From contig NZ_JAJERH010000013.1 of NCBI RefSeq assembly GCF_016919725.2, forward strand, positions 1 to 64,000: a stretch of DNA of 64,000 nucleotides, given 5' to 3'. The position numbers and the translations under genes were made by a program. This document shows, piece after piece, positions 1-64,000 of this stretch (within the stretch, counting starts at the first letter, position 1; each line of letters begins with the position of its first letter). Origin of the DNA: Virgibacillus sp. AGTR (GTDB lineage Bacteria; Bacillota; Bacilli; Bacillales; Amphibacillaceae). Under the pieces are notes generated by a model. The model was not told the DNA's origin. It saw only the letters and a list, made by a program, of their open reading frames with translations, and did no database searches.

Positions 1-260
1 CCGGTTTTTCTTAGTCTATATTAAAACTGTTTTCGTTTTTTTAATCTTTTAATTTTTATTTTTATTTTCCTTTAATCCGTTCTCGCTTGATTTTCAGCCT
101 CATTATTTGGCTTTTTACGTTTGACGTGTTTGTCTACGATATGCTTCCAGTTATTTTTCACGTTCCATCTATCCATTCATTGTGGTTCTACTATCAATTG
201 CATCCGTTAACTGTAAGATAAAATTTTCTATTTACTCATTAAATAATATTGTAAATCAAT
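1..260. other. Intergenic, no confident gene
   Basis: AT-rich stretch. A 34-codon minus-strand frame (176 down to 72) with a Lys/Arg-rich tail has no ribosome binding site and I do not recognise it; it could be the end of a decayed gene. Nothing else seen. Confidence 0.4.
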
Positions 261-277
261 TACCTTTTGTGTATTAT

Positions 278-296
278 GTATATAAAGTATATATAC
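278..296. promoter_or_regulatory. Candidate operator of the GntR/ABC operon
   Basis: Palindrome GTATAT-N7-ATATAC ending 25 nt before the GntR start, within a TATA-rich promoter region. GntR/YtrA-type repressors usually bind a dyad at their own promoter, so autoregulation is inferred. AT-richness makes chance dyads likely. Confidence 0.35.
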
Positions 297-321
297 AATA
301 TATCTAAAAAGAGGTATTTGC

Positions 322-699
322 ATGCAAATTATAATTTCAAATAATGTAAAAGGACCTATTTATGAGCAGATTTATACGCAAATAAAGAAGCATATTTTGA
401 CCAATGAATTGCAAGCCGGGCAGTCTTTACCTTCCATGCGTCAATTAGCTAAGGAATTAGACATAAGTGTCATTACAACTAAACGAGCATACGAAGAACT
501 AGAAAAAAATGGTTTTATCTTTTCGATAGTTGGAAAAGGCTCCTTCGTATCTGAGCAAAATAATGAGATGATTCGAGAACGAAAAATGAAAGTGATAGAA
601 GAGCAATTAATGGACGCCATTCAAAATAGTAAAGAAATAGGTCTAGAGTTAACAGAATTAGAAGAACTGCTTAGAATGCTCTTTAAGGAGGAAGCGTAA
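322..699 (+). CDS. GntR family regulator, YtrA type
   Basis: Short (125 aa) GntR protein. The winged helix-turn-helix spans about residues 10-78 (PSMRQLAKELDIS followed by TTKRAYEELEKNGF and a GKGSFV wing). Only a short helical tail follows, as in the YtrA subfamily, which lacks a large effector domain. The start has an AAAGAGG ribosome binding site. The stop overlaps the ATG of the ABC ATPase (TAATG), so the two are translationally coupled. YtrA-type repressors usually control the ABC transporter encoded with them, often in response to cell-wall-active compounds; that role is inferred here. Confidence 0.9.
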   Translation: MQIIISNNVKGPIYEQIYTQIKKHILTNELQAGQSLPSMRQLAKELDISVITTKRAYEELEKNGFIFSIVGKGSFVSEQNNEMIRERKMKVIEEQLMDAIQNSKEIGLELTELEELLRMLFKEEA

Positions 700-1580
700 T
701 GGAAAGTGTAATTGAGCTAAATCAGGTAAATAAGTCGTTTAACGGATTTCAACTAAAAGACTTATCTATATCGGTTAAGAAAGGCTTTATTACTGGTTTT
801 ATAGGTGGTAATGGGGTTGGTAAATCCACGACAATCAAGTTGATTATGAATTTATTACAACCCGATAGTGGAACTGTTTCCCTTTTCGGCTTGAATTACA
901 AAACACATGAAAAGGAAATAAAACAACGAATCGGCTTTGTGTTCGATGGTAATATCTTTTATGAAAATAGTACATTGGTCGACATGAAGCAAATGATTAG
1001 CCCCGCTTATAATAATTGGGATGATTCCATTTTTGATCAGTATGTAGATATGTTTGAGCTGCCACTAAAGAAAAAAATAAAAACATTTTCAAAAGGGATG
1101 ATGATGAAGGCTTCTTTAACCTTTGCATTATCACACCATGCTGAGCTAATTATTATGGATGAACCAACATCTGGTTTAGATCCAATTTTTCGCCGAGAGC
1201 TGCTGGATATTCTTCATAATCTGATGCAGGATGGTGAAAAGACGATATTCTTTTCAACACATATTACGACAGATTTGGATCGGATAGCGGATTATATCAC
1301 CTTTATTCATAATGGACAGCATCAATTTACAAAAGCGTATTACAAAATCGAAGAAAACTATGCAATTGTGAAAGGTGAGACAAACCTATTAGATCGGGAT
1401 ACAGAACAGGAATTTCTAGGGATTCGCAAGACAAATTATGGCTTTGAGGCATTGACGTCGAATAGACAACGTACAGAAAATATTTTTGGCGATACGGTTG
1501 TTATCGAAAAGCCGACACTTGAAGATATTATGCTATATACAAAGAAGGGAAAAGAACGTTATGCTAAATCTTATTCGTAA
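699..1580 (+). CDS. ABC transporter ATP-binding protein
   Basis: 293 aa nucleotide-binding subunit. Walker A GGNGVGKST at residues 36-44, a degenerate signature FSKGM near 130-134, Walker B IIMDEPTSGLDP near 151-162 and an H-loop in FFSTHI. The C-terminal ~70 residues form the extra domain typical of the YtrB/CcmA-like export group. The ATG overlaps the GntR stop and the 3' end overlaps the permease start by 20 nt, so this is a three-gene operon. It energises the membrane partner next door. The substrate is unknown; antibiotic or peptide export is plausible from the regulator type. Confidence 0.9.
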   Translation: MESVIELNQVNKSFNGFQLKDLSISVKKGFITGFIGGNGVGKSTTIKLIMNLLQPDSGTVSLFGLNYKTHEKEIKQRIGFVFDGNIFYENSTLVDMKQMISPAYNNWDDSIFDQYVDMFELPLKKKIKTFSKGMMMKASLTFALSHHAELIIMDEPTSGLDPIFRRELLDILHNLMQDGEKTIFFSTHITTDLDRIADYITFIHNGQHQFTKAYYKIEENYAIVKGETNLLDRDTEQEFLGIRKTNYGFEALTSNRQRTENIFGDTVVIEKPTLEDIMLYTKKGKERYAKSYS

Positions 1581-2178
1581 AGATATTTTATTACAGAAAA
1601 ATGAATTCTTAATTCTATTACCTGCCTTATTTATCTATTTATTTTTTGGTACCTCTATTACCTCTATTACATGGATAAGTATTGTATTTTGTATTGGAAT
1701 TATTATGGTTGTTTTTTCAAAGGACGAAAAATCGTCAATAAATTTACTGTTGAACGCTTTGCCGTATACACGAAATGAAATAGTTAGTTCGAAATATATT
1801 GGTGCCATTATATGGATGGCTTTCGTTCTCCTAACTATTTCTGTTGGAAATTGGATTATGCATAGCGAAATGGTGCAATGGAAGCAATTGCTTTTGATTA
1901 CAAGTATTGTCGTCATCTTTATTTCATTTGCTTTTCCTTTCTGTTATCTTTTTAAAAGTCGTTATTTAATGAATGCGTCCATTGTTTTGTTTTGTCTTTA
2001 TCTTGTTATCGTTAATACATTTATCGTAGATTTGAATGATCGAATTAGAAATATCGTGCATACAATCTTGTCATTAGAAAATACGCAGCTGTATTTATTC
2101 GTGACCTTATCAGTCGTTCTGCTTTACGTTATCTCATGGATACTTTCTATTCGTATTTATAGAAGAAAAGTATTTTAA
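1561..2178 (+). CDS. ABC-2 type permease subunit
   Basis: 205 aa integral membrane protein with about six hydrophobic segments, starting MLNLIRKDILLQKNEF. The motif LIRKDILLQK followed by a membrane helix is typical of small ABC-2 permeases that pair with YtrB-like ATPases. An in-frame ATG at 1486 gives a longer frame lying wholly inside the ATPase gene. I prefer 1561, which has AAGGGAAAAG upstream and gives a family-like N-terminus. It is the last gene of the GntR-ATPase-permease operon and is followed by a terminator. Confidence 0.85.
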   Translation: MLNLIRKDILLQKNEFLILLPALFIYLFFGTSITSITWISIVFCIGIIMVVFSKDEKSSINLLLNALPYTRNEIVSSKYIGAIIWMAFVLLTISVGNWIMHSEMVQWKQLLLITSIVVIFISFAFPFCYLFKSRYLMNASIVLFCLYLVIVNTFIVDLNDRIRNIVHTILSLENTQLYLFVTLSVVLLYVISWILSIRIYRRKVF

Positions 2179-2315
2179 TGGTGTTGAAAAAGGGGTGTTT
2201 AACTTGTTTTCAACAGAACTTTAATCTTCCATACTGTAAGTCAGTTAACGGTGATAATGGAGTAACAAAAGAGTAGTATGTCATTTCAGGTTTTTAATAC
2301 CCTACGAACAGTGCA

Positions 2316-2352
2316 AAAAAGGAGTGAATTCAATTTGGGCTCACTCCTTTTT
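2316..2352. terminator. Rho-independent terminator of the ABC operon
   Basis: Twelve-base stem AAAAAGGAGTGA / TCACTCCTTTTT with a 13-nt loop. The A and T tracts on both sides make it usable in either direction. Confidence 0.8.
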
Positions 2353-2379
2353 CTAATCAATAGATTTCCATTTCCCTGT

Positions 2380-2434
2380 TTTATCCCGCATATAACTGAC
2401 AGTAAGACCCTCACTGATTGAAAGCTTACTTTAT
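2380..2434 (+). repeat. Family 1 intergenic repeat, short copy A
   Basis: Begins TTTATCCCGCATATAACTG and ends near a degenerate GAAGTTTCACTTTAT block. This copy lacks the middle part found in the long copies at 11.6, 44.3 and 55.8-56.1 kb. It lies between the ABC terminator and the TetR promoter. Confidence 0.75.
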
Positions 2435-2451
2435 TTACTCATAATGAAAAC

Positions 2452-2480
2452 TTGACAAATAGCTTATGATGCATTAGGAT
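2452..2480 (+). promoter_or_regulatory. SigA promoter of the tetR gene
   Basis: TTGACA (2452-2457), 17-nt spacer, TAGGAT (2475-2480), directly upstream of the operator at 2495. Confidence 0.75.
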
Positions 2481-2494
2481 AAGAAAAAAATAAT

Positions 2495-2514
2495 GTTAGT
2501 TGTTAATAACTATC
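2495..2514. promoter_or_regulatory. TetR operator, copy 1
   Basis: GTTAGTT-GTTAAT-AACTATC, one base from the symmetric copy at 3204. It lies just after the -10 box of tetR, so it would give autorepression. Confidence 0.7.
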
Positions 2515-2534
2515 ACGAGAGGAGTAGTTGTTAG

Positions 2535-3122
2535 TTGAATGAAAAAACTAAAAGTACCGCAGATAGAATCCTATCAGCGACAATCCAATTAATGTCTGAA
2601 AAAGGGTATAAAACCGTAACGATTAAAGAAATTGCAGCAAATGCGGGTATGAGTGAAATGACTGTTTTTCGAACCTTTGGAACAAAAAAAGCAATATTAG
2701 AAGCCATAATCGATAACTACCTATACACAGGGCCTATAGAACAACAGATCCAAAAAAATATCACATTTAATTTAGAAGAGGATCTACTAATGATAAGTAT
2801 GTTGTATCATGAACTATTGGCAAAAAATAGACAAATTTTCTTAATTTCCATTATGGAACGTAAAACAATGCCCGATATTCATGTGAATGTCCACAAGAAT
2901 GCAGCTAAATTTCTAAAAGTAGTTATCGACTACTTAAAAGTGATGCAGGAAAAGGGCAAGGTAGTTGATGGAGACCCAGAAATTCAAGCGTTAACATTAA
3001 TGCAATTTAACTATGGGAAGTTTGTTGCTGAAACACTACTGGAGGGCTCGTCCTCTACATTACCACAGGAGGATTATCTTCGAGAGGCGATAACTATAAT
3101 TGCTAAGGGATTAAAGCCTTAA
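2535..3122 (+). CDS. TetR/AcrR family repressor of the adjacent drug exporter
   Basis: 195 aa. Helix-turn-helix at about residues 10-55 (ILSATIQLMSEKGYKTVTIK, then MSEMTVFRTFGTKKAILEAII), followed by a helical ligand and dimer domain. The start is TTG behind GAGAGGAG; a nearby ATG is out of frame. The same 20-bp dyad lies at its own promoter and at the exporter promoter, so it very likely represses both and is released by an exported compound. That is the standard TetR/efflux arrangement; the inducer is unknown. Confidence 0.88.
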   Translation: MNEKTKSTADRILSATIQLMSEKGYKTVTIKEIAANAGMSEMTVFRTFGTKKAILEAIIDNYLYTGPIEQQIQKNITFNLEEDLLMISMLYHELLAKNRQIFLISIMERKTMPDIHVNVHKNAAKFLKVVIDYLKVMQEKGKVVDGDPEIQALTLMQFNYGKFVAETLLEGSSSTLPQEDYLREAITIIAKGLKP

Positions 3123-3136
3123 TTTTTTTTACGATT

Positions 3137-3164
3137 CAATGTTAGTTATCACTATCTAACATTG
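3137..3164. promoter_or_regulatory. Dyad related to the TetR operators
   Basis: Perfect 9-bp inverted repeat CAATGTTAG / CTAACATTG with a 10-nt gap, between tetR and the exporter. The ATGTTAGTT core matches the other two sites. It could be a third operator or a weak terminator; a few T residues precede it but no T run follows. Confidence 0.5.
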
Positions 3165-3203
3165 AAGTGTTTTCGTTTCTCTCCCTCATTACTTAAACTT
3201 AAT

Positions 3204-3223
3204 GTTAGTTGCTAATAACTAAC
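3204..3223. promoter_or_regulatory. TetR operator, copy 2 (exporter promoter)
   Basis: Symmetric site GTTAGTT-GCTAAT-AACTAAC, 45 nt before the exporter start. The repeat of this dyad upstream of tetR identifies both as binding sites of the same regulator. Confidence 0.7.
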
Positions 3224-3268
3224 TAACAATGTTTAACATAAATTAAATATATATAAGGAGTGTGTTGA

Positions 3269-4750
3269 ATGAAAAGAATGGAAGATAAAGTTATTTCGGA
3301 GATTAGTGGGCAGCGCCGTTCATATCCTACTGTCACGCTCATCGTTGTTCTTGCTGGAGTGCTTGTCATAGCAATGTCAATTGCTGGAACAGCAGTAGCA
3401 GTTCCACAAATAGGTGTTGATTTGAGCGTATCCGGTGCCCCTTTGCACTGGGTGGTTGCAGCTTACAATCTAACATTTGCTGCTTTTACGCTAGTATTTG
3501 GATCGCTGGCGGATTTATTCGGCCGTCGGCGTACATTTATCATTGGATCGGCTCTTTTTGTCATTGGATCGCTTATTAGCGCAATCTCGAATAATATTTT
3601 TCTGATGGACGCTGCTCGTGCACTAGCTGGCATCGGTGGTGCAGGAGTGATGGCAAGTGGTGGTGCAATCCTTGCCACTACATTCAATGGTCCAGCTCGT
3701 ATGAGAGCATTCGCTGCGTTAGGAACGATGGCAGGTGTAGGTATTGCCATTGGTCCATTTTTGTCTGGTTGGTTAGTTGGCGAGTTTGGGTGGCGTTCCA
3801 TCTTTCTTATTTATTTAGCCATTGGCGTACTGATTCTGATTGGTACTTTGTTCATATCTGAGTCGCGAGGAGCTCAGAGCGTCAAAGTAGATTGGCCAGG
3901 GATGCTTACTTTTATCGTAGGGTTCACGCTAATAATGTTTGGCATCATGCAAGGGCCAGAGATTGGGTGGGGAAGCCCGGTAATTCTTACAGTGTTTGTG
4001 GTTGGAATAATATTACTTTCAATTTTCGTTTTCGTTGAGCGACGAAGTACACATCCTGTTCTTAACTTAAAGCTGATTAAAAATACAAGATTTATGGCTT
4101 GGTGTATTAGTACACTTATAACATCAGTTGGTTTTCTCGGTGTACTGGTCTTCCTTCCAGTCTACTTACAAGGGGTGAATCAGATCTCTGCTGAAGAGGT
4201 TGGTGTTATTATGCTGATACTAACGGCACCAGTATTAGTGATTCCCCAGCTTGGTGGCTGGTTAGTAAATCGGGGCGTTTCCACTCCGGCTCTTATTGGG
4301 CTAAGCCTTTTGTTAATAGCTGCTGGTAATGCCTGGTTAACGGTGATTCATCCAGGTGTAAGTACAAGTGATTTATTTGGTCCCTTGCTAATGATTGGAG
4401 TCGGAATGGGAATTTCATTTGGTATTACCGATGGCCAGGCTATGAGCCTCGTAGACCAAGAGCAAGTTGGAATGGCGGCAGGTTTCCTTAATACTATTCG
4501 AGGTGGTTCTGAAGCATTAGTTATTGCTGTGTTTGGTGCAGTATTAGTCACATTGCTTCAGGTACGGGTGAAATCAGCTGAGCTTGCAGAGCAAGTAGCA
4601 GCAGGGGTTATTACTAGTTCAGACTCAGGATTTCTCTCTGAACAGTTCACCGAAGCATGGCAAGTTACACTATGGGGCGTAGCTGCAATTTGTGCTACGA
4701 TGGCAGTTGTCGTTTATGTAATGCTTGTAGTGCCTAAGCGCTATTCATAG
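3269..4750 (+). CDS. MFS drug exporter, DHA2 (14-helix) family
   Basis: 493 aa with about 14 hydrophobic segments. The loop 2-3 signature GSLADLFGRRRTF and the antiporter-type motif GIAIGPFLSGWL are clear. It resembles the QacA/EmrB-like DHA2 group, which exports drugs or cationic compounds in exchange for protons. The start ATG has AAGGAG about 10 nt upstream. It is transcribed separately from tetR but carries the same operator. GC content is higher than in the flanking genes, which fits a horizontally acquired resistance cassette. The substrate cannot be read from the sequence. Confidence 0.9.
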   Translation: MKRMEDKVISEISGQRRSYPTVTLIVVLAGVLVIAMSIAGTAVAVPQIGVDLSVSGAPLHWVVAAYNLTFAAFTLVFGSLADLFGRRRTFIIGSALFVIGSLISAISNNIFLMDAARALAGIGGAGVMASGGAILATTFNGPARMRAFAALGTMAGVGIAIGPFLSGWLVGEFGWRSIFLIYLAIGVLILIGTLFISESRGAQSVKVDWPGMLTFIVGFTLIMFGIMQGPEIGWGSPVILTVFVVGIILLSIFVFVERRSTHPVLNLKLIKNTRFMAWCISTLITSVGFLGVLVFLPVYLQGVNQISAEEVGVIMLILTAPVLVIPQLGGWLVNRGVSTPALIGLSLLLIAAGNAWLTVIHPGVSTSDLFGPLLMIGVGMGISFGITDGQAMSLVDQEQVGMAAGFLNTIRGGSEALVIAVFGAVLVTLLQVRVKSAELAEQVAAGVITSSDSGFLSEQFTEAWQVTLWGVAAICATMAVVVYVMLVVPKRYS

Positions 4751-4874
4751 GAATAGTAGTTATTCAAGATTTTAGTATACAAACTTGTAAATGATAAATC
4801 TAAAGGAATTTAACTATCGAGTCAATAAAATGTCGAAGATCTATAAATGTTACTATTTAATTTCCACTATAGGC

Positions 4875-4906
4875 GGAGGCTTTTCACATACTGCCTAAAA
4901 GCCTCC
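4875..4906. terminator. Hairpin downstream of the exporter
   Basis: Ten-base stem GGAGGCTTTT / AAAAGCCTCC with a 12-nt loop. The T tract after it is weak. About 120 nt after the exporter stop. The rest of 4907-5114 shows nothing I can name. Confidence 0.5.
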
Positions 4907-5114
4907 TTGTCACTTCTTACCTAGTCATGCTCTCCTGCGTATTTGGTTCCTATTTATAGTAACATTACAAAACTAATGTACTTCATTGTATGTTACAGTG
5001 ATGATATTTGGTTTACTAAGAACGGTGGAATAAATAAATTAGCTACGGTTATACAAAAACTCTAAAAAATGTACGATTTGACTTATACCTATTTTTTAAT
5101 AGTTTTCATGTACG

Positions 5115-5507
5115 TCATTCATTTTTCTTTTTTGTAGGCTTTTCATCCAGAATGGACCTTAACTCCTTAATATCATCTTCTGATAAAGAATCTTCCTGGA
5201 TAAACTGTACTAGCATTGATTTTAATGTTCCACCATAAATTCGCTGAATAAAGGACTTTGCCTCTGCATGTTGACAATCATCCTGGGTGTAAAGCGGAAA
5301 AAAGGTGTATACTCTTTGGTTTTTATTTACTCCGACAACCTTTTTATGAGCAAGACGATCCAAAAGTGTGCGTACTGTTTTCGCCTTCCAGTCCTTCTGT
5401 TCCTGCAAGGATGAAATGACTTCGTTGGCTGTCTGTGGGGACTTTTCCCAAAGCACATTCATGACTTCCCATTCTGCTTCCGATATACTAGGTACTTTAT
5501 TTGTCAC
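5115..5507 (-). CDS. blaI: BlaI/MecI family repressor
   Basis: 130 aa winged-helix repressor. The N-terminus reads VTNKVPSISEAEWEVMNVLW, then KTVRTLLDRLAHKKVV, the standard BlaI/MecI DNA-binding fold; the C-terminal helices dimerise. The start is a GTG with AGGAGG eight bases upstream; the longer ATG frame (to 5549) runs across that site and is unlikely. In this family the repressor is inactivated by cleavage after the BlaR1 sensor binds a beta-lactam. It lies 95 nt downstream of blaR1 on the same strand, and two TAC-N3-TGTA operators sit upstream of blaR1. Confidence 0.92.
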   Translation of the reverse strand: MTNKVPSISEAEWEVMNVLWEKSPQTANEVISSLQEQKDWKAKTVRTLLDRLAHKKVVGVNKNQRVYTFFPLYTQDDCQHAEAKSFIQRIYGGTLKSMLVQFIQEDSLSEDDIKELRSILDEKPTKKKNE

Positions 5508-5556
5508 ACTAATCTCCTCCTGCTTAAAATGCGCCCGTTTAATGTACAAAAATTTT

Positions 5557-5572
5557 TAGTATGTGTATACTA
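5557..5572. promoter_or_regulatory. Palindrome upstream of blaI
   Basis: TAGTAT-GTGT-ATACTA, a perfect 6-bp dyad in the blaR1-blaI gap. It differs from the TACnnnTGTA sites at 7.6 kb, so its role as a BlaI site is uncertain. Confidence 0.4.
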
Positions 5573-5602
5573 GGCTTTTTCAATTAGCATTAACCTTAAA
5601 AG

Positions 5603-7372
5603 CTAATATATATCCTTATCTCTTAAAATGGATAATGTTATTTCAGCTGCCTTACTTCCGTAGGAGCTTGCTTCATTTTGTATGTTCGTTGCAAAGAAGA
5701 AAGTATCCGCTTCGGTCTCGACATATCCTATGAACCAACCACTAATATTTTTGCCATTGACACTACCTGTGCCAGTTTTTCCTGAGAGTATCATACCATC
5801 TTTTTCCTCTAATTTAATTGCATCTTTTACCGTTTGGATATTCTTATCTTTAAATCCATATTTGTTTGTATAAAAGTCTTTCAGTGCATTTACTTGTTCG
5901 ATTGGAGATACTTTCAAGGAAGACTCCAGCCAATAGTTGGATAATCCAGCAGAAATATCTTTATTACCATAGTTTATTGTCTTTAGATAAGCTTGGATGT
6001 TGTCTTTAGAAACATGCTGATCCAATCTTTGAAAATACCAAGAAACAGAATTTTTCATTGCTGTAGTTAAATTTTGATCCTGATTCCAAGAATCATATGG
6101 ATATTGCATCCCATTCCACTTTAACGTGGAATTTTCGTTTGTTATGACATTTGATTCTAGTCCAAATAATGCGCTATAAATCTTATACGTAGAATTAGGA
6201 GAAACTCTTAATGTGCTTTTCTCTTCATTATAAATACGATATGTCTCATCTTGTATACTATATAATACAAAGCTTCCTTCATAACCCACAAAATAGTTGC
6301 TTAAATCCTCGTAGATTGTTCGTTCATGCTTAAATTTATGATGATTATCTTCAGCTGTCGTAGCAGAAATGATCGGAATTTGACTCGTTACAAATAACCC
6401 TACAAGCATAAAGATAGCTAGACTTTTCAGCTTCAACAGCTTTGATTCGGTTGTATACGATGCAATACTTTCAATACGCCTTTTAATCTGCCTTTTTGAC
6501 CCGTTTAGCTGATTTGTCAAAATAAAATGCTCTCTGCTCTGGGAGTTTTTATCAACAAAATTAATAATTGTATTTCCATAGACCCTATATTTCTGCTTAT
6601 CTAATAACTTCAATACAGCAATATCGCAGGCAATTTCACGATCTAATCTCATTTCTTTAAAAGCAAACCAAACGAATGGATTAAACCAGTAAACAATTTG
6701 ATACATGACAACAAGGTAATTTATTGCAATATCTTTATATTTATAATGATTCAGTTCATGTAGCAAAATGTATTTAATTTCCTCCATCGATAGCCATTTT
6801 TCAAAATGACTTGGCAATACAATATAAGTTTTAAATAGACCAAATGTCATAGGGGATTTGACAAGCGGGGATATTCCTATATTTATTTGTTTTGTTACAT
6901 TTAACCGTTGTTTACATTGTTCAAACAAACTTAGAATTTCATTATTCCCAATGCTATACGTAGCGCGCTTTATTTTTTTAAGTTTTAACCACGAATGGAT
7001 TGTTAGCGCAGTGAAAAGCAGCATGCCTAGTATCCAAATTACGACTAGTATTTCATTTAGGGCTGTAAGATCCATTCGATTAACAGAGACTGAAAAGTCC
7101 TGCATCCAGTTTACCTCCGCTTGAGGTTCTTCAGCCAAAGTTGTAGATGATGGTGTTTGATTTGCTTGCTTACCATCCATCGACAAATAGTTTCCAACAT
7201 GAAGGTAATGAGTTGGTATGAAAGGAAGCGTCAACGCAAATAGCAATAAAAACCATAAATGATATCTCCATTTGGCGGAGAGTTGGTTTTTAAACAATTT
7301 TCTAATTAACGTAATAACTACAACAGTAAAAGAAGACACCATAAAACTTATCATAAAGTGGATAAAATCCAT
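5603..7372 (-). CDS. blaR1: BlaR1/MecR1 beta-lactam sensor-protease
   Basis: 589 aa membrane sensor. The N-terminal part has several membrane helices and an M56 zinc-protease motif HELNH (residues 205-209). The C-terminal part is an extracellular penicillin-binding domain with the acylation motif STYK (394-397) and KTGTG (from 532). Beta-lactam acylation of that Ser signals through the membrane, activates the protease and leads to loss of BlaI. The start was moved to the ATG at 7372, preceded by TTGGAGAG; the longer frame adds 14 non-family residues. Length matches the family (585-600). All catalytic motifs are present, so the sensor looks intact even though the PBP next to it is broken. Confidence 0.93.
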   Translation of the reverse strand: MDFIHFMISFMVSSFTVVVITLIRKLFKNQLSAKWRYHLWFLLLFALTLPFIPTHYLHVGNYLSMDGKQANQTPSSTTLAEEPQAEVNWMQDFSVSVNRMDLTALNEILVVIWILGMLLFTALTIHSWLKLKKIKRATYSIGNNEILSLFEQCKQRLNVTKQINIGISPLVKSPMTFGLFKTYIVLPSHFEKWLSMEEIKYILLHELNHYKYKDIAINYLVVMYQIVYWFNPFVWFAFKEMRLDREIACDIAVLKLLDKQKYRVYGNTIINFVDKNSQSREHFILTNQLNGSKRQIKRRIESIASYTTESKLLKLKSLAIFMLVGLFVTSQIPIISATTAEDNHHKFKHERTIYEDLSNYFVGYEGSFVLYSIQDETYRIYNEEKSTLRVSPNSTYKIYSALFGLESNVITNENSTLKWNGMQYPYDSWNQDQNLTTAMKNSVSWYFQRLDQHVSKDNIQAYLKTINYGNKDISAGLSNYWLESSLKVSPIEQVNALKDFYTNKYGFKDKNIQTVKDAIKLEEKDGMILSGKTGTGSVNGKNISGWFIGYVETEADTFFFATNIQNEASSYGSKAAEITLSILRDKDIY

Positions 7373-7609
7373 GCTATTCTCTCCAATTCTTGACCATCTT
7401 AACTTTCGTAGCAATGATTACTAAAAGATAGAATCACATAATGAATATATAAAAATAGTAGCACTTCATGATTGGTTAAGCAATCTACCAAATTTATGTA
7501 AACAGTGCAATTACAAGAAGTAAACGTACAACCTATATAGTAGATCGCCCCTTCTAGATGATTGTCACAACCATATTTCAAGGGATCTTGTTTAATGATC
7601 TTTGTCCAT

Positions 7610-7653
7610 TTGACAAAAATAGATTACGACTGTAGTATTAGACTACGGTTGTA
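7610..7653 (+). promoter_or_regulatory. SigA promoter with two tandem BlaI-type operators
   Basis: Plus-strand promoter TTGACA (7610-7615), 17 nt, TAGTAT (7633-7638). Two sites overlap it: TACGACTGTA (7625-7634) and TACGGTTGTA (7644-7653). Together they form a larger inverted repeat from AGATTAC to GTAATCT. BlaI/MecI sites are built on TACA/TGTA, so these are strong candidates. The promoter points at the PBP/beta-lactamase genes; the blaR1 promoter must lie on the other strand nearby. Confidence 0.75.
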
Positions 7654-7705
7654 ATCTGTATGTAGTTACTTAGGTGAGAGATTGTACAAGAAGAATCTAA
7701 GCAAG

Positions 7706-7936
7706 CTAAGTAAAGACAAGAGCTCTTTTGTGTTGATGCTTCGGTACTTCTTCATACTTTTTCCCATAATATTCGCTATACTCAGGAATCAGCCTTCTTA
7801 CCGAGTTAGCGACTTCAACTAGATAATATCGGAGATACTGATTTCCATTCGTCTTGAGACCCCACAGCGAACGTTTTTTGTGAGCAAAAGGCTCAAGCCA
7901 TGCCCACGGAAAGCGTCCGTCAGGAATGAAAAGCAA
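7706..7936 (-). mobile_element. IS110-family transposase fragment
   Basis: 76-residue frame containing NGNQYLRYYLVEVANSVRR and YYGKKYEEVPKHQHKRAL, typical of the C-terminal Transposase_20 region of IS110-family enzymes. The N-terminal RuvC-like DEDD domain is missing and the frame starts in unrelated sequence, so it is a remnant. It sits between the BlaI-controlled promoter and the PBP gene. An unrecognised 43-codon frame follows at 7936-8067. Confidence 0.75.
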
Positions 7937-8124
7937 TGAAATGGTTTGGGAAGGATATCAGCAAAATGGACACAAAAAATCCTAAATTGCTTTTAGTAAT
8001 GATGATTAAAGATGTCAAGCAGAGAGGAGGCACGGCTATGTTATCCCAAAATGGAGAAAATCCTTAAATCGCTTCAATAGGTGCCTATTAATAGAGTGAT
8101 TTTTAAAGGGAGTTTGTTGAAACA

Positions 8125-10198
8125 ATGGAAAAAAGAGATAAAAGAAAACACCGTTTACCTTACGAGTTAGCATTTTATTTCTTCTTATATTCTTCTTATT
8201 TACAATATTAATTTTTCGGCTTGGGGTTGTACAAATTTTAAATGGAGACAGCTTCCAAGCAGAAATAGACCGAACAACTCAAGATACGACGAAAATGCCG
8301 GTACCACGTGGGAGAATATATGATCGTTACCATCGCGTTATTGTAGATAATCAACCACTATATGCGATCACTTATATGCCGGCAAAAGGGGTACAAGCAC
8401 AAGAAAGATTAGAGGTCGCGGAAAAATTATCAACCTTTATTTCGATGTATCATGGCAAAAATAAGCAAGCTCAATTAGATACGCTAACCTTACGAGATAA
8501 AAAAGAATACTGGTATTTAAAGCATATAGATGAAGCAAAAAAACGATTAATGGAAAAAGAAGTAGCTAGCATGGACCCATCAGAACAATATAGTACGATT
8601 TTGAAGAGAATAAATAAAGAGGAAGTTAACGACATAACAGAAGAACAGTTAAACATTATCCTTATAAAAAAAGAATTAGATAAGGCGATGACCTTAACAC
8701 CACACATTGTAAAGAATGAGGGGGTAACACCAAGTGAATTTGCCAAGGTTTCGGAACATTTACATGAGTTACCTGGAATTAATGCAACGACAGATTGGAA
8801 ACGAGCATATCCTTATGGTGATACGATTAAAAAATTGTTAGGGTCCATTACATCTCATAAAGAAGGGATTTTAAAGGATAAAAAAGACTTTTATTTGACA
8901 CGTGGCTATAGTCCGAATGACAGAGTTGGAAAAAGCGGATTAGAAGAGCAGTATGAGGCTGTTCTAAGAGGAAGAAAGGAGCAGATGAAGTATACGATCA
9001 ATAAAAGGGGGGAAATAGTTGATTCCAATATTGTGGTTGAAGGTCAGCAAGGGAAGGATTTAGTTTTAACGATCGACATAGCACTCCAGGAAAAAGTTGA
9101 TCAGATTGTACGTGATGAATTGAAAGCAATTATTAAAAAATATCCATATGAAAATCGTCATATGGAAGACGCGCTAGCCGTTGTTTTAAATCCAAAAACC
9201 GGTGAGTTGCTTGCCGTTTCTGGACAGCATTATGATCGCAAGCAAAATGCATTTCGTAATACTGCGTACAAAGCATTGTATGATCAACATATACCAGGTT
9301 CTGCTGTGAAAGGGGCAACAGTATTAGCCGGTTATCAATCGGCTGTAATAGCTCCGGGAGATACGTTTTATGATAAACCATTAAAAATTAAAGGAACACC
9401 AGAAAAAAGTTCGTATACTGATTCAAGCCTTGGCTTGCTTAATGATCAGGATGCTTTAAAAAGATCATCTAACGTGTATATGTTTTACATCGCCTTACGT
9501 ATGGGTGGAGAATATCATTATCAGTATAATCACCTGTTACATTTCAAAAAGAGGCGTTTCAAGAAATGCGGAATTATTTTTCTCAATTTGGACTTGGTGT
9601 ACAGACTGGAGTTGACTATCCTTATGAGGGTACAGGATATAAAGGTCCTAATCCCGTAGCAGGTAATCTCCTGGACTTTGCTATTGGACAGTATGATACA
9701 TACACCACTATGCAATTAGCTCAATATGTTTCTACGATTGCAAATGATGGATTACGTGTTCGGCCTCATTTTTTGAAAGAAATTCGGCTCCCTAATCCTT
9801 CTGAAAAACAGCTCGGTTCTTTGTTTAAGAGCGTAAATACAGATGTACTGAATCGGGTTGAAATGAGTCAAAGTCAGATTAAACGTGTCCAAGAGGGCTT
9901 TCGACGTGTATATCAGGAGCCCGGTGGAACCGCATATCGCGAATTTGGTGATAAATCGTATAATCCTGCAGGAAAAACAGGAACAGCAGAAAATGAGATT
10001 AATGGCAATTATACGGAGAATCTCACTCTCATCGGATATGCACCATTTGATCATCCAGAGGTAGCTTTTGCAATTGTCGTACCACACACTGGTAAAGGCG
10101 AACATGTAAACAATAAAATAGGCGAACGAATAATGGATGCTTATTTTGAATTGAAAGAAGAATGTCGTGAACCAAAAGATAAAGAACAAACCGAATAA
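8125..10198 (+). pseudogene. Class B penicillin-binding protein (PbpA/PbpH-like), two frameshifts
   Basis: The natural start is ATG 8125 (MEKRDKRKHRLPY). The frame breaks inside the N-terminal membrane anchor near 8180-8200, resumes at MPVPRGRIYDRYHRVIVDN (8295), breaks again near 9530-9545 and resumes with EMRNYFSQFGLGVQTGVDYP to 10198. Both breaks fit single-base losses. Across the pieces all transpeptidase motifs remain: SAVK, SSN and GKTGTAEN. The protein resembles the elongation-type PBP2 group that cross-links peptidoglycan during cell-wall growth. Its place behind BlaI-type operators suggests an inducible, low-affinity PBP comparable in concept to mecA; that is inference. Two sequencing errors are the main alternative to real decay. 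Confidence 0.85.
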
Positions 10199-10399
10199 AT
10201 GTCGATATGCTTTTGCATTAGCTAATAGTTACCCAATTATATATACACGCTTTTGCTACGATAGGCAATACTAAGACCCATATGTTGCATCTAATAATCT
10301 TGCCAATCACCTTCATGTCACGCTGTGAACGATGTAGGAGTAATCGACGAGAAGGAGTTATTAGGAATAAAAAACATATAGAAAGAAGGAAGATTTTTC

Positions 10400-11329
10400 A
10401 TGAAAGTATGTACGCAGCTTTGCCGATCAAATAAATATAAGTGGACAGGAATTTTATTACTGTTAGCATTTATTGCTTTAGTAGGTTGCTCGAAAAATGA
10501 GGTAAGTAATCATAGTAACCAAAAGAAGCAAGAAACTGACATCAAGGCCACTTTTAGCAAACTTGAGAAAGAATTTGATGCCAGACTTGGTGTGTTTGCT
10601 CTAGATACTGGAACAAATAAAACGATAGCTTATCGCTCAGAAGAACGTTTTGCATATGCTTCAACGCATAAAGCCTTAGCGGTGGGAGCGCTGTTACAAC
10701 AAAAATCAATGGAAGATTTAGAACAAAGAATTACCTATACTAAAGATGACCTTGTAAATTATAACCCAATCACAGAAAAGCATGTGGATACAGGGATGAC
10801 GCTAAAGGAGCTATCCGATGCTTCTATTCGTTTTAGTGATAATACAGCAGCTAATCTTATATTCAATCAAATAGGTGGCCCTAGTGGATTGAAAGATACA
10901 CTGAGGGGTTTAGGGGATGAGGTTACTAATCCCCAGCGAAAGGAACCAGCATTAAATGAATTTACACCAGGAGAAACAGCTGATACTAGCACACCAAAGG
11001 CACTTGTTACTAGCCTCCAAGCTTTCACACTTGGAGATGTACTTCCAGAGGAAAAACGAACGATATTAGTAGATTGGCTTAAGCGAAATACGACGGGAGA
11101 TAATTTGATTCGTGCAGGTGTTCCAAGTAATTGGGAGGTTGCAGATAAAACGGGAGCCGCTTCATATGGTACGCGAAACGATATTGCTATCATTTGGCCA
11201 ACAAAAGGTGATCCGATTGTTCTTGCCATACTTTCTGATCGGGATAAAGAGGATGCTGATTATAATGATAAGCTTATTGCACAGGCAACAAAGAAAGTAA
11301 TAGAACTTCTCTATTTAGATAAAGAGTAG
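10400..11329 (+). CDS. bla: Class A beta-lactamase, lipoprotein form
   Basis: 309 aa. The signal peptide ends in lipobox LVGC (Cys30), so the enzyme is probably membrane-tethered. Active-site motifs are complete: STHK (88-91), SDN (146-148), EPALN (Glu182 as general base) and KTG (250-252). It hydrolyses penicillins and possibly cephalosporins outside the membrane. The ATG follows AGAAGGAAG. It lies 200 nt after the PBP pseudogene on the same strand; no TACnnnTGTA site is obvious directly upstream, so induction would come from the promoter at 7.6 kb or from an unseen one. A terminator follows. Confidence 0.95.
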   Translation: MKVCTQLCRSNKYKWTGILLLLAFIALVGCSKNEVSNHSNQKKQETDIKATFSKLEKEFDARLGVFALDTGTNKTIAYRSEERFAYASTHKALAVGALLQQKSMEDLEQRITYTKDDLVNYNPITEKHVDTGMTLKELSDASIRFSDNTAANLIFNQIGGPSGLKDTLRGLGDEVTNPQRKEPALNEFTPGETADTSTPKALVTSLQAFTLGDVLPEEKRTILVDWLKRNTTGDNLIRAGVPSNWEVADKTGAASYGTRNDIAIIWPTKGDPIVLAILSDRDKEDADYNDKLIAQATKKVIELLYLDKE

Positions 11330-11370
11330 GTTGGAGCAATCTAAATATAACAGTAAATTTCTTTTAGACT

Positions 11371-11414
11371 AGAATCGGGACGTACTATTCGTATGTCTTC
11401 TCGATTCTTTTTTT
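11371..11414 (+). terminator. Terminator of bla
   Basis: AGAATCG / CGATTCT outer stem with further internal pairing (GACGTAC / GTATGTC), then seven T residues. Confidence 0.8.
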
Positions 11415-11577
11415 GTTAGGTATGTTATAGTTTTATATTTCTTTATTTACGTATTAGAGATTTAAGCGTTGCATATAAAGGTAGTGAAAGATCTAATACT
11501 TGGTTATATCGCCTTGTGCCTATGAACAAGGGAAACGCTAAATCTTTGATCACGAACTACTTATGATAGGTATCCCA

Positions 11578-11752
11578 TTTACCCCACATATAACTAGCAG
11601 TAAGCCCCTGACTTCAAACAAAAAAGTGAACCCAATATTGGTAAGAGGGGGTTCGACTGCTAGCAAATGTCCGATTGATTCAATGGTCTTTAGGTCATTA
11701 CTACCAATCAATGGGGATAAACAATCCTCCACGGATGGAAGTTTCACTTTAT
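11578..11752 (+). repeat. Family 1 intergenic repeat, long copy B
   Basis: Full-length copy running up to the LysR stop codon. Its first stem reads ACTAGCAGT ... ACTGCTAGC, whereas other copies have ACTGGCAGT ... ACTGCCAGT. Both arms changed together, so pairing is kept. It also has the GTCCGATTG segment, a second G-rich/C-rich hairpin and the terminal GAAGTTTCACTTTAT. Confidence 0.8.
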
Positions 11753-12630
11753 TATTTAGGTTGATCGAAAGTATGTTTAGCAACCTTAAGAAACTCTTTT
11801 ACAGCGGGAGATGCATTTGAAATTGAACTGCAAGCTAGTGCAACTTCACGCCAATTAATAATATTTAATTTACCTATTTTAATAGTTTGCTGTGTTTTTA
11901 GAAATAGCGCTGGACCGATTGTAACTCCGAGCCCTTCCTGTACCATATTGGCTATTGTATTACAGTCATGTACTTCGAAGCGGATAACAGGTTTAACATT
12001 TGCTTGCTTAAACAACGCTTCTACATGTGCTTGGTACATACCTGTTGGCATGATAAAAGGTTCATCTTGTAAATCTTGCATATTTACCGTTTGTTTGTTA
12101 AAAAACTTATGTTCTGGATGAAAAGCGATAACCATTTCATCTTTTATTAGAGGTACAAGATCAAAGTCTGAGGTCGATCTATCCTCCACAACAAACCCTA
12201 TGTCTATAATTCCTGAATTCAGCCATTCGGTAATTTCTTCGTATGTCCCCTCATAAAATCTAAATTCTATTTTAGGATGCTTTTTTTGAAATTTTGCAAG
12301 TATTTTTGGTAATAAACAAGAAGAGGCGCTCGAAAAAGTACCAATATGAATCGTGCCTATTTCTAGATTAGTTGCTAGAGCTACTTCCTGGTTTATTTTT
12401 TCCATATTATTTAGCACTTCTCTCATATGAGGAAGGATTTTTTGCCCCACTTCTGTAAGTACTATCCCTTTTCGGCGATCACGAATTAATAAGGTCACAC
12501 CCCATTCTGATTCCAGACTGGCAATAGCATGACTTACAGCTGATTGGGTCATATTTAACCTTTCCGCGGCTTTGGTAAAACTCCCCACCTCCATCACTTT
12601 CGTTATAATTTCAAAGCGAATAAGACTCAT
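11752..12630 (-). CDS. LysR family transcriptional regulator
   Basis: 292 aa. The N-terminal helix-turn-helix (FTKAAERLNMTQSAVSHAIASLE, about residues 18-40) is followed by a periplasmic-binding-like effector domain (about 90-290). It is divergent from the MFS gene at 12732 with a 101-nt gap, the usual arrangement for a LysR regulator and its target. The ATG has GAAGGAGATGAG upstream. It probably controls the adjacent exporter in response to a small ligand, which is inferred from position only. Confidence 0.9.
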   Translation of the reverse strand: MSLIRFEIITKVMEVGSFTKAAERLNMTQSAVSHAIASLESEWGVTLLIRDRRKGIVLTEVGQKILPHMREVLNNMEKINQEVALATNLEIGTIHIGTFSSASSCLLPKILAKFQKKHPKIEFRFYEGTYEEITEWLNSGIIDIGFVVEDRSTSDFDLVPLIKDEMVIAFHPEHKFFNKQTVNMQDLQDEPFIMPTGMYQAHVEALFKQANVKPVIRFEVHDCNTIANMVQEGLGVTIGPALFLKTQQTIKIGKLNIINWREVALACSSISNASPAVKEFLKVAKHTFDQPK

Positions 12631-12731
12631 GAGTTATTACTCATCTCCTTCATTAAAAATATCAATTTTACTTATGTTATCACAGGGCATAAAATGAGAA
12701 CAAGTCTTGAAGTGATAAGGAGCTGTAGAAA

Positions 12732-13913
12732 TTGAATAAAAAACTAAATTTAAATATATTTTTACTTGCTTTAGGAGCATTTGTTACAGGTACTGCAGAG
12801 TTTGTTGTTTCTGGAATTTTAGAAATTATTTCTGTTGATTTAGATATAACCATTGCATTAGCAGGTCAATTGATAACCGTATATTCTTTGTCTTATGCTA
12901 TAGGAGCACTCGTCTTGGTTATGTTAACTGCAACATTTGAACGAAAAAAAGTATTATTATATTCCATCTTTACATTTATCTTAGGAAATATAATTGCATG
13001 TTTTAGTTATGACTACGCTTTACTTATGATATCACGAGTTATTATGGCTATGAGTGGTGGATTGTATATTGTAGTTGCAACGAATTATGCTGCTCAAATT
13101 TCTACGCCTGAAAAAAGAGGTGGTGCCATAGCAACTGTTATCACGGGCTTTACCGTTTCGTTAGTACTTGGAGTTCCAATAGGAACATATTTAGCAGCTT
13201 ATGTAGATTGGCGGTATATCTTTCTAATTATTGCCTTCATCACGGTCCTTATTTTATATTTCCTTTACAAAAGATTACCTTGGATTAAAGGGAATACGCC
13301 ACTCCCTTTTAAGCAACAAATACAGATAATCAAGGATAAGCGACTATTTACAGGGTTACTAACTACCGTATTTTGGATTCTCGGATATACAATGGTGTTT
13401 GCATATATTTCGCCGTTATTAGGTACAACTGCTGGATTATCTATAGAGATGATTAGTGTCGTATTATTCGTTTTAGGTACGTTTGCTTTTATTGGCTCTC
13501 GATTTGGGGGGTATGCAGTAGATAAATGGGGTCCAAATCGAACGATATCAATTAGTTTATTCATTCACGCAATGGCTTTATTTTCTTTAACGTTTACAAC
13601 GCAGTCAACAATAGGCGTTTTTATTACCGTAATGGTTTGGGGAGCAGCTACTTGGACAACAACACCTGCGAAGCAATTTTACCTTATTACATTGAAGCCG
13701 GATTCGTCTGAAACGATACTAAGCTTTAATACAGCATTGATGAATGTTGGGATGACTCTTGGGGCTGCTTTCGGAGGTATAATCATACAGTATATTTCCA
13801 TTTTATATTTAAGTTGGATTAGTGGTTTATTTGTAGTTCTAGCTTTAATTTTCATTACATGTTCGTTTCACTTAAATAAAATAAAATCAACGAATGTACA
13901 CATAGACAACTAG
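12732..13913 (+). CDS. MFS exporter, DHA1 (AraJ/YdhP-like) family
   Basis: 393 aa with about 12 hydrophobic segments. The opening LGAFVTGTAEFVVSGILEII and the motif PIGTYLAAYVDWRYIF are typical of the AraJ/PbuE/YdhP branch of DHA1 exporters, which pump sugars, purines or drugs outward. The start is TTG preceded by AAGGAG; no suitable ATG exists nearby. It is divergent from the LysR gene, its probable regulator. Substrate unknown. Confidence 0.88.
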   Translation: MNKKLNLNIFLLALGAFVTGTAEFVVSGILEIISVDLDITIALAGQLITVYSLSYAIGALVLVMLTATFERKKVLLYSIFTFILGNIIACFSYDYALLMISRVIMAMSGGLYIVVATNYAAQISTPEKRGGAIATVITGFTVSLVLGVPIGTYLAAYVDWRYIFLIIAFITVLILYFLYKRLPWIKGNTPLPFKQQIQIIKDKRLFTGLLTTVFWILGYTMVFAYISPLLGTTAGLSIEMISVVLFVLGTFAFIGSRFGGYAVDKWGPNRTISISLFIHAMALFSLTFTTQSTIGVFITVMVWGAATWTTTPAKQFYLITLKPDSSETILSFNTALMNVGMTLGAAFGGIIIQYISILYLSWISGLFVVLALIFITCSFHLNKIKSTNVHIDN

Positions 13914-14062
13914 CACAGTAATGAAAAAGGGGTAATCGGATTATTGGATGGAAAGAGGTTAAGAGCTGGCTCTATCCTCGCAATTTTCCGAATACCCTAG
14001 TTATCAACTGCTACGACTATCATATTCTAATACATAATTTACATATGTCTAACCATGATTGG

Positions 14063-14806
14063 TTAATGTGCCATCATTTCATGGGCAATATCGTGACCAT
14101 CCATTTCTGATGGATAGTAGGTTGGCCAGTTGTTGACTTCTTCCAGTAAATCTTCACGGCTGTCACCCCAATATAGGTGGTAATGCCCAGCTTCGTTTGG
14201 ATAGATACTATGATCACTGAATTGAATATACTGAGGAAGCTCTTCAGTTTCTTCAACTAGTTTAAATATGTATCTTACTCCCCTATTTCCCGCGTCATAT
14301 GTTAGGATTTCGTACCCATCATAGGTATATTCACCTGTATATTTATCGCCATTTTTGAAGAACGTTACCATATCCCCTTGAATTAGGATACGATCAACAT
14401 CCGTTTGATAGCCTTTATTATAATATTTCTTATACGCTTCAGCTGTCTTATCACCTTCATTTTCAGCCTTATAAACGAATACCTCATCAAGCGTCCCATC
14501 TTGTAAATATGGATATACAGATTGCCAGTCACCTTCCCAATCTGAGAGTGAACGATCTTTCACTTGACTGTCTTCAAAATACCCTTCGTAAATTTGTTTT
14601 GTTTCTTCATCAAGTGCATGACTGTGGTCGTGATTATGATCATGCTCATTTGTATTATCAGTTGTTTGCTCTTGCTGTTTAGAAGTGTTGCCGGATGATG
14701 ATTTTTCATTATCTTCCTTAGATGAGCCTGAATTTTGACACCCTGCTAATACTAGTAACGAACTAATGGTTACTATGCTAAACCATTTTATAAATGAAAT
14801 ACGCAT
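14063..14806 (-). CDS. zinT: ZinT-domain zinc-binding lipoprotein
   Basis: 247 aa. Lipobox LAGC at about residue 22, a Ser/Gln-rich linker with the His stretch HDHNHDHSHA, then a ZinT/YodA domain (LSDWEGDWQSVYPYL, YYNKGYQTDVDRILI, HYHLYWGD). ZinT proteins hold Zn(II) outside the membrane and pass it to the ZnuABC/AdcABC importer. Regulation agrees: a perfect Zur-type box lies between promoter and ribosome binding site (AGGAGGAG). No importer gene is adjacent, so it acts as a stand-alone zinc scavenger here. Confidence 0.92.
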   Translation of the reverse strand: MRISFIKWFSIVTISSLLVLAGCQNSGSSKEDNEKSSSGNTSKQQEQTTDNTNEHDHNHDHSHALDEETKQIYEGYFEDSQVKDRSLSDWEGDWQSVYPYLQDGTLDEVFVYKAENEGDKTAEAYKKYYNKGYQTDVDRILIQGDMVTFFKNGDKYTGEYTYDGYEILTYDAGNRGVRYIFKLVEETEELPQYIQFSDHSIYPNEAGHYHLYWGDSREDLLEEVNNWPTYYPSEMDGHDIAHEMMAH

Positions 14807-14825
14807 AAATACTCCTCCTCATAAA

Positions 14826-14874
14826 TCGTAATGATTACGATCTAGATTATACATATATGGAGTGCGAACGTCAA
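14826..14874 (-). promoter_or_regulatory. Zur-controlled SigA promoter of zinT
   Basis: Minus-strand promoter TTGACG (14874-14869), 17 nt, TATAAT (14851-14846). Directly after it lies TCGTAAT-G-ATTACGA (14826-14840), a perfect 7-1-7 dyad of the Zur consensus; Fur and PerR sites differ at the second and third positions. Repression by zinc-loaded Zur would block transcription start. Confidence 0.88.
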
Positions 14875-15249
14875 GACAAAATGTATCCATCCTTACTGAA
14901 TGAAAATCTACTTTGCATAGGATAGGTGCCATGTCATCTTCATAGTCTTTCTTTTAGAAAGGGTTTTTGGATATGAGAGGTTAATAGATAACAATCCAAA
15001 TATAAAAAGGGGAGAGTTAAATGAATACCTTTTAATTTGGGCTGTGACAAAACTAAAGAGGATAAAATAGCTCTTTCAAAAAAGGATAAAAACTCCTATA
15101 ATATTATCAGACTATGCTCTCCTACTTTTATTGCATACGAAGGTGATTTAATAATGCTATTTTATAATCGTATATTAATAATGATACCGCCCTTCCCCTA
15201 GCTGGTCTCTTTGTTTTTAACATAGACCATGCTTGTAGGAGGGCAAAAA
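14875..15249. other. Intergenic, nothing recognised
   Basis: 375 nt between divergent zinT and the Bcr/CflA exporter. AT-rich with several short broken frames. No repeat, RNA element or promoter is clear to me. Confidence 0.4.
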
Positions 15250-16428
15250 ATGAAAAAATATACAGCACCATCTTTACTTTTAATGATTGTTCTGGTGGCT
15301 TTTCCACAAATTAGCGAAACAATCTATACGCCAGCTTTGCCGGATATTGCTAATGCGATTGGTGCTACAAATAATTCGGTGCAGTTAACCTTAAGTATTT
15401 ACTTTATTGGTTTCGCCTTCGGGGTTTTCTGTTGGGGATGGGTCTCTGATTTAATCGGCCGGAGACCAGCAATGCTAAGTGGTTTAGTTTTCTATGGAAT
15501 AGGAAGTGTGATGTGTTTTTATTCTGAAACCGTTACTTTCCTTCTTGTTAGCCGCTTCATTCAGGCTTTTGGGGCAGCTACTGGGTCAGTTATTACGCAA
15601 ACCATTTTACGAGAAAGTATGTCTGGAAGTACAAGACATGTTATGTTTGCACAAATATCTGCAGTTATCGCTTTCACACCTGCAGTAGGTCCACTTATCG
15701 GTGGTTGGGTGGATCAGGAACTTGGGTTTAAGGCTGTCTTTTTAGTGCTTGTTATAATGAGTATTTTGTTGTTTATCTATGCTTTTTTCAGGCTACCGGA
15801 GACAACGAATGGTTTAACAAGAAAACGAGTCGCCATTTTGCCTGTTGCTAAACGAATTGTTTTTTCTCCACGTGTCTTTGTCTTTGGATTGCTAATTGGT
15901 GGTATAAACGGAATTTTGTTCAGCTATTATGCGGAAGCCCCCTTTATCTTTATGGAACACTTTCATATGTCTCCAGGTATGTTTGGTTTCCTAGGTATAA
16001 TTGTGGCGTTGGCATCTATTATTGGAGCTATAATCTCAAGAAAATTATTAACCATATATCAGCCAGAGAGAATTATTCACCTTGGATGCTTCGTAATGAT
16101 TGTAGGCTCTTTGTTATTAACATTGGCCGTTATTTTCACAGCTTCATTTAATCTAGCATTACTGCTAGGTATTTTAGTTGCAGTTTTTATCATGTTAATA
16201 GGAGCAGGTATTGCTTTACCAAACTGTTTGAGCCTTGCGCTTGTGGATTTTCAAGATGTTATAGGAACAGCCGGGGCAGTTTTCAGTTTAGGCTATTACA
16301 TGTTAGTTAGTTTAGTAACGACGGGAATGAGTTTTCTTCATAATGGTTCATTGATTACGATGCCATTATATTTTTTGAGTATAAGTGTTGTTATGTGGGC
16401 ACTTGGTAAAAAGTATATTTTGAGATAA
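15250..16428 (+). CDS. MFS exporter, Bcr/CflA drug resistance family
   Basis: 392 aa, about 12 membrane segments. The N-terminus MKKYTAPSLLLMIVLVAFPQ and the sequence DLIGRRPAMLSGLVFYGIGS are typical of the Bcr/CflA group of proton-driven multidrug exporters. The start chosen is ATG 15250 with TAGGAGGG upstream; an ATG 21 nt earlier would place the ribosome binding site inside the gene. Single-gene unit with its own terminator. Substrate unknown. Confidence 0.88.
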   Translation: MKKYTAPSLLLMIVLVAFPQISETIYTPALPDIANAIGATNNSVQLTLSIYFIGFAFGVFCWGWVSDLIGRRPAMLSGLVFYGIGSVMCFYSETVTFLLVSRFIQAFGAATGSVITQTILRESMSGSTRHVMFAQISAVIAFTPAVGPLIGGWVDQELGFKAVFLVLVIMSILLFIYAFFRLPETTNGLTRKRVAILPVAKRIVFSPRVFVFGLLIGGINGILFSYYAEAPFIFMEHFHMSPGMFGFLGIIVALASIIGAIISRKLLTIYQPERIIHLGCFVMIVGSLLLTLAVIFTASFNLALLLGILVAVFIMLIGAGIALPNCLSLALVDFQDVIGTAGAVFSLGYYMLVSLVTTGMSFLHNGSLITMPLYFLSISVVMWALGKKYILR

Positions 16429-16449
16429 TAAAGAATTGAATTGAATTGA

Positions 16450-16488
16450 AGAGAAGCGCCTTGTTCCCAAGGTGTTTCTCTCTTTTTC
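16450..16488 (+). terminator. Terminator of the Bcr/CflA gene
   Basis: Stem AGAGAAGCGCCTTG / CAAGGTGTTTCTCT with a 4-nt loop and a following T run. Confidence 0.85.
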
Positions 16489-16637
16489 TGTTTTAGTAAC
16501 AAGTAATTAAACGGGATTAGGTAATTGGCTGCTTTTCAAATAAAAGATTCATAGAACTACTTCGCACTATCTCTTTAATGAACTAATAAATCTAATAATA
16601 AGCAATATTCATAAAAAATAGAACAACATCTTTGTTG

Positions 16638-16650
16638 TGAAAGCGTTTCA
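16638..16650. promoter_or_regulatory. cre site upstream of the GH101 gene
   Basis: TGAAAGCGTTTCA matches the CcpA operator consensus (TGWAANCGNTNWCA) and is flanked by GTTG/CAAC, which extends the dyad. It lies 184 nt before the glycosidase start and predicts carbon catabolite repression. Confidence 0.75.
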
Positions 16651-16699
16651 ACAACGTTAACCTTAATTTGTAACCGTGCAATTGTAGGGAGGTTCCTGT

Positions 16700-16767
16700 T
16701 TTATCCCGCACATAATTGGCAGTAGTGAGGTTAAACAAAACCCCAACTGATTGAAGTTTCACTTTAT
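16700..16767 (+). repeat. Family 1 intergenic repeat, short copy C
   Basis: TTATCCCGCACATAATTGGCAGT, then the G/C-run hairpin with loop TTAAACAAAA and terminal GAAGTTTCACTTTAT. It lies between the cre site and the glycosidase start, so it is probably in the 5' leader. Confidence 0.75.
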
Positions 16768-16833
16768 GGAAATAAACCTACTTGTCCTCCCAATCTAATT
16801 TAAGTTATTAAAATAAAGGAGGTAAATGGATCA

Positions 16834-19800
16834 ATGATAAAAAAATGTGCACAGAAAGTATGTACAGTGTTACTAGCATTTATGTTAACTGTTTCTTATC
16901 TAAGTATAATTAATCGCTCATCAGCTTATGCAGAAGGTTGGAATCAAGATACTTCTGCTGGAGATGAAACAACTGAAATCACACAGCAAAAGGGGAACAG
17001 CAACATGAGATCTGCAGTGGAGGAGAAAATTGGAAAAAAGGATGAAAATTCAAAAGAATCACCAAGCGGGGAGGGATTACAAACTATTGATTCTACTAGT
17101 AATCAGACAGAAATTAATGATGAGAACTTGGAAGAAGGGGACTTAGAAATTATTCAAGGTGACGGTACGATAACCTATCACGATGATGGGTCTGCAACAT
17201 TTGGAATTACATCGAGCGGAAAAAATAAAATAGTCTATAAAAATATGGAAGAAATGAAAAATGGTATTTTTGAAGCAGACATTACATCAGATACAGATTT
17301 GAATCGTTTCGGAGTTATTTTTCGAGTACAAGATCCCTCTGCGTATACGTATGTGGGAACGGAGGATCAGAACAATCAGTACTTCCATGAGCTCTTCGGT
17401 CCAGTGAACAAATGGACTTCGCTAACGAAAGGGATGGCGATAGAGGCAGACCAAACATACCATTTGCGTGTACGATTTATTAATGATTCAGCAACGCTCT
17501 TCATTAATGATGAAAAAATAGGATCATGGACGCAGTCTGGTGGTGTAGATAAAGCGGGATTAATTGGCTTAGAGAAGAGCCGCGGAGCTGCTAATATTAC
17601 GATTTCGAATGTGCATATGAAGGAGTACATGCCTCCAGATCCACCAGATCTAGAGCCAATAGAGCAGACAATAAGCTCAGATTATATGAATGTAACAATT
17701 GATGAAGTGTTTCCTAGAGTAATCAAATACTCTGTTGGTAACAGTGTAATGAATGGGCAGCTATCACCAGTTTATGGATTAAAAATAAATAATATGCTTT
17801 ACTATCCTGAAGTAAGCTTTGAAAAGGTTAGTGATCAGGAAGTGATTTATACGCTAGCTGTTCAGGATGAGTTTGAGGACCTTGATGCTACGTTTACCCT
17901 TTCACTAAAAGTGAATGGCAATAAGGTTGTTTATAGCTTTGAGGAAATAAATAATAACGGGAATACCACCATTGAAACAATCGAATTTGCAGATATGAAT
18001 TATATCTCAGTAAATGCTTCGCAAGCTGATGCAAATGCTAAATTAACCAATCTCAGTAGTGATGTTACCAAGCCCGGTGATACGACTGTGAATGTAGACT
18101 CATCAATGGAGGAAATAGGAAGTTCAAAGGGGTACTATGCTGCCTTCCTGTCAACAAACGAACTAAGTGCAGGGGTATGGTCCAGTTCAGAAGTAGATGG
18201 CTACCATAACTTGATTGCCAACCGGTACGTAAATGGTAATGGTAATAAAGCGCTAGGTATTGCATCCAACGCTCTTTATTACCATAGGGAGTTTATGTCA
18301 GAACCATCCTCTAATAAGCCGACCATAAAAATTGCCATTGCAGAGGATTTAAACGCAGATAACAACGTAGATTGGCAGGACGGAGCAATTGCATACCGTG
18401 ATATTATGCAGACGATTAAGGGATCGGAAAACGTAAACAATAATGTAGGCATGCGCATTGCCATGAATTTTGGCTCACAGACCCAGCAGCCATTTCTGAA
18501 AACGCTAGACAATGTTAAAAAGGTAGCACTTGCAACAGATGGATTAGGACAGGCTGTTCTGCTTAAAGGTTATGGAAATGAAGGACATGACAGTGCTCAC
18601 CCAGATTACGGTGATATTGGCGAGCGTATGGGTGGTTCAATAGATTTAAACAAACTTATTGAAGAGGGTCATCAGTACAATGCGGAATTTGGTGTTCACA
18701 TTAATGCCCAAGAAACGTATCCAGAAGCAGATGCTTTTAGTGACGATTTGATTAACGGTCCTAATGCCAAAGGGTGGGGGTGGTTAGACCAGTCATACAC
18801 TATTGATAAATTGAAAGATTTGTACTCGGGTGCACGTGCTCAAAGATTGGATGAATTAAAAGCAGCCGCACCTGAACTTGATTTTATATACCTAGATGTT
18901 TGGTATCAGGATCAATGGGAGTCCGATCGGATTGCTGAGCAAATTGTGGACAGAGGGTGGAGGATGACAACAGAATTTGGTACAGCTGTTCCAAATTATT
19001 CCACATGGCAGCATTGGGCAACGGACAAAAATTATGGTGGCTCAGCAAGCAAGGGTATTAACTCTGAAGTGCTTCGTTTTATTAGTAATCATCAAAAAGA
19101 TTCCTGGGTACTAAATTGGCCAGAAGTGGGAGGTACAGCGGATCATCCATTACTTGGTGGATTTGAGTTAGCTGGTTTTGAAGGATGGCAATCGGATAAG
19201 AACTTCGATCACTTCATTCGCATGACATTTGATACGAATTTACCGACGAAGTTTTTACAAAAATATTATGTAATGAATTGGGAAACAACAGAAGGTGACC
19301 CAACGAAAACCAATTTAGAAAAAGCAATCAAGTTAAAGGATCCAAGCAATGGAGATCAAGTTGAAGTGAGACGAAAAAATGATTCGAGAGAACGAATCAT
19401 TCGTCTTAATGACAATGTCATACTTGACGGTCATACGTATTTGCTGCCATGGATCGAGCAGGATTTCGAGAAACCAACACCTGATTCTAATAAACTATAT
19501 CACTGGAATTTGGAAGGTGGAGAGACTACATGGACACTTCCGAATGAATACGAGGATGCTGCGAGTCTAAAAGTTTATAAGCTAACAGATCAAGGTAGAA
19601 CGGATATGCATGAGGTAGAGGTAGTTGATAATCAAATTACACTGAACGCGGAAGCAGCAACTCCTTATATTATTGTTGCTGGCGACGATCAACAAATAAA
19701 GGTTGAGGAATGGAGTACTGGTAACCATATTCATGATTCTGGGTTTAATACAGGGACAATTAAAGATAAGTTTACAAAGGTTAAAGGTGATAAGAAAGCT

Positions 19801-21033
19801 GTCAGTGTAAATAGAACAGACCAAGCAGAGGATGCTCGAAATTTAAGCAGTGGCGACTATTATTTGAATATGGACAGTCCGAAAAAAGAGACAATTGTAA
19901 CTCGAACGATAACCGATTTAGAACCTGGAGCGGAATATGTAGCAGAAGTATATGTGGAGAACAATAGTGATGGGCAGGCTTCAATTTCTGTTATGGGTGG
20001 CGTAGAGGAGGTTAGCAATTATACATTGCGTAGCTTACAAAAGAACTACGTAAAAGCTGATTCACATGCCACAAATGATGGATACAACAGTAATATGCAG
20101 CGGATGCAAGTAAGTTTTATCGCTGAAAGTGATACAGCTATATTATCGCTTGGCCGTGAAGCCGGGGAAGGGAATACAAGATTTGATGACATCCGAATTG
20201 TGCAAAGTTCATTGAATAATTACAGCTCACCAGGTGTATTTGAACAGGATTTTGAAACAGTTGTCCAGGGAATTTATCCTTTTGTTGTAGGTAATACAGA
20301 GGGTGTAGAAGATAACCGCATTCACTTGGCAGAGCTTCATACACCATATACACAAAAAGGTTGGGCAGGCAAAAAAATAGTTGATGATGTACTTGAGGGG
20401 AATTGGTCTCTGAAGGTGAATACCGGAAACAGTGGATTAGTATACCGAACTATTCCACAACACTTTCATTTTAAACCAGGTGTAACGTATAAAGTGAGCT
20501 TTGACTATCAAACAACTGCTGATTCGTATCGCTTCATCGTTGGTGACCAAGCGATTGATGTTCGAAATATCGACAAGGCAAATGGATTAACAACGAATGA
20601 ATTACTCCCAGCATCTATAAAAACAAACACAGCAGAGTTTACCATTACTGGCTCAGAAAATGGTCAAACCTATATCGGTCTCTTTAATGATGGCACATCC
20701 GTAAATATGGACACTGGGGAAGGTACATTTATATTGGATAATCTTCGCATCGAGCAGGCAGTACCAGTATCAACAATAGCCGATTTACGTGCATTAGTTG
20801 ACTATTATGATGAAATTGGTGCTTTTAAAAAGAAAAGCACTGTGCATGCTTTGAACATACATCTGACCGTGGTGGAACGATTTGAACAGAAAAAAGAAGA
20901 AGAAAAGATTGTGAAACACTTGAAAGGGTTTAAGCGGTTACTTGATCGACAAAAAGACAGAGGTTATATCACAAATGAAGCTTATGGTGGCCTTATTTCT
21001 GGTACCAACAGTTTAATTGGAAAATGGCAATAG
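16834..21033 (+). CDS. Secreted GH101 endo-alpha-N-acetylgalactosaminidase
   Basis: 1399 aa. Signal peptide of about 33 residues (AYA-EGW), acidic linker, a LamG-like sandwich domain (about 105-265), the GH101 N-terminal beta domain (280-540), the catalytic barrel (540-830), beta-sandwich domains and a C-terminal helical domain (about 1310-1399, STIADLRALVDYYDEIG) that I tentatively place with FIMAH-type modules. The predicted nucleophile is Asp688 in YLDVWYQ and the acid/base Glu714 in TTEFG. The family releases the Gal-beta-1,3-GalNAc core from O-glycoproteins such as mucins. No sortase motif or S-layer domain is evident, so it is probably secreted free. The start has AAAGGAGG upstream. A cre site implies repression by preferred sugars. 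Confidence 0.9.
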   Translation: MIKKCAQKVCTVLLAFMLTVSYLSIINRSSAYAEGWNQDTSAGDETTEITQQKGNSNMRSAVEEKIGKKDENSKESPSGEGLQTIDSTSNQTEINDENLEEGDLEIIQGDGTITYHDDGSATFGITSSGKNKIVYKNMEEMKNGIFEADITSDTDLNRFGVIFRVQDPSAYTYVGTEDQNNQYFHELFGPVNKWTSLTKGMAIEADQTYHLRVRFINDSATLFINDEKIGSWTQSGGVDKAGLIGLEKSRGAANITISNVHMKEYMPPDPPDLEPIEQTISSDYMNVTIDEVFPRVIKYSVGNSVMNGQLSPVYGLKINNMLYYPEVSFEKVSDQEVIYTLAVQDEFEDLDATFTLSLKVNGNKVVYSFEEINNNGNTTIETIEFADMNYISVNASQADANAKLTNLSSDVTKPGDTTVNVDSSMEEIGSSKGYYAAFLSTNELSAGVWSSSEVDGYHNLIANRYVNGNGNKALGIASNALYYHREFMSEPSSNKPTIKIAIAEDLNADNNVDWQDGAIAYRDIMQTIKGSENVNNNVGMRIAMNFGSQTQQPFLKTLDNVKKVALATDGLGQAVLLKGYGNEGHDSAHPDYGDIGERMGGSIDLNKLIEEGHQYNAEFGVHINAQETYPEADAFSDDLINGPNAKGWGWLDQSYTIDKLKDLYSGARAQRLDELKAAAPELDFIYLDVWYQDQWESDRIAEQIVDRGWRMTTEFGTAVPNYSTWQHWATDKNYGGSASKGINSEVLRFISNHQKDSWVLNWPEVGGTADHPLLGGFELAGFEGWQSDKNFDHFIRMTFDTNLPTKFLQKYYVMNWETTEGDPTKTNLEKAIKLKDPSNGDQVEVRRKNDSRERIIRLNDNVILDGHTYLLPWIEQDFEKPTPDSNKLYHWNLEGGETTWTLPNEYEDAASLKVYKLTDQGRTDMHEVEVVDNQITLNAEAATPYIIVAGDDQQIKVEEWSTGNHIHDSGFNTGTIKDKFTKVKGDKKAVSVNRTDQAEDARNLSSGDYYLNMDSPKKETIVTRTITDLEPGAEYVAEVYVENNSDGQASISVMGGVEEVSNYTLRSLQKNYVKADSHATNDGYNSNMQRMQVSFIAESDTAILSLGREAGEGNTRFDDIRIVQSSLNNYSSPGVFEQDFETVVQGIYPFVVGNTEGVEDNRIHLAELHTPYTQKGWAGKKIVDDVLEGNWSLKVNTGNSGLVYRTIPQHFHFKPGVTYKVSFDYQTTADSYRFIVGDQAIDVRNIDKANGLTTNELLPASIKTNTAEFTITGSENGQTYIGLFNDGTSVNMDTGEGTFILDNLRIEQAVPVSTIADLRALVDYYDEIGAFKKKSTVHALNIHLTVVERFEQKKEEEKIVKHLKGFKRLLDRQKDRGYITNEAYGGLISGTNSLIGKWQ

Positions 21034-21124
21034 AAGACGGATTTTTACATGAGCAATTTGTATAATTTGCTTAGGATTCATTTCTTATAAATTGGCTTTG
21101 CATGCTTATTTTTATTTATATTAA

Positions 21125-21247
21125 TTAAGGGGCTGGCATAAATGGCTTATAAGGAAAGCTTTTACTTGTGGAACACCAATTGAAGCTTTGGCAATACAAT
21201 ATTATTTATCTACAGAAACGGTTAAAAAAATAGTCTATTCTAGATGA
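21125..21247 (+). pseudogene. C-terminal remnant of a small helix-turn-helix protein
   Basis: An open frame without a start encodes AFTCGTPIEALAIQYYLST followed by ETVKKIVYSR and a stop. It reads like a helix-turn-helix end of a small regulator, but the upstream part is missing (TAA at 21122). No ribosome binding site. Identity uncertain. Confidence 0.35.
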
Positions 21248-21248
21248 A

Positions 21249-21285
21249 TGAAAGGCACTGACAAATCACTTGTTAGTGCCTTTCA
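21249..21285. terminator. Strong hairpin, possible terminator
   Basis: TGAAAGGCACT ... AGTGCCTTTCA, extended by GACAA / TTGTT inside. Almost perfect 16-bp stem, but no T run on either side, so it may be a transposon end or another structure instead. Confidence 0.5.
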
Positions 21286-21401
21286 TGATGTCAAAAACGT
21301 TTCATCATTGTTTTAGGCATAGCTATTTATAAAACGATCTATTTAAATAGAAGATAAGTTGATATGGTTAAGTAAAAATTATCAAAGAAGGGGTTATAAA
21401 C

Positions 21402-21962
21402 ATGATCAAAGGAAGTTATGTATACATAAGACCTATCTGTGATAGTGATATGGAAAGTATATTTAAGGGATGCCAAGAGGATGAAGGGTTATACATGACT
21501 GGCACACGTAACGTATTTACAATGGAGGAGGTGGTTAATGCTTATAAAAGCTTTAGCCAAGATGAGACGCGTCATGATTTAGCTATTTGTTTATTAGAAA
21601 ATGGCCAAATTATAGGTGATTTATCGATTCAAGAAATTGATGAACATAATAAAAAGGCAATGTTTAGAATAGCGCTTCATAGTAAGGACAACTATGGAAA
21701 AGGGTATGGGACAGAAGCTACACGGCTTGCACAAAAATTTACATTTGAGGAATTAAACTTAAATCGCTTAGAGCTGCAAGTCTTCTCACATAATATTCGT
21801 GGCATAAAGTCTTATGAAAAAGCTGGCTTTCAAAAAGAAGGCATTTTAAGACAATCCTTATATTTGAAGAATACATATTCGGATGAAATTATTATGAGCA
21901 TGCTTTACGAAGATTATGTAGCTAACTTGAGGTTCTACGAAGAGGGAGAAAAAAATAAATAA
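21402..21962 (+). CDS. GNAT acetyltransferase, RimJ/RimL-like
   Basis: 186 aa single GNAT domain. The acetyl-CoA-binding signature is in DNYGKGYGTEATRLAQKFTFEELN (about residues 100-125), then NLNRLELQVFSHNIRGIKSYEKAGF. This matches the RimJ/RimL branch, which acetylates protein N-termini, polyamines or small amines with acetyl-CoA. Start ATG with GAAGGGG upstream. It precedes the MarR-GNAT gene by 83 nt on the same strand. Substrate unknown. Confidence 0.88.
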   Translation: MIKGSYVYIRPICDSDMESIFKGCQEDEGLYMTGTRNVFTMEEVVNAYKSFSQDETRHDLAICLLENGQIIGDLSIQEIDEHNKKAMFRIALHSKDNYGKGYGTEATRLAQKFTFEELNLNRLELQVFSHNIRGIKSYEKAGFQKEGILRQSLYLKNTYSDEIIMSMLYEDYVANLRFYEEGEKNK

Positions 21963-22045
21963 TTGACTAAAGCAAGTATTTTGTTTAAAATTATGAAATA
22001 ATTATGTATTTAATAAATTATTAGACTTTGGAAGAGGTGTGCAAT

Positions 22046-22969
22046 ATGAATAATGAACAAAATGAATGTGGTTTTGAGTTACGGAAATTCAACCGGTTTT
22101 ACACAGAAATTCTAGGCTTTTTAAATGAACATATCTACGATAGTCCTTTTTCTTTAACGGAAACTCGTATTTTATTTGAGATTTATAACACTAGAAATTG
22201 TACAGCTAAACATATTCAAGAAAAATTAGATTTAGATGGTGGTTATGTAAGTAGAATTATTAAAAAATTCGAAATGGAAAAAATGATTTATAAGCAAAAA
22301 TGTAAAGATGATGGTCGTAATTATCATCTATATGTCACGAATCATGGAGAATTAATATACAAAGAGCTGGAGAAGAAGGCTAATCAGCAAGTGGGATATA
22401 TTCTTGAAGGTTTGGAAGATGGTCAAAAACGAAAGCTGATTTCTTCAATGAATACGATACAAGAAATTCTTTCTCATTCATTTCAAGATAAAGAAGAAGC
22501 CGTTACTATCCGGAGCTATTATACTTCGGAAGATATAAAAAACATGATTGAACAGCAATGGTTATTTTATAGCCAAGTATACAAATGGGATAAAAGTTTT
22601 TTAGCATATCTTCATGAGACCTTTGACTCTGAAATAGAAAGGATCTGGATAGCGGAAAGTTGTGGACAGTTTGCAGGCTGTATTGGTTTAGTAAATGATG
22701 GAAGCGAGACCGGACAGTTAAGGTGGTTCCTAGTAAATCCAGCATTTCAAAAAAAGGGAGTGGGCACTCAACTTATTAAATCTTTAGTTCAATATTGCAA
22801 AGAACATAATTTTGAACGAATTTTTCTTTGGACGGTTAGTGATATGGTAACTGCCAGACCATTATATAAAAAATTTGGATTTGAAATAACAGCAGAAAAA
22901 GAAGAAAAATCATTGTGGGGATCTACTTTAATAGAAGAACGTTGGGATTTAGATCTAAGGACCAAATAA
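22046..22969 (+). CDS. MarR-GNAT fusion protein
   Basis: 307 aa with two domains. Residues 1-145 are a MarR winged helix ([50 protein letters not shown] split by the wing). Residues 155-305 are a GNAT domain with the acetyl-CoA signature [18 protein letters not shown]. Such fusions are recurrent in Firmicutes; the enzyme domain may sense or modify the ligand that the regulator answers to. The chosen ATG follows AGAGGTG; a TTG at 22028 is less likely. The MFS gene begins 20 nt later, so the pair forms an operon. Confidence 0.9.
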
Positions 22970-22989
22970 TTATTTTTTTAGGAGAAGAT

Positions 22990-24243
22990 ATGAAGATAAA
23001 ATTTCATTATGGTTGGATTATCGTTTTTGTGACATTTTTAACTTTTTTAGCTGTTCAAGGTGTACGCCTTTCATTTGGTGCTTTTGTAGAACCATGGGAA
23101 TCTGAATTTTCAATGGATAGAGGAACAATTTCCCTTATTTCAACTTTAAGCTTTATTGTTTATGGACTTTCCCAACCAATCATTGGCAGGCTAGTTGATA
23201 AATTAGGTGCTCGTATTATTTTATCCTTCAGCACTTTTCTAGTAGGAATAAGTATTTTACTTACTTCTTTTGTACATCACCCTTGGCAGTTATTTTTCCT
23301 TTATGGAATTATGGTTTCTCTTGGTGTAGGAGGAGCCTCTAATGTAGCTGCAACAGTGGTTGTAACTAATTGGTTTAATGAAAAGCGTGGCCTTGCATTT
23401 GGGATTATGGAAGCAGGTTTTGGTGCTGGTCAAATGTTTCTTGTTCCAGGTTCTCTCATGTTAATCCATTGGTTTAATTGGAAAATGACTGTTATTATTT
23501 TAGGTGCTTTTTTAATTTTCGTTGTCTTTCCAATTGTCCTTTTAATTTTACGAAATCATCCTAAAGAAAAGGGGTTATCCCCTATTGGCGGGGAAGTTAT
23601 TGAAGAAGACATAGACGCAAAGAAAGCTTTAAATACAAACCTTTCGATATGGCAAGTATTTCTAAAAAGAGAATTTTGGTTCTTAATTTTACCTTTTGCT
23701 ATTTGTGGTTTTACTACCACAGGATTAATGGATACACACCTAATTCCATTTTCACATGATCATGGTTTTTCAACAAGTGTCACTAGTGCAGCTATAAGTA
23801 TACTTGCTGGATTTAATATTTTAGGAATCTTAATATCTGGTGTAGTAGCTGATCGTTGGAGCAGTCGGAAAATGTTATTCTTTCTATATGTAGTTAGAGC
23901 AATATCAATTTGTATTCTATTATATAGTCATAATTCTGGTTTACTACTTGTTTTTGCAGTGCTATTTGGATTAGTTGATTTTGCAACTGTAGCTCCTACT
24001 CAATTATTGGCTACTCAATATTTTAAAGAATATTCCATTGGATTTATCTTAGGATGGTTATTTCTAAGTCATCAAATAGGATCAGCATTAGGTGCTTATT
24101 TACCAGGGCTGTTTTATAGTGAGACAGGTAGTTATAACATTTCCTTTTACTTATCAATTGTTATTTTAGTAGGAGCAGCTATATTAAACCTTTTATTACC
24201 TGAACCTATGAAGTATGCTAAAAAGGGAAAACTACAAAACTAA
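22990..24243 (+). CDS. MFS transporter, monocarboxylate/OFA-like
   Basis: 417 aa, 12 hydrophobic segments. The start [19 protein letters not shown], the motif [19 protein letters not shown] and the [19 protein letters not shown] stretch are typical of the monocarboxylate/oxalate-formate (OFA-like) MFS branch. The ATG at 22990 has TTTAGGAG upstream; the in-frame ATG at 22915 is inside the previous gene. Co-transcribed with the MarR-GNAT regulator, which probably governs it. Substrate unknown, perhaps a small organic acid. Confidence 0.85.
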
Positions 24244-24287
24244 AACCTTAGTGTAGGTCAATAAGTTGAAATTAAATAGGTGTTGTA

Positions 24288-24388
24288 TTTTTGGTTAACT
24301 GACGATGTCTAGTCATCTTTGTTATATTCCCAAGTATAGCTTCAAGAATTTTTCTTAGTTCATTCAAGAATAGCTACGTAACCAAAAA
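24288..24388. repeat. 101-bp segment with 10-bp terminal inverted repeats
   Basis: TTTTTGGTTA at one end and TAACCAAAAA at the other, enclosing 81 nt with no coding frame. It could be a small miniature element or a structured 3' region after the MFS gene. The remaining intergenic sequence to 24635 has a possible TATAAT at 24558 before the next small gene. Confidence 0.35.
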
Positions 24389-24635
24389 ATAATTCAGCCT
24401 TTTTATAAAACGATTAAATATAGTTAAATGAAATAAATAAGTTTACTGTTGTCAGTACTTGATTTCGCTTTTTTGTTGATAGTGGGCCACCTCTTTCAAT
24501 TTTGAGTGTTTTTATTCATTCTAGTTCGTGTTTTTTTCACAATGACCCCATGTTTCGTATAATAGTAGCGTTTTGGGAAAAGGTGAAACTTAATTAATTA
24601 AAGGACGTAATACAAAATAAAGGGAGGTATATTCA

Positions 24636-24824
24636 ATGGATTGGATAATAAGAATTGTTATACTCATTGCTTTTGTGCCTTTTATAATGTATTTTGTTGC
24701 TTTAGGAAAAAATGTTCGGAAAACAGAAAAGGATTACAATCGAGATATGACATATGAGTTAAATCCCTTTACTGGTACGAAAATGCCTGTAAATGACCAT
24801 GACATAAAAAATAACGGTGACTGA
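24636..24824 (+). CDS. Small single-span membrane protein
   Basis: 62 aa: an N-terminal membrane helix (IIRIVILIAFVPFIMYFVAL), a basic patch, then a polar tail with ELNPFTGTKMPVND. Strong ribosome binding site AAAGGGAGG with good spacing, and codon use like its neighbours, so it is probably real. No family recognised. Followed by a terminator. Confidence 0.65.
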   Translation: MDWIIRIVILIAFVPFIMYFVALGKNVRKTEKDYNRDMTYELNPFTGTKMPVNDHDIKNNGD

Positions 24825-24943
24825 AGAAAAAGAAGTACAGATTTGGATATACTACTATATAAAAATTTCTTTAAAGAAACGGCAGGAATAGCTGTTAAGC
24901 TTTAATCAAAACAAAAGCCAGTATTATTTGTAGAGTAGTTTAA

Positions 24944-24983
24944 AAAGATGGTGTGAAAACTATATATTCATCCCATCTTTTAT
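24944..24983 (+). terminator. Terminator before family 2 repeat copy a
   Basis: AAAGATGGTGTGA / TCATCCCATCTTT with an 8-nt AT loop and a T-rich tail. The family 2 repeat begins at its foot. Confidence 0.7.
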
Positions 24984-24985
24984 TC

Positions 24986-25177
24986 TAGTCTAGGAAATTA
25001 TAAAAGTGCCCATGTGGATATGGGCGTGTTGGGCGGCGTCCAGCACAGCACCCAGAAACTAGAGGACTTCACGAATCGTCCTAATCTAAATCATCATCGG
25101 CTCGCAAGCACACCGTGATTAATTATCTCCGTTGACTCGCTCCAGTCGCTACGTTTCTAATCGGGCACTTGCGCTTT
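24986..25177 (+). repeat. Family 2 intergenic repeat, copy a
   Basis: About 190 bp from TAGTCTAGGAAATTATAAAA to GGGCACTTGCGCTTTT. It is related to copies at 37.25, 62.3 and 63.9 kb. The internal inverted repeat (CCCAGAAAC ... CGTTTCTAATCGGG) would fold the element. More GC-rich than its surroundings; no coding frame. Confidence 0.85.
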
Positions 25178-25179
25178 TG

Positions 25180-25234
25180 TTTATCCCGCATATAACTAGC
25201 AGTAAGCCCCCCGTTAATTGAAGTTTCACTTTAT
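25180..25234 (+). repeat. Family 1 intergenic repeat, short copy D
   Basis: TTATCCCGCATATAACTAGC to GAAGTTTCACTTTAT, joined directly to the family 2 copy. The same junction occurs at 62.47 kb. Confidence 0.8.
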
Positions 25235-25305
25235 GAAAGAACACTTCTTTGGTAATGATTGAAATTTATGGATGTATATAGCATTAAAAAGAAGTTTATT
25301 AATTA

Positions 25306-25782
25306 CTAATTCAAATCTCTTATATACCACGCATTCATGGCGGAATGGTCAGAACCAGACAGTGGTTCATCCAAAAGAGAGAATCCAAATTTTTTATATA
25401 ATATACATGCAGCTGTTAATTCATGTTGTGTTTCTAAGTAGCACTTTGAATAATGTTTAGATGCAAATGACAGAGCTGTTTCCATCAGGTTCCTTGCAAA
25501 TCCTAAACCTTGCGTTTTTGGACTTACGTAGAGCTTTTGCAATTCGCAAACATGGTCATGTTCGTTAAACGGTGCTATACCAATTCCGCCAACAACTTCT
25601 CCTTCCATTTCTACCACCCAATAGTTCGCATGTTTTAACTCCGTATAATATTGGTGAAGATCGTTAAGTTGAGGGTCAAAATATGCTGTACCAGGAATCG
25701 CTAAACCAAGTGATTTTAGTGAATCCTGTATGATCTTTTTTATTTGTGCATTGTCTTCTTGTTTAATTTCTCGAATAATCAT
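25306..25782 (-). CDS. GNAT acetyltransferase
   Basis: 158 aa GNAT domain: MIIREIKQEDNAQIKKII at the N-terminus, YWVVEMEGEVVGGIGI as beta 2-4, and the acetyl-CoA loop VSPKTQGLGFARNLMETAL near residues 95-115. The ATG at 25782 has TGGAGGGGG upstream and is preferred over one 27 nt earlier. Divergent from the MarR gene at 25927, whose operators lie in the shared promoter region, so it may be a target. The substrate amine is unknown. Confidence 0.88.
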   Translation of the reverse strand: MIIREIKQEDNAQIKKIIQDSLKSLGLAIPGTAYFDPQLNDLHQYYTELKHANYWVVEMEGEVVGGIGIAPFNEHDHVCELQKLYVSPKTQGLGFARNLMETALSFASKHYSKCYLETQHELTAACILYKKFGFSLLDEPLSGSDHSAMNAWYIRDLN

Positions 25783-25851
25783 ATAATACCCCCTCCAAAT
25801 AGTTCTCATTAAAGATTACGAAAGATTGTTAAACTGTTCTCCCCTTAAAAA

Positions 25852-25913
25852 GTTGACTAAGTCAACATTTCAAGGGTATAGTTATAGTATTATTAAAAGT
25901 GGACAAAGTCAAC
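25852..25913 (+). promoter_or_regulatory. marR promoter with two matching operators
   Basis: Promoter TTGACT (25854-25859), 17 nt, TATAGT (25877-25882). Two 15-bp dyads flank it: GTTGAC-TAA-GTCAAC (25852-25866) over the -35 and GTGGAC-AAA-GTCAAC (25899-25913) before the ribosome binding site. The spacing suggests a MarR dimer at each site and autorepression. Confidence 0.7.
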
Positions 25914-25926
25914 TAAAGGAGAACGT

Positions 25927-26361
25927 ATGGATAAAGAAATTATTTATGATATCAGGCAATTCAATCGATTTTATACAAAGGTACTTGGTTTATTTAATAA
26001 CCACATTCTAGATACAGATTATTCATTAACCGAGGCACGCATATTATTCGAAATTAGCGAAGAAACTGAATGTATTGCGAATAATCTCGTTCAAAAACTT
26101 AATATGGATAAAAGCTATATGAGCAGGATTTTGCGTAAATTAGAGAAGGAAGCATTAATAGAGAAAAAAAGCTCAGCAAGAGACAATAGAAAAAACTTTC
26201 TCTTTTTAACAAAAAAAGGAGAGGAACAGCTAGCTAAAATTAATATTCAGTCAGATCAACAAATAAATCAATTGTTTAGCGGACTATCTGAAAGTGAGAT
26301 ACATGAAATTCATACTTCGATGATGGTTATAAAAGAAAAATTAAATAAATATAATTTTTGA
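25927..26361 (+). CDS. MarR family transcriptional regulator
   Basis: 144 aa winged-helix regulator: RQFNRFYTKVLGLFNNHI, then LTEARILFEI, the recognition region LNMDKSYMSRILRKLEKEAL and the wing SARDNRKNFLFLT. It is clearly paralogous to the MarR half of the fusion protein at 22046 ([28 protein letters not shown]). ATG behind AAAGGAGAA. Two operator-like dyads in its promoter point to autoregulation, possibly with the divergent GNAT gene. Confidence 0.9.
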   Translation: MDKEIIYDIRQFNRFYTKVLGLFNNHILDTDYSLTEARILFEISEETECIANNLVQKLNMDKSYMSRILRKLEKEALIEKKSSARDNRKNFLFLTKKGEEQLAKINIQSDQQINQLFSGLSESEIHEIHTSMMVIKEKLNKYNF

Positions 26362-26376
26362 GGCTATGGAAACTGA

Positions 26377-26511
26377 ATGGAAGTGGATAAGGAGTGTATA
26401 TTTATTAGTCCTCCATTTATTCATGCAGTTCTAGATGAAATGAAAAGAATATTTGCGATGAATGTAGAAATAAATAAGGAGATGATAACAGATACGGAGG
26501 TAATAGAATGA
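26377..26511 (+). CDS. 44-codon ORF coupled to the VOC gene
   Basis: Frame MEVDKECIFISPPFIHAVLD then EMKRIFAMNVEINKE, ending ITDTEVIE with its TGA overlapping the ATG of the next gene (ATGA). The upstream ribosome binding site is weak (GGAA). It could be a real coupled micro-ORF or the tail of a lost gene. No family recognised. Confidence 0.4.
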   Translation: MEVDKECIFISPPFIHAVLDEMKRIFAMNVEINKEMITDTEVIE

Positions 26512-26891
26512 TTAATAACGTAGGGCAGCTCATGCTGTATGTAAATAATCAAGATGAAGCAGTGCGTTTTTGGAGAGAAAAGGTAGGTTTTCAGGTCATT
26601 ACTGATGAAAATAATGGTCAGGGAATGAGATGGATTGAGATTGCTCCAACAATGGAAGCCGAAACAAGGATAGTACTTCATGATAAAAGCGTTATTGCAA
26701 AAATGGAGCCTGAATTAAATCTCGATACACCTTCCTTGATGTTTTTTACTGACAATCTAGAAAAGCTATATAAGGATTTATCTAGCAAAGGCGTCACAGT
26801 TGGTGAAATGGTAAATATGCCTTCGGGAAAAGTCTTTAACTTTGCAGATAGTGAAGAAAATTATTTTGCAGTAATGGAAAAAAACGAATAA
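26508..26891 (+). CDS. VOC (glyoxalase-fold) family protein
   Basis: 127 aa, two beta-alpha-beta-beta-beta modules (INNVGQLMLYVNNQDEAVRF WREKVGF at the start; LMFFTDNLEKLYKDLSSKGV in the second half). The VOC fold covers glyoxalase I, dioxygenases and fosfomycin/bleomycin resistance proteins; metal-ligand assignment is not secure here. GGAGG precedes the ATG. Downstream of a MarR gene in the same direction. Specific activity unknown. Confidence 0.82.
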   Translation: MINNVGQLMLYVNNQDEAVRFWREKVGFQVITDENNGQGMRWIEIAPTMEAETRIVLHDKSVIAKMEPELNLDTPSLMFFTDNLEKLYKDLSSKGVTVGEMVNMPSGKVFNFADSEENYFAVMEKNE

Positions 26892-26956
26892 CTGTTGCTA
26901 TGAAATTAGGCATTGAACAGGACAATTTGATCCATGAGTAAGTACAGCTGTTCAAG

Positions 26957-27340
26957 ATGCGAGCAATTCCTTCGGAGTACAACATCAAATCTTGTACCTT
27001 GTCTATGACTTCATCAGGAAAATACTATATTTCTATTCTTACAGAGTACGAGAAGGAGATAAAAAGGAAGGAAATTGAAAAAGTTGTTGGCTTAGATTTT
27101 TCAATGGATGGGGAATGTTCACTTCTTTCTTACAGTACAAACTAAAAGAACAAGGGAAACAACTCGAACAAGTTTGATAAATGGTTCCCATCTACCAAAC
27201 TTGTTCGAGTTGCGGAAATACCCAACCAATGCCTATAGAAATTAGAACTTACGCTTGTTCGTGTGGGCTAAATCCCGAAAGAGATTAATTCAGCTCTCCA
27301 TATCAAAAAAGAAGGCATTCGCTTATTAGCAAGTGCCTAA
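26957..27340 (+). pseudogene. tnpB: Decayed TnpB (IS200/IS605 family)
   Basis: Pieces of TnpB in different frames. KSCTLSMTSSGKYYISILTE and KKVVGLDFSMDGE (RuvC-I region) are joined by an internal deletion to QYKLKEQGKQLEQV. Then, after frameshifts, KWFPSTK, CSSCGNTQPMPIEIR, CSCGLNPERD (the zinc-finger and RuvC-III area) and HIKKEGIRLLASA-stop follow. The first half of the gene and a tnpA are missing. It cannot make an active nuclease but marks an IS605-type insertion. Its right end is preserved (next entry). Confidence 0.85.
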
Positions 27341-27469
27341 TGAAAATATAAACTCTTGTAACAAGAGGGTTAGCTTGGTCCATTTCGTCAGCTACCAAAA
27401 GTGGCGATTACCCAAGAAGCCCCCACTTCAAGCAACCCGTAAGGGTGGTAAGTGGTGGGAGTAGTTCAC
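27341..27469 (+). ncRNA. IS605-type right end / omega-RNA scaffold
   Basis: Downstream of tnpB lies GGTTAGCTTGGTCC, a region able to form a pseudoknot, then a hairpin CCCCCACTT ... AAGTGGTGGG enclosing ACCC-GTAA-GGGT, ending AGTAGTTCAC at 27469. This is the layout of IS200/IS605 right ends, which in active elements are the 3' part of the TnpB guide RNA; the guide would be the following flank (TATACTGATTTCGTT). Identity inferred from structure and position. Confidence 0.65.
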
Positions 27470-27527
27470 TATACTGATTTCGTTATGTTCCATCCTCATT
27501 AGGTTTAGTCGCGTAGGCTTTAGAAGT

Positions 27528-27971
27528 CTAAAATTCATGTTTCGTTACGGCTAATTGAATAATCACTCCAAAGGGATCTCTTACAATACCATATCCAGAA
27601 CTAAATGCATTTTTTTCAAAGGGTATTAAAATGTGGACGTCTTCATGCTTTAGAAGATTTGCATAGATAGTATAAATCGCGTTATAGTCCTTTGCTTGAA
27701 CACATAAAGACGAGCTGTTATTTAACTGCCAGGAGCGGGTTTGATCCATTGCTTCCTCGGCAATCATCAGCTTGTTCGATCCAATTTGTAAGACAGAATG
27801 TGTAATATAGTCCTCTTGCCCTTTTGCGTACGTAAACTTTGGGTCCATGTCCTTCATTTCTTTATAAGTTTTTTTGAATAGAACCGTAGCCTCTAAATAT
27901 TGCTCATAAAATGCAATTGCTCTTGCTCCTTGTCCGTTTAAAGATAGGAAAGGAATAACCTCAACATTCAT
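27528..27971 (-). CDS. PhnB-like VOC family protein
   Basis: 147 aa. MNVEVIPFLSLNGQGARAIA then FYEQYLEATVLFKKTYKEM is the typical start of the PhnB/YjdN subgroup (annotated 3-demethylubiquinone methyltransferase-like), closing with IVRDPFGVIIQLAV. Function in the group is mostly unknown. ATG at 27971 has GAAGGAGG; the longer frame is rejected. Divergent from the WYL regulator at 28052, which probably controls it. Confidence 0.85.
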   Translation of the reverse strand: MNVEVIPFLSLNGQGARAIAFYEQYLEATVLFKKTYKEMKDMDPKFTYAKGQEDYITHSVLQIGSNKLMIAEEAMDQTRSWQLNNSSSLCVQAKDYNAIYTIYANLLKHEDVHILIPFEKNAFSSGYGIVRDPFGVIIQLAVTKHEF

Positions 27972-28051
27972 TGTAATGCCTCCTTCGTTTGTTATACTGA
28001 TGAGTATATAGAATAAAGGTGACAACTATTGGCACTATTAAGGGGGATTTT

Positions 28052-28990
28052 ATGAAAAAAAGTGAGCGCTTAAATCAAATGCTTCGTTTCGTTAATCAAC
28101 GGCAACGTTTTACACTAAAAGATGTCATCAATGAATTTCAAATTTCGAAACGGACTGCACTTCGAGATATAGCTTCACTTGAGGAGATGGGCGTACCTTT
28201 ATACGCCGAATATGGGAGATACGGCGGATACCGTTTAGTAAAACCAATTACTTTGCCGCCGATTTCATTTTCAAGTCAAGAAGTGTTCGCGCTTTATTTT
28301 GCCATGCAGGCACTACAGAGCTTTACGAGTACGCCATTTGAAATATCCTATCGTTCCGTTCATGAAAAGTTTTTAGAAGGACTCACGACAAAACAGCGAA
28401 AGCAAATAGATAGCTTGCAAAAACGAGTCGCATTCTTTCATGCAGAGCAGCTACATGAATGTGCTTATTTAGAAGAGCTTCTATTAGCTTCGACTAATAA
28501 TCAAATTTTGTCGATAGTCTATACCACAGAAAAGCAGACGACAATTCGCCGTATTCAACCTATTTCTATCTATGCTATGAAGGGCTATTGGTATTGCCAA
28601 TCTCTTGATTTGAATAAAAAAGCGTATCGTGTCTTTCGCTGTGATCGGATAAAGTCAATAGAGGTAGTGGAGGATGTGGATATGATAGACGTAGAAGGTA
28701 TCACTATAGAAAATGCACATGTTTTCTGGAAGCCTACAGATCAAGCTATTCCGTTTAAATGTGAGATAACAAAAACAGGCATCGAGCAATTCATACAGAG
28801 CCAGTTCCCCTCTATGAAAATAAAAGAAGAACATAATGATTATTATTTGGTCGGAACTTATGAGCCTACTGAAGTAGACTTTATCATTCGTTACCTAGCT
28901 AGCTTTGGAAAAACCATACGAATTGTTGAGCCTGTTTCGTTAAAAGAGCAACTAAAGGCGTATTATTTAGATTTAATTAATTATATATAA
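28052..28990 (+). CDS. WYL-domain transcriptional regulator (YafY family)
   Basis: 312 aa. N-terminal winged helix of DeoR type (RFTLKDVINEFQISKRTALR), then a WYL domain (residues about 140-215, IQPISIYAMKGYWYCQSLDL) and a C-terminal WCX-like part. WYL domains bind ligands, often nucleic acids or nucleotides. ATG at 28052 has AAGGGGGA upstream; the frame opens earlier at 28019 without a site. Divergent from the PhnB-like gene with an 80-nt shared promoter region. Confidence 0.88.
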   Translation: MKKSERLNQMLRFVNQRQRFTLKDVINEFQISKRTALRDIASLEEMGVPLYAEYGRYGGYRLVKPITLPPISFSSQEVFALYFAMQALQSFTSTPFEISYRSVHEKFLEGLTTKQRKQIDSLQKRVAFFHAEQLHECAYLEELLLASTNNQILSIVYTTEKQTTIRRIQPISIYAMKGYWYCQSLDLNKKAYRVFRCDRIKSIEVVEDVDMIDVEGITIENAHVFWKPTDQAIPFKCEITKTGIEQFIQSQFPSMKIKEEHNDYYLVGTYEPTEVDFIIRYLASFGKTIRIVEPVSLKEQLKAYYLDLINYI

Positions 28991-29028
28991 AGTGGGAGAT
29001 TTTTTGGATGTAACAAGGGTGTTCCTGC

Positions 29029-30249
29029 TTAAAAAGTACCTGATACAATTTCTCCTTTAAACATCGTTGCTGCTCGCTGTGATCTTCTAGCTACTGCTTC
29101 AGCAGAACAGCTTGCGTCCACAAAAACCATATTCGCATCATCTCCAAGGCAAGGCCATATTTGCTTACCTTCAAGATTTAACGGTGTTTTGCCATCCGTA
29201 ATATAGGAAAGTGTTTGTGCGAGTGCGGGTTCATCTATCCACGTAAAGATTTCTGCTAATCGTCCCGCTCGTTCTAATATATCGCCATTTCCAAATGGTG
29301 ACCAAACATCAAAAATATTATCACAGCCAACTGCAACCGGCACATCTTTACTGTGTAATAAGTCAACAGGGGGAACTCTTCGATTAATGGGAACACTTGT
29401 AATAATGGTTATTCCTGCTTCAGCCAATTGCTCTGCTACTTCCATTGCCTCCGAAGGAGAGATTTCACCGAGACCAAATGCATGGCTAATAGCAACCTTA
29501 CCTTGTAAACCGGCCTCCTTGGTTAGCTCTGCTAATCTTTTCATAGTGAAGATACCTAAATGGTCTGGATCATGTAAATGTAAATCGATACCTGCGTTAC
29601 CTTCGACAGCAAGCTCGACCATGGCTTGTAAAGATGCTTCAATATCACCATCCACTGTCGCAGGATCAACTCCTCCTACAAACTGAGCACCTTGCTTTAA
29701 AGCTTCTCTAACTAAATGTTGTGCACCTGAACGTAATAATCCATGTTGTGGAAATGCAACAATCTCAGACGTTAATTTTCCTGCAAAAGCTTGTAATATC
29801 TTCTGAACTTCTTCAAAGTGCTTTAGGCCAATTTCTGGATAAATATCTACATGGGTACGTACATGTGTAACACCATACATTAAATAGAGGTTCAATAATT
29901 TTTCTGCTCTTTCTTGAATGGTCGTATCTAAAGTTTGTCGTGTTTCTTTTTCTAGTTTAAGTCGATCAAAAATAGTAGGCGCGGGGGTTGCTGAATGCCA
30001 TTGGTCACCTAGTAAGGTCTTATCTAAATGACAATGTTGTTCAACAAAAGATGGTAGCATTAACAAGTGATTTACATCTTTTTTGGGAAGATGCTCAGGC
30101 AGTGATTCATTAGCAGATATAATTTTAGCGATTCTTCCGTCACAAATCTTGAGGTGAAATGCTTCCGTTTTGGTACCTGTAATTGAATTATTAGTAACCT
30201 GATAGCCAGTTTCCAATCTAGCATTGGTTAGCCAAAAAGTAGAACTCAT
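29029..30249 (-). CDS. Cytosine-deaminase-like amidohydrolase, copy 1
   Basis: 406 aa. Metal-dependent amidohydrolase: HCHLDKT (about residues 72-78), FPQHGLL, DLHLHDP, SHAFGLG and the catalytic Asp in GCDNIFDVWSPFGNGD. It matches the CodA/cytosine deaminase group, whose members deaminate pyrimidines, triazines or related rings. 27 nt downstream of a paralogue with about half of residues identical by eye, in one operon. The real substrate cannot be told; two divergent copies suggest related but different substrates. Confidence 0.85.
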   Translation of the reverse strand: MSSTFWLTNARLETGYQVTNNSITGTKTEAFHLKICDGRIAKIISANESLPEHLPKKDVNHLLMLPSFVEQHCHLDKTLLGDQWHSATPAPTIFDRLKLEKETRQTLDTTIQERAEKLLNLYLMYGVTHVRTHVDIYPEIGLKHFEEVQKILQAFAGKLTSEIVAFPQHGLLRSGAQHLVREALKQGAQFVGGVDPATVDGDIEASLQAMVELAVEGNAGIDLHLHDPDHLGIFTMKRLAELTKEAGLQGKVAISHAFGLGEISPSEAMEVAEQLAEAGITIITSVPINRRVPPVDLLHSKDVPVAVGCDNIFDVWSPFGNGDILERAGRLAEIFTWIDEPALAQTLSYITDGKTPLNLEGKQIWPCLGDDANMVFVDASCSAEAVARRSQRAATMFKGEIVSGTF

Positions 30250-30276
30250 ATTTTTTCTATCCTTTCTCTTTAACGA

Positions 30277-31497
30277 TTACATTGCTCCTGCAACAATCTT
30301 ACCTTTATATAAAACTGCCATTCGTTGCGCTCTCCTAGCAACGGCTTCGGCAGAACAGCTTGCATCTACAAAGACAAAGTTAGCATCGTCCCCAGCTTTT
30401 GGCCAAATCATCTCTCCATTTTGATTTAATGGCGTGATTCCTCCAGTAATAAAGCCTAGTGCCTGCCCAAGTGATTGCTCGTCTTTGAGATGAAAGCGTT
30501 CGGCAAGTGTTCCTACCTTTTCTAGGCTGTCTCCTTTTCCAAAGGGAGACCAGTGATCGATGATACTATCGTCACCAAGTGATACCGCTACTCCTTTTTC
30601 TTGTAAAAGCGGGATTGGGATGGTTCTTCCAAGGGGTACAGAAGATGTGATTGAAATACCATGGTGTGCTAATAAAGCTGCGACCTCACTTACCTCTTCA
30701 GTTGCTATGTCTGCAAGAGCTAAGGCATGGCTAATAGTGACTCTTCCCTGCCAACCAGCTTCCTCCGTTAATGCTGCCAATCGCCTACATGTAAAAATAC
30801 CAAGGTGACCAGGATCATGCAAATGTATGTCTATATCTGCATTAGCCTCAATTGCAAGGTCGAACACAGTTTGTAACGATTTCTCAATATGATTATCAAT
30901 CGAGGCAGGATCGATACCACCTACGAGTGAAGCTCCAGTTTTTAACGCTTCTCTCATGAGAGATACGGCATCGCTACGTAATAGCCCGTGCTGTGGGAAA
31001 GCAACGATCTCCACAGAAGCTTTATCTTTGAACGTTTCTAGTGCTCTTAGCGTCGTTTCTAAATTATTCAGACCAATAATTGGATCGACATTACAATGTG
31101 TACGAATATGAGTGGATCCTGACTGCAGTAAGAGGTTGATTAATATTCCTGCTCTTTCTTCGACCACAGGTAGTAATTGGCGAAGTAATGTTTCCTCTTC
31201 TTCAAGTCTTGTCCATATCCCTTTGGTTGCCAGTGTTGGTGCTCTCCAATTACCCCCATAGTAAGTTTTGTCGATATGAATATGCATATCTCTGAATGCT
31301 GGTAGCATTAAATAATGCTTTGCATCGTGCCTTGGGACGTTCGTATCCAAAGGAATATTTGCTGGGATTATTTGATTAACCTTTCCATCTACAATACGGA
31401 TATGAAAATGTTCTGTCTCCGTACCGATAATCATGCTATTTCCATAACGGTAGCCCGTTTCTAATCGGACATTTGTTAACCAATAATCATTTTTCAC
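30277..31497 (-). CDS. Cytosine-deaminase-like amidohydrolase, copy 2
   Basis: 406 aa paralogue of the downstream gene. It keeps all predicted metal and catalytic residues: HIHIDKT, FPQHGLL, DIHLHDP, SHALALA and GDDSIIDHWSPFGKGD. N- and C-terminal ends (WLTNVRLETGYRYGNSMIIG; DASCSAEAVARRAQRM) match copy 1 closely, showing tandem duplication. The ATG has GAGGAG about 8 nt upstream. Between the ankyrin lipoprotein and copy 1 in the same direction, with gaps of 24 and 27 nt. Confidence 0.85.
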   Translation of the reverse strand: MKNDYWLTNVRLETGYRYGNSMIIGTETEHFHIRIVDGKVNQIIPANIPLDTNVPRHDAKHYLMLPAFRDMHIHIDKTYYGGNWRAPTLATKGIWTRLEEEETLLRQLLPVVEERAGILINLLLQSGSTHIRTHCNVDPIIGLNNLETTLRALETFKDKASVEIVAFPQHGLLRSDAVSLMREALKTGASLVGGIDPASIDNHIEKSLQTVFDLAIEANADIDIHLHDPGHLGIFTCRRLAALTEEAGWQGRVTISHALALADIATEEVSEVAALLAHHGISITSSVPLGRTIPIPLLQEKGVAVSLGDDSIIDHWSPFGKGDSLEKVGTLAERFHLKDEQSLGQALGFITGGITPLNQNGEMIWPKAGDDANFVFVDASCSAEAVARRAQRMAVLYKGKIVAGAM

Positions 31498-31521
31498 TTC
31501 TTAACTCCTCCTCTCATGATA

Positions 31522-32220
31522 TTAATTAGCTGACTTTGCATTGCTTAGAATAGCTACTATATCTTGATATCCGTTATTCTGTGCATGTTGTAGAGCGGTA
31601 ATTCCCTCTCTATCCCCCATATCAATGTCGGCACCATGATCAACTAATAGTTTTACAATTTCTTGATGCTCCTCTCCACCGTCACCTAGTATTACCGCCT
31701 CTAACAAGGCTGTCCAATGTAGATTATTAATATGGTTAACATCGGTATCCGAATGAGTCAGCAGTTCTTTAACGATATTGACATGGCCGCGTTCTGCTGC
31801 TGGGATCAGTGCTGTTCCACCAAATCGGTTTGTGAGATTGGTATCTGCTCCTGCTTCGATGGAGAGTTTTACAATTTCCAATAATCCTTCTGCTCCAGCA
31901 TATAGAAGCACATTATTTAGGCTATCATCACGAATATCAATATCAGCACCTTGATTAATTAGGAGCTTTACTGTTGCTACTCTATTATGATAGGTTGCTG
32001 CAAGCACAGGTGTAGTTCCGCTTCTGTTTGTTGCATCGATGTTAGCGCCAGCTTTAAGCAGTTTTAGAACCTCGTTCGTATTTCCTTTCTCAGCTGCATC
32101 AAATAATTGTCGATTCAATGTGTTCACCTTCTTTTCTGTGGAGTGATGGTTGGAGGAACTTGGAAATTCATGGCATCCAATTAGCAGAAAGAAACATAAT
32201 ATTAGGATAAATCGATACAT
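31522..32220 (-). CDS. Ankyrin-repeat lipoprotein
   Basis: 232 aa. Signal peptide with lipobox LLIGC (Cys at about residue 16), then five to six ankyrin repeats (for example GTTPVLAATYHNRVATVKLL and GADIDMGDREGITALQHAQN). Ankyrin repeats bind proteins; a lipid-anchored bacterial one may protect or present a partner on the outer membrane face. It is the first gene of the operon with the two amidohydrolases, but how it serves cytoplasmic-looking enzymes is not clear. Strong AAGGAG ribosome binding site. Confidence 0.85.
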   Translation of the reverse strand: MYRFILILCFFLLIGCHEFPSSSNHHSTEKKVNTLNRQLFDAAEKGNTNEVLKLLKAGANIDATNRSGTTPVLAATYHNRVATVKLLINQGADIDIRDDSLNNVLLYAGAEGLLEIVKLSIEAGADTNLTNRFGGTALIPAAERGHVNIVKELLTHSDTDVNHINNLHWTALLEAVILGDGGEEHQEIVKLLVDHGADIDMGDREGITALQHAQNNGYQDIVAILSNAKSAN

Positions 32221-32240
32221 GAATATAACTCCTTTTTCCT

Positions 32241-32320
32241 TTTATCCCGACATATAACTGGTAGTAAGCTCCTCACTTGGGGGATAAACAAAACCCCCAC
32301 TGAAGTAAGTTTCACTTTAT
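32241..32320 (+). repeat. Family 1 intergenic repeat, copy E
   Basis: TTTATCCCGACATATAACTG, then the second hairpin ACTTGGGGG-ATAAACAAAA-CCCCCACTGAAGT and terminal TTTCACTTTAT. In the promoter region between the ankyrin operon and the LysR gene. Confidence 0.8.
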
Positions 32321-32345
32321 ACTTTTTATGCTACCATGGTGTTAG

Positions 32346-32395
32346 TTATATGAAAAATATTTAAAAAATTAATTTTACTTAACTTTTTCATATAA
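32346..32395. promoter_or_regulatory. Perfect 12-bp dyad and -10 box before lysR
   Basis: TTATATGAAAAA (32346-32357) and TTTTTCATATAA (32384-32395) form a perfect inverted repeat with a 26-nt gap. The second arm overlaps TATAAT at 32391. Likely binding region of the LysR protein; it may also act on the divergent ankyrin/amidohydrolase operon. Confidence 0.55.
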
Positions 32396-32414
32396 TAAAA
32401 GTGGAGGTGTTAAA

Positions 32415-33311
32415 ATGGATATTAGACAGTTGCGATATTTTATAGCGATTGTAGAGGAAAAAAAGATCTCTGCCGCTGCTGAAAGACTTCATATTTCCCA
32501 GCCACCATTAAGCCAGCATTTAAAAGCGATGGAAGAGGAGTTGGGTTCAAAATTAGTAGAAAGAAGTGGCAAGTTTTTTGAGGTAACCGAGGCAGGAAAA
32601 GCACTCTATAAATATGCCTTACGAATGAACCAATTAATGGAAGAGGCAAAAATGGAAGTGAAGGATGTAGGACGTGGATTATATGGAACGTTGACGATCG
32701 GTATCAATACCTTTTCTTTTGCCGGTCTCGCGGACATTCTTCGTCAATTTAAAAGACAATATCCGAATGTTACTTATAAAATTCAACAAAATGAATCGTT
32801 GCATCTTTGTAAATTAGTTAGGGATCGTAAGGTCGAACTAGCGATTATTCGTTTACCGCTTGATATGGATGATTTCTCTGTTGTTCATCTTCATGCAGAA
32901 CCGTTTTATTTTATCACATCGAATAAGCACAATGTATTCACACATGAAGTATCGTTTGATGAACTTGAACATTATCCTTTACTACTACCAAGTACAGAAG
33001 GGTTAGGTGTGCATTATTTAATTATAGAGGCTTTTTCTCGATGTCAACTACAGCCAAATATGGTTGGTGAATGCTCGGATATTACCTTGTTAATGGATTT
33101 AATTTCATCTGATTTTGCTACATCTATTGTACCAGAGACCTTACTTAAACAGCATAGCGGATACCCGATACATGCTTATAAAATCTCTGATGCAGTTGGT
33201 TTATCTGGATCGGTAGGTTTAATATGGTTAAAGAATCATGAATTGTCGAAGACTGCGCAAAATTTTGTCCAAATGATAGAACAACAAAACACGAATCGTG
33301 CAAAGGAATAA
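32415..33311 (+). CDS. LysR family transcriptional regulator
   Basis: 298 aa. MDIRQLRYFIAIVEEKKISA followed by AERLHISQPPLSQHLKAMEE is the helix-turn-helix; residues 90-295 form the ligand-binding domain. ATG with GTGGAGGTG. Divergent from the ankyrin/amidohydrolase operon, so a likely regulator of it. A small gene follows 14 nt later on the same strand. Confidence 0.9.
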   Translation: MDIRQLRYFIAIVEEKKISAAAERLHISQPPLSQHLKAMEEELGSKLVERSGKFFEVTEAGKALYKYALRMNQLMEEAKMEVKDVGRGLYGTLTIGINTFSFAGLADILRQFKRQYPNVTYKIQQNESLHLCKLVRDRKVELAIIRLPLDMDDFSVVHLHAEPFYFITSNKHNVFTHEVSFDELEHYPLLLPSTEGLGVHYLIIEAFSRCQLQPNMVGECSDITLLMDLISSDFATSIVPETLLKQHSGYPIHAYKISDAVGLSGSVGLIWLKNHELSKTAQNFVQMIEQQNTNRAKE

Positions 33312-33325
33312 GGAGGTTTATATAT

Positions 33326-33658
33326 ATGAGATGCTGTTGTGAAAATGGGAAAATAGATCATTTGAAAATGGAAGGTGATGAGGGTGCAGATCCGTTCTGG
33401 TGCAAAAAATGCGGCTGCAATCTTGATATAGAGGATATACCCATATCAGGAGAATTAACGAAAGAATTAACGCTTTGGATAGCAGCATATGGGAATTGGA
33501 TAGATTGGGAAAACGATAAGTTGCGAATAGACGCAATTGAACTTGAGAAAAGATTTAATCAAACAGGTGTAAGATTAATGGAATGTGTAAAGAAGGAGCT
33601 TGGAAGCTCTTATACCATCGAATTTATTCCATCAACAACCGTAGTGATGTATTCATAG
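33326..33658 (+). CDS. Small Cys-rich protein of unknown function
   Basis: 110 aa. The N-terminus has MRCCCENGK and CKKCGCNLD, four or more cysteines spaced like a zinc ribbon; the rest is helical and acidic. AAGGAGG ribosome binding site 9 nt before the ATG. Follows lysR closely and may be co-transcribed. I recognise no named family. Confidence 0.7.
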   Translation: MRCCCENGKIDHLKMEGDEGADPFWCKKCGCNLDIEDIPISGELTKELTLWIAAYGNWIDWENDKLRIDAIELEKRFNQTGVRLMECVKKELGSSYTIEFIPSTTVVMYS

Positions 33659-33885
33659 ACGTTTTAAGCAGAGGGGAAGAAGAGATTCAACGCGTTATCC
33701 ATTCTTTGTTTAGTTAGTTTGCGATAAATATAAATATATAAATACTTTCCTTAACGATTCAGTTGCATTCCGAATTAGGGATGCTTTTTCTTTTTGATAT
33801 CCGAGTATTATCTGTGTTTCTTGAGGAATATCTTCACAAGAATTGGAGATACTAACCACGAATATTGCTGAAAGGAGTTTATGCC

Positions 33886-34071
33886 ATGAATCAATTAACG
33901 CAGACGGAATTAGAGAACCTTCGAAAAATGATCGGCGAGCATGGAATGATAGCCAATAAGTTAGAGACCTACGCTCAATCAGCGACCGATCAAGAATTAA
34001 AGTCCATGTTACTTCAAGATGCTCAAGCAGCTAGACAAGCACAGCAACAACTTTTACCATTTTTACAATAG
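33886..34071 (+). CDS. Spore coat protein (CotF-related), first of pair
   Basis: 61 aa helical protein, MNQLTQTELENLRKMIGEHG, Gln/Ala-rich at the end. It resembles the short N-terminal halves of CotF-like coat proteins that in many bacilli are encoded beside a second coat F-domain gene, as here. ATG at 33886 with AAAGGAG; the earlier ATG at 33865 is within that site. Deposited in the spore coat in the mother cell by family knowledge. Confidence 0.75.
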   Translation: MNQLTQTELENLRKMIGEHGMIANKLETYAQSATDQELKSMLLQDAQAARQAQQQLLPFLQ

Positions 34072-34081
34072 GAGGAAAAAG

Positions 34082-34336
34082 ATGTTACAGGATAAGGATA
34101 TTGTGAATGACTACTTAAACGGATTAAATGCGAGCCTGAAAAGCTATGCAGGCTACATTAGTGAGGCTAATAATGCACAGCTTAGACAAACGCTAATAAA
34201 TTTAAGAAACGGGGATGAATCTCGCCAACGAAAAGTATATAGTTACTCGATACAAAATGGTTTCTATAAACCAGCACAAGCAGCATCCCAACAAGAAATT
34301 CAACAGGTACAATCGGAATTGAGTGCTGGACAATAA
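34082..34336 (+). CDS. Spore coat protein, coat F domain
   Basis: 84 aa. MLQDKDIVNDYLNGLNASLK and YAGYISEANNAQLRQTLINL are the coat F (ferritin-like helical) domain; the tail is Gln-rich. AGGAGG lies seven nt before the ATG, directly after the stop of the previous gene, so they form a two-gene sporulation operon. Supports a spore-forming host. Confidence 0.88.
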   Translation: MLQDKDIVNDYLNGLNASLKSYAGYISEANNAQLRQTLINLRNGDESRQRKVYSYSIQNGFYKPAQAASQQEIQQVQSELSAGQ

Positions 34337-34339
34337 GCA

Positions 34340-34383
34340 CGAAAGAGTACCAATAGTCCATCGACTATCCCGGTACTCTTTCG
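34340..34383. terminator. Two-part hairpin after the coat genes
   Basis: CGAAAGAGTACC / GGTACTCTTTCG (12 bp, perfect) enclosing ATAGTC / GACTAT. Very stable but with little T run on the plus strand. Confidence 0.7.
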
Positions 34384-34459
34384 TATACATAGATGTAAAG
34401 TTATATAGATTCAACTTAAAAACCATCCTGTGCTATGATGGAAGCAGGAGGGTAAATGG

Positions 34460-35314
34460 ATGATTTACATAGGATTAACAGGGTGGGGGGACCACTATTC
34501 TTTGTATCCGCCACAGATAAAGCCGAAAGATAAATTACCTGAATATAGTAGCCATTTTTTAGTAGTAGAGGTTGATGCCTCTTTTTATGCAGTACAGCCT
34601 GTTCGTAATGCTCAAAAATGGGTGAGGGAAACACCAGATAATTTTCGTTTTGTTGTAAAAGCTTATCAAGGTATGACCGGGCATCAGCGCGGTGAAGAAA
34701 ATCCCTTTGAATCGAAAACAGAAATGTTTCAAGCATTTATAGATTCCTTAAAGCCGTATCAGGATGCCAATAAATTAGCAATGGTTCTATTTCAGTTCCC
34801 GCCATGGTTTGAGTGTAATAAGGACAATGTGAATTATTTACGTTTTTGTAAGAAAATGCTGGGAGAGATTCCAGTCGCACTTGAATTTAGAAACCAATCA
34901 TGGTTTAGTGACCAGTATCGTAACAGTACCTTATCCTTTATGAAAGAGGAAGGATGGATTCATTCTATAGTGGATGAGCCGCAAGCAGGTGATAGCTCAA
35001 TACCAACCGTCCCTGAAGTAACGCATGAAGACCTGACACTCATACGAATGCATGGTAGGAACGTTCACGGCTGGAATAAACCAAGCAGTGCGGAAACGAA
35101 TTGGCGGGATGTTCGTTATCTTTATAAATACAATAAAGCAGAACTTTCAGAATGGAAAAACAGAATTTCTGAACTACACAGGCATAGTAAGGACATCATG
35201 GTTCTATTTAATAATAATTCGGGTGGCGATGCAGCCGGTAATGCAAAGGAGCTTCAAGAAATGCTGGGAATACGCTATGACGGACTCTCACCAAAGCAAT
35301 TAGGTCTATTTTAA
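34460..35314 (+). CDS. DUF72 family protein (YunF/YecE-like)
   Basis: 284 aa. Starts MIYIGLTGWGDHYSLYP and contains VEVDASFYAVQPVRNAQKWV, FQFPPWF, LEFRNQSWF and RMHGRN, all typical of DUF72, a TIM-barrel family of unknown reaction. GCAGGAGGG precedes the ATG. Single gene between two terminators. Confidence 0.9.
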   Translation: MIYIGLTGWGDHYSLYPPQIKPKDKLPEYSSHFLVVEVDASFYAVQPVRNAQKWVRETPDNFRFVVKAYQGMTGHQRGEENPFESKTEMFQAFIDSLKPYQDANKLAMVLFQFPPWFECNKDNVNYLRFCKKMLGEIPVALEFRNQSWFSDQYRNSTLSFMKEEGWIHSIVDEPQAGDSSIPTVPEVTHEDLTLIRMHGRNVHGWNKPSSAETNWRDVRYLYKYNKAELSEWKNRISELHRHSKDIMVLFNNNSGGDAAGNAKELQEMLGIRYDGLSPKQLGLF

Positions 35315-35357
35315 TGGTCAGTGTGATACGATGTATTCTGAAAAGATTGCGTAAACG

Positions 35358-35401
35358 AAAGGACATAGCCTATTAATCTAAACAAACAGGCTATGTCCTT
35401 T
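35358..35401. terminator. Terminator after the DUF72 gene
   Basis: AAAGGACATAGCCT / AGGCTATGTCCTTT, 14-bp perfect stem. Placed between convergent genes, so it serves both. Confidence 0.85.
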
Positions 35402-35445
35402 ACTGTTCATATTCATATAAAAAGATTGTGTTGGACTAGTCTACA

Positions 35446-36258
35446 CTAGTTAATAAAAGATTTGGCACCAATATAATGATTTTGCCAGTAGTCGATGCTA
35501 ATATCTGCTACACGCACACCGTCATTTCCTGCGTGAATCATTTGATTGTTACCAATGTAAACCCCACTGTGCGATGCTCCTTCAGTATCATAAGTTCCCT
35601 CAAAGAATACTACATCTCCAACGTTAGGAGCGCCTACATGGACACCGTCATTCTCCCACATCTCACTATGGGTTCGAGAAACATCGATACCGACTTGCTT
35701 AAATACATAATTAATAAAACCACTGCTGTCCATGCCTTTCGTAGTAGTTCCACCCCACACATAAGGCGTGCCTATGACACTTTCTGCAGTAGCAACAATA
35801 TCAGATTGAATGTTTGTTGAATTAGAATTTCCAGCTTCTGTAATAGTTAAATCACCAGATGGATTGCTTGCAGGTAATGCTAAAGCTTCAGATGTATTCG
35901 GCCCTACTAGTCCGTCAACTTGTAGTTTTTTGTCTGCTTGAAAATCTCTTACTGCTTTTTCAGTAATAGGACCAAATATACCGTCAACTGTATATGTATA
36001 GTAGCCCTTGTCATGAAGCGTTGCTTGTAAATCCTCTACTACTTGGCCTGTATCTCCAAGCTGAATAAGTGAGAATTCATCTACGGTGGTTTTCCGGACA
36101 TTAGGAATATTGCTCTCATTAATGGTAATATCCCCTTCTGAAGAGCCTACACCTGCATTGGCAAATACACTTCCACTAAAAATAGGAGTGAAAGCTAAGG
36201 AAGTTACTAATGCTGCAGAAATTGCATATTTTCTTGTTGTATGATTGGACTGTGCCAC
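35446..36258 (-). CDS. Secreted NlpC/P60 protein with PG-binding domain and Cys-to-Ser active site
   Basis: 270 aa. Signal peptide (about 1-33, ending VFA-NAG), a PG_binding_1 domain (about 65-130, LGDTGQVVEDLQATLHDKGY), linker and an NlpC/P60 domain (about 150-270). In active DL-endopeptidases the motif is DCSG; here it reads GMDSSGF, Ser178 (AGC codon at 35727-35725) replacing the nucleophilic Cys. The catalytic His region SHSGVYIG is intact. GTG at 36258 has AGGAGG seven nt upstream; the ATG at 36294 is behind that site. It may bind the wall without cutting it, or work weakly. Otherwise it looks well maintained. Confidence 0.85.
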   Translation of the reverse strand: MAQSNHTTRKYAISAALVTSLAFTPIFSGSVFANAGVGSSEGDITINESNIPNVRKTTVDEFSLIQLGDTGQVVEDLQATLHDKGYYTYTVDGIFGPITEKAVRDFQADKKLQVDGLVGPNTSEALALPASNPSGDLTITEAGNSNSTNIQSDIVATAESVIGTPYVWGGTTTKGMDSSGFINYVFKQVGIDVSRTHSEMWENDGVHVGAPNVGDVVFFEGTYDTEGASHSGVYIGNNQMIHAGNDGVRVADISIDYWQNHYIGAKSFIN

Positions 36259-36423
36259 TGTTTTTCCTCCTCTATATAGGTTTATCTCGTTCAATAGTAA
36301 AACTGGCGAAACAGGGTCTGATATATTTCGACAATTTAACTATCCTAAATGTAACAAACGAAAATATCAGTGAGTTAACATAGAATTTAAGGGGAAATAA
36401 CAAATTATGATAATAAATTACAT

Positions 36424-36980
36424 TTATGTCAGTAACATTACGCTAATTCTCCTCCATTTAGTCAATGCTACACCGATAATAAATAGAGTAATAGAGATAC
36501 TACAAGCCGCGAGTGTCCATTGAAAAACGGCTCTGTTGTCCTTGTACAAAAATAGCAATAACAGTCCAAAGAAATACAAATGGATATATGATATCTTCCT
36601 TCCCGATGAAAATGGTAATGGCTACGATGCTGACTGCAATTAACGTAATTTCTGTTCATCCCAATTCTCCTAAACTAAAAAAGGAAGTGAAATCATTTCT
36701 GGTGAGGTAAGTAAATACATTAACTTATACTAGCTAAAGAAATCCATCCCGAATAGATAGAAAAGGGAGTGCGATCAAAGAGACTGCTGGCAGAATTAGA
36801 ATTAACACGATAATAAATCGAAATAATAGATAAAAGTAATAGGAAAATGATAACAGTTTAGAGTAAAATTTTTTCCTGAGTAAATGCTAAAATCCAAGCC
36901 CCATTTAGAATAAAGTTTATGAAAAAGGGATTAAAAAACTATGTGATTACCACTTGTTTTTTCCTTGGATTTGGTGTAGC
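36424..36980 (-). pseudogene. Decayed multi-span membrane protein (TspO-like)
   Basis: Minus-strand pieces in more than one frame: FFNPFFINFILNGAWILAFT, a stop, TVIIFLLLLSIISIYYRVN, RTPFSIYSGWISLASI then a stop. After a gap follow EITLIAVSIVAITIFIGKED, YPFVFLWTVIAIFVQGQQS, a frameshift, and SQWTLAACSISITLFIIGVA to a stop near 36424. The NGAWI and PFSIYSGWI motifs and five or so membrane helices resemble TspO/MBR-like proteins. At least two stops and one frameshift show decay. Confidence 0.6.
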
Positions 36981-37002
36981 ATATATAAAAATTAAACGTT
37001 AT

Positions 37003-37247
37003 GAAAAGGCAATGAAGAGGACATGAGTTACTTTAGACGGTTTCCAGAGAAGGAAGAAATGCTGAAAACTTCCTAACCTATAATGTAAGTTACCACCTCT
37101 GAGGCTGTATTGGGGAAATAAAGTATCCAGTACCGTGAAGCTACGTTACAGCGCCATAAGCCAATGAACGCCTATTGTTTATTGGGAAGTTGGGTGGAAC
37201 CACGAATTAACACATTCGTCCCTATGTTAGGGATGGATGTGTTTTTT
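37003..37247 (+). promoter_or_regulatory. T-box leader 1 (threonine)
   Basis: Begins near GCAATGAAGAGGACATGAG, has AG-bulge AGAGAAGG, a specifier region TTACCACCT (codon ACC, Thr, inferred), the conserved TGGGTGGAACCACG (37191-37204), and a terminator AACACAT ... ATGTGTT with T run (to 37247). Almost a copy of leader 2. By the known mechanism, uncharged tRNA-Thr would favour the antiterminator. Confidence 0.85.
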
Positions 37248-37248
37248 G

Positions 37249-37440
37249 TAGTCTCTAGGAAAATATAAAAAATTGGCCCATGTGGATAAATAGGGGCGTG
37301 TTGGGAAGCGCCCAGAAACGATTGGACTTCACGAATCGCTTTACGATAAGTTATCATCGGTTCGCAAGCTCACCGTGATTCCTTTATCTCCGTTGACTCG
37401 CTCCAGTCCCTACGTTTCTAATCGGGCGCTTGCGCTTTCG
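37249..37440 (+). repeat. Family 2 intergenic repeat, copy b
   Basis: TAGTCTCTAGGAAAATATAA to GGGCGCTTGCGCTTTCG. Lies exactly between the two T-box leaders, starting at the T run of the first terminator. Inverted ends GCGCCCAGAAACG / CGTTTCTAATCGGGCGC. Confidence 0.85.
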
Positions 37441-37469
37441 CTCTAAGCAAGTTAATTGTATGCGATCGA

Positions 37470-37709
37470 ATGGCGATGAAGAGGACATGAATTATTTTTT
37501 GCCGTTACCAGAGAGGGAAGGAAAGCTGCGATCTTCCTAACGAAGGAAAATGATTTACCACCTTGGAAGCCGTATTGGGGAAATAAAGTATCCAGTACCG
37601 TAAAGCTACGTTACAGCACCATAAGCCAATGAACGTAAATGGTTCATTGGGAAAATGGGTGGAACCACGGGTAAGACACTCGTCCCTGTACTAGGGATGG
37701 GTGTTTTTT
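37470..37709 (+). promoter_or_regulatory. T-box leader 2 (threonine), upstream of thrZ
   Basis: GCGATGAAGAGGACATGAA, AG-bulge AGAGAGG, specifier region TTACCACCT, TGGGTGGAACCACG (37656-37669) and a terminator ACACTCGTCCCT ... AGGGATGGGTGT with T run. It directly controls thrZ. I see no promoter between the leaders, so transcripts probably pass both decisions in series. Confidence 0.9.
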
Positions 37710-37758
37710 ATTGTAGCCAACATGAAAAGATAATGAATATTATTAAGGAGGATCTAAA

Positions 37759-39675
37759 ATGAAAAATTCAATTCATATTCAATTTCCGGATGGAAAAGCA
37801 AAAAAATATCCGAAGGGGATTAGACTTACAGATGTAGCATCATCCATTAGTCAAAGCTTATCCAAACATGCAATTATAGGAAAGGTTGATGGTAGATTAG
37901 TCGATTTAAGCTACCGATTAGAAGCGGATGCATCTGTTGCTATATTAACAATGGATTCAGCTGAGGGTATTAAAGTTATGCGACATTCGACTGCCCATGT
38001 ATTAGCCCAAGCGGTAAAAAGGTTGTTCGGAGGCGTGAAGCTAGGAATTGGTCCAGTCATTGACAATGGCTTTTATTATGATTTTCAACTTGACCATAGC
38101 TTGAGCTTGGATGATTTTCAGCTTATCGAAAAAGAAATGAAGAACATTATTCAGGAAAAGCTAGAAGTGAATCGAAAGGTAGTATCCTATGAAGAGGCTG
38201 TCCAGGTATTTAAGGAGAAAAAAGAGCCATTTAAACTAGATTTACTAAACAATCTACCGAAGGATGAAGAAATAGCACTGTATCAGCAGGGAGAATTTAT
38301 TGATTTATGCCGTGGTCCCCATGTGCCGCATACTGGCTTTATTAGAGCATTTAAGCTATCGCATATCTCAGGAGCCTATTGGCGAGGTGATAGTGAAAAC
38401 GAGGTTTTACAACGTATCTATGGCTTTGCCTTTAAGAAGCAGGCAGATTTAGCCAATCATCTTCATTTCTTAGCAGAAGCCAAAAAGCGAGATCATCGGA
38501 AATTAGGAAAGCAATTAGAGCTTTTTATGTTTTCCGAAGAAGCACCAGGAATGCCGTTTTACTTACCAAATGGTCAAATTATTCGTAACGAATTAGAGAA
38601 TTTTTCTCGAGAAGTACAAAATAAAGCAAACTATCTAGAAGTACGTACACCATTAATGATGAATCAACGTCTGTGGGAACAATCAGGACATTGGGATCAT
38701 TACCATGAGAATATGTATTTTACAGAAGTTGATGATACGGATTTTGCACTGAAGCCAATGAACTGCCCTGGACATATGTTGATGTTTAAAAATAATCTTT
38801 ACTCGTACCGAGACTTACCAGTTCGAATGGCGGAGTTTGGTCAGGTTCATCGCCATGAATTTAGTGGTGCTTTAAATGGAATGCTACGTGTACGTACATT
38901 TTGTCAGGATGATGCCCATATCTTTGTAAGGGAAGATCAAATAGAAGAAGAGATTAAGCAAGTGTTTCATCTGATTGATCATGTTTATCGTACATTTGGT
39001 TTTTCTTATTCGGTGGAACTCTCCACACGTCCAGCCAATTCTTTAGGGGATGACCAGCTATGGGCAGTTTCAGAAGGGGCATTATCAAATGTGCTTCATG
39101 ATCTAAATATTGATTATCAGCTCAATGCTGGAGATGGGGCTTTCTATGGTCCGAAAATCGATTTTCATATTAAAGATGCCTTAAATCGAAGTCATCAGTG
39201 CGCAACAATTCAGCTCGACTTTCAAATGCCAGATAAATTTGATCTATCTTATATAAGTGAAAACAATGAAAAGGTTCGACCTGTAGTCATTCACCGAGCA
39301 ATCTTCGGTTCTCTTGACCGATTCTTTGGTATTCTTATTGAACACTTTGCTGGTGCATTTCCAATTTGGCTAGCACCAATACAGACACAAATCATTCCTG
39401 TATCAAAGGTCCATGCTGAATATTGCTTTCATGTTCAAGCGAAACTTAAGGAGCTAGGGATAAGAGTAAAAATAGATGATCGAAATGAGAAGCTGGGATA
39501 TAAAATTAGAGAGGCGCAGATGAAGAAGATTCCTTATATGCTAGTTCTTGGAGATAAGGAAATAGAAAATAAAACAGTAAATGTTCGTGCTTATGGTAAG
39601 CAGCAATCCGAAAGTATGGATGTAGATAAATTTATCGAAAAAATGATTCATCAAATAAAACAAAGAGCGCTATAG
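37759..39675 (+). CDS. thrZ: Threonyl-tRNA synthetase
   Basis: 638 aa. TGS domain (1-65), editing domain with HSTAH and the zinc-type CRGPH (about 70-230), the class II catalytic core (motif 2 region FGQVHRHEFSGALNGMLRVR, NCPGHM, HRAIFGSLDRF as motif 3) and an anticodon-binding domain (about 540-638). It charges tRNA-Thr. Length and the tandem T-boxes fit the Bacillus ThrZ (second, induced) enzyme better than ThrS. AAGGAGG precedes the ATG. Induced when threonine is short, through the leaders above. Confidence 0.9.
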   Translation: MKNSIHIQFPDGKAKKYPKGIRLTDVASSISQSLSKHAIIGKVDGRLVDLSYRLEADASVAILTMDSAEGIKVMRHSTAHVLAQAVKRLFGGVKLGIGPVIDNGFYYDFQLDHSLSLDDFQLIEKEMKNIIQEKLEVNRKVVSYEEAVQVFKEKKEPFKLDLLNNLPKDEEIALYQQGEFIDLCRGPHVPHTGFIRAFKLSHISGAYWRGDSENEVLQRIYGFAFKKQADLANHLHFLAEAKKRDHRKLGKQLELFMFSEEAPGMPFYLPNGQIIRNELENFSREVQNKANYLEVRTPLMMNQRLWEQSGHWDHYHENMYFTEVDDTDFALKPMNCPGHMLMFKNNLYSYRDLPVRMAEFGQVHRHEFSGALNGMLRVRTFCQDDAHIFVREDQIEEEIKQVFHLIDHVYRTFGFSYSVELSTRPANSLGDDQLWAVSEGALSNVLHDLNIDYQLNAGDGAFYGPKIDFHIKDALNRSHQCATIQLDFQMPDKFDLSYISENNEKVRPVVIHRAIFGSLDRFFGILIEHFAGAFPIWLAPIQTQIIPVSKVHAEYCFHVQAKLKELGIRVKIDDRNEKLGYKIREAQMKKIPYMLVLGDKEIENKTVNVRAYGKQQSESMDVDKFIEKMIHQIKQRAL

Positions 39676-39716
39676 TAGATAGGATAAAATTTGACGTAAT
39701 AAAAAGAATGACCTCA

Positions 39717-39744
39717 ATCTGTTTTGGGGTCATTTCTAGATTTC
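39717..39744. terminator. Weak hairpin after thrZ
   Basis: AATGACC / GGGTCATT with a 13-nt loop; poor T tract. Confidence 0.4.
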
Positions 39745-39929
39745 TCGGGGAATGCTCTAAAATTTCTACTACTTCGTTAGTGGAAAATTCATGTTATCAC
39801 TCCTCTTATATATATGTAATTCGTTACATAAATAGTTAGAAAATAAAGCTTATTGATTATTTTAAAAAGAAGAGGGTTACCTTATACTGAAGATAATCAG
39901 AAGAATGGTAACGGAATGGGGAATGATAC

Positions 39930-41261
39930 ATGTTAAAAAGCGCAATTGTTATAGGTGGAAGTGTTGCTGGAAAACTAGCTGCAAAGGCCTTATCAAGATA
40001 TTGTCAGAAAGTAATCATCTTAGAGGCAGGGCCAAATTGGGAGGAAAAAACACCAAGAAAGCGAGTACCGCAAACCTATCATCCGCATGTTTTACTAAAA
40101 GGTGGAGAAGAGGCCATCGAAGAATTGTTCCCGTGTTTTCTTGATAACTTAATTGCGGATGGGGGAATTATCAATAACTTTACTCGAGATTTAAAATGGC
40201 ATCATTTTGGTTTTTGGAAACAGCGATTTACTGGGGAACTAGTGATGGTACAACAGAGTAGACCATTGTTGGAATGGCATTTATTGCAGCGGATTAATCA
40301 GGTGGAAAATATAGAGGTCAAATATGAAACACGTGTTGAACAACTATTGGCCAATGAACGCTATAGCAAAGTTACAGGGGTTAAAGTAAAGTATCTGCAA
40401 ACACAAGAGGAAGAATCCATTACTGCTGACTTAGTAGTTGATGCTAGTGGGTTTGGCTCTAGGAATATGGAGTGGCTAAAGCCGTTTCGTATACATGTGA
40501 AAGAGGAGAAGATCGCGATTAAGCTTTTTTATGCTACCCAATATTTTCGTTTGCAGCAGGAGGAAGAAATGGATTGGTGTAATCTATTGATCTCACCTAG
40601 CTTTCCTGAAAATCCCTATGGAGCTTTTATTCAATCTGTAGAAGGTGGACGATTTTCTATAACCTTTAGTGGTTATGCTAATGAACAGCCTCCAAAAACG
40701 GAAAAAGCATTTCATGCGTATGCCAAAAAAATACCAGTACCTGATGTTGCGCAATTTCTCGAAAAAACGCAGCCGATTTCCGAGATCAACATACATAAGA
40801 TACCCTATCAAGTATGGCGAAGATTTGATTTAGCCAATGTACCAGCTGGTCTCTTGGTTGTAGGTGATGCCCATTGTCGTTTTGACCCAGTTTTTGGACA
40901 AGGAATATCCGTTGCTGCCATGGAGGCATTAGCACTCCAATCATGTTTAGCTGATCAGGAAAATATGGATCATAAATTTAATAAGGCATTTCATAGACGA
41001 ATAGCTAAGCTCATATCTACTCCGTGGGATATGGCAACCACGGAAGTGTTGAGACATCCTGATATTAAGGGGGAGAGGTCTATTATTTTACCATTTAAGC
41101 AGTGGTACACGAGAAAGATTTATGAGTTATCCGCTATAGATCCTGATATTTATCTTCGATTAGTAAAGGTCATGAATTTGCTACAGCCTCCAATGCATCT
41201 TTTTCATCCAACAGTAGGAAATGCCATTTTGAAAAACAAGATAGCGCATAAGAATAAATAA
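39930..41261 (+). CDS. FAD-dependent oxidoreductase, geranylgeranyl-reductase-like
   Basis: 443 aa flavoprotein. N-terminal FAD-binding fold (AIVIGGSVAGKLAAKALS, a variant GxGxxA signature), DLVVDASGFGSRN in the middle and GDAHCRFDPVFGQGISVAA (about 310-328), the ribose-binding GD motif of the PHBH/geranylgeranyl-reductase superfamily. Enzymes here hydroxylate or reduce aromatic or isoprenoid substrates with NAD(P)H. The ATG follows GGGGAATG. Single gene with no pathway neighbours, so the substrate is unknown. Confidence 0.85.
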   Translation: MLKSAIVIGGSVAGKLAAKALSRYCQKVIILEAGPNWEEKTPRKRVPQTYHPHVLLKGGEEAIEELFPCFLDNLIADGGIINNFTRDLKWHHFGFWKQRFTGELVMVQQSRPLLEWHLLQRINQVENIEVKYETRVEQLLANERYSKVTGVKVKYLQTQEEESITADLVVDASGFGSRNMEWLKPFRIHVKEEKIAIKLFYATQYFRLQQEEEMDWCNLLISPSFPENPYGAFIQSVEGGRFSITFSGYANEQPPKTEKAFHAYAKKIPVPDVAQFLEKTQPISEINIHKIPYQVWRRFDLANVPAGLLVVGDAHCRFDPVFGQGISVAAMEALALQSCLADQENMDHKFNKAFHRRIAKLISTPWDMATTEVLRHPDIKGERSIILPFKQWYTRKIYELSAIDPDIYLRLVKVMNLLQPPMHLFHPTVGNAILKNKIAHKNK

Positions 41262-41293
41262 AAAAACTAGCAATGCTATGCAACCCTAAAAAG

Positions 41294-41332
41294 TTTATCC
41301 CGCATTTAACTGGCAGTAAGCCTTCAATTTAT
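41294..41332 (+). repeat. Family 1 intergenic repeat, truncated copy F
   Basis: Only the 5' part TTTATCCCGCATTTAACTGG and CAGTAAGCC remain. Confidence 0.65.
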
Positions 41333-41405
41333 TTTCGATTTTTTCCAATAATTTTATTGCGGTTGATATAAATCGATGATATCCTTTTCAAAGGAGGAGA
41401 TCGTT

Positions 41406-41435
41406 ATGAGATATATGATCATGAGAACGCTATAA
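41406..41435 (+). other. Nine-codon micro-ORF with strong ribosome binding site
   Basis: AAGGAGGAGA, six-base spacer, then MRYMIMRTL-stop, 86 nt upstream of the serine hydrolase. TTTTCGGA / TCCGAAAA can pair downstream of it. It could be a leader peptide with a regulatory hairpin or the start of a lost gene. Confidence 0.35.
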
Positions 41436-41521
41436 TCCATTTGCTTTTTTTCGGAGGTACATAATTATTTCCGAAAATATCAGTTATCTCAAGAAAAAAA
41501 GCAACTATGGAGGCGTAGACT

Positions 41522-42535
41522 ATGAAACAATTAATAACCAATAAACTGACGGAAGTGCAAGAGAAGATTAATTATTCAGGGACAGTGCTTGTGAAAAACG
41601 AAAGGCAAGTCTTAGCAAAAATACAAGCAGGCTACAGAAATCGGGCAGAGCAACTGCCAAATGAAATGGATACTAAATTTGGTATTGCTTCTGGGTGTAA
41701 ATTGTTTACAGCGATTGCTATTTGTCAGTTAGTGCAAGCTGGAAAGCTATCTTTTCATGATCATCTAAAGGATTGCATCGGGATGGAGCTACCACTTTGG
41801 GACGATACCATTACGATACATCAGTTACTTACACATACTGCTGGGGTACCAGACTATTTTGATGAAGAAGTGATGGATGATTTTGAAGAATTATGGAAAG
41901 AGCAGCCCATGTATCATCTAAGACAATTACGTGATTTTCTTCCTCTTTTTCATAATCAACCGATGAAATTGAAGCCGGGGGAGCGGTTCCACTATAATAA
42001 CACGGGCTATATATTGCTTGGTTTGGTAATTGAACATATAAGTGGACAGGAGTTTACTGCCTATATAAACGACCATATTTTTCAAAGAGCGAACATGCAT
42101 GATTCGGGATATTTTTCATTCGACCAGTTGCCTGGACAGACAGCTTTAGGGTATATAGATGAAGCAAATGGAAGCTGGCGAACGAATCACTATTCTTTAC
42201 CTGTTCGTGGCGGGGCAGATGGAGGAGCTTTTGTAACCGTAGAGGATATGGCAAAGCTTTGGAGTTCCCTGCTCAACCATCAATTATTGAATCGAGATCT
42301 TACGAAGCTGTTATTTACTCCTCATGTACATGAGGAAGGAAATACGTATTATGGGTACGGGGTCTGGCTTGACAAACAGGATGACTCTATCTTCAAGTAC
42401 CATGTAATGGGCTATGATCCAGGAGTTAATTTTAACGCTTGTTACTATCCGAAAAATGATATTATATTTGTTGCATGCTCTAATACTTCGACAGGATCAT
42501 TTCATGTGATGAAGGAATTAGAAAATAATTTATAA
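41522..42535 (+). CDS. Serine beta-lactamase-like hydrolase (class C fold)
   Basis: 337 aa beta-lactamase-related protein. SxxK as SGCK (about residues 58-61), YxN as YNN (in HYNNTGYILLG) and a late HVMGYDPG in place of KTG. The family (PBP4*, EstB, PaaX-like esterases) cleaves D-amino-acid peptides or esters. There is no signal peptide, so it is probably cytoplasmic. Ribosome binding site TGGAGG. It ends within a bidirectional terminator. True substrate unknown; a clinical beta-lactamase is unlikely. Confidence 0.85.
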   Translation: MKQLITNKLTEVQEKINYSGTVLVKNERQVLAKIQAGYRNRAEQLPNEMDTKFGIASGCKLFTAIAICQLVQAGKLSFHDHLKDCIGMELPLWDDTITIHQLLTHTAGVPDYFDEEVMDDFEELWKEQPMYHLRQLRDFLPLFHNQPMKLKPGERFHYNNTGYILLGLVIEHISGQEFTAYINDHIFQRANMHDSGYFSFDQLPGQTALGYIDEANGSWRTNHYSLPVRGGADGGAFVTVEDMAKLWSSLLNHQLLNRDLTKLLFTPHVHEEGNTYYGYGVWLDKQDDSIFKYHVMGYDPGVNFNACYYPKNDIIFVACSNTSTGSFHVMKELENNL

Positions 42536-42570
42536 AAAATTGGCAGTTCCGTCTAGGGCTGCCAATTTTT
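42535..42570. terminator. Bidirectional terminator
   Basis: AAAAATTGGCAG / CTGCCAATTTTT with a 12-nt loop, flanked by A and T runs. It follows the hydrolase and lies before the convergent spermidine-synthase-like gene. Confidence 0.85.
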
Positions 42571-42704
42571 TATAGTATACTTATTTTACTTCCCACTTGT
42601 TAAGCAGCGATAACATAACTGCCCCTTGTAGTGAGGGTATAAGGGTGTCTTTAGAAATGCATAATGACGTGGTTTCTGACATAGCTGTATTTAGTCATAT
42701 ACAC

Positions 42705-44255
42705 TTAGTAACTTCTCCACGCTTTCTCATATTTTTCAATGAGACTAGGGCGAATAAGTGTGTTTATGTCAAGTGCTACTTCATTCCCTTTATCGTCCGT
42801 TATTTCCTGATCTATATCCTTCCCGAATGTTGTAAGACCTTGTAACACCTCATTCGTAAGGAATTTGGTATCTACAGAGATGTCAGCATTATCTAGCTGG
42901 ACCTCTTCCCGTTTTGCCAACACAAACCCCCAATCTCCAAAGCTTGGGATATCGACATGGAGGTTATCTGTATACAGATTAGCAGCCTGAACAGTCTTAT
43001 CTATTGACCAATATACCTCTGTTGCAAAGGTCGGACTTGTTGCTTGAATCATAATGGATCCACCAGACCTTAGATGATTCCTGAGCAGCTGATAAAACTC
43101 AAGCGTATATAGCTTGTTTAAAGACTCATTATTAGGATCTGGCAAATCTACAAGAATGACATCATATAAGGTTTGGTCCTTTTTTAAAAACTGAAAGGCA
43201 TCCGTATTGATAATTTCAACCCGCTCATCTTGAAAAGCATCTTTATTCAAGCTAGTCAATTCATGATTTGTTTTCCCTATTTCTGTTACTCTTGGGTCTA
43301 GATCAACCAATGTCATCGATTTTACTTCATCGTATTTTTGTAATTCCCGCAGTGCCAGTCCATCTCCACCGCCAAGAACGAGTACCTTGTTCTTGGATGA
43401 TGATGTAGCCATAGGCGTGTGTACTAATACTTCGTGGTAGCGATATTCATCTTCGGAACTGAATTGTAGCTGTCCATCAAGAAATAATCGTAAATCCCCT
43501 TGTTCTTTTGTTAAAATGACTTGCTGATAGTCAGTTTGTTCATTGTATATGATTGGATCTTTGTATAGTTTTTGTTCAAACATAAATGCAGTTTTTTCAC
43601 CAAATAAAACTCCTAGCACCAGAACAAATAAAATTATTATTCCAGCTATCAAATGACGCTTAAAGGTAATTATTTCTTTTTTAAAATAGATTAATATCCA
43701 AAGTGCTATTACAACATTTATAATTGCTACAATAAATGCGGTTTTAACTAATCCGAATTGTGGGCGAAACAGATAGACAAATAATAATCCACCAATTAAA
43801 CCACCAGCATAATCGGAGAAAAGTACTCTTGCTGTACTCTTTTGTACAGTTACACCAATTTCGTTTGCCTTGCGAATTAAAATAGGCAGCTCGACACCAG
43901 TTAACCCCCCAACTACTAAGGTAATGAAATAAAGGAAAAATGCATCCATTCCAGAGCTTAAAAATGCAGTAACACCGAATAATACAAAGGTGGAGAACCC
44001 TGCAAGCATTCCAATGGAATATTCAATCCAAACAAAGGATAGGATTAAATTTTTTGTTACTTTTTCACTTACGGAAGCACCAATTCCCATACCGGTTAGG
44101 AAAAGGGAGATCGTAAGCGTATATTGTTTCACGCCATCCCCTAGCAGATAAGATCCAGCTGCACCAAATAATACTTCAAAGATAATCCCGCAAATGGATA
44201 CAATACCAGAAGCCCAGTAGATGGCCTTGCTTTTTTTCATATTTAAATCAGTCAC
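42705..44255 (-). CDS. Membrane-bound spermidine-synthase-like protein
   Basis: 516 aa. The N-terminal half has about seven membrane helices (IYWASGIVSICGIIFEVLFG; GAAGSYLLGDG); the C-terminal half is a spermidine synthase domain with the aminopropyl-donor/SAM site VLVLGGGDGLALRELQ and LVDLPDPNN. It would transfer an aminopropyl group from decarboxylated SAM to an unknown acceptor at the membrane. The GTG at 44255 has AAGGGG eight nt upstream; the ATG at 44312 lies inside a family 1 repeat and is rejected. In related genomes such proteins travel with PspA/DUF350 genes, which precede it here after a 745-nt gap. Confidence 0.85.
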   Translation of the reverse strand: MTDLNMKKSKAIYWASGIVSICGIIFEVLFGAAGSYLLGDGVKQYTLTISLFLTGMGIGASVSEKVTKNLILSFVWIEYSIGMLAGFSTFVLFGVTAFLSSGMDAFFLYFITLVVGGLTGVELPILIRKANEIGVTVQKSTARVLFSDYAGGLIGGLLFVYLFRPQFGLVKTAFIVAIINVVIALWILIYFKKEIITFKRHLIAGIIILFVLVLGVLFGEKTAFMFEQKLYKDPIIYNEQTDYQQVILTKEQGDLRLFLDGQLQFSSEDEYRYHEVLVHTPMATSSSKNKVLVLGGGDGLALRELQKYDEVKSMTLVDLDPRVTEIGKTNHELTSLNKDAFQDERVEIINTDAFQFLKKDQTLYDVILVDLPDPNNESLNKLYTLEFYQLLRNHLRSGGSIMIQATSPTFATEVYWSIDKTVQAANLYTDNLHVDIPSFGDWGFVLAKREEVQLDNADISVDTKFLTNEVLQGLTTFGKDIDQEITDDKGNEVALDINTLIRPSLIEKYEKAWRSY

Positions 44256-44300
44256 AAGTAGGTCCCCTTGTATAAAAGATCTTTTTGTTGTTGTGTAAAG

Positions 44301-44484
44301 TTTACCCTGCATACAACTGGCAGTAATACCCCGACTTCACGCAACAGTGAAACTATTATAGGAAAGAGGGGGTAACAACTGCCAGTAAATGTCCGATTGG
44401 TTCAAGGGCCTTTAGGTCATACCCTTGTGGTACTAGCCATCCTTGGGGGTTAAACAAAACCCCCAAGGAATGAGGCTTCACTAT
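44301..44484 (+). repeat. Family 1 intergenic repeat, long copy G
   Basis: First stem ACTGGCAGT ... ACTGCCAGT, segment GTCCGATTGGTTCA, second hairpin CCTTGGGGG-TTAAACAAAA-CCCCCAAGG, ending GGCTTCACTAT. Interrupts the path from DUF350 to the spermidine-synthase gene. Confidence 0.85.
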
Positions 44485-45000
44485 CTTGCTAGTTTAACTT
44501 CAAATATGAGACAAAGTCCAAACAATAGACCCACAAGTCTATTATGCTATCATGCGTATTTACGTGTTCCTTTTATTCTCCCAAACTCGGTTCTGTTTAG
44601 AACGTGAATAGCACATATTCATGTTTATAAATGGAGATGAGAGATAACTAAACCGAGCGTATATCTTAATAATGGGATGATTTCCACGGGTACGGCCTAA
44701 GCAAACTCGGCTAAGCAAAATTCGCTTAGCCGAGTGGAGCTTTAAACTCATGCTGTTACCGCAGGATATGGAAGGCTCCAGCAGCGATACATCGCACGCA
44801 GATAAAGCGTTCTTCTATTTTCAAGGAGTCACCCATATTTTACCTGCATAATGAACGGACTATTGTTTCCATTCTTTTGGTAGCGATCATCACCATTTGA
44901 ACGATAAAACGCTGAACTACTATCTGGATATAACGTCGTATACTCGGATTATAGCTTCGGTTTCCTTTATTTTCACACATGATTATTCATGTATAAAACG
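44485..45000. other. Intergenic with strong hairpin, origin unclear
   Basis: 516 nt without a convincing gene. ACTCGGCTAAGC (44705-44716) and GCTTAGCCGAGT (44724-44735) form a 12-bp perfect stem with a 7-nt loop and no T run. The GC-richer centre could be a decayed insertion. A 63-residue minus frame here has no ribosome binding site. Confidence 0.45.
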
Positions 45001-45396
45001 TTATGTTATGGAAGCACCGATCACGAATCCTAGTCCGATAGAGACACACATGCTAATGATGCCAACAGAAATGTTTCCTTTTAATAGCTGCTCTTCCACA
45101 GAGAATTTACGTGTGAATAATTCAAATAATAAGTATGCAAGCATCTGCAGTACAATCCCAACCGCACCCCAGATAATCGTATCTACGATACTAGCACTAT
45201 GATAAATGGAGAATGCTAAAATAATACAAATACCAACAATTTTTCCTCCGATAGATAATGAGACTGCATGATTACCTTTAAGTACTTCATCCCAATCCTT
45301 ATATTTCCTTGTCATTGCTTCAAAAATAGCTAATCCGATTAAAACAATCGCGATAGCAATGAGGAAGTATACAACTGTTAAAATAAATGGCTCCAT
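45001..45396 (-). CDS. DUF350 membrane protein
   Basis: 131 aa with four membrane helices in two repeated halves (FLIAIAIVLIGLAIFEAMTR and LAYLLFELFTRKFSVEEQL), the DUF350/YjfL pattern. Its function is unknown; members occur with PspA and spermidine/glutathionylspermidine-synthase genes. The ATG at 45396 (MEPFILTV) is nine nt after AAAGG; the ATG at 45405 abuts that site. Fourth gene of the pspA operon. Confidence 0.85.
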   Translation of the reverse strand: MEPFILTVVYFLIAIAIVLIGLAIFEAMTRKYKDWDEVLKGNHAVSLSIGGKIVGICIILAFSIYHSASIVDTIIWGAVGIVLQMLAYLLFELFTRKFSVEEQLLKGNISVGIISMCVSIGLGFVIGASIT

Positions 45397-45446
45397 GTTA
45401 TTCATCCTTTCTCTTGTTACTAATCAACTTTCTTACGTTTTTCAAA

Positions 45447-46052
45447 CTACTTTCCAGCCCCTGGACCGCCTCCGCGAACAGAAGATGATCTAACCGATTT
45501 AGAGGAGTTACCTGAATTCTTGTAGAAACCTCCTGAGGAAATGTAGCCTCCGTAACAGTCATTTGTATTCTTACATTTATTTTTCCTTTTCTTAGCCCAA
45601 TCGTCAACATCTAGTACTTCGTCCAACACCCAAAGTGCAAATAACCCGTTAAAAAAGTTTGGATTATAATTATCACGTACGAATTGTTGAGAGGCTATTT
45701 CAACGGTAGAGTTATCTGGATCATTCTCATCCTCTGTAATAATAATAAATAAATCATCATAGACGAGTGCTTGCTTTTGATCGGTCTTCTCACTTACCTT
45801 GTTGGGCTCTTGATACTCCTGTAACTCAGTAACTACCTCATCAATGCTTTTATTCTCTGCTATGTAAATCTCAGAAACATCAGAGGAACTTTCTTGACTA
45901 GTAACAACATCCTGAAATGTATAATTTGTATCGATAAATTCAGCAATCCCATCTTTAAAAAATGATCCGGTCGTTGTTCCAGCTTGACTATTACCACATG
46001 CAGATAGCAGGAGCATAACAGATACCAAGATAAAGAAAAGTGATCGTTTCAT
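45447..46052 (-). CDS. DUF4247 lipoprotein
   Basis: 201 aa. Lipobox LSAC (Cys about residue 19), then a DUF4247-like domain (FFKDGIAEFIDTNYTFQDVV; FVRDNYNPNF) and a C-terminal basic Ser/Gly-rich tail with GGYISSGGFYKNSG. The tail looks disordered and surface-exposed. The ATG at 46052 has AAGGTG upstream, shorter than the open frame. Third gene of the pspA operon; presumably on the outer face of the membrane. Function unknown. Confidence 0.82.
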   Translation of the reverse strand: MKRSLFFILVSVMLLLSACGNSQAGTTTGSFFKDGIAEFIDTNYTFQDVVTSQESSSDVSEIYIAENKSIDEVVTELQEYQEPNKVSEKTDQKQALVYDDLFIIITEDENDPDNSTVEIASQQFVRDNYNPNFFNGLFALWVLDEVLDVDDWAKKRKNKCKNTNDCYGGYISSGGFYKNSGNSSKSVRSSSVRGGGPGAGK

Positions 46053-46155
46053 AAGTTTCACCTTCTTTTTTGGAAATCTATCTATTAGAGACACTCAGGA
46101 GGATATTCCTTCTGAGTGTCTAGAATATACTTGTTAAACGCTGTACGTGTTTGTA

Positions 46156-46824
46156 TTATTCTTTACCTAATTTTTTTTTGAGAGCAGCAAGCTCATCATC
46201 GACATCGCTTTTCTCTAACGCTTCAAATTCATCATCTAAGCTACGGTTTGAACTGCGTAAATCTTCACTGGTTTCAGCCTCTGCTTCAAATTTTAATACT
46301 TTCTCTTCCATACGCTCGAAGCCTTGTTTTGATTCATCGCTACCAATCCCAGATAAGGTACGATTCATTTTAGTTCTAGTTTTTGCCGATTCAGCTCTTG
46401 CTTTTAATGAATCTTTTTTGAGCTTCATTTCTTGGTACTCTGCTTTCATTTCATCAAGCTTATTGCGTAATGAAGCGGAGTCTTGTTTAGCGCGTTCATA
46501 CGATTCTTTTAATGACTCAGCAGTTTGTTGATGCATCTTTTTGTCTTCTAGTGCGCGTTTAGCTAGATCGTCGTTACCTGCTTCGATTGCCTTAATCGCC
46601 TGTTCGTCTCGTTTTGTTACCATTTTTTGAGCATCTTCGTATTTCTTCTGCATCATTTTTTCATTGGCGATTTGTTTGGCAACAGCAGATTCTGCTTCAC
46701 GAATATCCTCTTCCATGTCACGCATGAATTGATCAAGCATTTTCACTGGATCTTCTGCCTTATCTAAAACAGAATTTAATTCGGACTCAACAACGGTTTT
46801 CATTCGCTTAAAAAATTTAAACAT
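46156..46824 (-). CDS. pspA: PspA/IM30 envelope-stress protein
   Basis: 222 aa, almost entirely coiled coil. MFKFFKRMKTVVESELNSVL is the amphipathic N-terminal helix that binds stressed membrane; the DPVKMLDQFMRDMEEDIREA region begins the hairpin. PspA oligomers stabilise the cytoplasmic membrane. The ATG at 46824 has GGAGG at the right distance; the ATG two codons earlier is too close. It lies between DUF4178 and DUF4247 and under a SigW-type promoter, as for pspA in Bacillus. Confidence 0.93.
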   Translation of the reverse strand: MFKFFKRMKTVVESELNSVLDKAEDPVKMLDQFMRDMEEDIREAESAVAKQIANEKMMQKKYEDAQKMVTKRDEQAIKAIEAGNDDLAKRALEDKKMHQQTAESLKESYERAKQDSASLRNKLDEMKAEYQEMKLKKDSLKARAESAKTRTKMNRTLSGIGSDESKQGFERMEEKVLKFEAEAETSEDLRSSNRSLDDEFEALEKSDVDDELAALKKKLGKE

Positions 46825-46852
46825 GTTCATTCCTCCAAAATAGTATTTTATG

Positions 46853-47362
46853 TTACTTGCTAGCTATAATTTTCAACTCAAACTCTTCAATTTCGTAGCC
46901 TGTGCTAACTTCAATTTCATTGCCCCATTTTTCGATGGATAAGAATTTCTCTTCATCATCGTCGTAGTAATCAAAATAGTGACAAGTCATCCCTGATAGA
47001 TTTTGACTACGGCCAACCCCTATTACTCTAGCGGTCCCTGATTCATCTAAGTAGTACGTTGTACCATCATATTCTAATTGTTTGGGGATCGGATCTTGAA
47101 GCGGTAATTTTATCTTTTCATACATTCCGAGGTTGAGCTCATCATCCATTTCAACACTCAACCATATAGTTTTATGTGTACCCTCGAGCTGATATGCATG
47201 CCATTTAAAACCGTGATCATCGTAACTGATTTTTCCGACTACTTTATAGTCTTCTAGGTCAAAGGTTACAATGTCATTCATCTCAAGATTAAACATATTT
47301 CTCTCTTGTATTGGCTTATTGGTATCATTCTTTTTGCCAAATAAACGTCCCAATATACTCAT
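46853..47362 (-). CDS. DUF4178 protein, first gene of the pspA operon
   Basis: 169 aa. Starts MSILGRLFGKKND and contains the DUF4178 pattern (LEDYKVVGKISYDDHGFKW, AYQLEGTHKTIWLSVEMDDE; FLSIEKWGNEIEVSTGYEIE). Soluble, acidic, function unknown. GAGGTG before the ATG. Leads the operon DUF4178-pspA-DUF4247-DUF350, gaps 28-100 nt. Confidence 0.85.
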   Translation of the reverse strand: MSILGRLFGKKNDTNKPIQERNMFNLEMNDIVTFDLEDYKVVGKISYDDHGFKWHAYQLEGTHKTIWLSVEMDDELNLGMYEKIKLPLQDPIPKQLEYDGTTYYLDESGTARVIGVGRSQNLSGMTCHYFDYYDDDEEKFLSIEKWGNEIEVSTGYEIEEFELKIIASK

Positions 47363-47404
47363 CTATTCACCTCAACTTATCTTAGCATACTTTCATTATA
47401 CTAG

Positions 47405-47430
47405 TACGAATGACAAATGTATAAGTTTCA
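47405..47430 (-). promoter_or_regulatory. SigW-type promoter of the pspA operon
   Basis: On the minus strand TGAAAC (47430-47425), 16 nt, CGTA (47408-47405), the consensus of the extracytoplasmic-function sigma factor SigW. It lies 43 nt before the DUF4178 start. The B. subtilis pspA operon is also SigW-dependent. Confidence 0.8.
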
Positions 47431-47543
47431 GATTTTATCAAAATGTTGAGGACTTTTGTATGGGACAGCATTTCGTTAAGTGGATACGACAGAACTAATT
47501 TTGGCTTAGCTGGCCCTTCTAATATTTTGTGATTTGTGAGCCT

Positions 47544-47672
47544 TTAAATCTTCTTCTCCAAAAAATCGACAATTACTTTGCCAATCTTTGATCGGTTTAG
47601 AATCAACTTTATATATTCGGCCACATCATTAAGCGTAATTTGGCTATTGTTATAAAAATTTAAAATCTCCAT
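47544..47672 (-). pseudogene. Short oxidoreductase-like remnant
   Basis: 42-codon frame MEILNFYNNSQITLNDVAEY then IKLILNRSKIGKVIVDFLEK. The end resembles the C-terminus of zinc-type alcohol dehydrogenase/quinone reductase proteins. No good ribosome binding site; probably a fragment with an internal deletion. Confidence 0.35.
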
Positions 47673-47712
47673 TTATATTTCTTTCCAAACGCTATATTTT
47701 CTCATAAAAAAT

Positions 47713-47764
47713 CTCCCCAGTAGGCAAACAGATTTATTTTTTCATCTGTCTATCTATCGGGGAG
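47713..47764 (-). terminator. Terminator, minus strand
   Basis: CTCCCC ... GGGGAG outer stem plus ACAGAT / ATCTGT inside; on the minus strand a run of six T follows. Ends the transcript of the small genes at 47.85-48.6 kb. Confidence 0.7.
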
Positions 47765-47850
47765 CATATTAGTTTTATTTAAAATATGACTTAGGGTACT
47801 TTTTTCTGTCTCTCATTCAGTTAGGTCTCGCCATGTTTACAAGATTTCTT

Positions 47851-48024
47851 TTATCTATTTTTTTGATCAAGTTTAGTTTTCCCTTTCAAACCGTAATATA
47901 CTATCCAAAATACAATTGGAACAAATAGTGAATAAATTTTATTTTCTTCTGGTAATAAAAACAATAGAGCTACAAATATAATAATTGCTGGTACCAACAG
48001 TATAAAATACTTTCGTTTATCCAT
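47851..48024 (-). CDS. Small membrane protein, 57 aa
   Basis: MDKRKYFILLVPAIIIFVAL, LFLLPEENKIYSLFVPIVFW then IVYYGLKGKTKLDQKNR. Two membrane helices with a basic tail. AAGGAG seven nt before the ATG, and a terminator downstream, so probably real. 67 nt after the gene at 48092, same strand. Its size and place beside a small secreted protein fit an immunity or accessory protein, which is speculation. Confidence 0.65.
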   Translation of the reverse strand: MDKRKYFILLVPAIIIFVALLFLLPEENKIYSLFVPIVFWIVYYGLKGKTKLDQKNR

Positions 48025-48091
48025 ATAGAATCTCCTTATAAGTAAATATTTCCCTTATTTCAGTTTAACTGAAGGAGGGAGAATTTTAATA

Positions 48092-48621
48092 TTAATATTT
48101 CACTTGTTTTTTATTAACTTTAGTGGTTATTTTAGTCGTAATTCCACCGCGTTTTTTAGTTGAACTTTTGGGCATAGATGTTTTTATAGATGACGCCTTT
48201 CCATTCCACTCTTTAACAGATATCATACCACTTTGAATCGCAACATGAACTTTTTTTCCTTTTTTAGTTAATTTTAAAATTTGCTTTGCTCTTTTTTGAG
48301 ACTCTAAAGTAGAAGCAACTCCCACTACTGAAATATAAGGACCTATTCCAGGGATAAAAGAGGCTCCAGCCCATGCAATTGTAGATTTATAACTAATATT
48401 CAACTTAGCAGCATATGCATTTGCATCAGCTTTAGTCATAAACATATCTATACCTTTACTGGTAGATTTATGACCTCCTGCCTGATAAGTAGTTGTTGCA
48501 GCAACATAACCTCTTTTAGGTTTTTTTGCTGCTTCTACTTCGTGACTAAATGAATCACTAAAAGAAACAAAAGTTAAATAAAAGCTATTAGTAAGATTAC
48601 AAAAAACTTCCCTAATTTCAT
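48092..48621 (-). pseudogene. Small secreted protein with signal-peptide frameshift
   Basis: The natural start is ATG 48621 (MKLGKFFVILLIAFI, behind GGGGGA). The frame then hits a stop; a one-base loss near 48575 explains it. The continuing frame has VEAAKKPKRGYVAATTTYQA, then MTKADANAYAAKLN, GASFIPGIGPYISVVG and a Lys-rich end MPKSSTKKRGGITTKITTKV. The mature part is about 145 aa with a hydrophobic Gly-rich centre. It looks like a family of small exported Bacillus proteins; I cannot assign a role. Only residues after ATG 48445 form an uninterrupted frame of 117 codons. Confidence 0.6.
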
Positions 48622-48888
48622 AACCATCCCCCTAATTTCCATATTTATCTTTTTGCACATAAAATATTATAATATAAAAATGAAAATTTAGAGATATTTA
48701 AATGTTAAAATATTCCACATATTTTAACATTTAAATAGTCTGTTGGAACGCGAGAACAACCTATATATGAATCGTGTTTTTGGTAGTATGAGGAATTGAT
48801 CCTTGTTTTTTTAAATTTTAAATGAAATATTCCATTTAAAATGTGCTATTGGTATGATGTAAGAAAATAATGAATAGGAGGAGTACAA

Positions 48889-49302
48889 ATGAAAAAAATT
48901 GTACCCCATTTACGAATTAAGAATTGCAAGGATGAAATAGCATTTTATCAAAAAGTATTCGGTGGCGAGATCAGAAATACACAGATGTCAGATGGTATTG
49001 AGATGTTTCAGGGCCATGAAGGTAAGTATATTCATGCAGAATTGCATATAAATGAAGACTGTATTTTATATATGGCAGATGTATTTGATGAGGAGATTAT
49101 TCAAGGTAGTGATGTCCTATTAGGTCCAGATCTAGAAAGTGAAGAGGAAATCACCAACATTTATGAAGCGTTAGCTAAAGATGGTGAGGTGAAAATGAAG
49201 TTACAAGATACCTTTTGGGGTGCAAAGCATGCAATGGTTACCGATAGAAACGGCATTTCATGGGAGTTAAATTATACGAAAAAAATTCAAAACGATGCTT
49301 GA
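48889..49302 (+). CDS. PhnB-like VOC family protein
   Basis: 137 aa. MKKIVPHLRIKNCKDEIAFY then QKVFGGEI, GHEGKYIHAELHINEDCILY and DRNGISWELNY, typical of PhnB/YjdN-like VOC proteins. ATAGGAGGAG precedes the ATG. First of three closely spaced genes; the open frame of the next gene overlaps its end. Reaction unknown. Confidence 0.85.
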   Translation: MKKIVPHLRIKNCKDEIAFYQKVFGGEIRNTQMSDGIEMFQGHEGKYIHAELHINEDCILYMADVFDEEIIQGSDVLLGPDLESEEEITNIYEALAKDGEVKMKLQDTFWGAKHAMVTDRNGISWELNYTKKIQNDA

Positions 49303-49327
49303 GCGTAAGATATGGGAGGGTAAGCTA

Positions 49328-49969
49328 ATGAAGCGAAAAGTAAGAACGATTCAACAGCCGCTATTACCAGAAGGTTTAAGTCAGATATCTTTATCGGATA
49401 TTTCCAATGAAACACTAGTGGAAATCGGAAAGGTTACATATGTTGATGGTCCGATAGAAGCAGAGCATGTGCGGTTTGAGGAAGTTCATTTTAGAAATGT
49501 AAATCTAACGGGGTCAAAGCTGCCATTTTCTTCTTGGTCCAACAGTATCCTTGAAGATTGCGATCTGTCACATGTGGATTTTAGCAGGACCCGTTTTCAT
49601 CGCGTATTATTCAAAAACTGTAAATTAGCTGGAACGGATTTTGATCAGACGGAACTTCGTGATGTTTATTGGCAAGAGTGTCAAGCTCCATATGCCTTAT
49701 TTAATCAAACGGATATGCGTGATGTTTGTTTTACGAATTGTTTATTAAAGGGTGCGAATTTTTTAGATTCGAAATGGGACTATGTTCAATTCGGACATTC
49801 AACGATTGATGATGTCCAATTTACAGGTACGTCCTTAAAGAATGTTGATTTAAGCGATTGTCAATTTACAACGATTCATACGAATGCCGAAGAAATAAAG
49901 GGAGCAATCATTTCAGCTGAGCAAGCCGTTTCTTTTATCGAATTGTTTGGTGTGAAGGTAAAAGATTAG
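49328..49969 (+). CDS. Pentapeptide-repeat protein
   Basis: 213 aa. From about residue 50 it is built of five-residue repeats with central Leu/Phe (VNLTG SKLPF, CDLSH VDFSR TRFHR, CKLAG TDFDQ), forming a right-handed quadrilateral beta helix. Some such proteins mimic DNA and protect gyrase, but most have no known role; no gyrase-protection (Qnr) loop is evident. The ATG at 49328 has GGGAGGG upstream. 25 nt after the VOC gene, operon. Confidence 0.85.
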   Translation: MKRKVRTIQQPLLPEGLSQISLSDISNETLVEIGKVTYVDGPIEAEHVRFEEVHFRNVNLTGSKLPFSSWSNSILEDCDLSHVDFSRTRFHRVLFKNCKLAGTDFDQTELRDVYWQECQAPYALFNQTDMRDVCFTNCLLKGANFLDSKWDYVQFGHSTIDDVQFTGTSLKNVDLSDCQFTTIHTNAEEIKGAIISAEQAVSFIELFGVKVKD

Positions 49970-49995
49970 GGTACTGCATGAAGGAGAAGGTAAAG

Positions 49996-50307
49996 ATGAT
50001 ACAGGTATTCGGTAAGGTCGTTGATTCTGAAACACGATGTATCCACTATCATTCCGAAAGAGATGTTATCGCCATTAAATGTAAAATGTGTCAAACGTAT
50101 TATCCATGTTATTACTGTCACGAGGAAGCAGAAAAGCATACGTTTACTAGATGGAAGGAAGAGGAATTTTCTAATAAAGCCATCCTTTGTGGAGTGTGCA
50201 AAACGGAATTAACGATTAATCAGTATTTGCAAATGAGTAAATGTATGCACTGTGGATCTGTGTTTAACGAGGGATGTAGGCTACATCATCATTTGTACTT
50301 TGATTAA
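49996..50307 (+). CDS. CHY zinc-finger protein
   Basis: 103 aa. Cys/His-rich: CIHYHSERD, CKMCQTYYPCYYCHEEAEKH, CGVCKTELT, CMHCGSVFNEGCRLHHH. The pattern is the CHY zinc finger, binding three zinc ions, also found in Hot13 and RCHY1. Role in bacteria unknown. The ATG at 49996 follows AAGGAGAAGG; the ATG at 49978 overlaps that site. Last gene of the VOC/pentapeptide/CHY group. Confidence 0.88.
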   Translation: MIQVFGKVVDSETRCIHYHSERDVIAIKCKMCQTYYPCYYCHEEAEKHTFTRWKEEEFSNKAILCGVCKTELTINQYLQMSKCMHCGSVFNEGCRLHHHLYFD

Positions 50308-50345
50308 AGATAAAGAGAAATGTCTCCTAAAAATGTTAGATGAAG

Positions 50346-50452
50346 CAACTGGAATATGCGAAACTTCTGTGGTAATCGTAACGGTTGTGATGACCTCGTC
50401 ATTATATCTCTACTCACGAGGAGGTTAAACTATTGCGCGGATATTCCAGTTG
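50346..50452. other. Structured intergenic element of unknown identity
   Basis: CAACTGGAATAT (50346-50357) pairs with ATATTCCAGTTG (50441-50452), and inside CCTCGT (50394-50399) pairs with ACGAGG (50416-50421). The pieces would form a closed multi-helix RNA. It lies between convergent operons. No known riboswitch class recognised; a small mobile element is another option. Confidence 0.45.
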
Positions 50453-50607
50453 TGTGAAAAGAGAGCTAAGTTTTGGGATGTAGTATTTGTGTTCTTTTTT
50501 AGAAAAACACCCCGCTGTAAAGCTATAACGTGCTATGAAAAGTAAAAATGCTATAAAAATAACTACTGAAAAATATCTGATTTCTCTCTAGTTAAGGGAC
50601 TCCTCGT

Positions 50608-51393
50608 CTAAAATTGTCCTTTATACCAGCTAAAATACCCCAACTTAATAGAAATCATAATAATAATGAAAAAAAGGAGAAGCATACCCACCAAAAAAGT
50701 CCAATCCTGCCATTTAACCGTAAATGTTCTATAAAAGGTGCGTTGCCTCTCGCCGCTGAATCCTTTAGACTCCATAGCTACTGCTGTTCGTTCTGCTTTG
50801 CGAATTGCTCCGGCAAGTAAAGGGATTGCATAGCGTTTATATTGTTGTATGGATTCTTTTATTCCGTTAGCTCTTCGTACCCCTCTTATTTGATGTGCGG
50901 CACGGATTTGGTTAAGCTCATCTTTCATTAAAGGTAAAAAGCGATACCCAGCTAATACCCCATAAGCTAATTTTGGAGATAGCTTGCATTGCTGCATGAG
51001 ACTTAGAATGAAATGCACCATATTTGTCGTGAAGATAAACATAAATGATAAGGATGCGAAGGCAAGCATCCGCAATGTTAATGCTAACGCTACCGTAACA
51101 TCTTCCTTTGGTATATCCCAAAATAGAATCTCCATGGTATCATGTGGTCGATTTGGTTCATCAGCAAAGGCAAGCGTTGTCCAAAGCATACCAACGGATA
51201 ATAGGATGATAATTAAGAAATAAAGCATGTATCGTTTCCAAGCAATTTTTCCACATACGAAAGTAAGGAGGATGGTGAATAAGCAATAAACTAGTGGTGT
51301 AAATGGATCAAACACAAAGGTCAATAGACACACTAATAGAATAACGGTAAAAGCTTTAATGCTTGGATTAAGTTGATTTAATAGCGAAGTCAT
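50608..51393 (-). CDS. ykoC: ECF transporter transmembrane (T) component
   Basis: 261 aa, five to six membrane helices. The coupling helices carry AAHQIRG and VAMESKGF, the two Ala-x-Gly-type motifs by which T components grip the ATPases. It transmits ATP-driven motion to the S component. The start overlaps the ATPase gene by 26 nt. Last gene of ykoFEDC. Confidence 0.9.
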   Translation of the reverse strand: MTSLLNQLNPSIKAFTVILLVCLLTFVFDPFTPLVYCLFTILLTFVCGKIAWKRYMLYFLIIILLSVGMLWTTLAFADEPNRPHDTMEILFWDIPKEDVTVALALTLRMLAFASLSFMFIFTTNMVHFILSLMQQCKLSPKLAYGVLAGYRFLPLMKDELNQIRAAHQIRGVRRANGIKESIQQYKRYAIPLLAGAIRKAERTAVAMESKGFSGERQRTFYRTFTVKWQDWTFLVGMLLLFFIIIMISIKLGYFSWYKGQF

Positions 51394-53032
51394 GCTGATT
51401 CACCTCCAAATGTTGTTGCAGTTGAATTCGGGTTGGGTAGTCTAAGTGCCATCTTCGTAAGTCCGAATCCTTCCATAATTGGTCTGGTGATTGATCTCTT
51501 ATAATTTCTCCGTTTTCTAAAACAAGGACACGGTCCGCATATTTGTCGACGATATCCATGTCATGTGTAACCATGATAATGGATGTGCCTTTGGCATGCC
51601 GTTCTTTTAACATTTGCATAAGCTTTAAGGTAGAAGCGGCATCCTGCCCGAAGGTAGGCTCATCTAGAAAGAGTATTTTTTGTTCATCGACAATCATTGT
51701 GGCTACACTGAGTCTCCTTTTTTGTCCCTGACTTAGCGAATAAGGATGGCGATGCTCGAATCCTTGTAATTGGCAATTGACTAGGGTGTAATGTACTTTC
51801 TCTTCTATATATGATTCTGAATATGGATGCAGACGTAAGCTGTAGGCAATTTCATCAAATACAGTGTCTGTAATAAATTGGTGCTCCGGATTTTGAAACA
51901 CGTATCCAATCTCTTTTCGCAATAATTTTTCCTTCCAATTACGGATAGGATGCTGACGTAGGAGAATGTCTCCGTGTGTAGGAGCTTCAATACCACTAAG
52001 TACTTTTGTTAACGATGTTTTGCCGCTTCCATTAGCTCCAATGATTGCTACAAATGAGCTCTCATACAGATCGAAATCAATTTGATGAAGTACCCTTTTT
52101 TGTTTTTTATTTTGAGTAACACGCGAAGCAGATAGTATAATGTCTGCTTGGTGAGCTGCTGGTATTGTCTTTTCTAAAAAGCTATTGTCCATATATGTAA
52201 CTAATGATGGGGTATCCTTGATTGTTAACGGTGGACTGATATAAGCAGCTTTGTTTTGTTCGGCTGCTGTAAGTACAAGTTTTGTTATTTTTGGCAGGCA
52301 AATCCCCTCTTCTAGCACGCTTTCTTTATTATCCGAAATGATCCGTGCTAGTGGGCCATCATACATACATTTTCCGTCCTTAGATAATATGAAAGAACGG
52401 TCGATAAAAGATACCCAGCCTTCCAATTGATGTTCGATAACGATTATTCCCATTGATTTTTTCTGTTTAATGGTTTGAATAGTCTTGATAAATTCTTGAG
52501 TCGCTTGTGGATCTAAATTGGCGGTCGGTTCATCCAAGATAAGTATCTCTGGTTCTAGTGCTAGCACACAGGCTAATGCTAATTTTTGTTTTTGTCCTCC
52601 AGAAAGGGATGAAATGACAGAGTGCTTGTCATCTATTAAGTCAACCATTTGTAATACTTCGTCTATTTTTCTAGATATTTCAAGCGGCGGTGTACAAATA
52701 TTCTCTAGGCCAAAGGCAATTTCATCTTCTACCGTTAACATACAAAATTGGCTTTCTGGATCTTGGAATACGACGCCAACTTGTTTGCTAATTGTACCGG
52801 GATGTGCATCGTGTATAGATTGACCGAATATGGTAACATCACCTGTCATTTTACCGTCTAATTCGCGCGGGTATATACCATTTAAACAGTGTGTTAACGT
52901 ACTTTTTCCGCTACCACTTGGTCCAAGTAGTAGCATGGTTTCCCCTCTGTCTAACTGAAAGCTCAGATTAGAGATGATTGGTTTATCATTATCTTCATGA
53001 AACCAGAGTGAAAGATTAGATACGTTGATCAT
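51368..53032 (-). CDS. ykoD: ECF transporter duplicated ATPase
   Basis: 554 aa, two ABC ATPase domains in one chain. First: Walker A LLGPSGSGKST (36-46), LSGGQKQK, LILDEPTANLDPQ. Second: IIGANGSGKTS (about 345), LSQGQKRR, LFLDEPTFGQD. It powers the thiamine-precursor importer. The start overlaps the S-component stop by 4 nt (ATGA). Somewhat longer than B. subtilis YkoD because of the linker between domains. Confidence 0.92.
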   Translation of the reverse strand: MINVSNLSLWFHEDNDKPIISNLSFQLDRGETMLLLGPSGSGKSTLTHCLNGIYPRELDGKMTGDVTIFGQSIHDAHPGTISKQVGVVFQDPESQFCMLTVEDEIAFGLENICTPPLEISRKIDEVLQMVDLIDDKHSVISSLSGGQKQKLALACVLALEPEILILDEPTANLDPQATQEFIKTIQTIKQKKSMGIIVIEHQLEGWVSFIDRSFILSKDGKCMYDGPLARIISDNKESVLEEGICLPKITKLVLTAAEQNKAAYISPPLTIKDTPSLVTYMDNSFLEKTIPAAHQADIILSASRVTQNKKQKRVLHQIDFDLYESSFVAIIGANGSGKTSLTKVLSGIEAPTHGDILLRQHPIRNWKEKLLRKEIGYVFQNPEHQFITDTVFDEIAYSLRLHPYSESYIEEKVHYTLVNCQLQGFEHRHPYSLSQGQKRRLSVATMIVDEQKILFLDEPTFGQDAASTLKLMQMLKERHAKGTSIIMVTHDMDIVDKYADRVLVLENGEIIRDQSPDQLWKDSDLRRWHLDYPTRIQLQQHLEVNQHDFAIKST

Positions 53033-53610
53033 GATGCGGAACGTTCCTTTCTGATTTGTTTACCAAGCGCAAAACTAGATAGTACGCCTGTTTTCGCGAG
53101 TGAATCACTAATTGCTTTTCCAAGCAAACCTGAAATGATTGCCCCACTAATCATTCTTATACATAACATACCTAATATGTATGGAGTACTTAAGGCAGCA
53201 TAGCCTGATCTAAAATATCCCCAAACAAAACTAAATATAGCTGCTCCAACACCGGCTAACATTAGCACCCAAAGTGAATAGCGTTTCCATTTTGTTAGCG
53301 CAAAGGCAGCTTCTGCGCCAAGACCCTGTATAATACCCGTAATAATAATGATTGGTCCCATAGCATTACCGAGGAGCATTTCTACCGTTGCAGCAATTGT
53401 TTCTGACAAAAATGCAGCTCCGGGTTTACGAATGATATAAGCCGCAATAATGGATACAATAAACCAAATACCAAATATAAAGTCATATCCTATGGGTCCC
53501 ATGAACGACACGAGAATTTTTCCAATAGGTAAAAATGCTAAATAAACGATACCGAAGACTACGGAAAGAACAGACATAACAATTATTTCCTTTAGCTTCC
53601 AATTATTCAA
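53029..53610 (-). CDS. ykoE: ECF S component for a thiamine precursor
   Basis: 193 aa, about five to six membrane helices, MNNWKLKEIIVMSVLSVVFG at the start. Matches YkoE, the substrate-binding membrane subunit in the thiamine/HMP system. Specificity is inferred from the TPP riboswitch and ykoF. ATGA overlaps at both ends. Confidence 0.9.
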   Translation of the reverse strand: MNNWKLKEIIVMSVLSVVFGIVYLAFLPIGKILVSFMGPIGYDFIFGIWFIVSIIAAYIIRKPGAAFLSETIAATVEMLLGNAMGPIIIITGIIQGLGAEAAFALTKWKRYSLWVLMLAGVGAAIFSFVWGYFRSGYAALSTPYILGMLCIRMISGAIISGLLGKAISDSLAKTGVLSSFALGKQIRKERSAS

Positions 53611-54215
53611 AGTATCTCCCCCTTTTTAGATGGGCTATTTGCAGATATGGTGGTTGTCATAACTAGATGTGATGAATAACTACTTTCTAAATTTGTAAAA
53701 ACACGTTCAAGTCCATCGAATATAAGTTTTCCATCCCCGTCTAGCCTTGTAGCATAGTGGATAGAGCTAACCTTAACCCCATGGAGCTTCATTTCCTCAA
53801 TTTGGTTATAAATGATGTTCATATAATTTCCTCCACCCAACGGATAAAGGGAAAATTTGCCGGCAACTTCTTGCTGAAGGTTATTTGTATTTAAATTTAA
53901 TCGATGGTCGTCCGTTGATAGATATACATCCCCATCGGAGTCTCCCGGACAGCCGATGGAGTAGGTGGCACTAAACACGACATGGTGTCCTGTGCTAGCC
54001 GCATGCAAAAAAAGTGCCTTGGTTACATCAAAAACATGTGTGATCTTGCCACGTACACAGGTTTCTACATCTGTTGTTTTAATCCAAACCTTAGATGTAT
54101 CTACGTTTTTCAGTGAAGTTGTAATTACATCTACAAATTGATCTGTCATTGGATAGATGGCAAAAGAGCAACCAGCAATCCGACTATTAATACAGTTCAA
54201 TGCTTGTTCGTTCAT
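53607..54215 (-). CDS. ykoF: Thiamine/HMP-binding protein YkoF
   Basis: 202 aa with two repeated halves (SRIAGCSFAIYPMTDQFVDV and AGKFSLYPLGGGNYMNIIYN), the YkoF fold. FSATYSIGCPGDSDGD and ISANSPSK are family-typical. Soluble dimer that binds thiamine or its pyrimidine part HMP in the cytoplasm. First gene behind the TPP riboswitch; AGGAGG before the ATG. Confidence 0.93.
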   Translation of the reverse strand: MNEQALNCINSRIAGCSFAIYPMTDQFVDVITTSLKNVDTSKVWIKTTDVETCVRGKITHVFDVTKALFLHAASTGHHVVFSATYSIGCPGDSDGDVYLSTDDHRLNLNTNNLQQEVAGKFSLYPLGGGNYMNIIYNQIEEMKLHGVKVSSIHYATRLDGDGKLIFDGLERVFTNLESSYSSHLVMTTTISANSPSKKGEIL

Positions 54216-54262
54216 ATCATTTTCCTCCTAATAAATAGTCATGTCAGTGAAGTTATACATAA

Positions 54263-54297
54263 ATAAAAAAGACTGCATTCTTTGGGAATGCAGTCTT
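54263..54297 (-). terminator. Terminator of the TPP riboswitch
   Basis: On the minus strand AAGACTGCATTC / GAATGCAGTCTT (12 bp, loop CCCAAA) then a T run. It stands between aptamer and ykoF, the expression platform of an off switch. Confidence 0.9.
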
Positions 54298-54342
54298 CAA
54301 AAATATATGTAGGCTATGCCTATAAAACGATATATGAACGAC

Positions 54343-54430
54343 TGCACTTCCCCACGCTAGTATTATCTAGATCGGGTTATAAGGGTCAGAGTAGTCTCTT
54401 CTCAGCCATGTACATAGCTCCCCTAGTGCA
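54343..54430 (-). promoter_or_regulatory. TPP riboswitch (THI element)
   Basis: Minus strand: GCACTAGGGGAGC, CTGAGA, GACCCTTATAACCCGATCTA, AATACTAGCG, GGGGAAGTGC. These are the conserved THI-box segments. With TPP bound, the downstream terminator forms and ykoFEDC is shut off. Confidence 0.95.
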
Positions 54431-54658
54431 ATTTAAAATAGATATGCAGTTTTTATGTATTTATATATACTACTAATAGAATAGTTCAATTAGTGCTTTT
54501 TGTAAATACGATAAGTGATATACTGTGAAATAAAGCAACTTATAGAACTGCTAGACTTTTTGACTTGATACCTCACATTGCAATGAAGTACATGAGCAAT
54601 GTAATCAAAAGAGTAATAAGCTAAAATGTTGGGTGTATAAGAGAATAGTGAGCAGTTA

Positions 54659-55723
54659 TCATTCTCTAGAATTATACTTATTCTGTATCCGATGTACCTC
54701 GTCCATTAACTCGTTGCCAATAATCGTAGTCATCTGATCGTATACAGCTTTCCATGCATTCTTCCATTGCTCTCTTTCTCTTGTTGTAAGAAAGTGAATA
54801 GTAACAACATCTTTTTTTCTTAATTCACGTGTATAATGATCATTCATCTCAATCGCGTGACGTTTCCCCCAATCCGTTGCTTCACTTAAGGCAGCTTGAA
54901 TGGCTGATTGATTATATTCAGATAATGATTCCCAAAAAGGCTTATTAATAAAAACACCGTATCCGAGATAACCGTGATTGCTCATAGTTACAAACGGTTG
55001 ATGCTCATAGAATTTTTTAGAGTAAATATTAGAAATCGTATTTTCCTGTCCATCAATAAAATGTACTTCCAAGTTTTGATAAGTTTTATTAAATGGTAAG
55101 CTACTTGTGCTAGCATGTACTTGATTAAATTGTTCCTTAATAACAGGACTAGGCATAATACGGAAATGGAGTCGGTTTACATCATCTGGTAGTTTGATAA
55201 CGTGTACTTGATTCGTAAGCTGTTTATAACCGTTATACCAAAAAGTCAAGCCCTTCACGTTTGTATTATGAAGGTTTGCAAGCAATGTTTTCCCTATTTT
55301 ACCCTCATATGCTTCCGTTACTGCCTCGTGTGTAGGGAATGCATAGGGGAGATCAAGGATACCCCATTTGGGAAATAGCTCACTTACCTTAGCTGTTGCC
55401 GGGGCAATCATTTCAACATTCCCATTTTGGATGGCTTCCCACTCATTGGTGTCATTATATAGAGACCCATTTGCATAAATGTGGACTTTGATTCTTCCAT
55501 TTGTTTTTGCTTCTACAAGTTGAGCAAACTTCCGGGCTGTTTGTCCCTTTGGTGTGTCAGTCGCAACAACATGACTAAACCGAATGATGATTTGTTCACG
55601 TAATCCCTCTTGTTCATCATCATAATCATCTGTTCCACGAATTGTCTCGAAGTCAATTCCAATTACGACAGCGGAAACAAGTCCTGTTATAATAAATGTT
55701 AGAATTATAAAAAAGTTTCGCAA
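54659..55723 (-). CDS. dctB: DctP-type solute-binding protein, probable DctB co-sensor
   Basis: 354 aa. One N-terminal membrane helix (LRNFFIILTFIITGLVSAVV) without a lipobox, then the TRAP DctP fold (RFSHVVATDTPKGQTARKFA; FRIMPSPVIKEQ carries the carboxylate-binding Arg). The start is TTG with GGAGG seven nt upstream; the longer frame to 55978 is family 1 repeat sequence. In B. subtilis DctB is an anchored binding protein that works with DctS in sensing C4-dicarboxylates. Here it is divergent from dctS, and the nearby transporter has its own different (TAXI) receptor, which supports a sensing role. Confidence 0.82.
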   Translation of the reverse strand: MRNFFIILTFIITGLVSAVVIGIDFETIRGTDDYDDEQEGLREQIIIRFSHVVATDTPKGQTARKFAQLVEAKTNGRIKVHIYANGSLYNDTNEWEAIQNGNVEMIAPATAKVSELFPKWGILDLPYAFPTHEAVTEAYEGKIGKTLLANLHNTNVKGLTFWYNGYKQLTNQVHVIKLPDDVNRLHFRIMPSPVIKEQFNQVHASTSSLPFNKTYQNLEVHFIDGQENTISNIYSKKFYEHQPFVTMSNHGYLGYGVFINKPFWESLSEYNQSAIQAALSEATDWGKRHAIEMNDHYTRELRKKDVVTIHFLTTREREQWKNAWKAVYDQMTTIIGNELMDEVHRIQNKYNSRE

Positions 55724-55769
55724 ATAATTACCTCCATGAACTAAATAGAGAAAGTTCAGTGTGTGGTCA

Positions 55770-55966
55770 TTCATCCCGCATATAACCGCAGTAAGCTCCC
55801 GCTTCAAGTAATAAAGAGAAACCAATATGGGCGATGGATCGACTGCCGGTAAATGTCCGATTGGTTCGGGCCTCCATGGAAGTAGGTCACAAAGGCGTTG
55901 CCACAGGAAGTGGCGAATGAAGCCTTTGTACGTATTTGTTTTAGTAAAAACGGACGGAAGTTTTAC
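55770..55966 (+). repeat. Family 1 intergenic repeat, long copy H1
   Basis: TTCATCCCGCATATAACC to GGAAGTTTTACTTTA. First-stem arms AACCGCAGT and ACTGCCGGT differ from the standard pair but still match except for one missing base. Carries an extra segment with GGCGTTGCCACAGGAAGTGG. Confidence 0.85.
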
Positions 55967-56125
55967 TTTATCCCGCATATAACTGGCAGTAAGATACCCA
56001 CTTCAAGCAATAAAGAGAAACCAAAATGGGAAGTGTGGAACAACTGCCAGTAAATGTCCGATTGGTTCACCTAACCATCCGTGGGGATAAACAAAACCCC
56101 CCCACGGATGGAAGTTTCACTTTAT
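55967..56125 (+). repeat. Family 1 intergenic repeat, long copy H2
   Basis: Directly follows H1. First stem ACTGGCAGT / ACTGCCAGT; second hairpin CCATCCGTGGGG / CCCCACGGATGG with loop ATAAACAAAA; ends GAAGTTTCACTTTAT. Lies in the dctB-dctS promoter region. Confidence 0.9.
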
Positions 56126-56172
56126 TTTATCATAATATTCTATCAATCATTAAACTTAAGGAGAAGTGGGGA

Positions 56173-57807
56173 ATGGTAAGTCTTCGTAAAATGCCAATTA
56201 GACTAAAGATTATGATTCTATCTTTTGGGATTGTTCTATTTACGCTCTTAATTGGTGGCATTATGCTTATCGGCAATCTTTTTCAAGGAAAAGAAGAAGG
56301 GCTTGGTGAGCGTGGACTTATGACAGGGAGGATCGTGGCGAACTTACCAGAAATAAAGGATTCAATTGTAAAAGCACGAGGCTGGAAAACAATCAATCCA
56401 ATTGTTGAGCGAATACGTACGATTAATCAAGTTGATTACATTGTTGTTTTAAATATGAACCGTATCAGATTCTCCCATCCAATCGAAAAACAGCTCGGAA
56501 CGGTATCGTCAGGGAAGGATGAAGGGGCTGCTTTTGCTGAGCATAGTTATGTTTCAAAAGCGAAGGGGGAACAAGGAACTGCTATCCGTTCTTTTGTTCC
56601 AATTGTTAATGATAGCTTTGAACAAATAGGAGTAGTGCTTGTCGGAAATATGCTCCCATCATTTTGGAACATACTTTTATCTATACGAGTAGAAATAATG
56701 ATCATTGCTTTACTGACAATAGCCTTTGGAATCATTGGTTCTTATTTATTGGCAAGACATGTTAAAGAACAGACGTTTTGGATGGAGCCATATGAGATAG
56801 CGAGGGTGCTAAAAGAGAGAACAACAGTTTTTCAAGCAATGCATGAAGGCGTTATTGCTGTAGATCGTGATGAGCGGTTAGTTGTTTTTAATGAAAAGGC
56901 AAAAGAGATTTTACATATTGAAATGGATGTTAATGATGCTCTCATGAGTACGGTCTTGAAAGACAAAGTAATGGTACAGCAATTAAGAGGGCAGACGGCA
57001 GCTTATAATGAAACATTGAGAGTTCATGAGAAGCTAATTATGTTAAATCGGATTCCAATAGAAATAGAAAACGAACGGATAGGCTGTGTGGTGGTTTTTC
57101 AAGATCGGACAGAAGTTACAAAGATGGCAGAGGAGTTAACAGGTGTAAAAGCTTTTGTCGATGCATTACGTGTTCAAAATCATGAACATATGAATAAGCT
57201 TCATACAATTGCAGGATTAATTCAGTTAGAAGAAAATGAGCGAGCGTTGGAATATGTTTTCCAAACGACACAGAAGCAGGCGTCCTTAACAAGGTTCATG
57301 ATGCAACGAATTAAAAGTTATAGTATTGCAGGTTTGCTTATTAGCAAGATACGTAGAGGTGAAGAGCTAGGAATTGATGTTAGAGTGGATGGTCAAACGT
57401 CAATAAAAGCATTTCCAACTGTGTTTAACAATCATGATATGGTGCTCATACTAGGGAATTTAATTGAAAACGCAATTGACGCATGTGCTATATCAGAGAT
57501 AAAGCAAAAAAGGATTAATATCACAATTTATCAAAATGAAACGGATTGTATGATAAAAATCATTGATAATGGAATTGGTATCGTTGATACGGATCGAATT
57601 TTTGAAAAGGGCTATACGACCAAAGGGAAATCCGGATCAGGAATTGGCCTATATTTAATACAGCAAATGATATCCAAGGCAGAAGGGACTATATCAGTTG
57701 ATTCAGTATTACATCAGGGGACACAAATTATTATAACGATTCCAATGATGTTGAGAAAGGAAGGGTTCCGTGATAAGAGATTCAGAAGTGAAAGTATTGC
57801 TGATTGA
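56173..57807 (+). CDS. dctS: Sensor histidine kinase, CitA/DctS family
   Basis: 544 aa. Membrane helix (about 12-35), extracellular PDC/sCache sensor domain (40-165), second helix (about 173-193), PAS domain (215-315), dimerisation region with phospho-acceptor His337 in QNHEHMNKLH, and HATPase (IENAIDACAI, DNGIGI, KSGSGIGLYLIQ). It matches DctS/CitA-type carboxylate sensors. The ATG at 56173 is preferred over an ORF starting inside repeat H2. The response-regulator gene overlaps its end. Confidence 0.9.
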   Translation: MVSLRKMPIRLKIMILSFGIVLFTLLIGGIMLIGNLFQGKEEGLGERGLMTGRIVANLPEIKDSIVKARGWKTINPIVERIRTINQVDYIVVLNMNRIRFSHPIEKQLGTVSSGKDEGAAFAEHSYVSKAKGEQGTAIRSFVPIVNDSFEQIGVVLVGNMLPSFWNILLSIRVEIMIIALLTIAFGIIGSYLLARHVKEQTFWMEPYEIARVLKERTTVFQAMHEGVIAVDRDERLVVFNEKAKEILHIEMDVNDALMSTVLKDKVMVQQLRGQTAAYNETLRVHEKLIMLNRIPIEIENERIGCVVVFQDRTEVTKMAEELTGVKAFVDALRVQNHEHMNKLHTIAGLIQLEENERALEYVFQTTQKQASLTRFMMQRIKSYSIAGLLISKIRRGEELGIDVRVDGQTSIKAFPTVFNNHDMVLILGNLIENAIDACAISEIKQKRINITIYQNETDCMIKIIDNGIGIVDTDRIFEKGYTTKGKSGSGIGLYLIQQMISKAEGTISVDSVLHQGTQIIITIPMMLRKEGFRDKRFRSESIAD

Positions 57808-58459
57808 GGACGACCCTATGGTACAAGAAGTCAATAAAAGAATGGTAGAAAGGGTAGAGGGCTTTCACGTTATTGCAATAGCCGAAAACGGGAAGCAAGG
57901 CTTGGAATTATGTCAATACAACAATCCCGATCTCGTTCTGCTGGATATCTATATGCCTGAACAAGATGGTATCGCAGCACTTAAAGCGTTAAGGGAGTTA
58001 GAGTTGGATTTGGAGGTGATTATCATTTCCGCAGCTAATGAAATGAATATGGTTCGTAATATGCTACATCACGGAGCTCTCGATTATATTATTAAACCAT
58101 TCAAATTTGATCGTCTTGTTCTGGCACTGACTAAGTATAATCGTTATCGTCGCCAATTTAATGCAAGTGAAAAGGTAGATCAGCAAACGATTGATGTCTT
58201 AATGATGCAGAATGAACAGAATAGTAGACAAGGACATTTGCTGCCTAAAGGCTTAAATAAACAAACATTGAATCAAGTAATTGAATTTTTAGGCTCCCAG
58301 AATGAGCCTGCTTCAGCAGATAAAGCAGCTGAAAGTATAGGTATTGCACGGGTTACCGCAAGGAGATATTTGGATTACTTAGAGAAGATGGATCGCGTAG
58401 AGATTATCCTCCAGTATGGTGTGGTTGGTAGACCAGTTAATCGATACAAGCTTATTTAA
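57770..58459 (+). CDS. dctR: Response regulator, CitB/DctR family
   Basis: 229 aa. Receiver domain (8-120) with Asp59 in LVLLDIYMPEQDG and acidic pocket EDD at 13-15; C-terminal helix-turn-helix (SADKAAESIGIARVTARRYL). GTG start after GGAAGGG, overlapping dctS by 38 nt. By family knowledge it activates the nearby transporter genes; the dyad at 58477 is a candidate target. Confidence 0.9.
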   Translation: MIRDSEVKVLLIEDDPMVQEVNKRMVERVEGFHVIAIAENGKQGLELCQYNNPDLVLLDIYMPEQDGIAALKALRELELDLEVIIISAANEMNMVRNMLHHGALDYIIKPFKFDRLVLALTKYNRYRRQFNASEKVDQQTIDVLMMQNEQNSRQGHLLPKGLNKQTLNQVIEFLGSQNEPASADKAAESIGIARVTARRYLDYLEKMDRVEIILQYGVVGRPVNRYKLI

Positions 58460-58476
58460 TGGCTATCTAAAAGACC

Positions 58477-58508
58477 AATATGAACAAAATGTACAATATG
58501 TTCATATT
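58477..58508. promoter_or_regulatory. Candidate DctR operator
   Basis: Perfect 10-bp dyad AATATGAACA / TGTTCATATT with a 12-nt gap, 63 nt before the TAXI receptor start. Spacing suits two half-sites on the same DNA face. Confidence 0.6.
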
Positions 58509-58523
58509 ATTCTTAAAATAAAA

Positions 58524-58537
58524 TGAAAGCGTTATCA
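58524..58537. promoter_or_regulatory. cre site at the TAXI-TRAP promoter
   Basis: TGAAAGCGTTATCA fits the CcpA consensus. With the dyad before it, the operon seems induced by DctSR and repressed by preferred sugars. Confidence 0.75.
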
Positions 58538-58570
58538 TATAGAAAAGGATTTTAAAGGAGGGTACTTGTT

Positions 58571-59563
58571 TTGAAAAAATACCTTGTGTTGATATGTATG
58601 TTTTCAATTATTATCGCTTTATCAGCTTGTGGAGAGGAAGAAGCAGCCGAACATTCGGAGGAAGTTAGTGGTGATGGTCAACCAATTGTTTTTGGGACTG
58701 GCGGTACTTCGGGAACGTACTACCCCATTGGCGGAGCATTAAAGCCTATTTTTGAAGAAAGTGATTATATTAATAATGTCACTGTCGAGTCTACTGGTGC
58801 TTCCGTAGCGAATATTCAGAATATGCAGGATGGGTTAAATCAGATGAGTATTATTATGAGTGATGTAGGTTACGATGCGCTTCAAGGAAAGGGACAGTTT
58901 GAAGGTAATCAAGTGGATGTGCAAGCAATGGCTGGTATGTATCAAAATGTTGTTCAAGTTGTCGCAACAGCGGACAGTGGAATCGAAGCAATCGAAGATT
59001 TGGAAGGAAAACGTGTTGGTGTTGGTAAAGTTGGTTCAGGAGTCGAGCAAAGCGCTAAAAAGGTATTAGAGGTACTTGGATTATCATACGATGATCTTTC
59101 CAAAGTAACGCATACTGGTTATGCGGATAGTGTACAGGAAATGAAAAACGGAAATTTAGATGCAGCATTCTTCACCTCTGGAGTACCGAATAGTAATATA
59201 ACTGATTTAATGCAGCAAAACGAAGTAGTATTTGTAGAAATTAACGGTGAAATTGCAAAAAAACTAATGGAGGCGTATCCATTCTATAAAGAATTTACGA
59301 TTCCAGCTAGAGATGAGGCGATGTATAACCTAGATCGAAAGGTAAATACGGTTGGTATTCAAAACATAATTACTGTTTCTCCAGAGCTTAGCGAAGATCT
59401 CGTATATGATTTGACGAAACGATATTACGATTATTTAGGAAGCGAAGAGGTATCTATAAGTGCATTAAAACAACTCGATCGGGATGACTTGGCCGAAGGT
59501 TTGGTAGTCCCAATCCATTCAGGTGCTAAAAAGTTTTATGAAGAACAGGGGATTTTAAAATAA
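58571..59563 (+). CDS. TAXI-family TRAP solute receptor, lipoprotein
   Basis: 330 aa. Lipobox LSAC (Cys20), then the TAXI fold: VFGTGGTSGTYYPIGGALKP, ESTGASVANIQNM, DLEGKRVGVGKVGSGVEQSA, DAAFFTSGVPNSNI. TAXI receptors catch glutamate, 2-oxoglutarate or similar organic acids outside the cell and deliver them to fused TRAP permeases. TTG start behind AAGGAGGG. First gene of a three-gene operon with a DUF1850 protein and the permease. Confidence 0.9.
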   Translation: MKKYLVLICMFSIIIALSACGEEEAAEHSEEVSGDGQPIVFGTGGTSGTYYPIGGALKPIFEESDYINNVTVESTGASVANIQNMQDGLNQMSIIMSDVGYDALQGKGQFEGNQVDVQAMAGMYQNVVQVVATADSGIEAIEDLEGKRVGVGKVGSGVEQSAKKVLEVLGLSYDDLSKVTHTGYADSVQEMKNGNLDAAFFTSGVPNSNITDLMQQNEVVFVEINGEIAKKLMEAYPFYKEFTIPARDEAMYNLDRKVNTVGIQNIITVSPELSEDLVYDLTKRYYDYLGSEEVSISALKQLDRDDLAEGLVVPIHSGAKKFYEEQGILK

Positions 59564-59580
59564 GATGCTTCAATAAAAGG

Positions 59581-60063
59581 ATGTCGCGACTTAAATGGAT
59601 AGTGATAACGATTATAATGGTTGGGCTAGGTGTGTTGCTCGTACCAGTAAATGCAATACTTGTATCACAAGGAACAACCATCACCTATGCTTTTCTTCAA
59701 AATGATGATGTTTTTTCTTTACAGTGGATTCATTCTGTTGAAAAGGAAGCCTGGGTGGAAAACTTCATAGTTGATGATCAAATTATTTCATTAGATTCCA
59801 CCAAATTTAAAACATTTGGTGCTGGAGTTCCTACATGGTCAGAGCATTCAACCGAAGTTCAAGATGGTTGGGTATATATGCAGATAGATAGAGTGATTGG
59901 TGCCGAGCTAGTGCTAAGGTCTTCGCTAATGAATGATTACCAGTTGATCTATCAAAAGAAAAGATACCCTTTGGAAGCAAGTAATATGGCTTATATAATA
60001 GAGGCTAAACAAGCGCCTCTCTTCTTCATTCTATGGACAACAGTAAAAGAAATGGTGGGATGA
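59581..60063 (+). CDS. DUF1850 protein of the TAXI-TRAP operon
   Basis: 160 aa. N-terminal membrane helix (WIVITIIMVGLGVLLVPV), then DUF1850: FSLQWIHSVEKEAWVENF, FGAGVPTWSEHST. DUF1850 genes almost always sit between a TAXI receptor and a fused TRAP permease, as here; the role is unknown. The AAAGG site touches the ATG, so translation probably depends on coupling from the gene 18 nt upstream. Confidence 0.85.
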   Translation: MSRLKWIVITIIMVGLGVLLVPVNAILVSQGTTITYAFLQNDDVFSLQWIHSVEKEAWVENFIVDDQIISLDSTKFKTFGAGVPTWSEHSTEVQDGWVYMQIDRVIGAELVLRSSLMNDYQLIYQKKRYPLEASNMAYIIEAKQAPLFFILWTTVKEMVG

Positions 60064-60066
60064 TAT

Positions 60067-62217
60067 ATGAATGAAAAAGCAAATTTGGAGGGGTTTGAAC
60101 GGGAAAGCAATGTACGTACACAATACCCATTAGTTATAGGCATCCTAATTACCGTGTTAGCAGCTGGATTAGGTTTGTTTCATCTTTATACGTCATATGC
60201 TGGTTCACTTGTAGATATCAAACAACGTAGTCTTCATTTATACACATTAATGGTGTTAGGTTTTTTATTATATCCTATAATGAAAAAAAGAAAGCACAAC
60301 GGTATCCCCGTCTATGATTATCTGTTTGCGGGGATATCCCTCCTACTTGGTATTTATATGCTTGCATCTGCTAACCGAATTATTGAATCTGGTGGTCAAA
60401 TTAACGATATAGATGTTTATGTCGGTATTGCTGTCCTTATTATATTATTTGAGATTACAAGAAGGGTGACGGGGTGGGGACTAACGTTACTCGCATTTGG
60501 ATTTCTTGCTTATGGGTTTTACGTAAAGTTATCCATATATCCTGAGCTAACAGGTCCCATTATATTAAGTGTTTCGGAAGGAATTCTATCTCATTTAATC
60601 TACATCACAGAGGGAATCCTAGGGACAGCAATCGGAGTATCTGCTAGTTATATTATATTATTTATTCTGTTTGGTGCATTTTTAAGTAAATCGGGAATGG
60701 GGCAGATGTTTAATGATCTGGCAATGGCGGTAGCTGGTCATACGAAGGGTGGACCAGCTAAGGTGGCTGTTCTGGCAAGCGGCTTTTTAGGTTCAATTAA
60801 TGGTTCCGCTATCGCAAATGTAGTGACAACGGGTGCTTTTACGATTCCGTTAATGAAAAAAGTAGGATATCAGAAGAATTTTGCAGGGGCTGTCGAGTCT
60901 TCTGCTAGTGTTGGTGGGCAAATATTACCTCCAATAATGGGAGCAGCAGCCTTTATCATGGCTGAGAATCTAGGTATACCATATACAACAGTGATCTTAG
61001 CTGGAATTATTCCTGCATTATTATTTTATATTGGTATTTTACTCCAGATCCATATTAGGGCTTCTAAGCTTGGTTTACGTGGATTAAATAAGAATGAGTT
61101 GCCAACTGTGAAGGAGGTATTAATCCAACGTGGTCATCTCCTGATTCCAATGGCTATCCTATTGTATTTGCTATTTACAGGGAAGACGCCATTCTACGCA
61201 GCGTTTTGGTCGATTGTATCAACGATTATTATTACAGGTACTGGAAGAACGTTACTTATCGGAATGGCAGTTTCTTTATTTCTTATATTTGAATCTCAGA
61301 TAAGAGCACTCCTATCAGGGATAAGTATGCCGATGTTACGTGATAACTGGTTAGAGCTTGGGCTAATTGTCCTGATACCTTTAGTCATTAATCTTATACG
61401 TAAAAAGGCAAAGGTGAAAGCAGAGGAAATAGATGTTCGGGATTTTTTTGGGGCATTGGAAAAAGGTGTTCGTACAACCATTCCTGTGGCAGTTGCTTGT
61501 GGTGCGGTTGGCATTATTGTAGGTATAGCTTCTTTAACCGGTGTAGCGCTTGAGATTGCAAGCTCCATCGTAAGTGTCGGTGAAATGATTCAGAGTCCCC
61601 TTGTTCAGCTTTTAATCACATTAGCGTTAACGATGGTCGCGTCGATTATTTTAGGGATGGGATTACCAAGCATTCCAACCTATATTATTACAAGTACAAT
61701 GGCAGCCCCAATATTACTACAATTACCATATTTTAGAGAATTAGCTGGAACAGATGAAACAGCTATTTTTGTTGCACATATGTTTGTGTTTTATTTTGGA
61801 ATTTTTGCTAATATCACTCCGCCAGTTGCGTTAGCTGCCTTTGCAGGTTCAGGTATTAGCGGTGGTGATCCGATGCGTACAGGCATGCAAGCAATGAAAC
61901 TAGCAATTGCTGGATTTATTGTACCATTTATGTTCGTCTTTTCTCGTGAAATGTTGATGATCGATGCTACGATTAGGAATCTACTACTTATTACGGTGAC
62001 TTCACTAACAGGGGTTTTTCTTTTATCCGTAGCAGCTGAAGGCTTTTTGAAGGATGCACTTCCCTGGTATATCCGAGTGATAGCAACCTTAGGAGCATTG
62101 CTGCTCATCTATCCTGGTATTTGGACAGATATGGCAGGCATATTAGCTCTTATTTTAGTTCTATCCTCCAACTGGCGAAAAATAATAGAAAGAGAGAGAG
62201 AAAATCAGGTCGGTTAA
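60067..62217 (+). CDS. Fused TRAP permease (4TM/12TM)
   Basis: 716 aa, about 17 membrane segments. The first part corresponds to the small DctQ-like unit, the rest to the DctM unit, with GSINGSAIANVVTTGAFTIP and SASVGGQILPPIMGAAAFIM as its core signature and a second inverted half (LGMGLPSIPTYIITSTMAAP; ITPPVALAAFAG). It imports organic acids with Na+ or H+ using the TAXI receptor. Starts 4 nt after the DUF1850 stop. Confidence 0.92.
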   Translation: MNEKANLEGFERESNVRTQYPLVIGILITVLAAGLGLFHLYTSYAGSLVDIKQRSLHLYTLMVLGFLLYPIMKKRKHNGIPVYDYLFAGISLLLGIYMLASANRIIESGGQINDIDVYVGIAVLIILFEITRRVTGWGLTLLAFGFLAYGFYVKLSIYPELTGPIILSVSEGILSHLIYITEGILGTAIGVSASYIILFILFGAFLSKSGMGQMFNDLAMAVAGHTKGGPAKVAVLASGFLGSINGSAIANVVTTGAFTIPLMKKVGYQKNFAGAVESSASVGGQILPPIMGAAAFIMAENLGIPYTTVILAGIIPALLFYIGILLQIHIRASKLGLRGLNKNELPTVKEVLIQRGHLLIPMAILLYLLFTGKTPFYAAFWSIVSTIIITGTGRTLLIGMAVSLFLIFESQIRALLSGISMPMLRDNWLELGLIVLIPLVINLIRKKAKVKAEEIDVRDFFGALEKGVRTTIPVAVACGAVGIIVGIASLTGVALEIASSIVSVGEMIQSPLVQLLITLALTMVASIILGMGLPSIPTYIITSTMAAPILLQLPYFRELAGTDETAIFVAHMFVFYFGIFANITPPVALAAFAGSGISGGDPMRTGMQAMKLAIAGFIVPFMFVFSREMLMIDATIRNLLLITVTSLTGVFLLSVAAEGFLKDALPWYIRVIATLGALLLIYPGIWTDMAGILALILVLSSNWRKIIERERENQVG

Positions 62218-62231
62218 TAGAAATAAATGAT

Positions 62232-62282
62232 AAAAAAGATGTTAATTATCCATGCAAAAGCATCGATATCAACATCTTTTTT
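62232..62282 (+). terminator. Terminator of the TRAP operon
   Basis: AAAAAAGATGTT / AACATCTTTTTT with a 27-nt loop containing a smaller CATGC/GCATCG fold. The T run leads straight into family 2 copy c. Confidence 0.8.
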
Positions 62283-62284
62283 AA

Positions 62285-62473
62285 TAGTCTAGGAAATTAT
62301 AAAATTAGCCGTGGATAAATAGGGGTGTGTTGAGACGCGTCCAGCTCCAGCATCCAGAAACGAGGCGACTCACGAATCGTATTACGATAAGTCATCATCG
62401 GCACATCGTAATTTCTTTATCTTAGTTGACTCGCTCCAGTCGCTACGTATCTAGTCGGGTGCTTATGCTTTTG
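62285..62473 (+). repeat. Family 2 intergenic repeat, copy c
   Basis: TAGTCTAGGAAATTATAAAA to CGGGTGCTTATGCTTTTG. Same layout as copy a, with a small deletion near CGGCACATCG. Confidence 0.85.
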
Positions 62474-62527
62474 TTATCCCACAAACAACTGGCAGTAATA
62501 CCACCACTTATTGAAGTTTCATTTTAT
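62474..62527 (+). repeat. Family 1 intergenic repeat, short copy I
   Basis: TTATCCCACAAACAACTGGC to GAAGTTTCATTTTAT, joined to family 2 copy c as at 25.18 kb. Confidence 0.8.
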
Positions 62528-62621
62528 ATTTACTCATGCTCACCATTTCGGTAAGCTTCATTTAAGCTTTTGTAATCCTATGATATAATAGATATTAGAC
62601 TGATAAAGGAGGTGAATATAA

Positions 62622-62990
62622 GTGATGATAGAATTATTAAATGAAGTAGTTAATGATGTGTCGCCATTCTATCTATATATTAGTATATTACTTACGATTG
62701 TATCTACCTATCAATTCTTAACAATAGATGCGCGAAATATTATAGAAAATAATAATATTTTGACAAGGGAATATCATAATCTACGTGTACGGTTATTGCC
62801 AATGCAAGAATTATTTGGCGAATGTAGAGAGGTTATTGAATGGTTAATTAAAAAGACAAATCGAATAGCATCGCCTGATGATGATACAGACAACGAATCC
62901 TTCTCGTTCCAAGCAAATGAATTATCAAAACGAGGAGGACAACAATGGATCGTCAATTTATATTCACATTCCTTAAGAAATATAGTGTAA
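62622..62990 (+). CDS. mifM: MifM-like arrest peptide upstream of yidC2
   Basis: 122 aa. One membrane helix (about residues 14-35, SPFYLYISILLTIVSTYQFL), a charged linker, then REVIEWLIKKTNRIASPDDD and TDNE (69-92). From memory, B. subtilis MifM has RITTWIRKVFRMN followed by SPVNDEEDAG, which aligns well (W..K...R..SP, then an acidic cluster). MifM stalls ribosomes when YidC is short, exposing the yidC2 ribosome binding site. An 11-bp hairpin here covers that site and its 5' arm starts right after the acidic codons. AAAGGAGG precedes the GTG start (next codon ATG). The frame runs 46 nt into yidC2, longer than in B. subtilis. Confidence 0.8.
   Translation: MMIELLNEVVNDVSPFYLYISILLTIVSTYQFLTIDARNIIENNNILTREYHNLRVRLLPMQELFGECREVIEWLIKKTNRIASPDDDTDNESFSFQANELSKRGGQQWIVNLYSHSLRNIV
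62898..62939 (+). promoter_or_regulatory. Hairpin hiding the yidC2 ribosome binding site
   Basis: TCCTTCTCGTT (62898-62908) pairs with AACGAGGAGGA (62929-62939), 11 bp with one G-U pair and a 20-nt loop. The second arm contains GAGGAGG, the yidC2 ribosome binding site. The first arm is mifM codons 93-96. Confidence 0.8.
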
Positions 62991-63712
62991 TTAGTATTAT
63001 TCTTGTAATCTTTTTAACGGGTTGCCAAGGTGATACTAGCGCTGCAGGTTTTTTTAGTTTTGAAAATCCCTTTTCGCAGCTTATCAAATATATTGCCATA
63101 CTGTTTGGTGGCGACTATGGATTATCAATCATCGTTCTAACGTTGCTTATTCGTTTGCTTTTAATGCCATTATCTTTAAAACAAACGAAAAGTGCTGCAA
63201 AGACGAAAGAAAAGATGAGCGAAATGAAGCCTGACATGGATGCTATTACGGATAAGTATAAGGACAAAAAAGATGCAGAGTCGAAAGCAGAGATGCAAAA
63301 GGAAATGATGCAACTCTACCAGAAGCATCAATTTAACCCTTTAAGCTCATTGGGGTGTTTGCCGATGCTTATTCAATTTCCGATTATCATAGCGGTTTAC
63401 TATGCGATTAGGAATTCGCCAGAAATTGCCGCACATTCATTTCTCTGGTTCGATTTAGGACAGGTTGATTTGATTCTACCATTTGTCGCAGCGGCTATTT
63501 ACTTTATTCAATCGAGAGTATCGTTAACAGGGATGGACGAAAAACAGAGGAAGCAGATGGCGGTTATGTCGCTCTTATCGCCTGTTATGATAGGGTTTAT
63601 TTCCTTTAATGCACCTGCTGCATTACCATTATATTGGACGGTTAGTGGACTGTTTTTAGTTCTTCAAACATTGTTAGCAAAAAGATTGTACTATCTGAAA
63701 ATCCAACATTAA
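62945..63712 (+). CDS. yidC: YidC/OxaA membrane insertase, second copy type
   Basis: 255 aa. Lipobox LTGC (Cys about 27), five membrane helices of the Oxa1 core with LTLLIRLLLMPLSLKQTKSA, in which the Arg of the hydrophilic groove is present, and NPLSSLGCLPMLIQFPIIIA. It inserts and folds membrane proteins with or without Sec. Its place behind a mifM-like ORF identifies it as YidC2 (YqjG) and not the constitutive SpoIIIJ. ATG five nt after GGAGGA. Confidence 0.93.
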   Translation: MDRQFIFTFLKKYSVISIILVIFLTGCQGDTSAAGFFSFENPFSQLIKYIAILFGGDYGLSIIVLTLLIRLLLMPLSLKQTKSAAKTKEKMSEMKPDMDAITDKYKDKKDAESKAEMQKEMMQLYQKHQFNPLSSLGCLPMLIQFPIIIAVYYAIRNSPEIAAHSFLWFDLGQVDLILPFVAAAIYFIQSRVSLTGMDEKQRKQMAVMSLLSPVMIGFISFNAPAALPLYWTVSGLFLVLQTLLAKRLYYLKIQH

Positions 63713-63780
63713 ATAGCGTTGACATCCGAATGTATCCTATTTATAATTACTCGAGTGGAATGGATAGTAGAAAACATTCC

Positions 63781-63833
63781 GTGCGGGAGAGGTTCTTAGC
63801 TTTAACCCTCTATAAAAAACTAAGGACAAATGA
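63781..63833 (+). promoter_or_regulatory. preQ1-I riboswitch
   Basis: AGAGGTTCTTAGC (P1 and loop), CCCTCT (P1 3' arm), then ATAAAAAACTAAGGA, the A-rich tail that forms the pseudoknot. All conserved parts of class I preQ1 aptamers are present. It senses the queuosine precursor. The controlled gene lies outside the window, probably a queuosine gene or a preQ1/queuine transporter. Confidence 0.88.
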
Positions 63834-63839
63834 TGTGAT

Positions 63840-63876
63840 AAAAAGTCATGTGCCTTAGGCCATGGCTTTTTGTTTG
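63840..63876 (+). terminator. Terminator of the preQ1 riboswitch
   Basis: AAAAAGTCATG / CATGGCTTTTT with T run. The loop has CCTTAG, able to pair with CTAAGG of the aptamer as an alternative fold. Confidence 0.75.
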
Positions 63877-64000
63877 TCTAGAGAATTACAAAATTAGCCG
63901 ATGTGGATAAATATGGGCGTGTTGAGCTCCAGCACCCAGAAACGAGGCTACTTCACGAATTGCCCTACGACAAGTCACCATCGGCTCGCAAAGCACACCG
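63876..64000 (+). repeat. Family 2 intergenic repeat, copy d (cut by window end)
   Basis: GTCTAGAGAATTACAAAATT onward, to CGGCTCGCAAAGCACACCG at the window edge. It again starts at a terminator T run. Confidence 0.85.

Follow-up and report, generated by a model that had tools for sequence, protein, structure and literature searches.

Among the closest described relatives of the system analysed here is the DctB-DctS-DctR sensor of Bacillus subtilis with its DctA/DctP carrier, which has the same three sensor proteins, by type only. The B. subtilis carrier is the symporter DctA, reported to be itself part of the sensor (PMC6978683), and the CcpA-binding site (cre) of dctP, reported as TGAAAACGCTATCA at position -14, lies over the -10 element (PMC3463425). 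TAXI-type TRAP transporters composed of a TAXI receptor and a fused permease are represented by VcGluP/VcGluQM and the P. mirabilis systems (PMC11574862). A citrate-family response regulator on tandem direct repeats has been reported for MaeKR of Lactobacillus casei, in which MaeR binds three tandem TTATT(A/T)AA repeats (PMC5457438). Some relatives of our locus have a glaH-lhgO gene pair nearby, which they share with the glaH(csiD)-lhgO glutarate pathway of E. coli. KgtP is a symporter without a binding protein. Glutarate uptake in E. coli has been ascribed to this carrier (PMC12622518).

We analysed a 64-kb stretch of Virgibacillus sp. AGTR DNA (64,000 nucleotides, hereafter the window), in which the dctB, dctS, and dctR genes stand next to a TAXI-TRAP operon. 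As in B. subtilis, a cre overlaps the presumed -10 element, but the carrier is a TAXI-TRAP instead of the DctA symporter; its dependence on a binding protein also sets it apart from KgtP. In contrast to VcGluP/VcGluQM and the P. mirabilis TAXI-TRAPs, the TAXI receptor is without the amino-binding residues, DUF1850 is a separate protein, and a two-component regulator adjoins. The repeats also differ from those of MaeKR, with four to five 9-bp GACCAAAAA-like units instead of three.

Gene organization of the locus

Profile searches recovered all genes named in the original prediction, each in its place: dctB on the minus strand, followed on the plus strand by dctS, dctR, and the genes of the TAXI receptor, the DUF1850 protein, and the fused TRAP permease, with a cre present. 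The dctB gene (54659-55723) encodes a membrane-anchored DctP-type protein (SBP family 7; PF03480, 290.3 bits), a probable co-sensor. It very probably starts at TTG 55723 (354 aa) rather than at 55978, and dctS at ATG 56173 rather than at 56026, judged by eye from GGAGGT and AAGGAG upstream, respectively; the stretches removed by these corrections are high-copy intergenic repeat DNA.

The dctS gene (56173-57807) encodes a DcuS/DctS-type histidine kinase (PF17203, SPOB_a, and HATPase_c), and dctR (57770-58459) a response regulator of the DcuR/CitB family (PF00072, 105.5 bits). The operon itself comprises the genes for a TAXI receptor lipoprotein (58571-59563; TIGR02122, 300.5 bits against a cut-off of 84.35) with an LSAC lipobox recognized by eye, the DUF1850 protein (59581-60063; PF08905, 76.5 bits), and a fused DctQM-like permease (60067-62217; TIGR02123, 674.4 bits against a cut-off of 320.65). 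A likely terminator on the same strand (62231-62283) consists of a 16-bp inverted repeat with 94% complementarity and a T run, seen by eye. The TAXI receptor and the single fused permease, both above the cut-offs of their models, identify the carrier as a TAXI-type TRAP transporter. The structure model of the DUF1850 protein has a pLDDT of 91.5, and its search against the PDB gave 915 matches, none of them at E<=0.001.

No adjacent DctA/DctP-type symporter is present at the locus, where the carrier is the TAXI-TRAP. The genome yielded no DctA orthologue (best 36%), with four of the five SDF proteins tested falling below the DctA cut-off; it encodes a second TAXI protein.

A conserved repeat array at the operon promoter

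A 10-bp dyad had been proposed to mark the operon promoter. The dyad, AATATGAACA-N12-TGTTCATATT (58477-58508), is present, but its role as an operator did not survive the comparison. Perfect 10-bp dyads with loops of up to 20 match 42 times in the window, overlapping ones counted apart, so that a dyad alone is weak evidence. Moreover, it is perfect in this genome only, and the other 26 TAXI loci pair only 3-8 of 10 bases at the aligned place. We rejected the dyad as the operator because the conserved element is an array of 9-bp direct repeats that encloses it, GACCAATAT GAACAAAAT GTACAATAT GTTCATATT (ATTCTTAAA), at 58473-58517 on the plus strand (score 35 of 36); the dyad is an accident of this array. 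The array, our proposed DctR operator, reaches a weak -35 element with its 3' end. It is the only match above 0 in the window for a weight matrix made from 26 loci including the window (78.9 bits), and the sole match in 4.7 Mb for a pattern fitted to the array, the unit having been defined from the very sequences that were then scored.

The predicted cre was found at 58523-58537 on the plus strand (ATGAAAGCGTTATCA), overlapping the presumed -10 element TATCAT (58533-58538), and is the single match to WTGNAANCGNWNNCW on both strands of the window. By analogy with the dctP cre reported at -14 in B. subtilis, transcription would start near 58545; the B. subtilis cre sequence, as reported (PMC3463425), is identical letter for letter to that of locus L109. 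From the start of the array to the cre, the distance is exactly 51 bp in 26 of 27 TAXI loci. In the 27th, L047, the region was truncated, and the weight matrix places the array at the same spacing.

Distribution of the array among carrier families

Loci for comparison were picked by DctB similarity and comprised 60 places, mostly at the top of the ranked list with a few lower, plus 12 named loci. Second copies within one genome were often skipped, L053 and L055 were omitted from the counts as the same records as L041 and L042, and L107 and L112, which have no DctS, were omitted from the tabulation of carrier types. Gene calling missed dctB in L069, where a similarity search finds it. The trio adjoins TAXI-DUF1850-fused TRAP genes in 27 loci.

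Among the relatives, the array is found in front of the carrier that adjoins dctBSR irrespective of the carrier family, be it DctA, DctPQM, or a TAXI-TRAP of either of two distant lineages, and also at one of two DASS loci. A search of 70 loci (2.53 Mb with both strands counted) gave 58 matches scoring at least 33, of which 57 precede a carrier gene or the DctB or DctP gene at the head of its operon. A 40-locus subset contains 34 matches at period 9 and none at periods 7, 8, 10, 11, or 12. Across 295 genomes, the exact pattern matched 23 times against 0 for the reversed control; 20 of these matches are at trio loci, and the other three are each upstream of TAXI or DctA. No array was found at a score of at least 32 in L080 and L096, where a carrier is present, or in L185, where a TAXI-a operon lies away from the genome's trio. 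In four of eight DctPQM loci (L070, L072, L084, and L092), the array is present but no cre follows at the fixed spacing.

Since the array precedes the carriers of trio loci across families and stays with carriers remote from the trio in two genomes, an action of DctR at the TAXI promoter, not through the dyad, is well supported. The proposed wiring of the trio to the operon for the TAXI-TRAP is thus supported by the gene order in 27 loci and the common array and cre at fixed spacing. The two genomes with the array far from the trio could also speak for a regulator other than DctR reading the repeats. We consider this very unlikely because the array tracks the carriers of dctBSR loci in nearly all matches, and because L183, of the same genus and without dctR at this site, is also without the array at a score of at least 32. 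L170 and L184 retain at the same site both the array and the dctR gene, which is short in L184.

DctB, DctS, and DctR as the probable sensing unit

DctR exceeds the cut-off for Response_reg and falls below that of the DpiA-like HTH; its assignment is at the subfamily level only, as its best equivalog, NF007750.0, scores 184 bits against a cut-off of 262. In DctS, sCache_3_2, SPOB_a, and HATPase are above their cut-offs and PAS is below, and NF008298.1 gives 410.6 bits, under the curated cut-off of 520. DctS retains the equivalents of R107, H110, G140, R147, and F149, which we take to be functional residues of DcuS. R107, H110, S120, G140, and R147 are identical in TAXI and DctA loci, as is F149 in all but one row per group, so the sensed signal could be a C4-dicarboxylate. 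In the DctS tree, from which L089 and three rows of carrier type 'none' were omitted, the trio loci with TAXI form one clade (SH-aLRT 99).

The DctP-type protein had been thought to serve as a co-sensor without a nearby DctQM partner, and our comparison supports this role. No DctQM pair was found near the locus, and the one strong separate DctM gene of the genome, on contig C1, adjoins a DctP of its own and a gene that resembles DctQ by size only. That DctB serves this DctM is therefore unlikely. A lipobox is missing in 62 of 68 DctBs, including that of the window, and present in all eight DctPs. The eight transport DctPs form their own clade (0.94) outside which DctB falls, so the tree rejects a recent origin of DctB by duplication of a transport DctP, and trios driving DctPQM carry DctB along with a separate lipoprotein DctP.

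DctA and DASS carriers are known as receptor-free. DctB also adjoins carriers of these families, which argues against a role of DctB in uptake as a second receptor docking, like TAXI, on the TRAP permease. The DctP-type core kept in DctB, including the conserved Arg188 and Asn228, would suit such a receptor, but DctB has no lipobox and its gene is transcribed divergently here, and TAXI and DctP receptors are described as unrelated in sequence (PMC12344293). We regard a second receptor as highly improbable and keep to the co-sensor. Two DctB residues, Y163 and H186, the latter two residues before Arg188, are clade-specific in 26 of 26 and suggest a shifted ligand.

The TAXI binding pocket and the predicted cargo

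The original prediction had implied C4-dicarboxylates or glutamate as cargo, which is probably wrong. Relative to VcGluP, the pocket of the TAXI receptor carries Q93M, E125N, D157V, Y200F, and M201T, according to distant alignments. VcGluP-type glutamate binding uses Q93 and E125 for the amino group, and Q93M and E125N are found in 27 of 27 TAXI proteins of the clade; glutamate is thus probably not the cargo. Membership in the same family and similarity across the whole receptor would favour import of glutamate as by VcGluP. With both amino-group ligands replaced throughout the clade, and Q and E kept in the other TAXI protein of the genome, glutamate appears scarcely probable.

Neighbouring genes point in another direction. 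The gene glaH (glutarate hydroxylase) lies near 13 of 27 TAXI-a loci and lhgO (L-2-hydroxyglutarate oxidase) near 14 of 27, whereas neither occurs near any of the 39 trio loci that have another carrier (Fisher p of 1e-6 and 3e-7, values that are too small because kin loci are not independent). At 14 of the 27 TAXI-a loci, glaH is absent from the stretch read. In three genomes of the same genus, lhgO stands beside TAXI or dctR-TAXI. The window contains no glaH, lhgO, FAH, or SDR gene of the neighbour set and is not itself a glutarate catabolic locus, and 46 loci of its own genome (160 kb scanned) gave no match to glaH or lhgO.

SDR and FAH enzymes also neighbour related loci; no clear pathway emerged from them.

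Taken together, the pocket residues and the neighbouring glaH and lhgO make a C5 acid lacking an amino group the most likely cargo, namely glutarate itself or one of the products of its breakdown, L-2-hydroxyglutarate and 2-oxoglutarate. The same circuit could serve a TAXI-TRAP carrying succinate, fumarate, or malate as a plain substitute for DctA, given that the trio and the array are common to DctA loci, that the DctS residues are alike in both, and that no DctA orthologue was found. Such a C4 cargo seems unlikely in view of glaH and lhgO, which accompany none of the other carriers, and of the clade-specific DctB residues.

Proposed mechanism and implications

From the genes, the conserved array and its spacing, synteny, residue changes, and neighbour genes, all read from the sequence, we infer DctR as the binder, the direction of regulation, the co-sensor role of DctB, the cargo, and the sensed ligand. 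An external dicarboxylate would be detected by the anchored receptor DctB together with the kinase DctS. Phosphorylated DctR would bind the four to five 9-bp repeats between about -72 and the -35 element and activate the TAXI-DUF1850-fused TRAP operon, and CcpA at the cre covering the -10 element would silence the operon in the presence of better sugars. The TAXI receptor would supply its own fused permease, with DctB taking no part as a transport receptor. We consider this scheme as a whole, a sensor trio with a DctR-driven, CcpA-repressed TAXI-TRAP operon for a C5 cargo, reasonably probable.

Our search of the open literature, mainly titles and abstracts, found no report of a trio-TAXI link, of this operator, or of a glutarate TRAP, and earlier reports are possible. 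According to a 2025 paper that names KgtP, microbial transporters for the uptake of glutarate had until then gone unreported (PMC12622518). If true, a glutarate TAXI-TRAP would be a binding-protein-dependent uptake route and would provide a ligand class for the poorly understood TAXI systems. The carrier swap makes it testable what replaces the sensor part of DctA when the carrier is a TAXI-TRAP, DASS, or DctPQM, and the repeat array offers a sequence handle for locating DctR targets in Bacillales genomes. More tentatively, these loci may represent a family of glutarate (C5-dicarboxylate) importers that depend on a binding protein and have a DctBS unit dedicated to sensing glutarate, and the DctR 9-bp repeat promoter may be a portable switch that Bacillales have put before carriers of four families: DctA, DctPQM, DASS, and TAXI-TRAP, the last in two distant lineages.

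Gene organization of the locus

The gene for the DctP-type protein (DctB, minus strand) diverges from plus-strand genes for a DcuS/DctS-type kinase, a DcuR-type regulator (DctR), a lipobox-bearing TAXI receptor, a DUF1850 protein (59581-60063) and a fused TRAP permease. DctB, the kinase, the regulator and the DUF1850 protein were identified by domain searches, and the receptor and the permease by curated models. The names DctS and DctR are based on gene order and domains, with the top curated models for the window kinase (DcuS/MalK family) and regulator (DcuR) scoring below cut-off. The dctB and dctS starts of the original prediction reach into intergenic repeat DNA and were moved to TTG 55723 and ATG 56173, respectively, on the basis of ribosome-binding sites identified by eye. 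The predicted structure of the DUF1850 protein is a beta-rich domain with one helix at either end (pLDDT 91.5, high confidence), for which no match to solved structures was found at E ≤ 0.001.

The dctB-dctS gap (55773-55867 and 55968-56128) is occupied by a ~155-bp repeat with 78 matches in the same genome, several copies of which stand head-to-tail in arrays; it folds well (z -4.0), and Rfam assigns an adjoining piece to Bacillaceae-1 RNA (55871-55938, minus strand). Elsewhere in the window, a TPP riboswitch (54332-54434, minus strand) precedes the neighbouring YkoF/ABC transporter operon, and a tandem pair of T-box leaders (37003-37226 and 37467-37690) lies upstream of an ORF at 37759-39675.

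Carriers beside the trio in related genomes

DctB-like proteins were searched for in 295 related genomes, 229 of which matched at E ≤ 0.001, and in a named collection with 12 loci. We read 60 neighbourhoods from the former, chiefly from the top of the list, and all 12 from the latter; leaving out two duplicates and two loci without DctS, 69 loci were classified, the window among them. Carrier families were assigned by curated models on example proteins (DctA, 647.9 bits, cut-off 513; DASS, 318.8 bits, cut-off 198.6; DctQ, 93.0 bits, cut-off 28.3) and by phmmer similarity for the remaining loci. The carrier beside the dctB-dctS-dctR trio is a TAXI system of the window's clade (TAXI-a) at 27 loci, DctA at 16, a distant TAXI lineage (TAXI-d) at 13, DctPQM at eight and DASS at two, and three loci have no adjacent carrier. 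TAXI-a orthologues form a sharp class, found in 23 of the 295 genomes, including that of the window, at ≥63% identity, the next match being at 43%.

A repeat array upstream of the carrier

A conserved element of 9-bp direct repeats, GACCAAAAA GACCAAAAT GTCCAATAT GTTCATAAT and then a degenerate fifth unit, lies between dctR and the carrier gene (58473-58517 in the window), and we propose it as the DctR operator. With a fixed unit and a score of ≥33 of 36, 58 matches were found in 70 loci (2.53 Mb, both strands counted), 57 of them ahead of a carrier gene, or of DctB or DctP where either leads the carrier operon, and one elsewhere (L106). Since the unit was derived from the same loci that were scored, the scores carry less weight than where the matches lie, how other periods perform and what the genome-wide tests return. 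In a 40-locus subset, period 9 gave 34 matches and periods 7, 8, 10, 11 and 12 gave none. A weight matrix from 26 TAXI loci, including the window, matches the window only at 58473-58517, and a pattern made to fit the array of the window finds one match in the genome of the window. A general pattern of greater stringency fails to match the array in the window but is found in 23 of the 295 genomes, once each; its reversed control is found in none. Twenty of these matches are at trio loci; the others are in L170, in L171, upstream of DctA with the trio on a different contig, and in L172, at a TAXI operon ~16-19 kb from the trio with a EutB-containing gene cluster between them.

An array match upstream of the carrier is present at 57 of the 70 loci. 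Seven of the other 13 reach a score of 32 (L069, L076, L078, L084, L102, L108 and L110), and L112 falls outside the score-32 listing. The remaining five have no array even at 32: L051 stops at a contig edge, the genomes of L063 and L094 carry an array-carrier pair at another place, and no clear array accompanies the carrier of L080 or L096. L185, a TAXI-a operon apart from a trio, likewise shows no clear array.

In five loci of a second TAXI lineage (L105, L106, L108, L110 and L111), the array lies between dctR and dctB, which therefore places DctB inside the regulated operon; a DASS-like carrier follows downstream, and a lipobox is present in three or more of these DctBs.

The distance from the array start to the cre (CcpA) site, located at 58523-58537 in the window, is exactly 51 bp in 26 of the 27 TAXI-a loci, and the weight matrix finds the array at the same spacing in the 27th, whose region was incomplete in the comparison. 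The distance is 49 in five TAXI-d loci, and a cre at the fixed spacing is missing from four of the eight DctPQM loci. The cre of B. subtilis dctP is described at -14 (PMC3463425). With the window's cre at the same distance, transcription would start near 58545; a presumed -10 (TATCAT, 58533-58538) would then lie under the cre, the fifth repeat would coincide with a presumed weak -35 (TTCTTA), and the four main repeats would span -72 to -37. Such a layout would suit an activator reaching the -35 from the repeats, with CcpA blocking the -10.

The TAXI pocket and a possible glutarate route

In the glutamate-binding TAXI receptor VcGluP, the amino group of glutamate is described as bound by Y45, Q93 and E125, and the alpha-carboxyl by S75 and G156 (PMC11574862). 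The TAXI-a pocket keeps Y45, S75 and G156, and all 27 receptors differ from VcGluP by Q93M, E125N, D157V, Y200F and M201T. In contrast, the second TAXI receptor of the window's genome retains Q93 and E125 like VcGluP. All 13 TAXI-d receptors have T at both 93 and 125 and have also lost S75 and G156. Glutarate is glutamate minus the amino group, and a glutarate cargo therefore agrees with the TAXI-a pocket change. Against a glutarate reading, the DctS pocket makes no distinction between TAXI and DctA loci, although DctB has eight clade-specific positions, including Y163 and H186 near Arg188 (26 TAXI-a versus 24 DctA/DctPQM rows).

As for which acid is carried, the neighbouring genes point to a glutarate route. 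Genes for glutarate dioxygenase (glaH; 440.4 bits, cut-off 333) and L-2-hydroxyglutarate oxidase (lhgO; 597.2 bits, cut-off 299) lie near 13 and 14, respectively, of the 27 TAXI-a loci, which as kin are not independent, and near none of the 39 loci with other carriers. LhgO converts L-2-hydroxyglutarate to 2-oxoglutarate. The preceding step, from glutarate to L-2-hydroxyglutarate in lysine breakdown, is ascribed to GlaH (PMC6265302). L063, one of the three loci without an adjacent carrier, has both genes, with TAXI-a ~16-19 kb away. At the corresponding site in three species of the window's genus (L170, L183 and L184), lhgO stands where dctB-dctS would be, followed by dctR in L170 and L184 and directly by TAXI in L183, where neither dctR nor a clear array was found. 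This site is flanked by presumed ThiW-like ABC genes and a presumed YidC-like gene, named by eye apart from the Pfam matches. The window has no glaH, lhgO, FAH or SDR gene of the neighbour set, and 160 kb of scanned loci in its genome gave no glaH or lhgO match. A cargo other than glutarate is possible, because the SDR and FAH-family enzymes also found near TAXI-a (22 and 12 of 27 loci) fit no nameable step of the glutarate route.

DctB as a likely co-sensor

All 68 DctBs and all eight DctPs share the core residues of the DctP type, Arg188 and Asn228 among them. A lipobox was found in 8/8 transport DctPs, and 62 of the 68 DctBs, including that of the window, are motif-negative. Among the six positive DctBs, three look truly lipoprotein, two have the cysteine inside a membrane helix and one reflects an over-long start; the DctB of L111 appears to be an additional lipoprotein missed by the motif. 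DctPQM-driving trios have both DctB and DctP, and the transport DctPs form their own clade (support 0.94). A DctS-DctB-DctA sensor is reported in B. subtilis (PMC6978683). The missing lipobox, the coexistence with DctP, the separate DctP clade and this precedent make co-sensing the likely role of DctB, as originally predicted. Among five near-full-length SDF-family matches in the window's genome, no DctA orthologue is apparent (best, 36% identity), and the matching parts of four SDF proteins all score below the DctA cut-off. Therefore, we predict that the carrier partner in sensing, if one takes part here, is the TRAP permease.

Exchange of carriers behind a common sensor

Each single component is of a known kind. 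In the open-licence literature, we found no report of the DctBSR and TAXI-TRAP pairing, of a 9-bp repeat operator common to four carrier families or of a glutarate link of such a locus. In the DctS tree, TAXI-a forms a single clade (27 of 65 rows, SH-aLRT 99). By a quick mapping method, the carrier type requires seven changes on this tree, where the minimum possible is four and the shuffled mean is 33.2. The carrier behind the DctS sensor has thus been exchanged several times.
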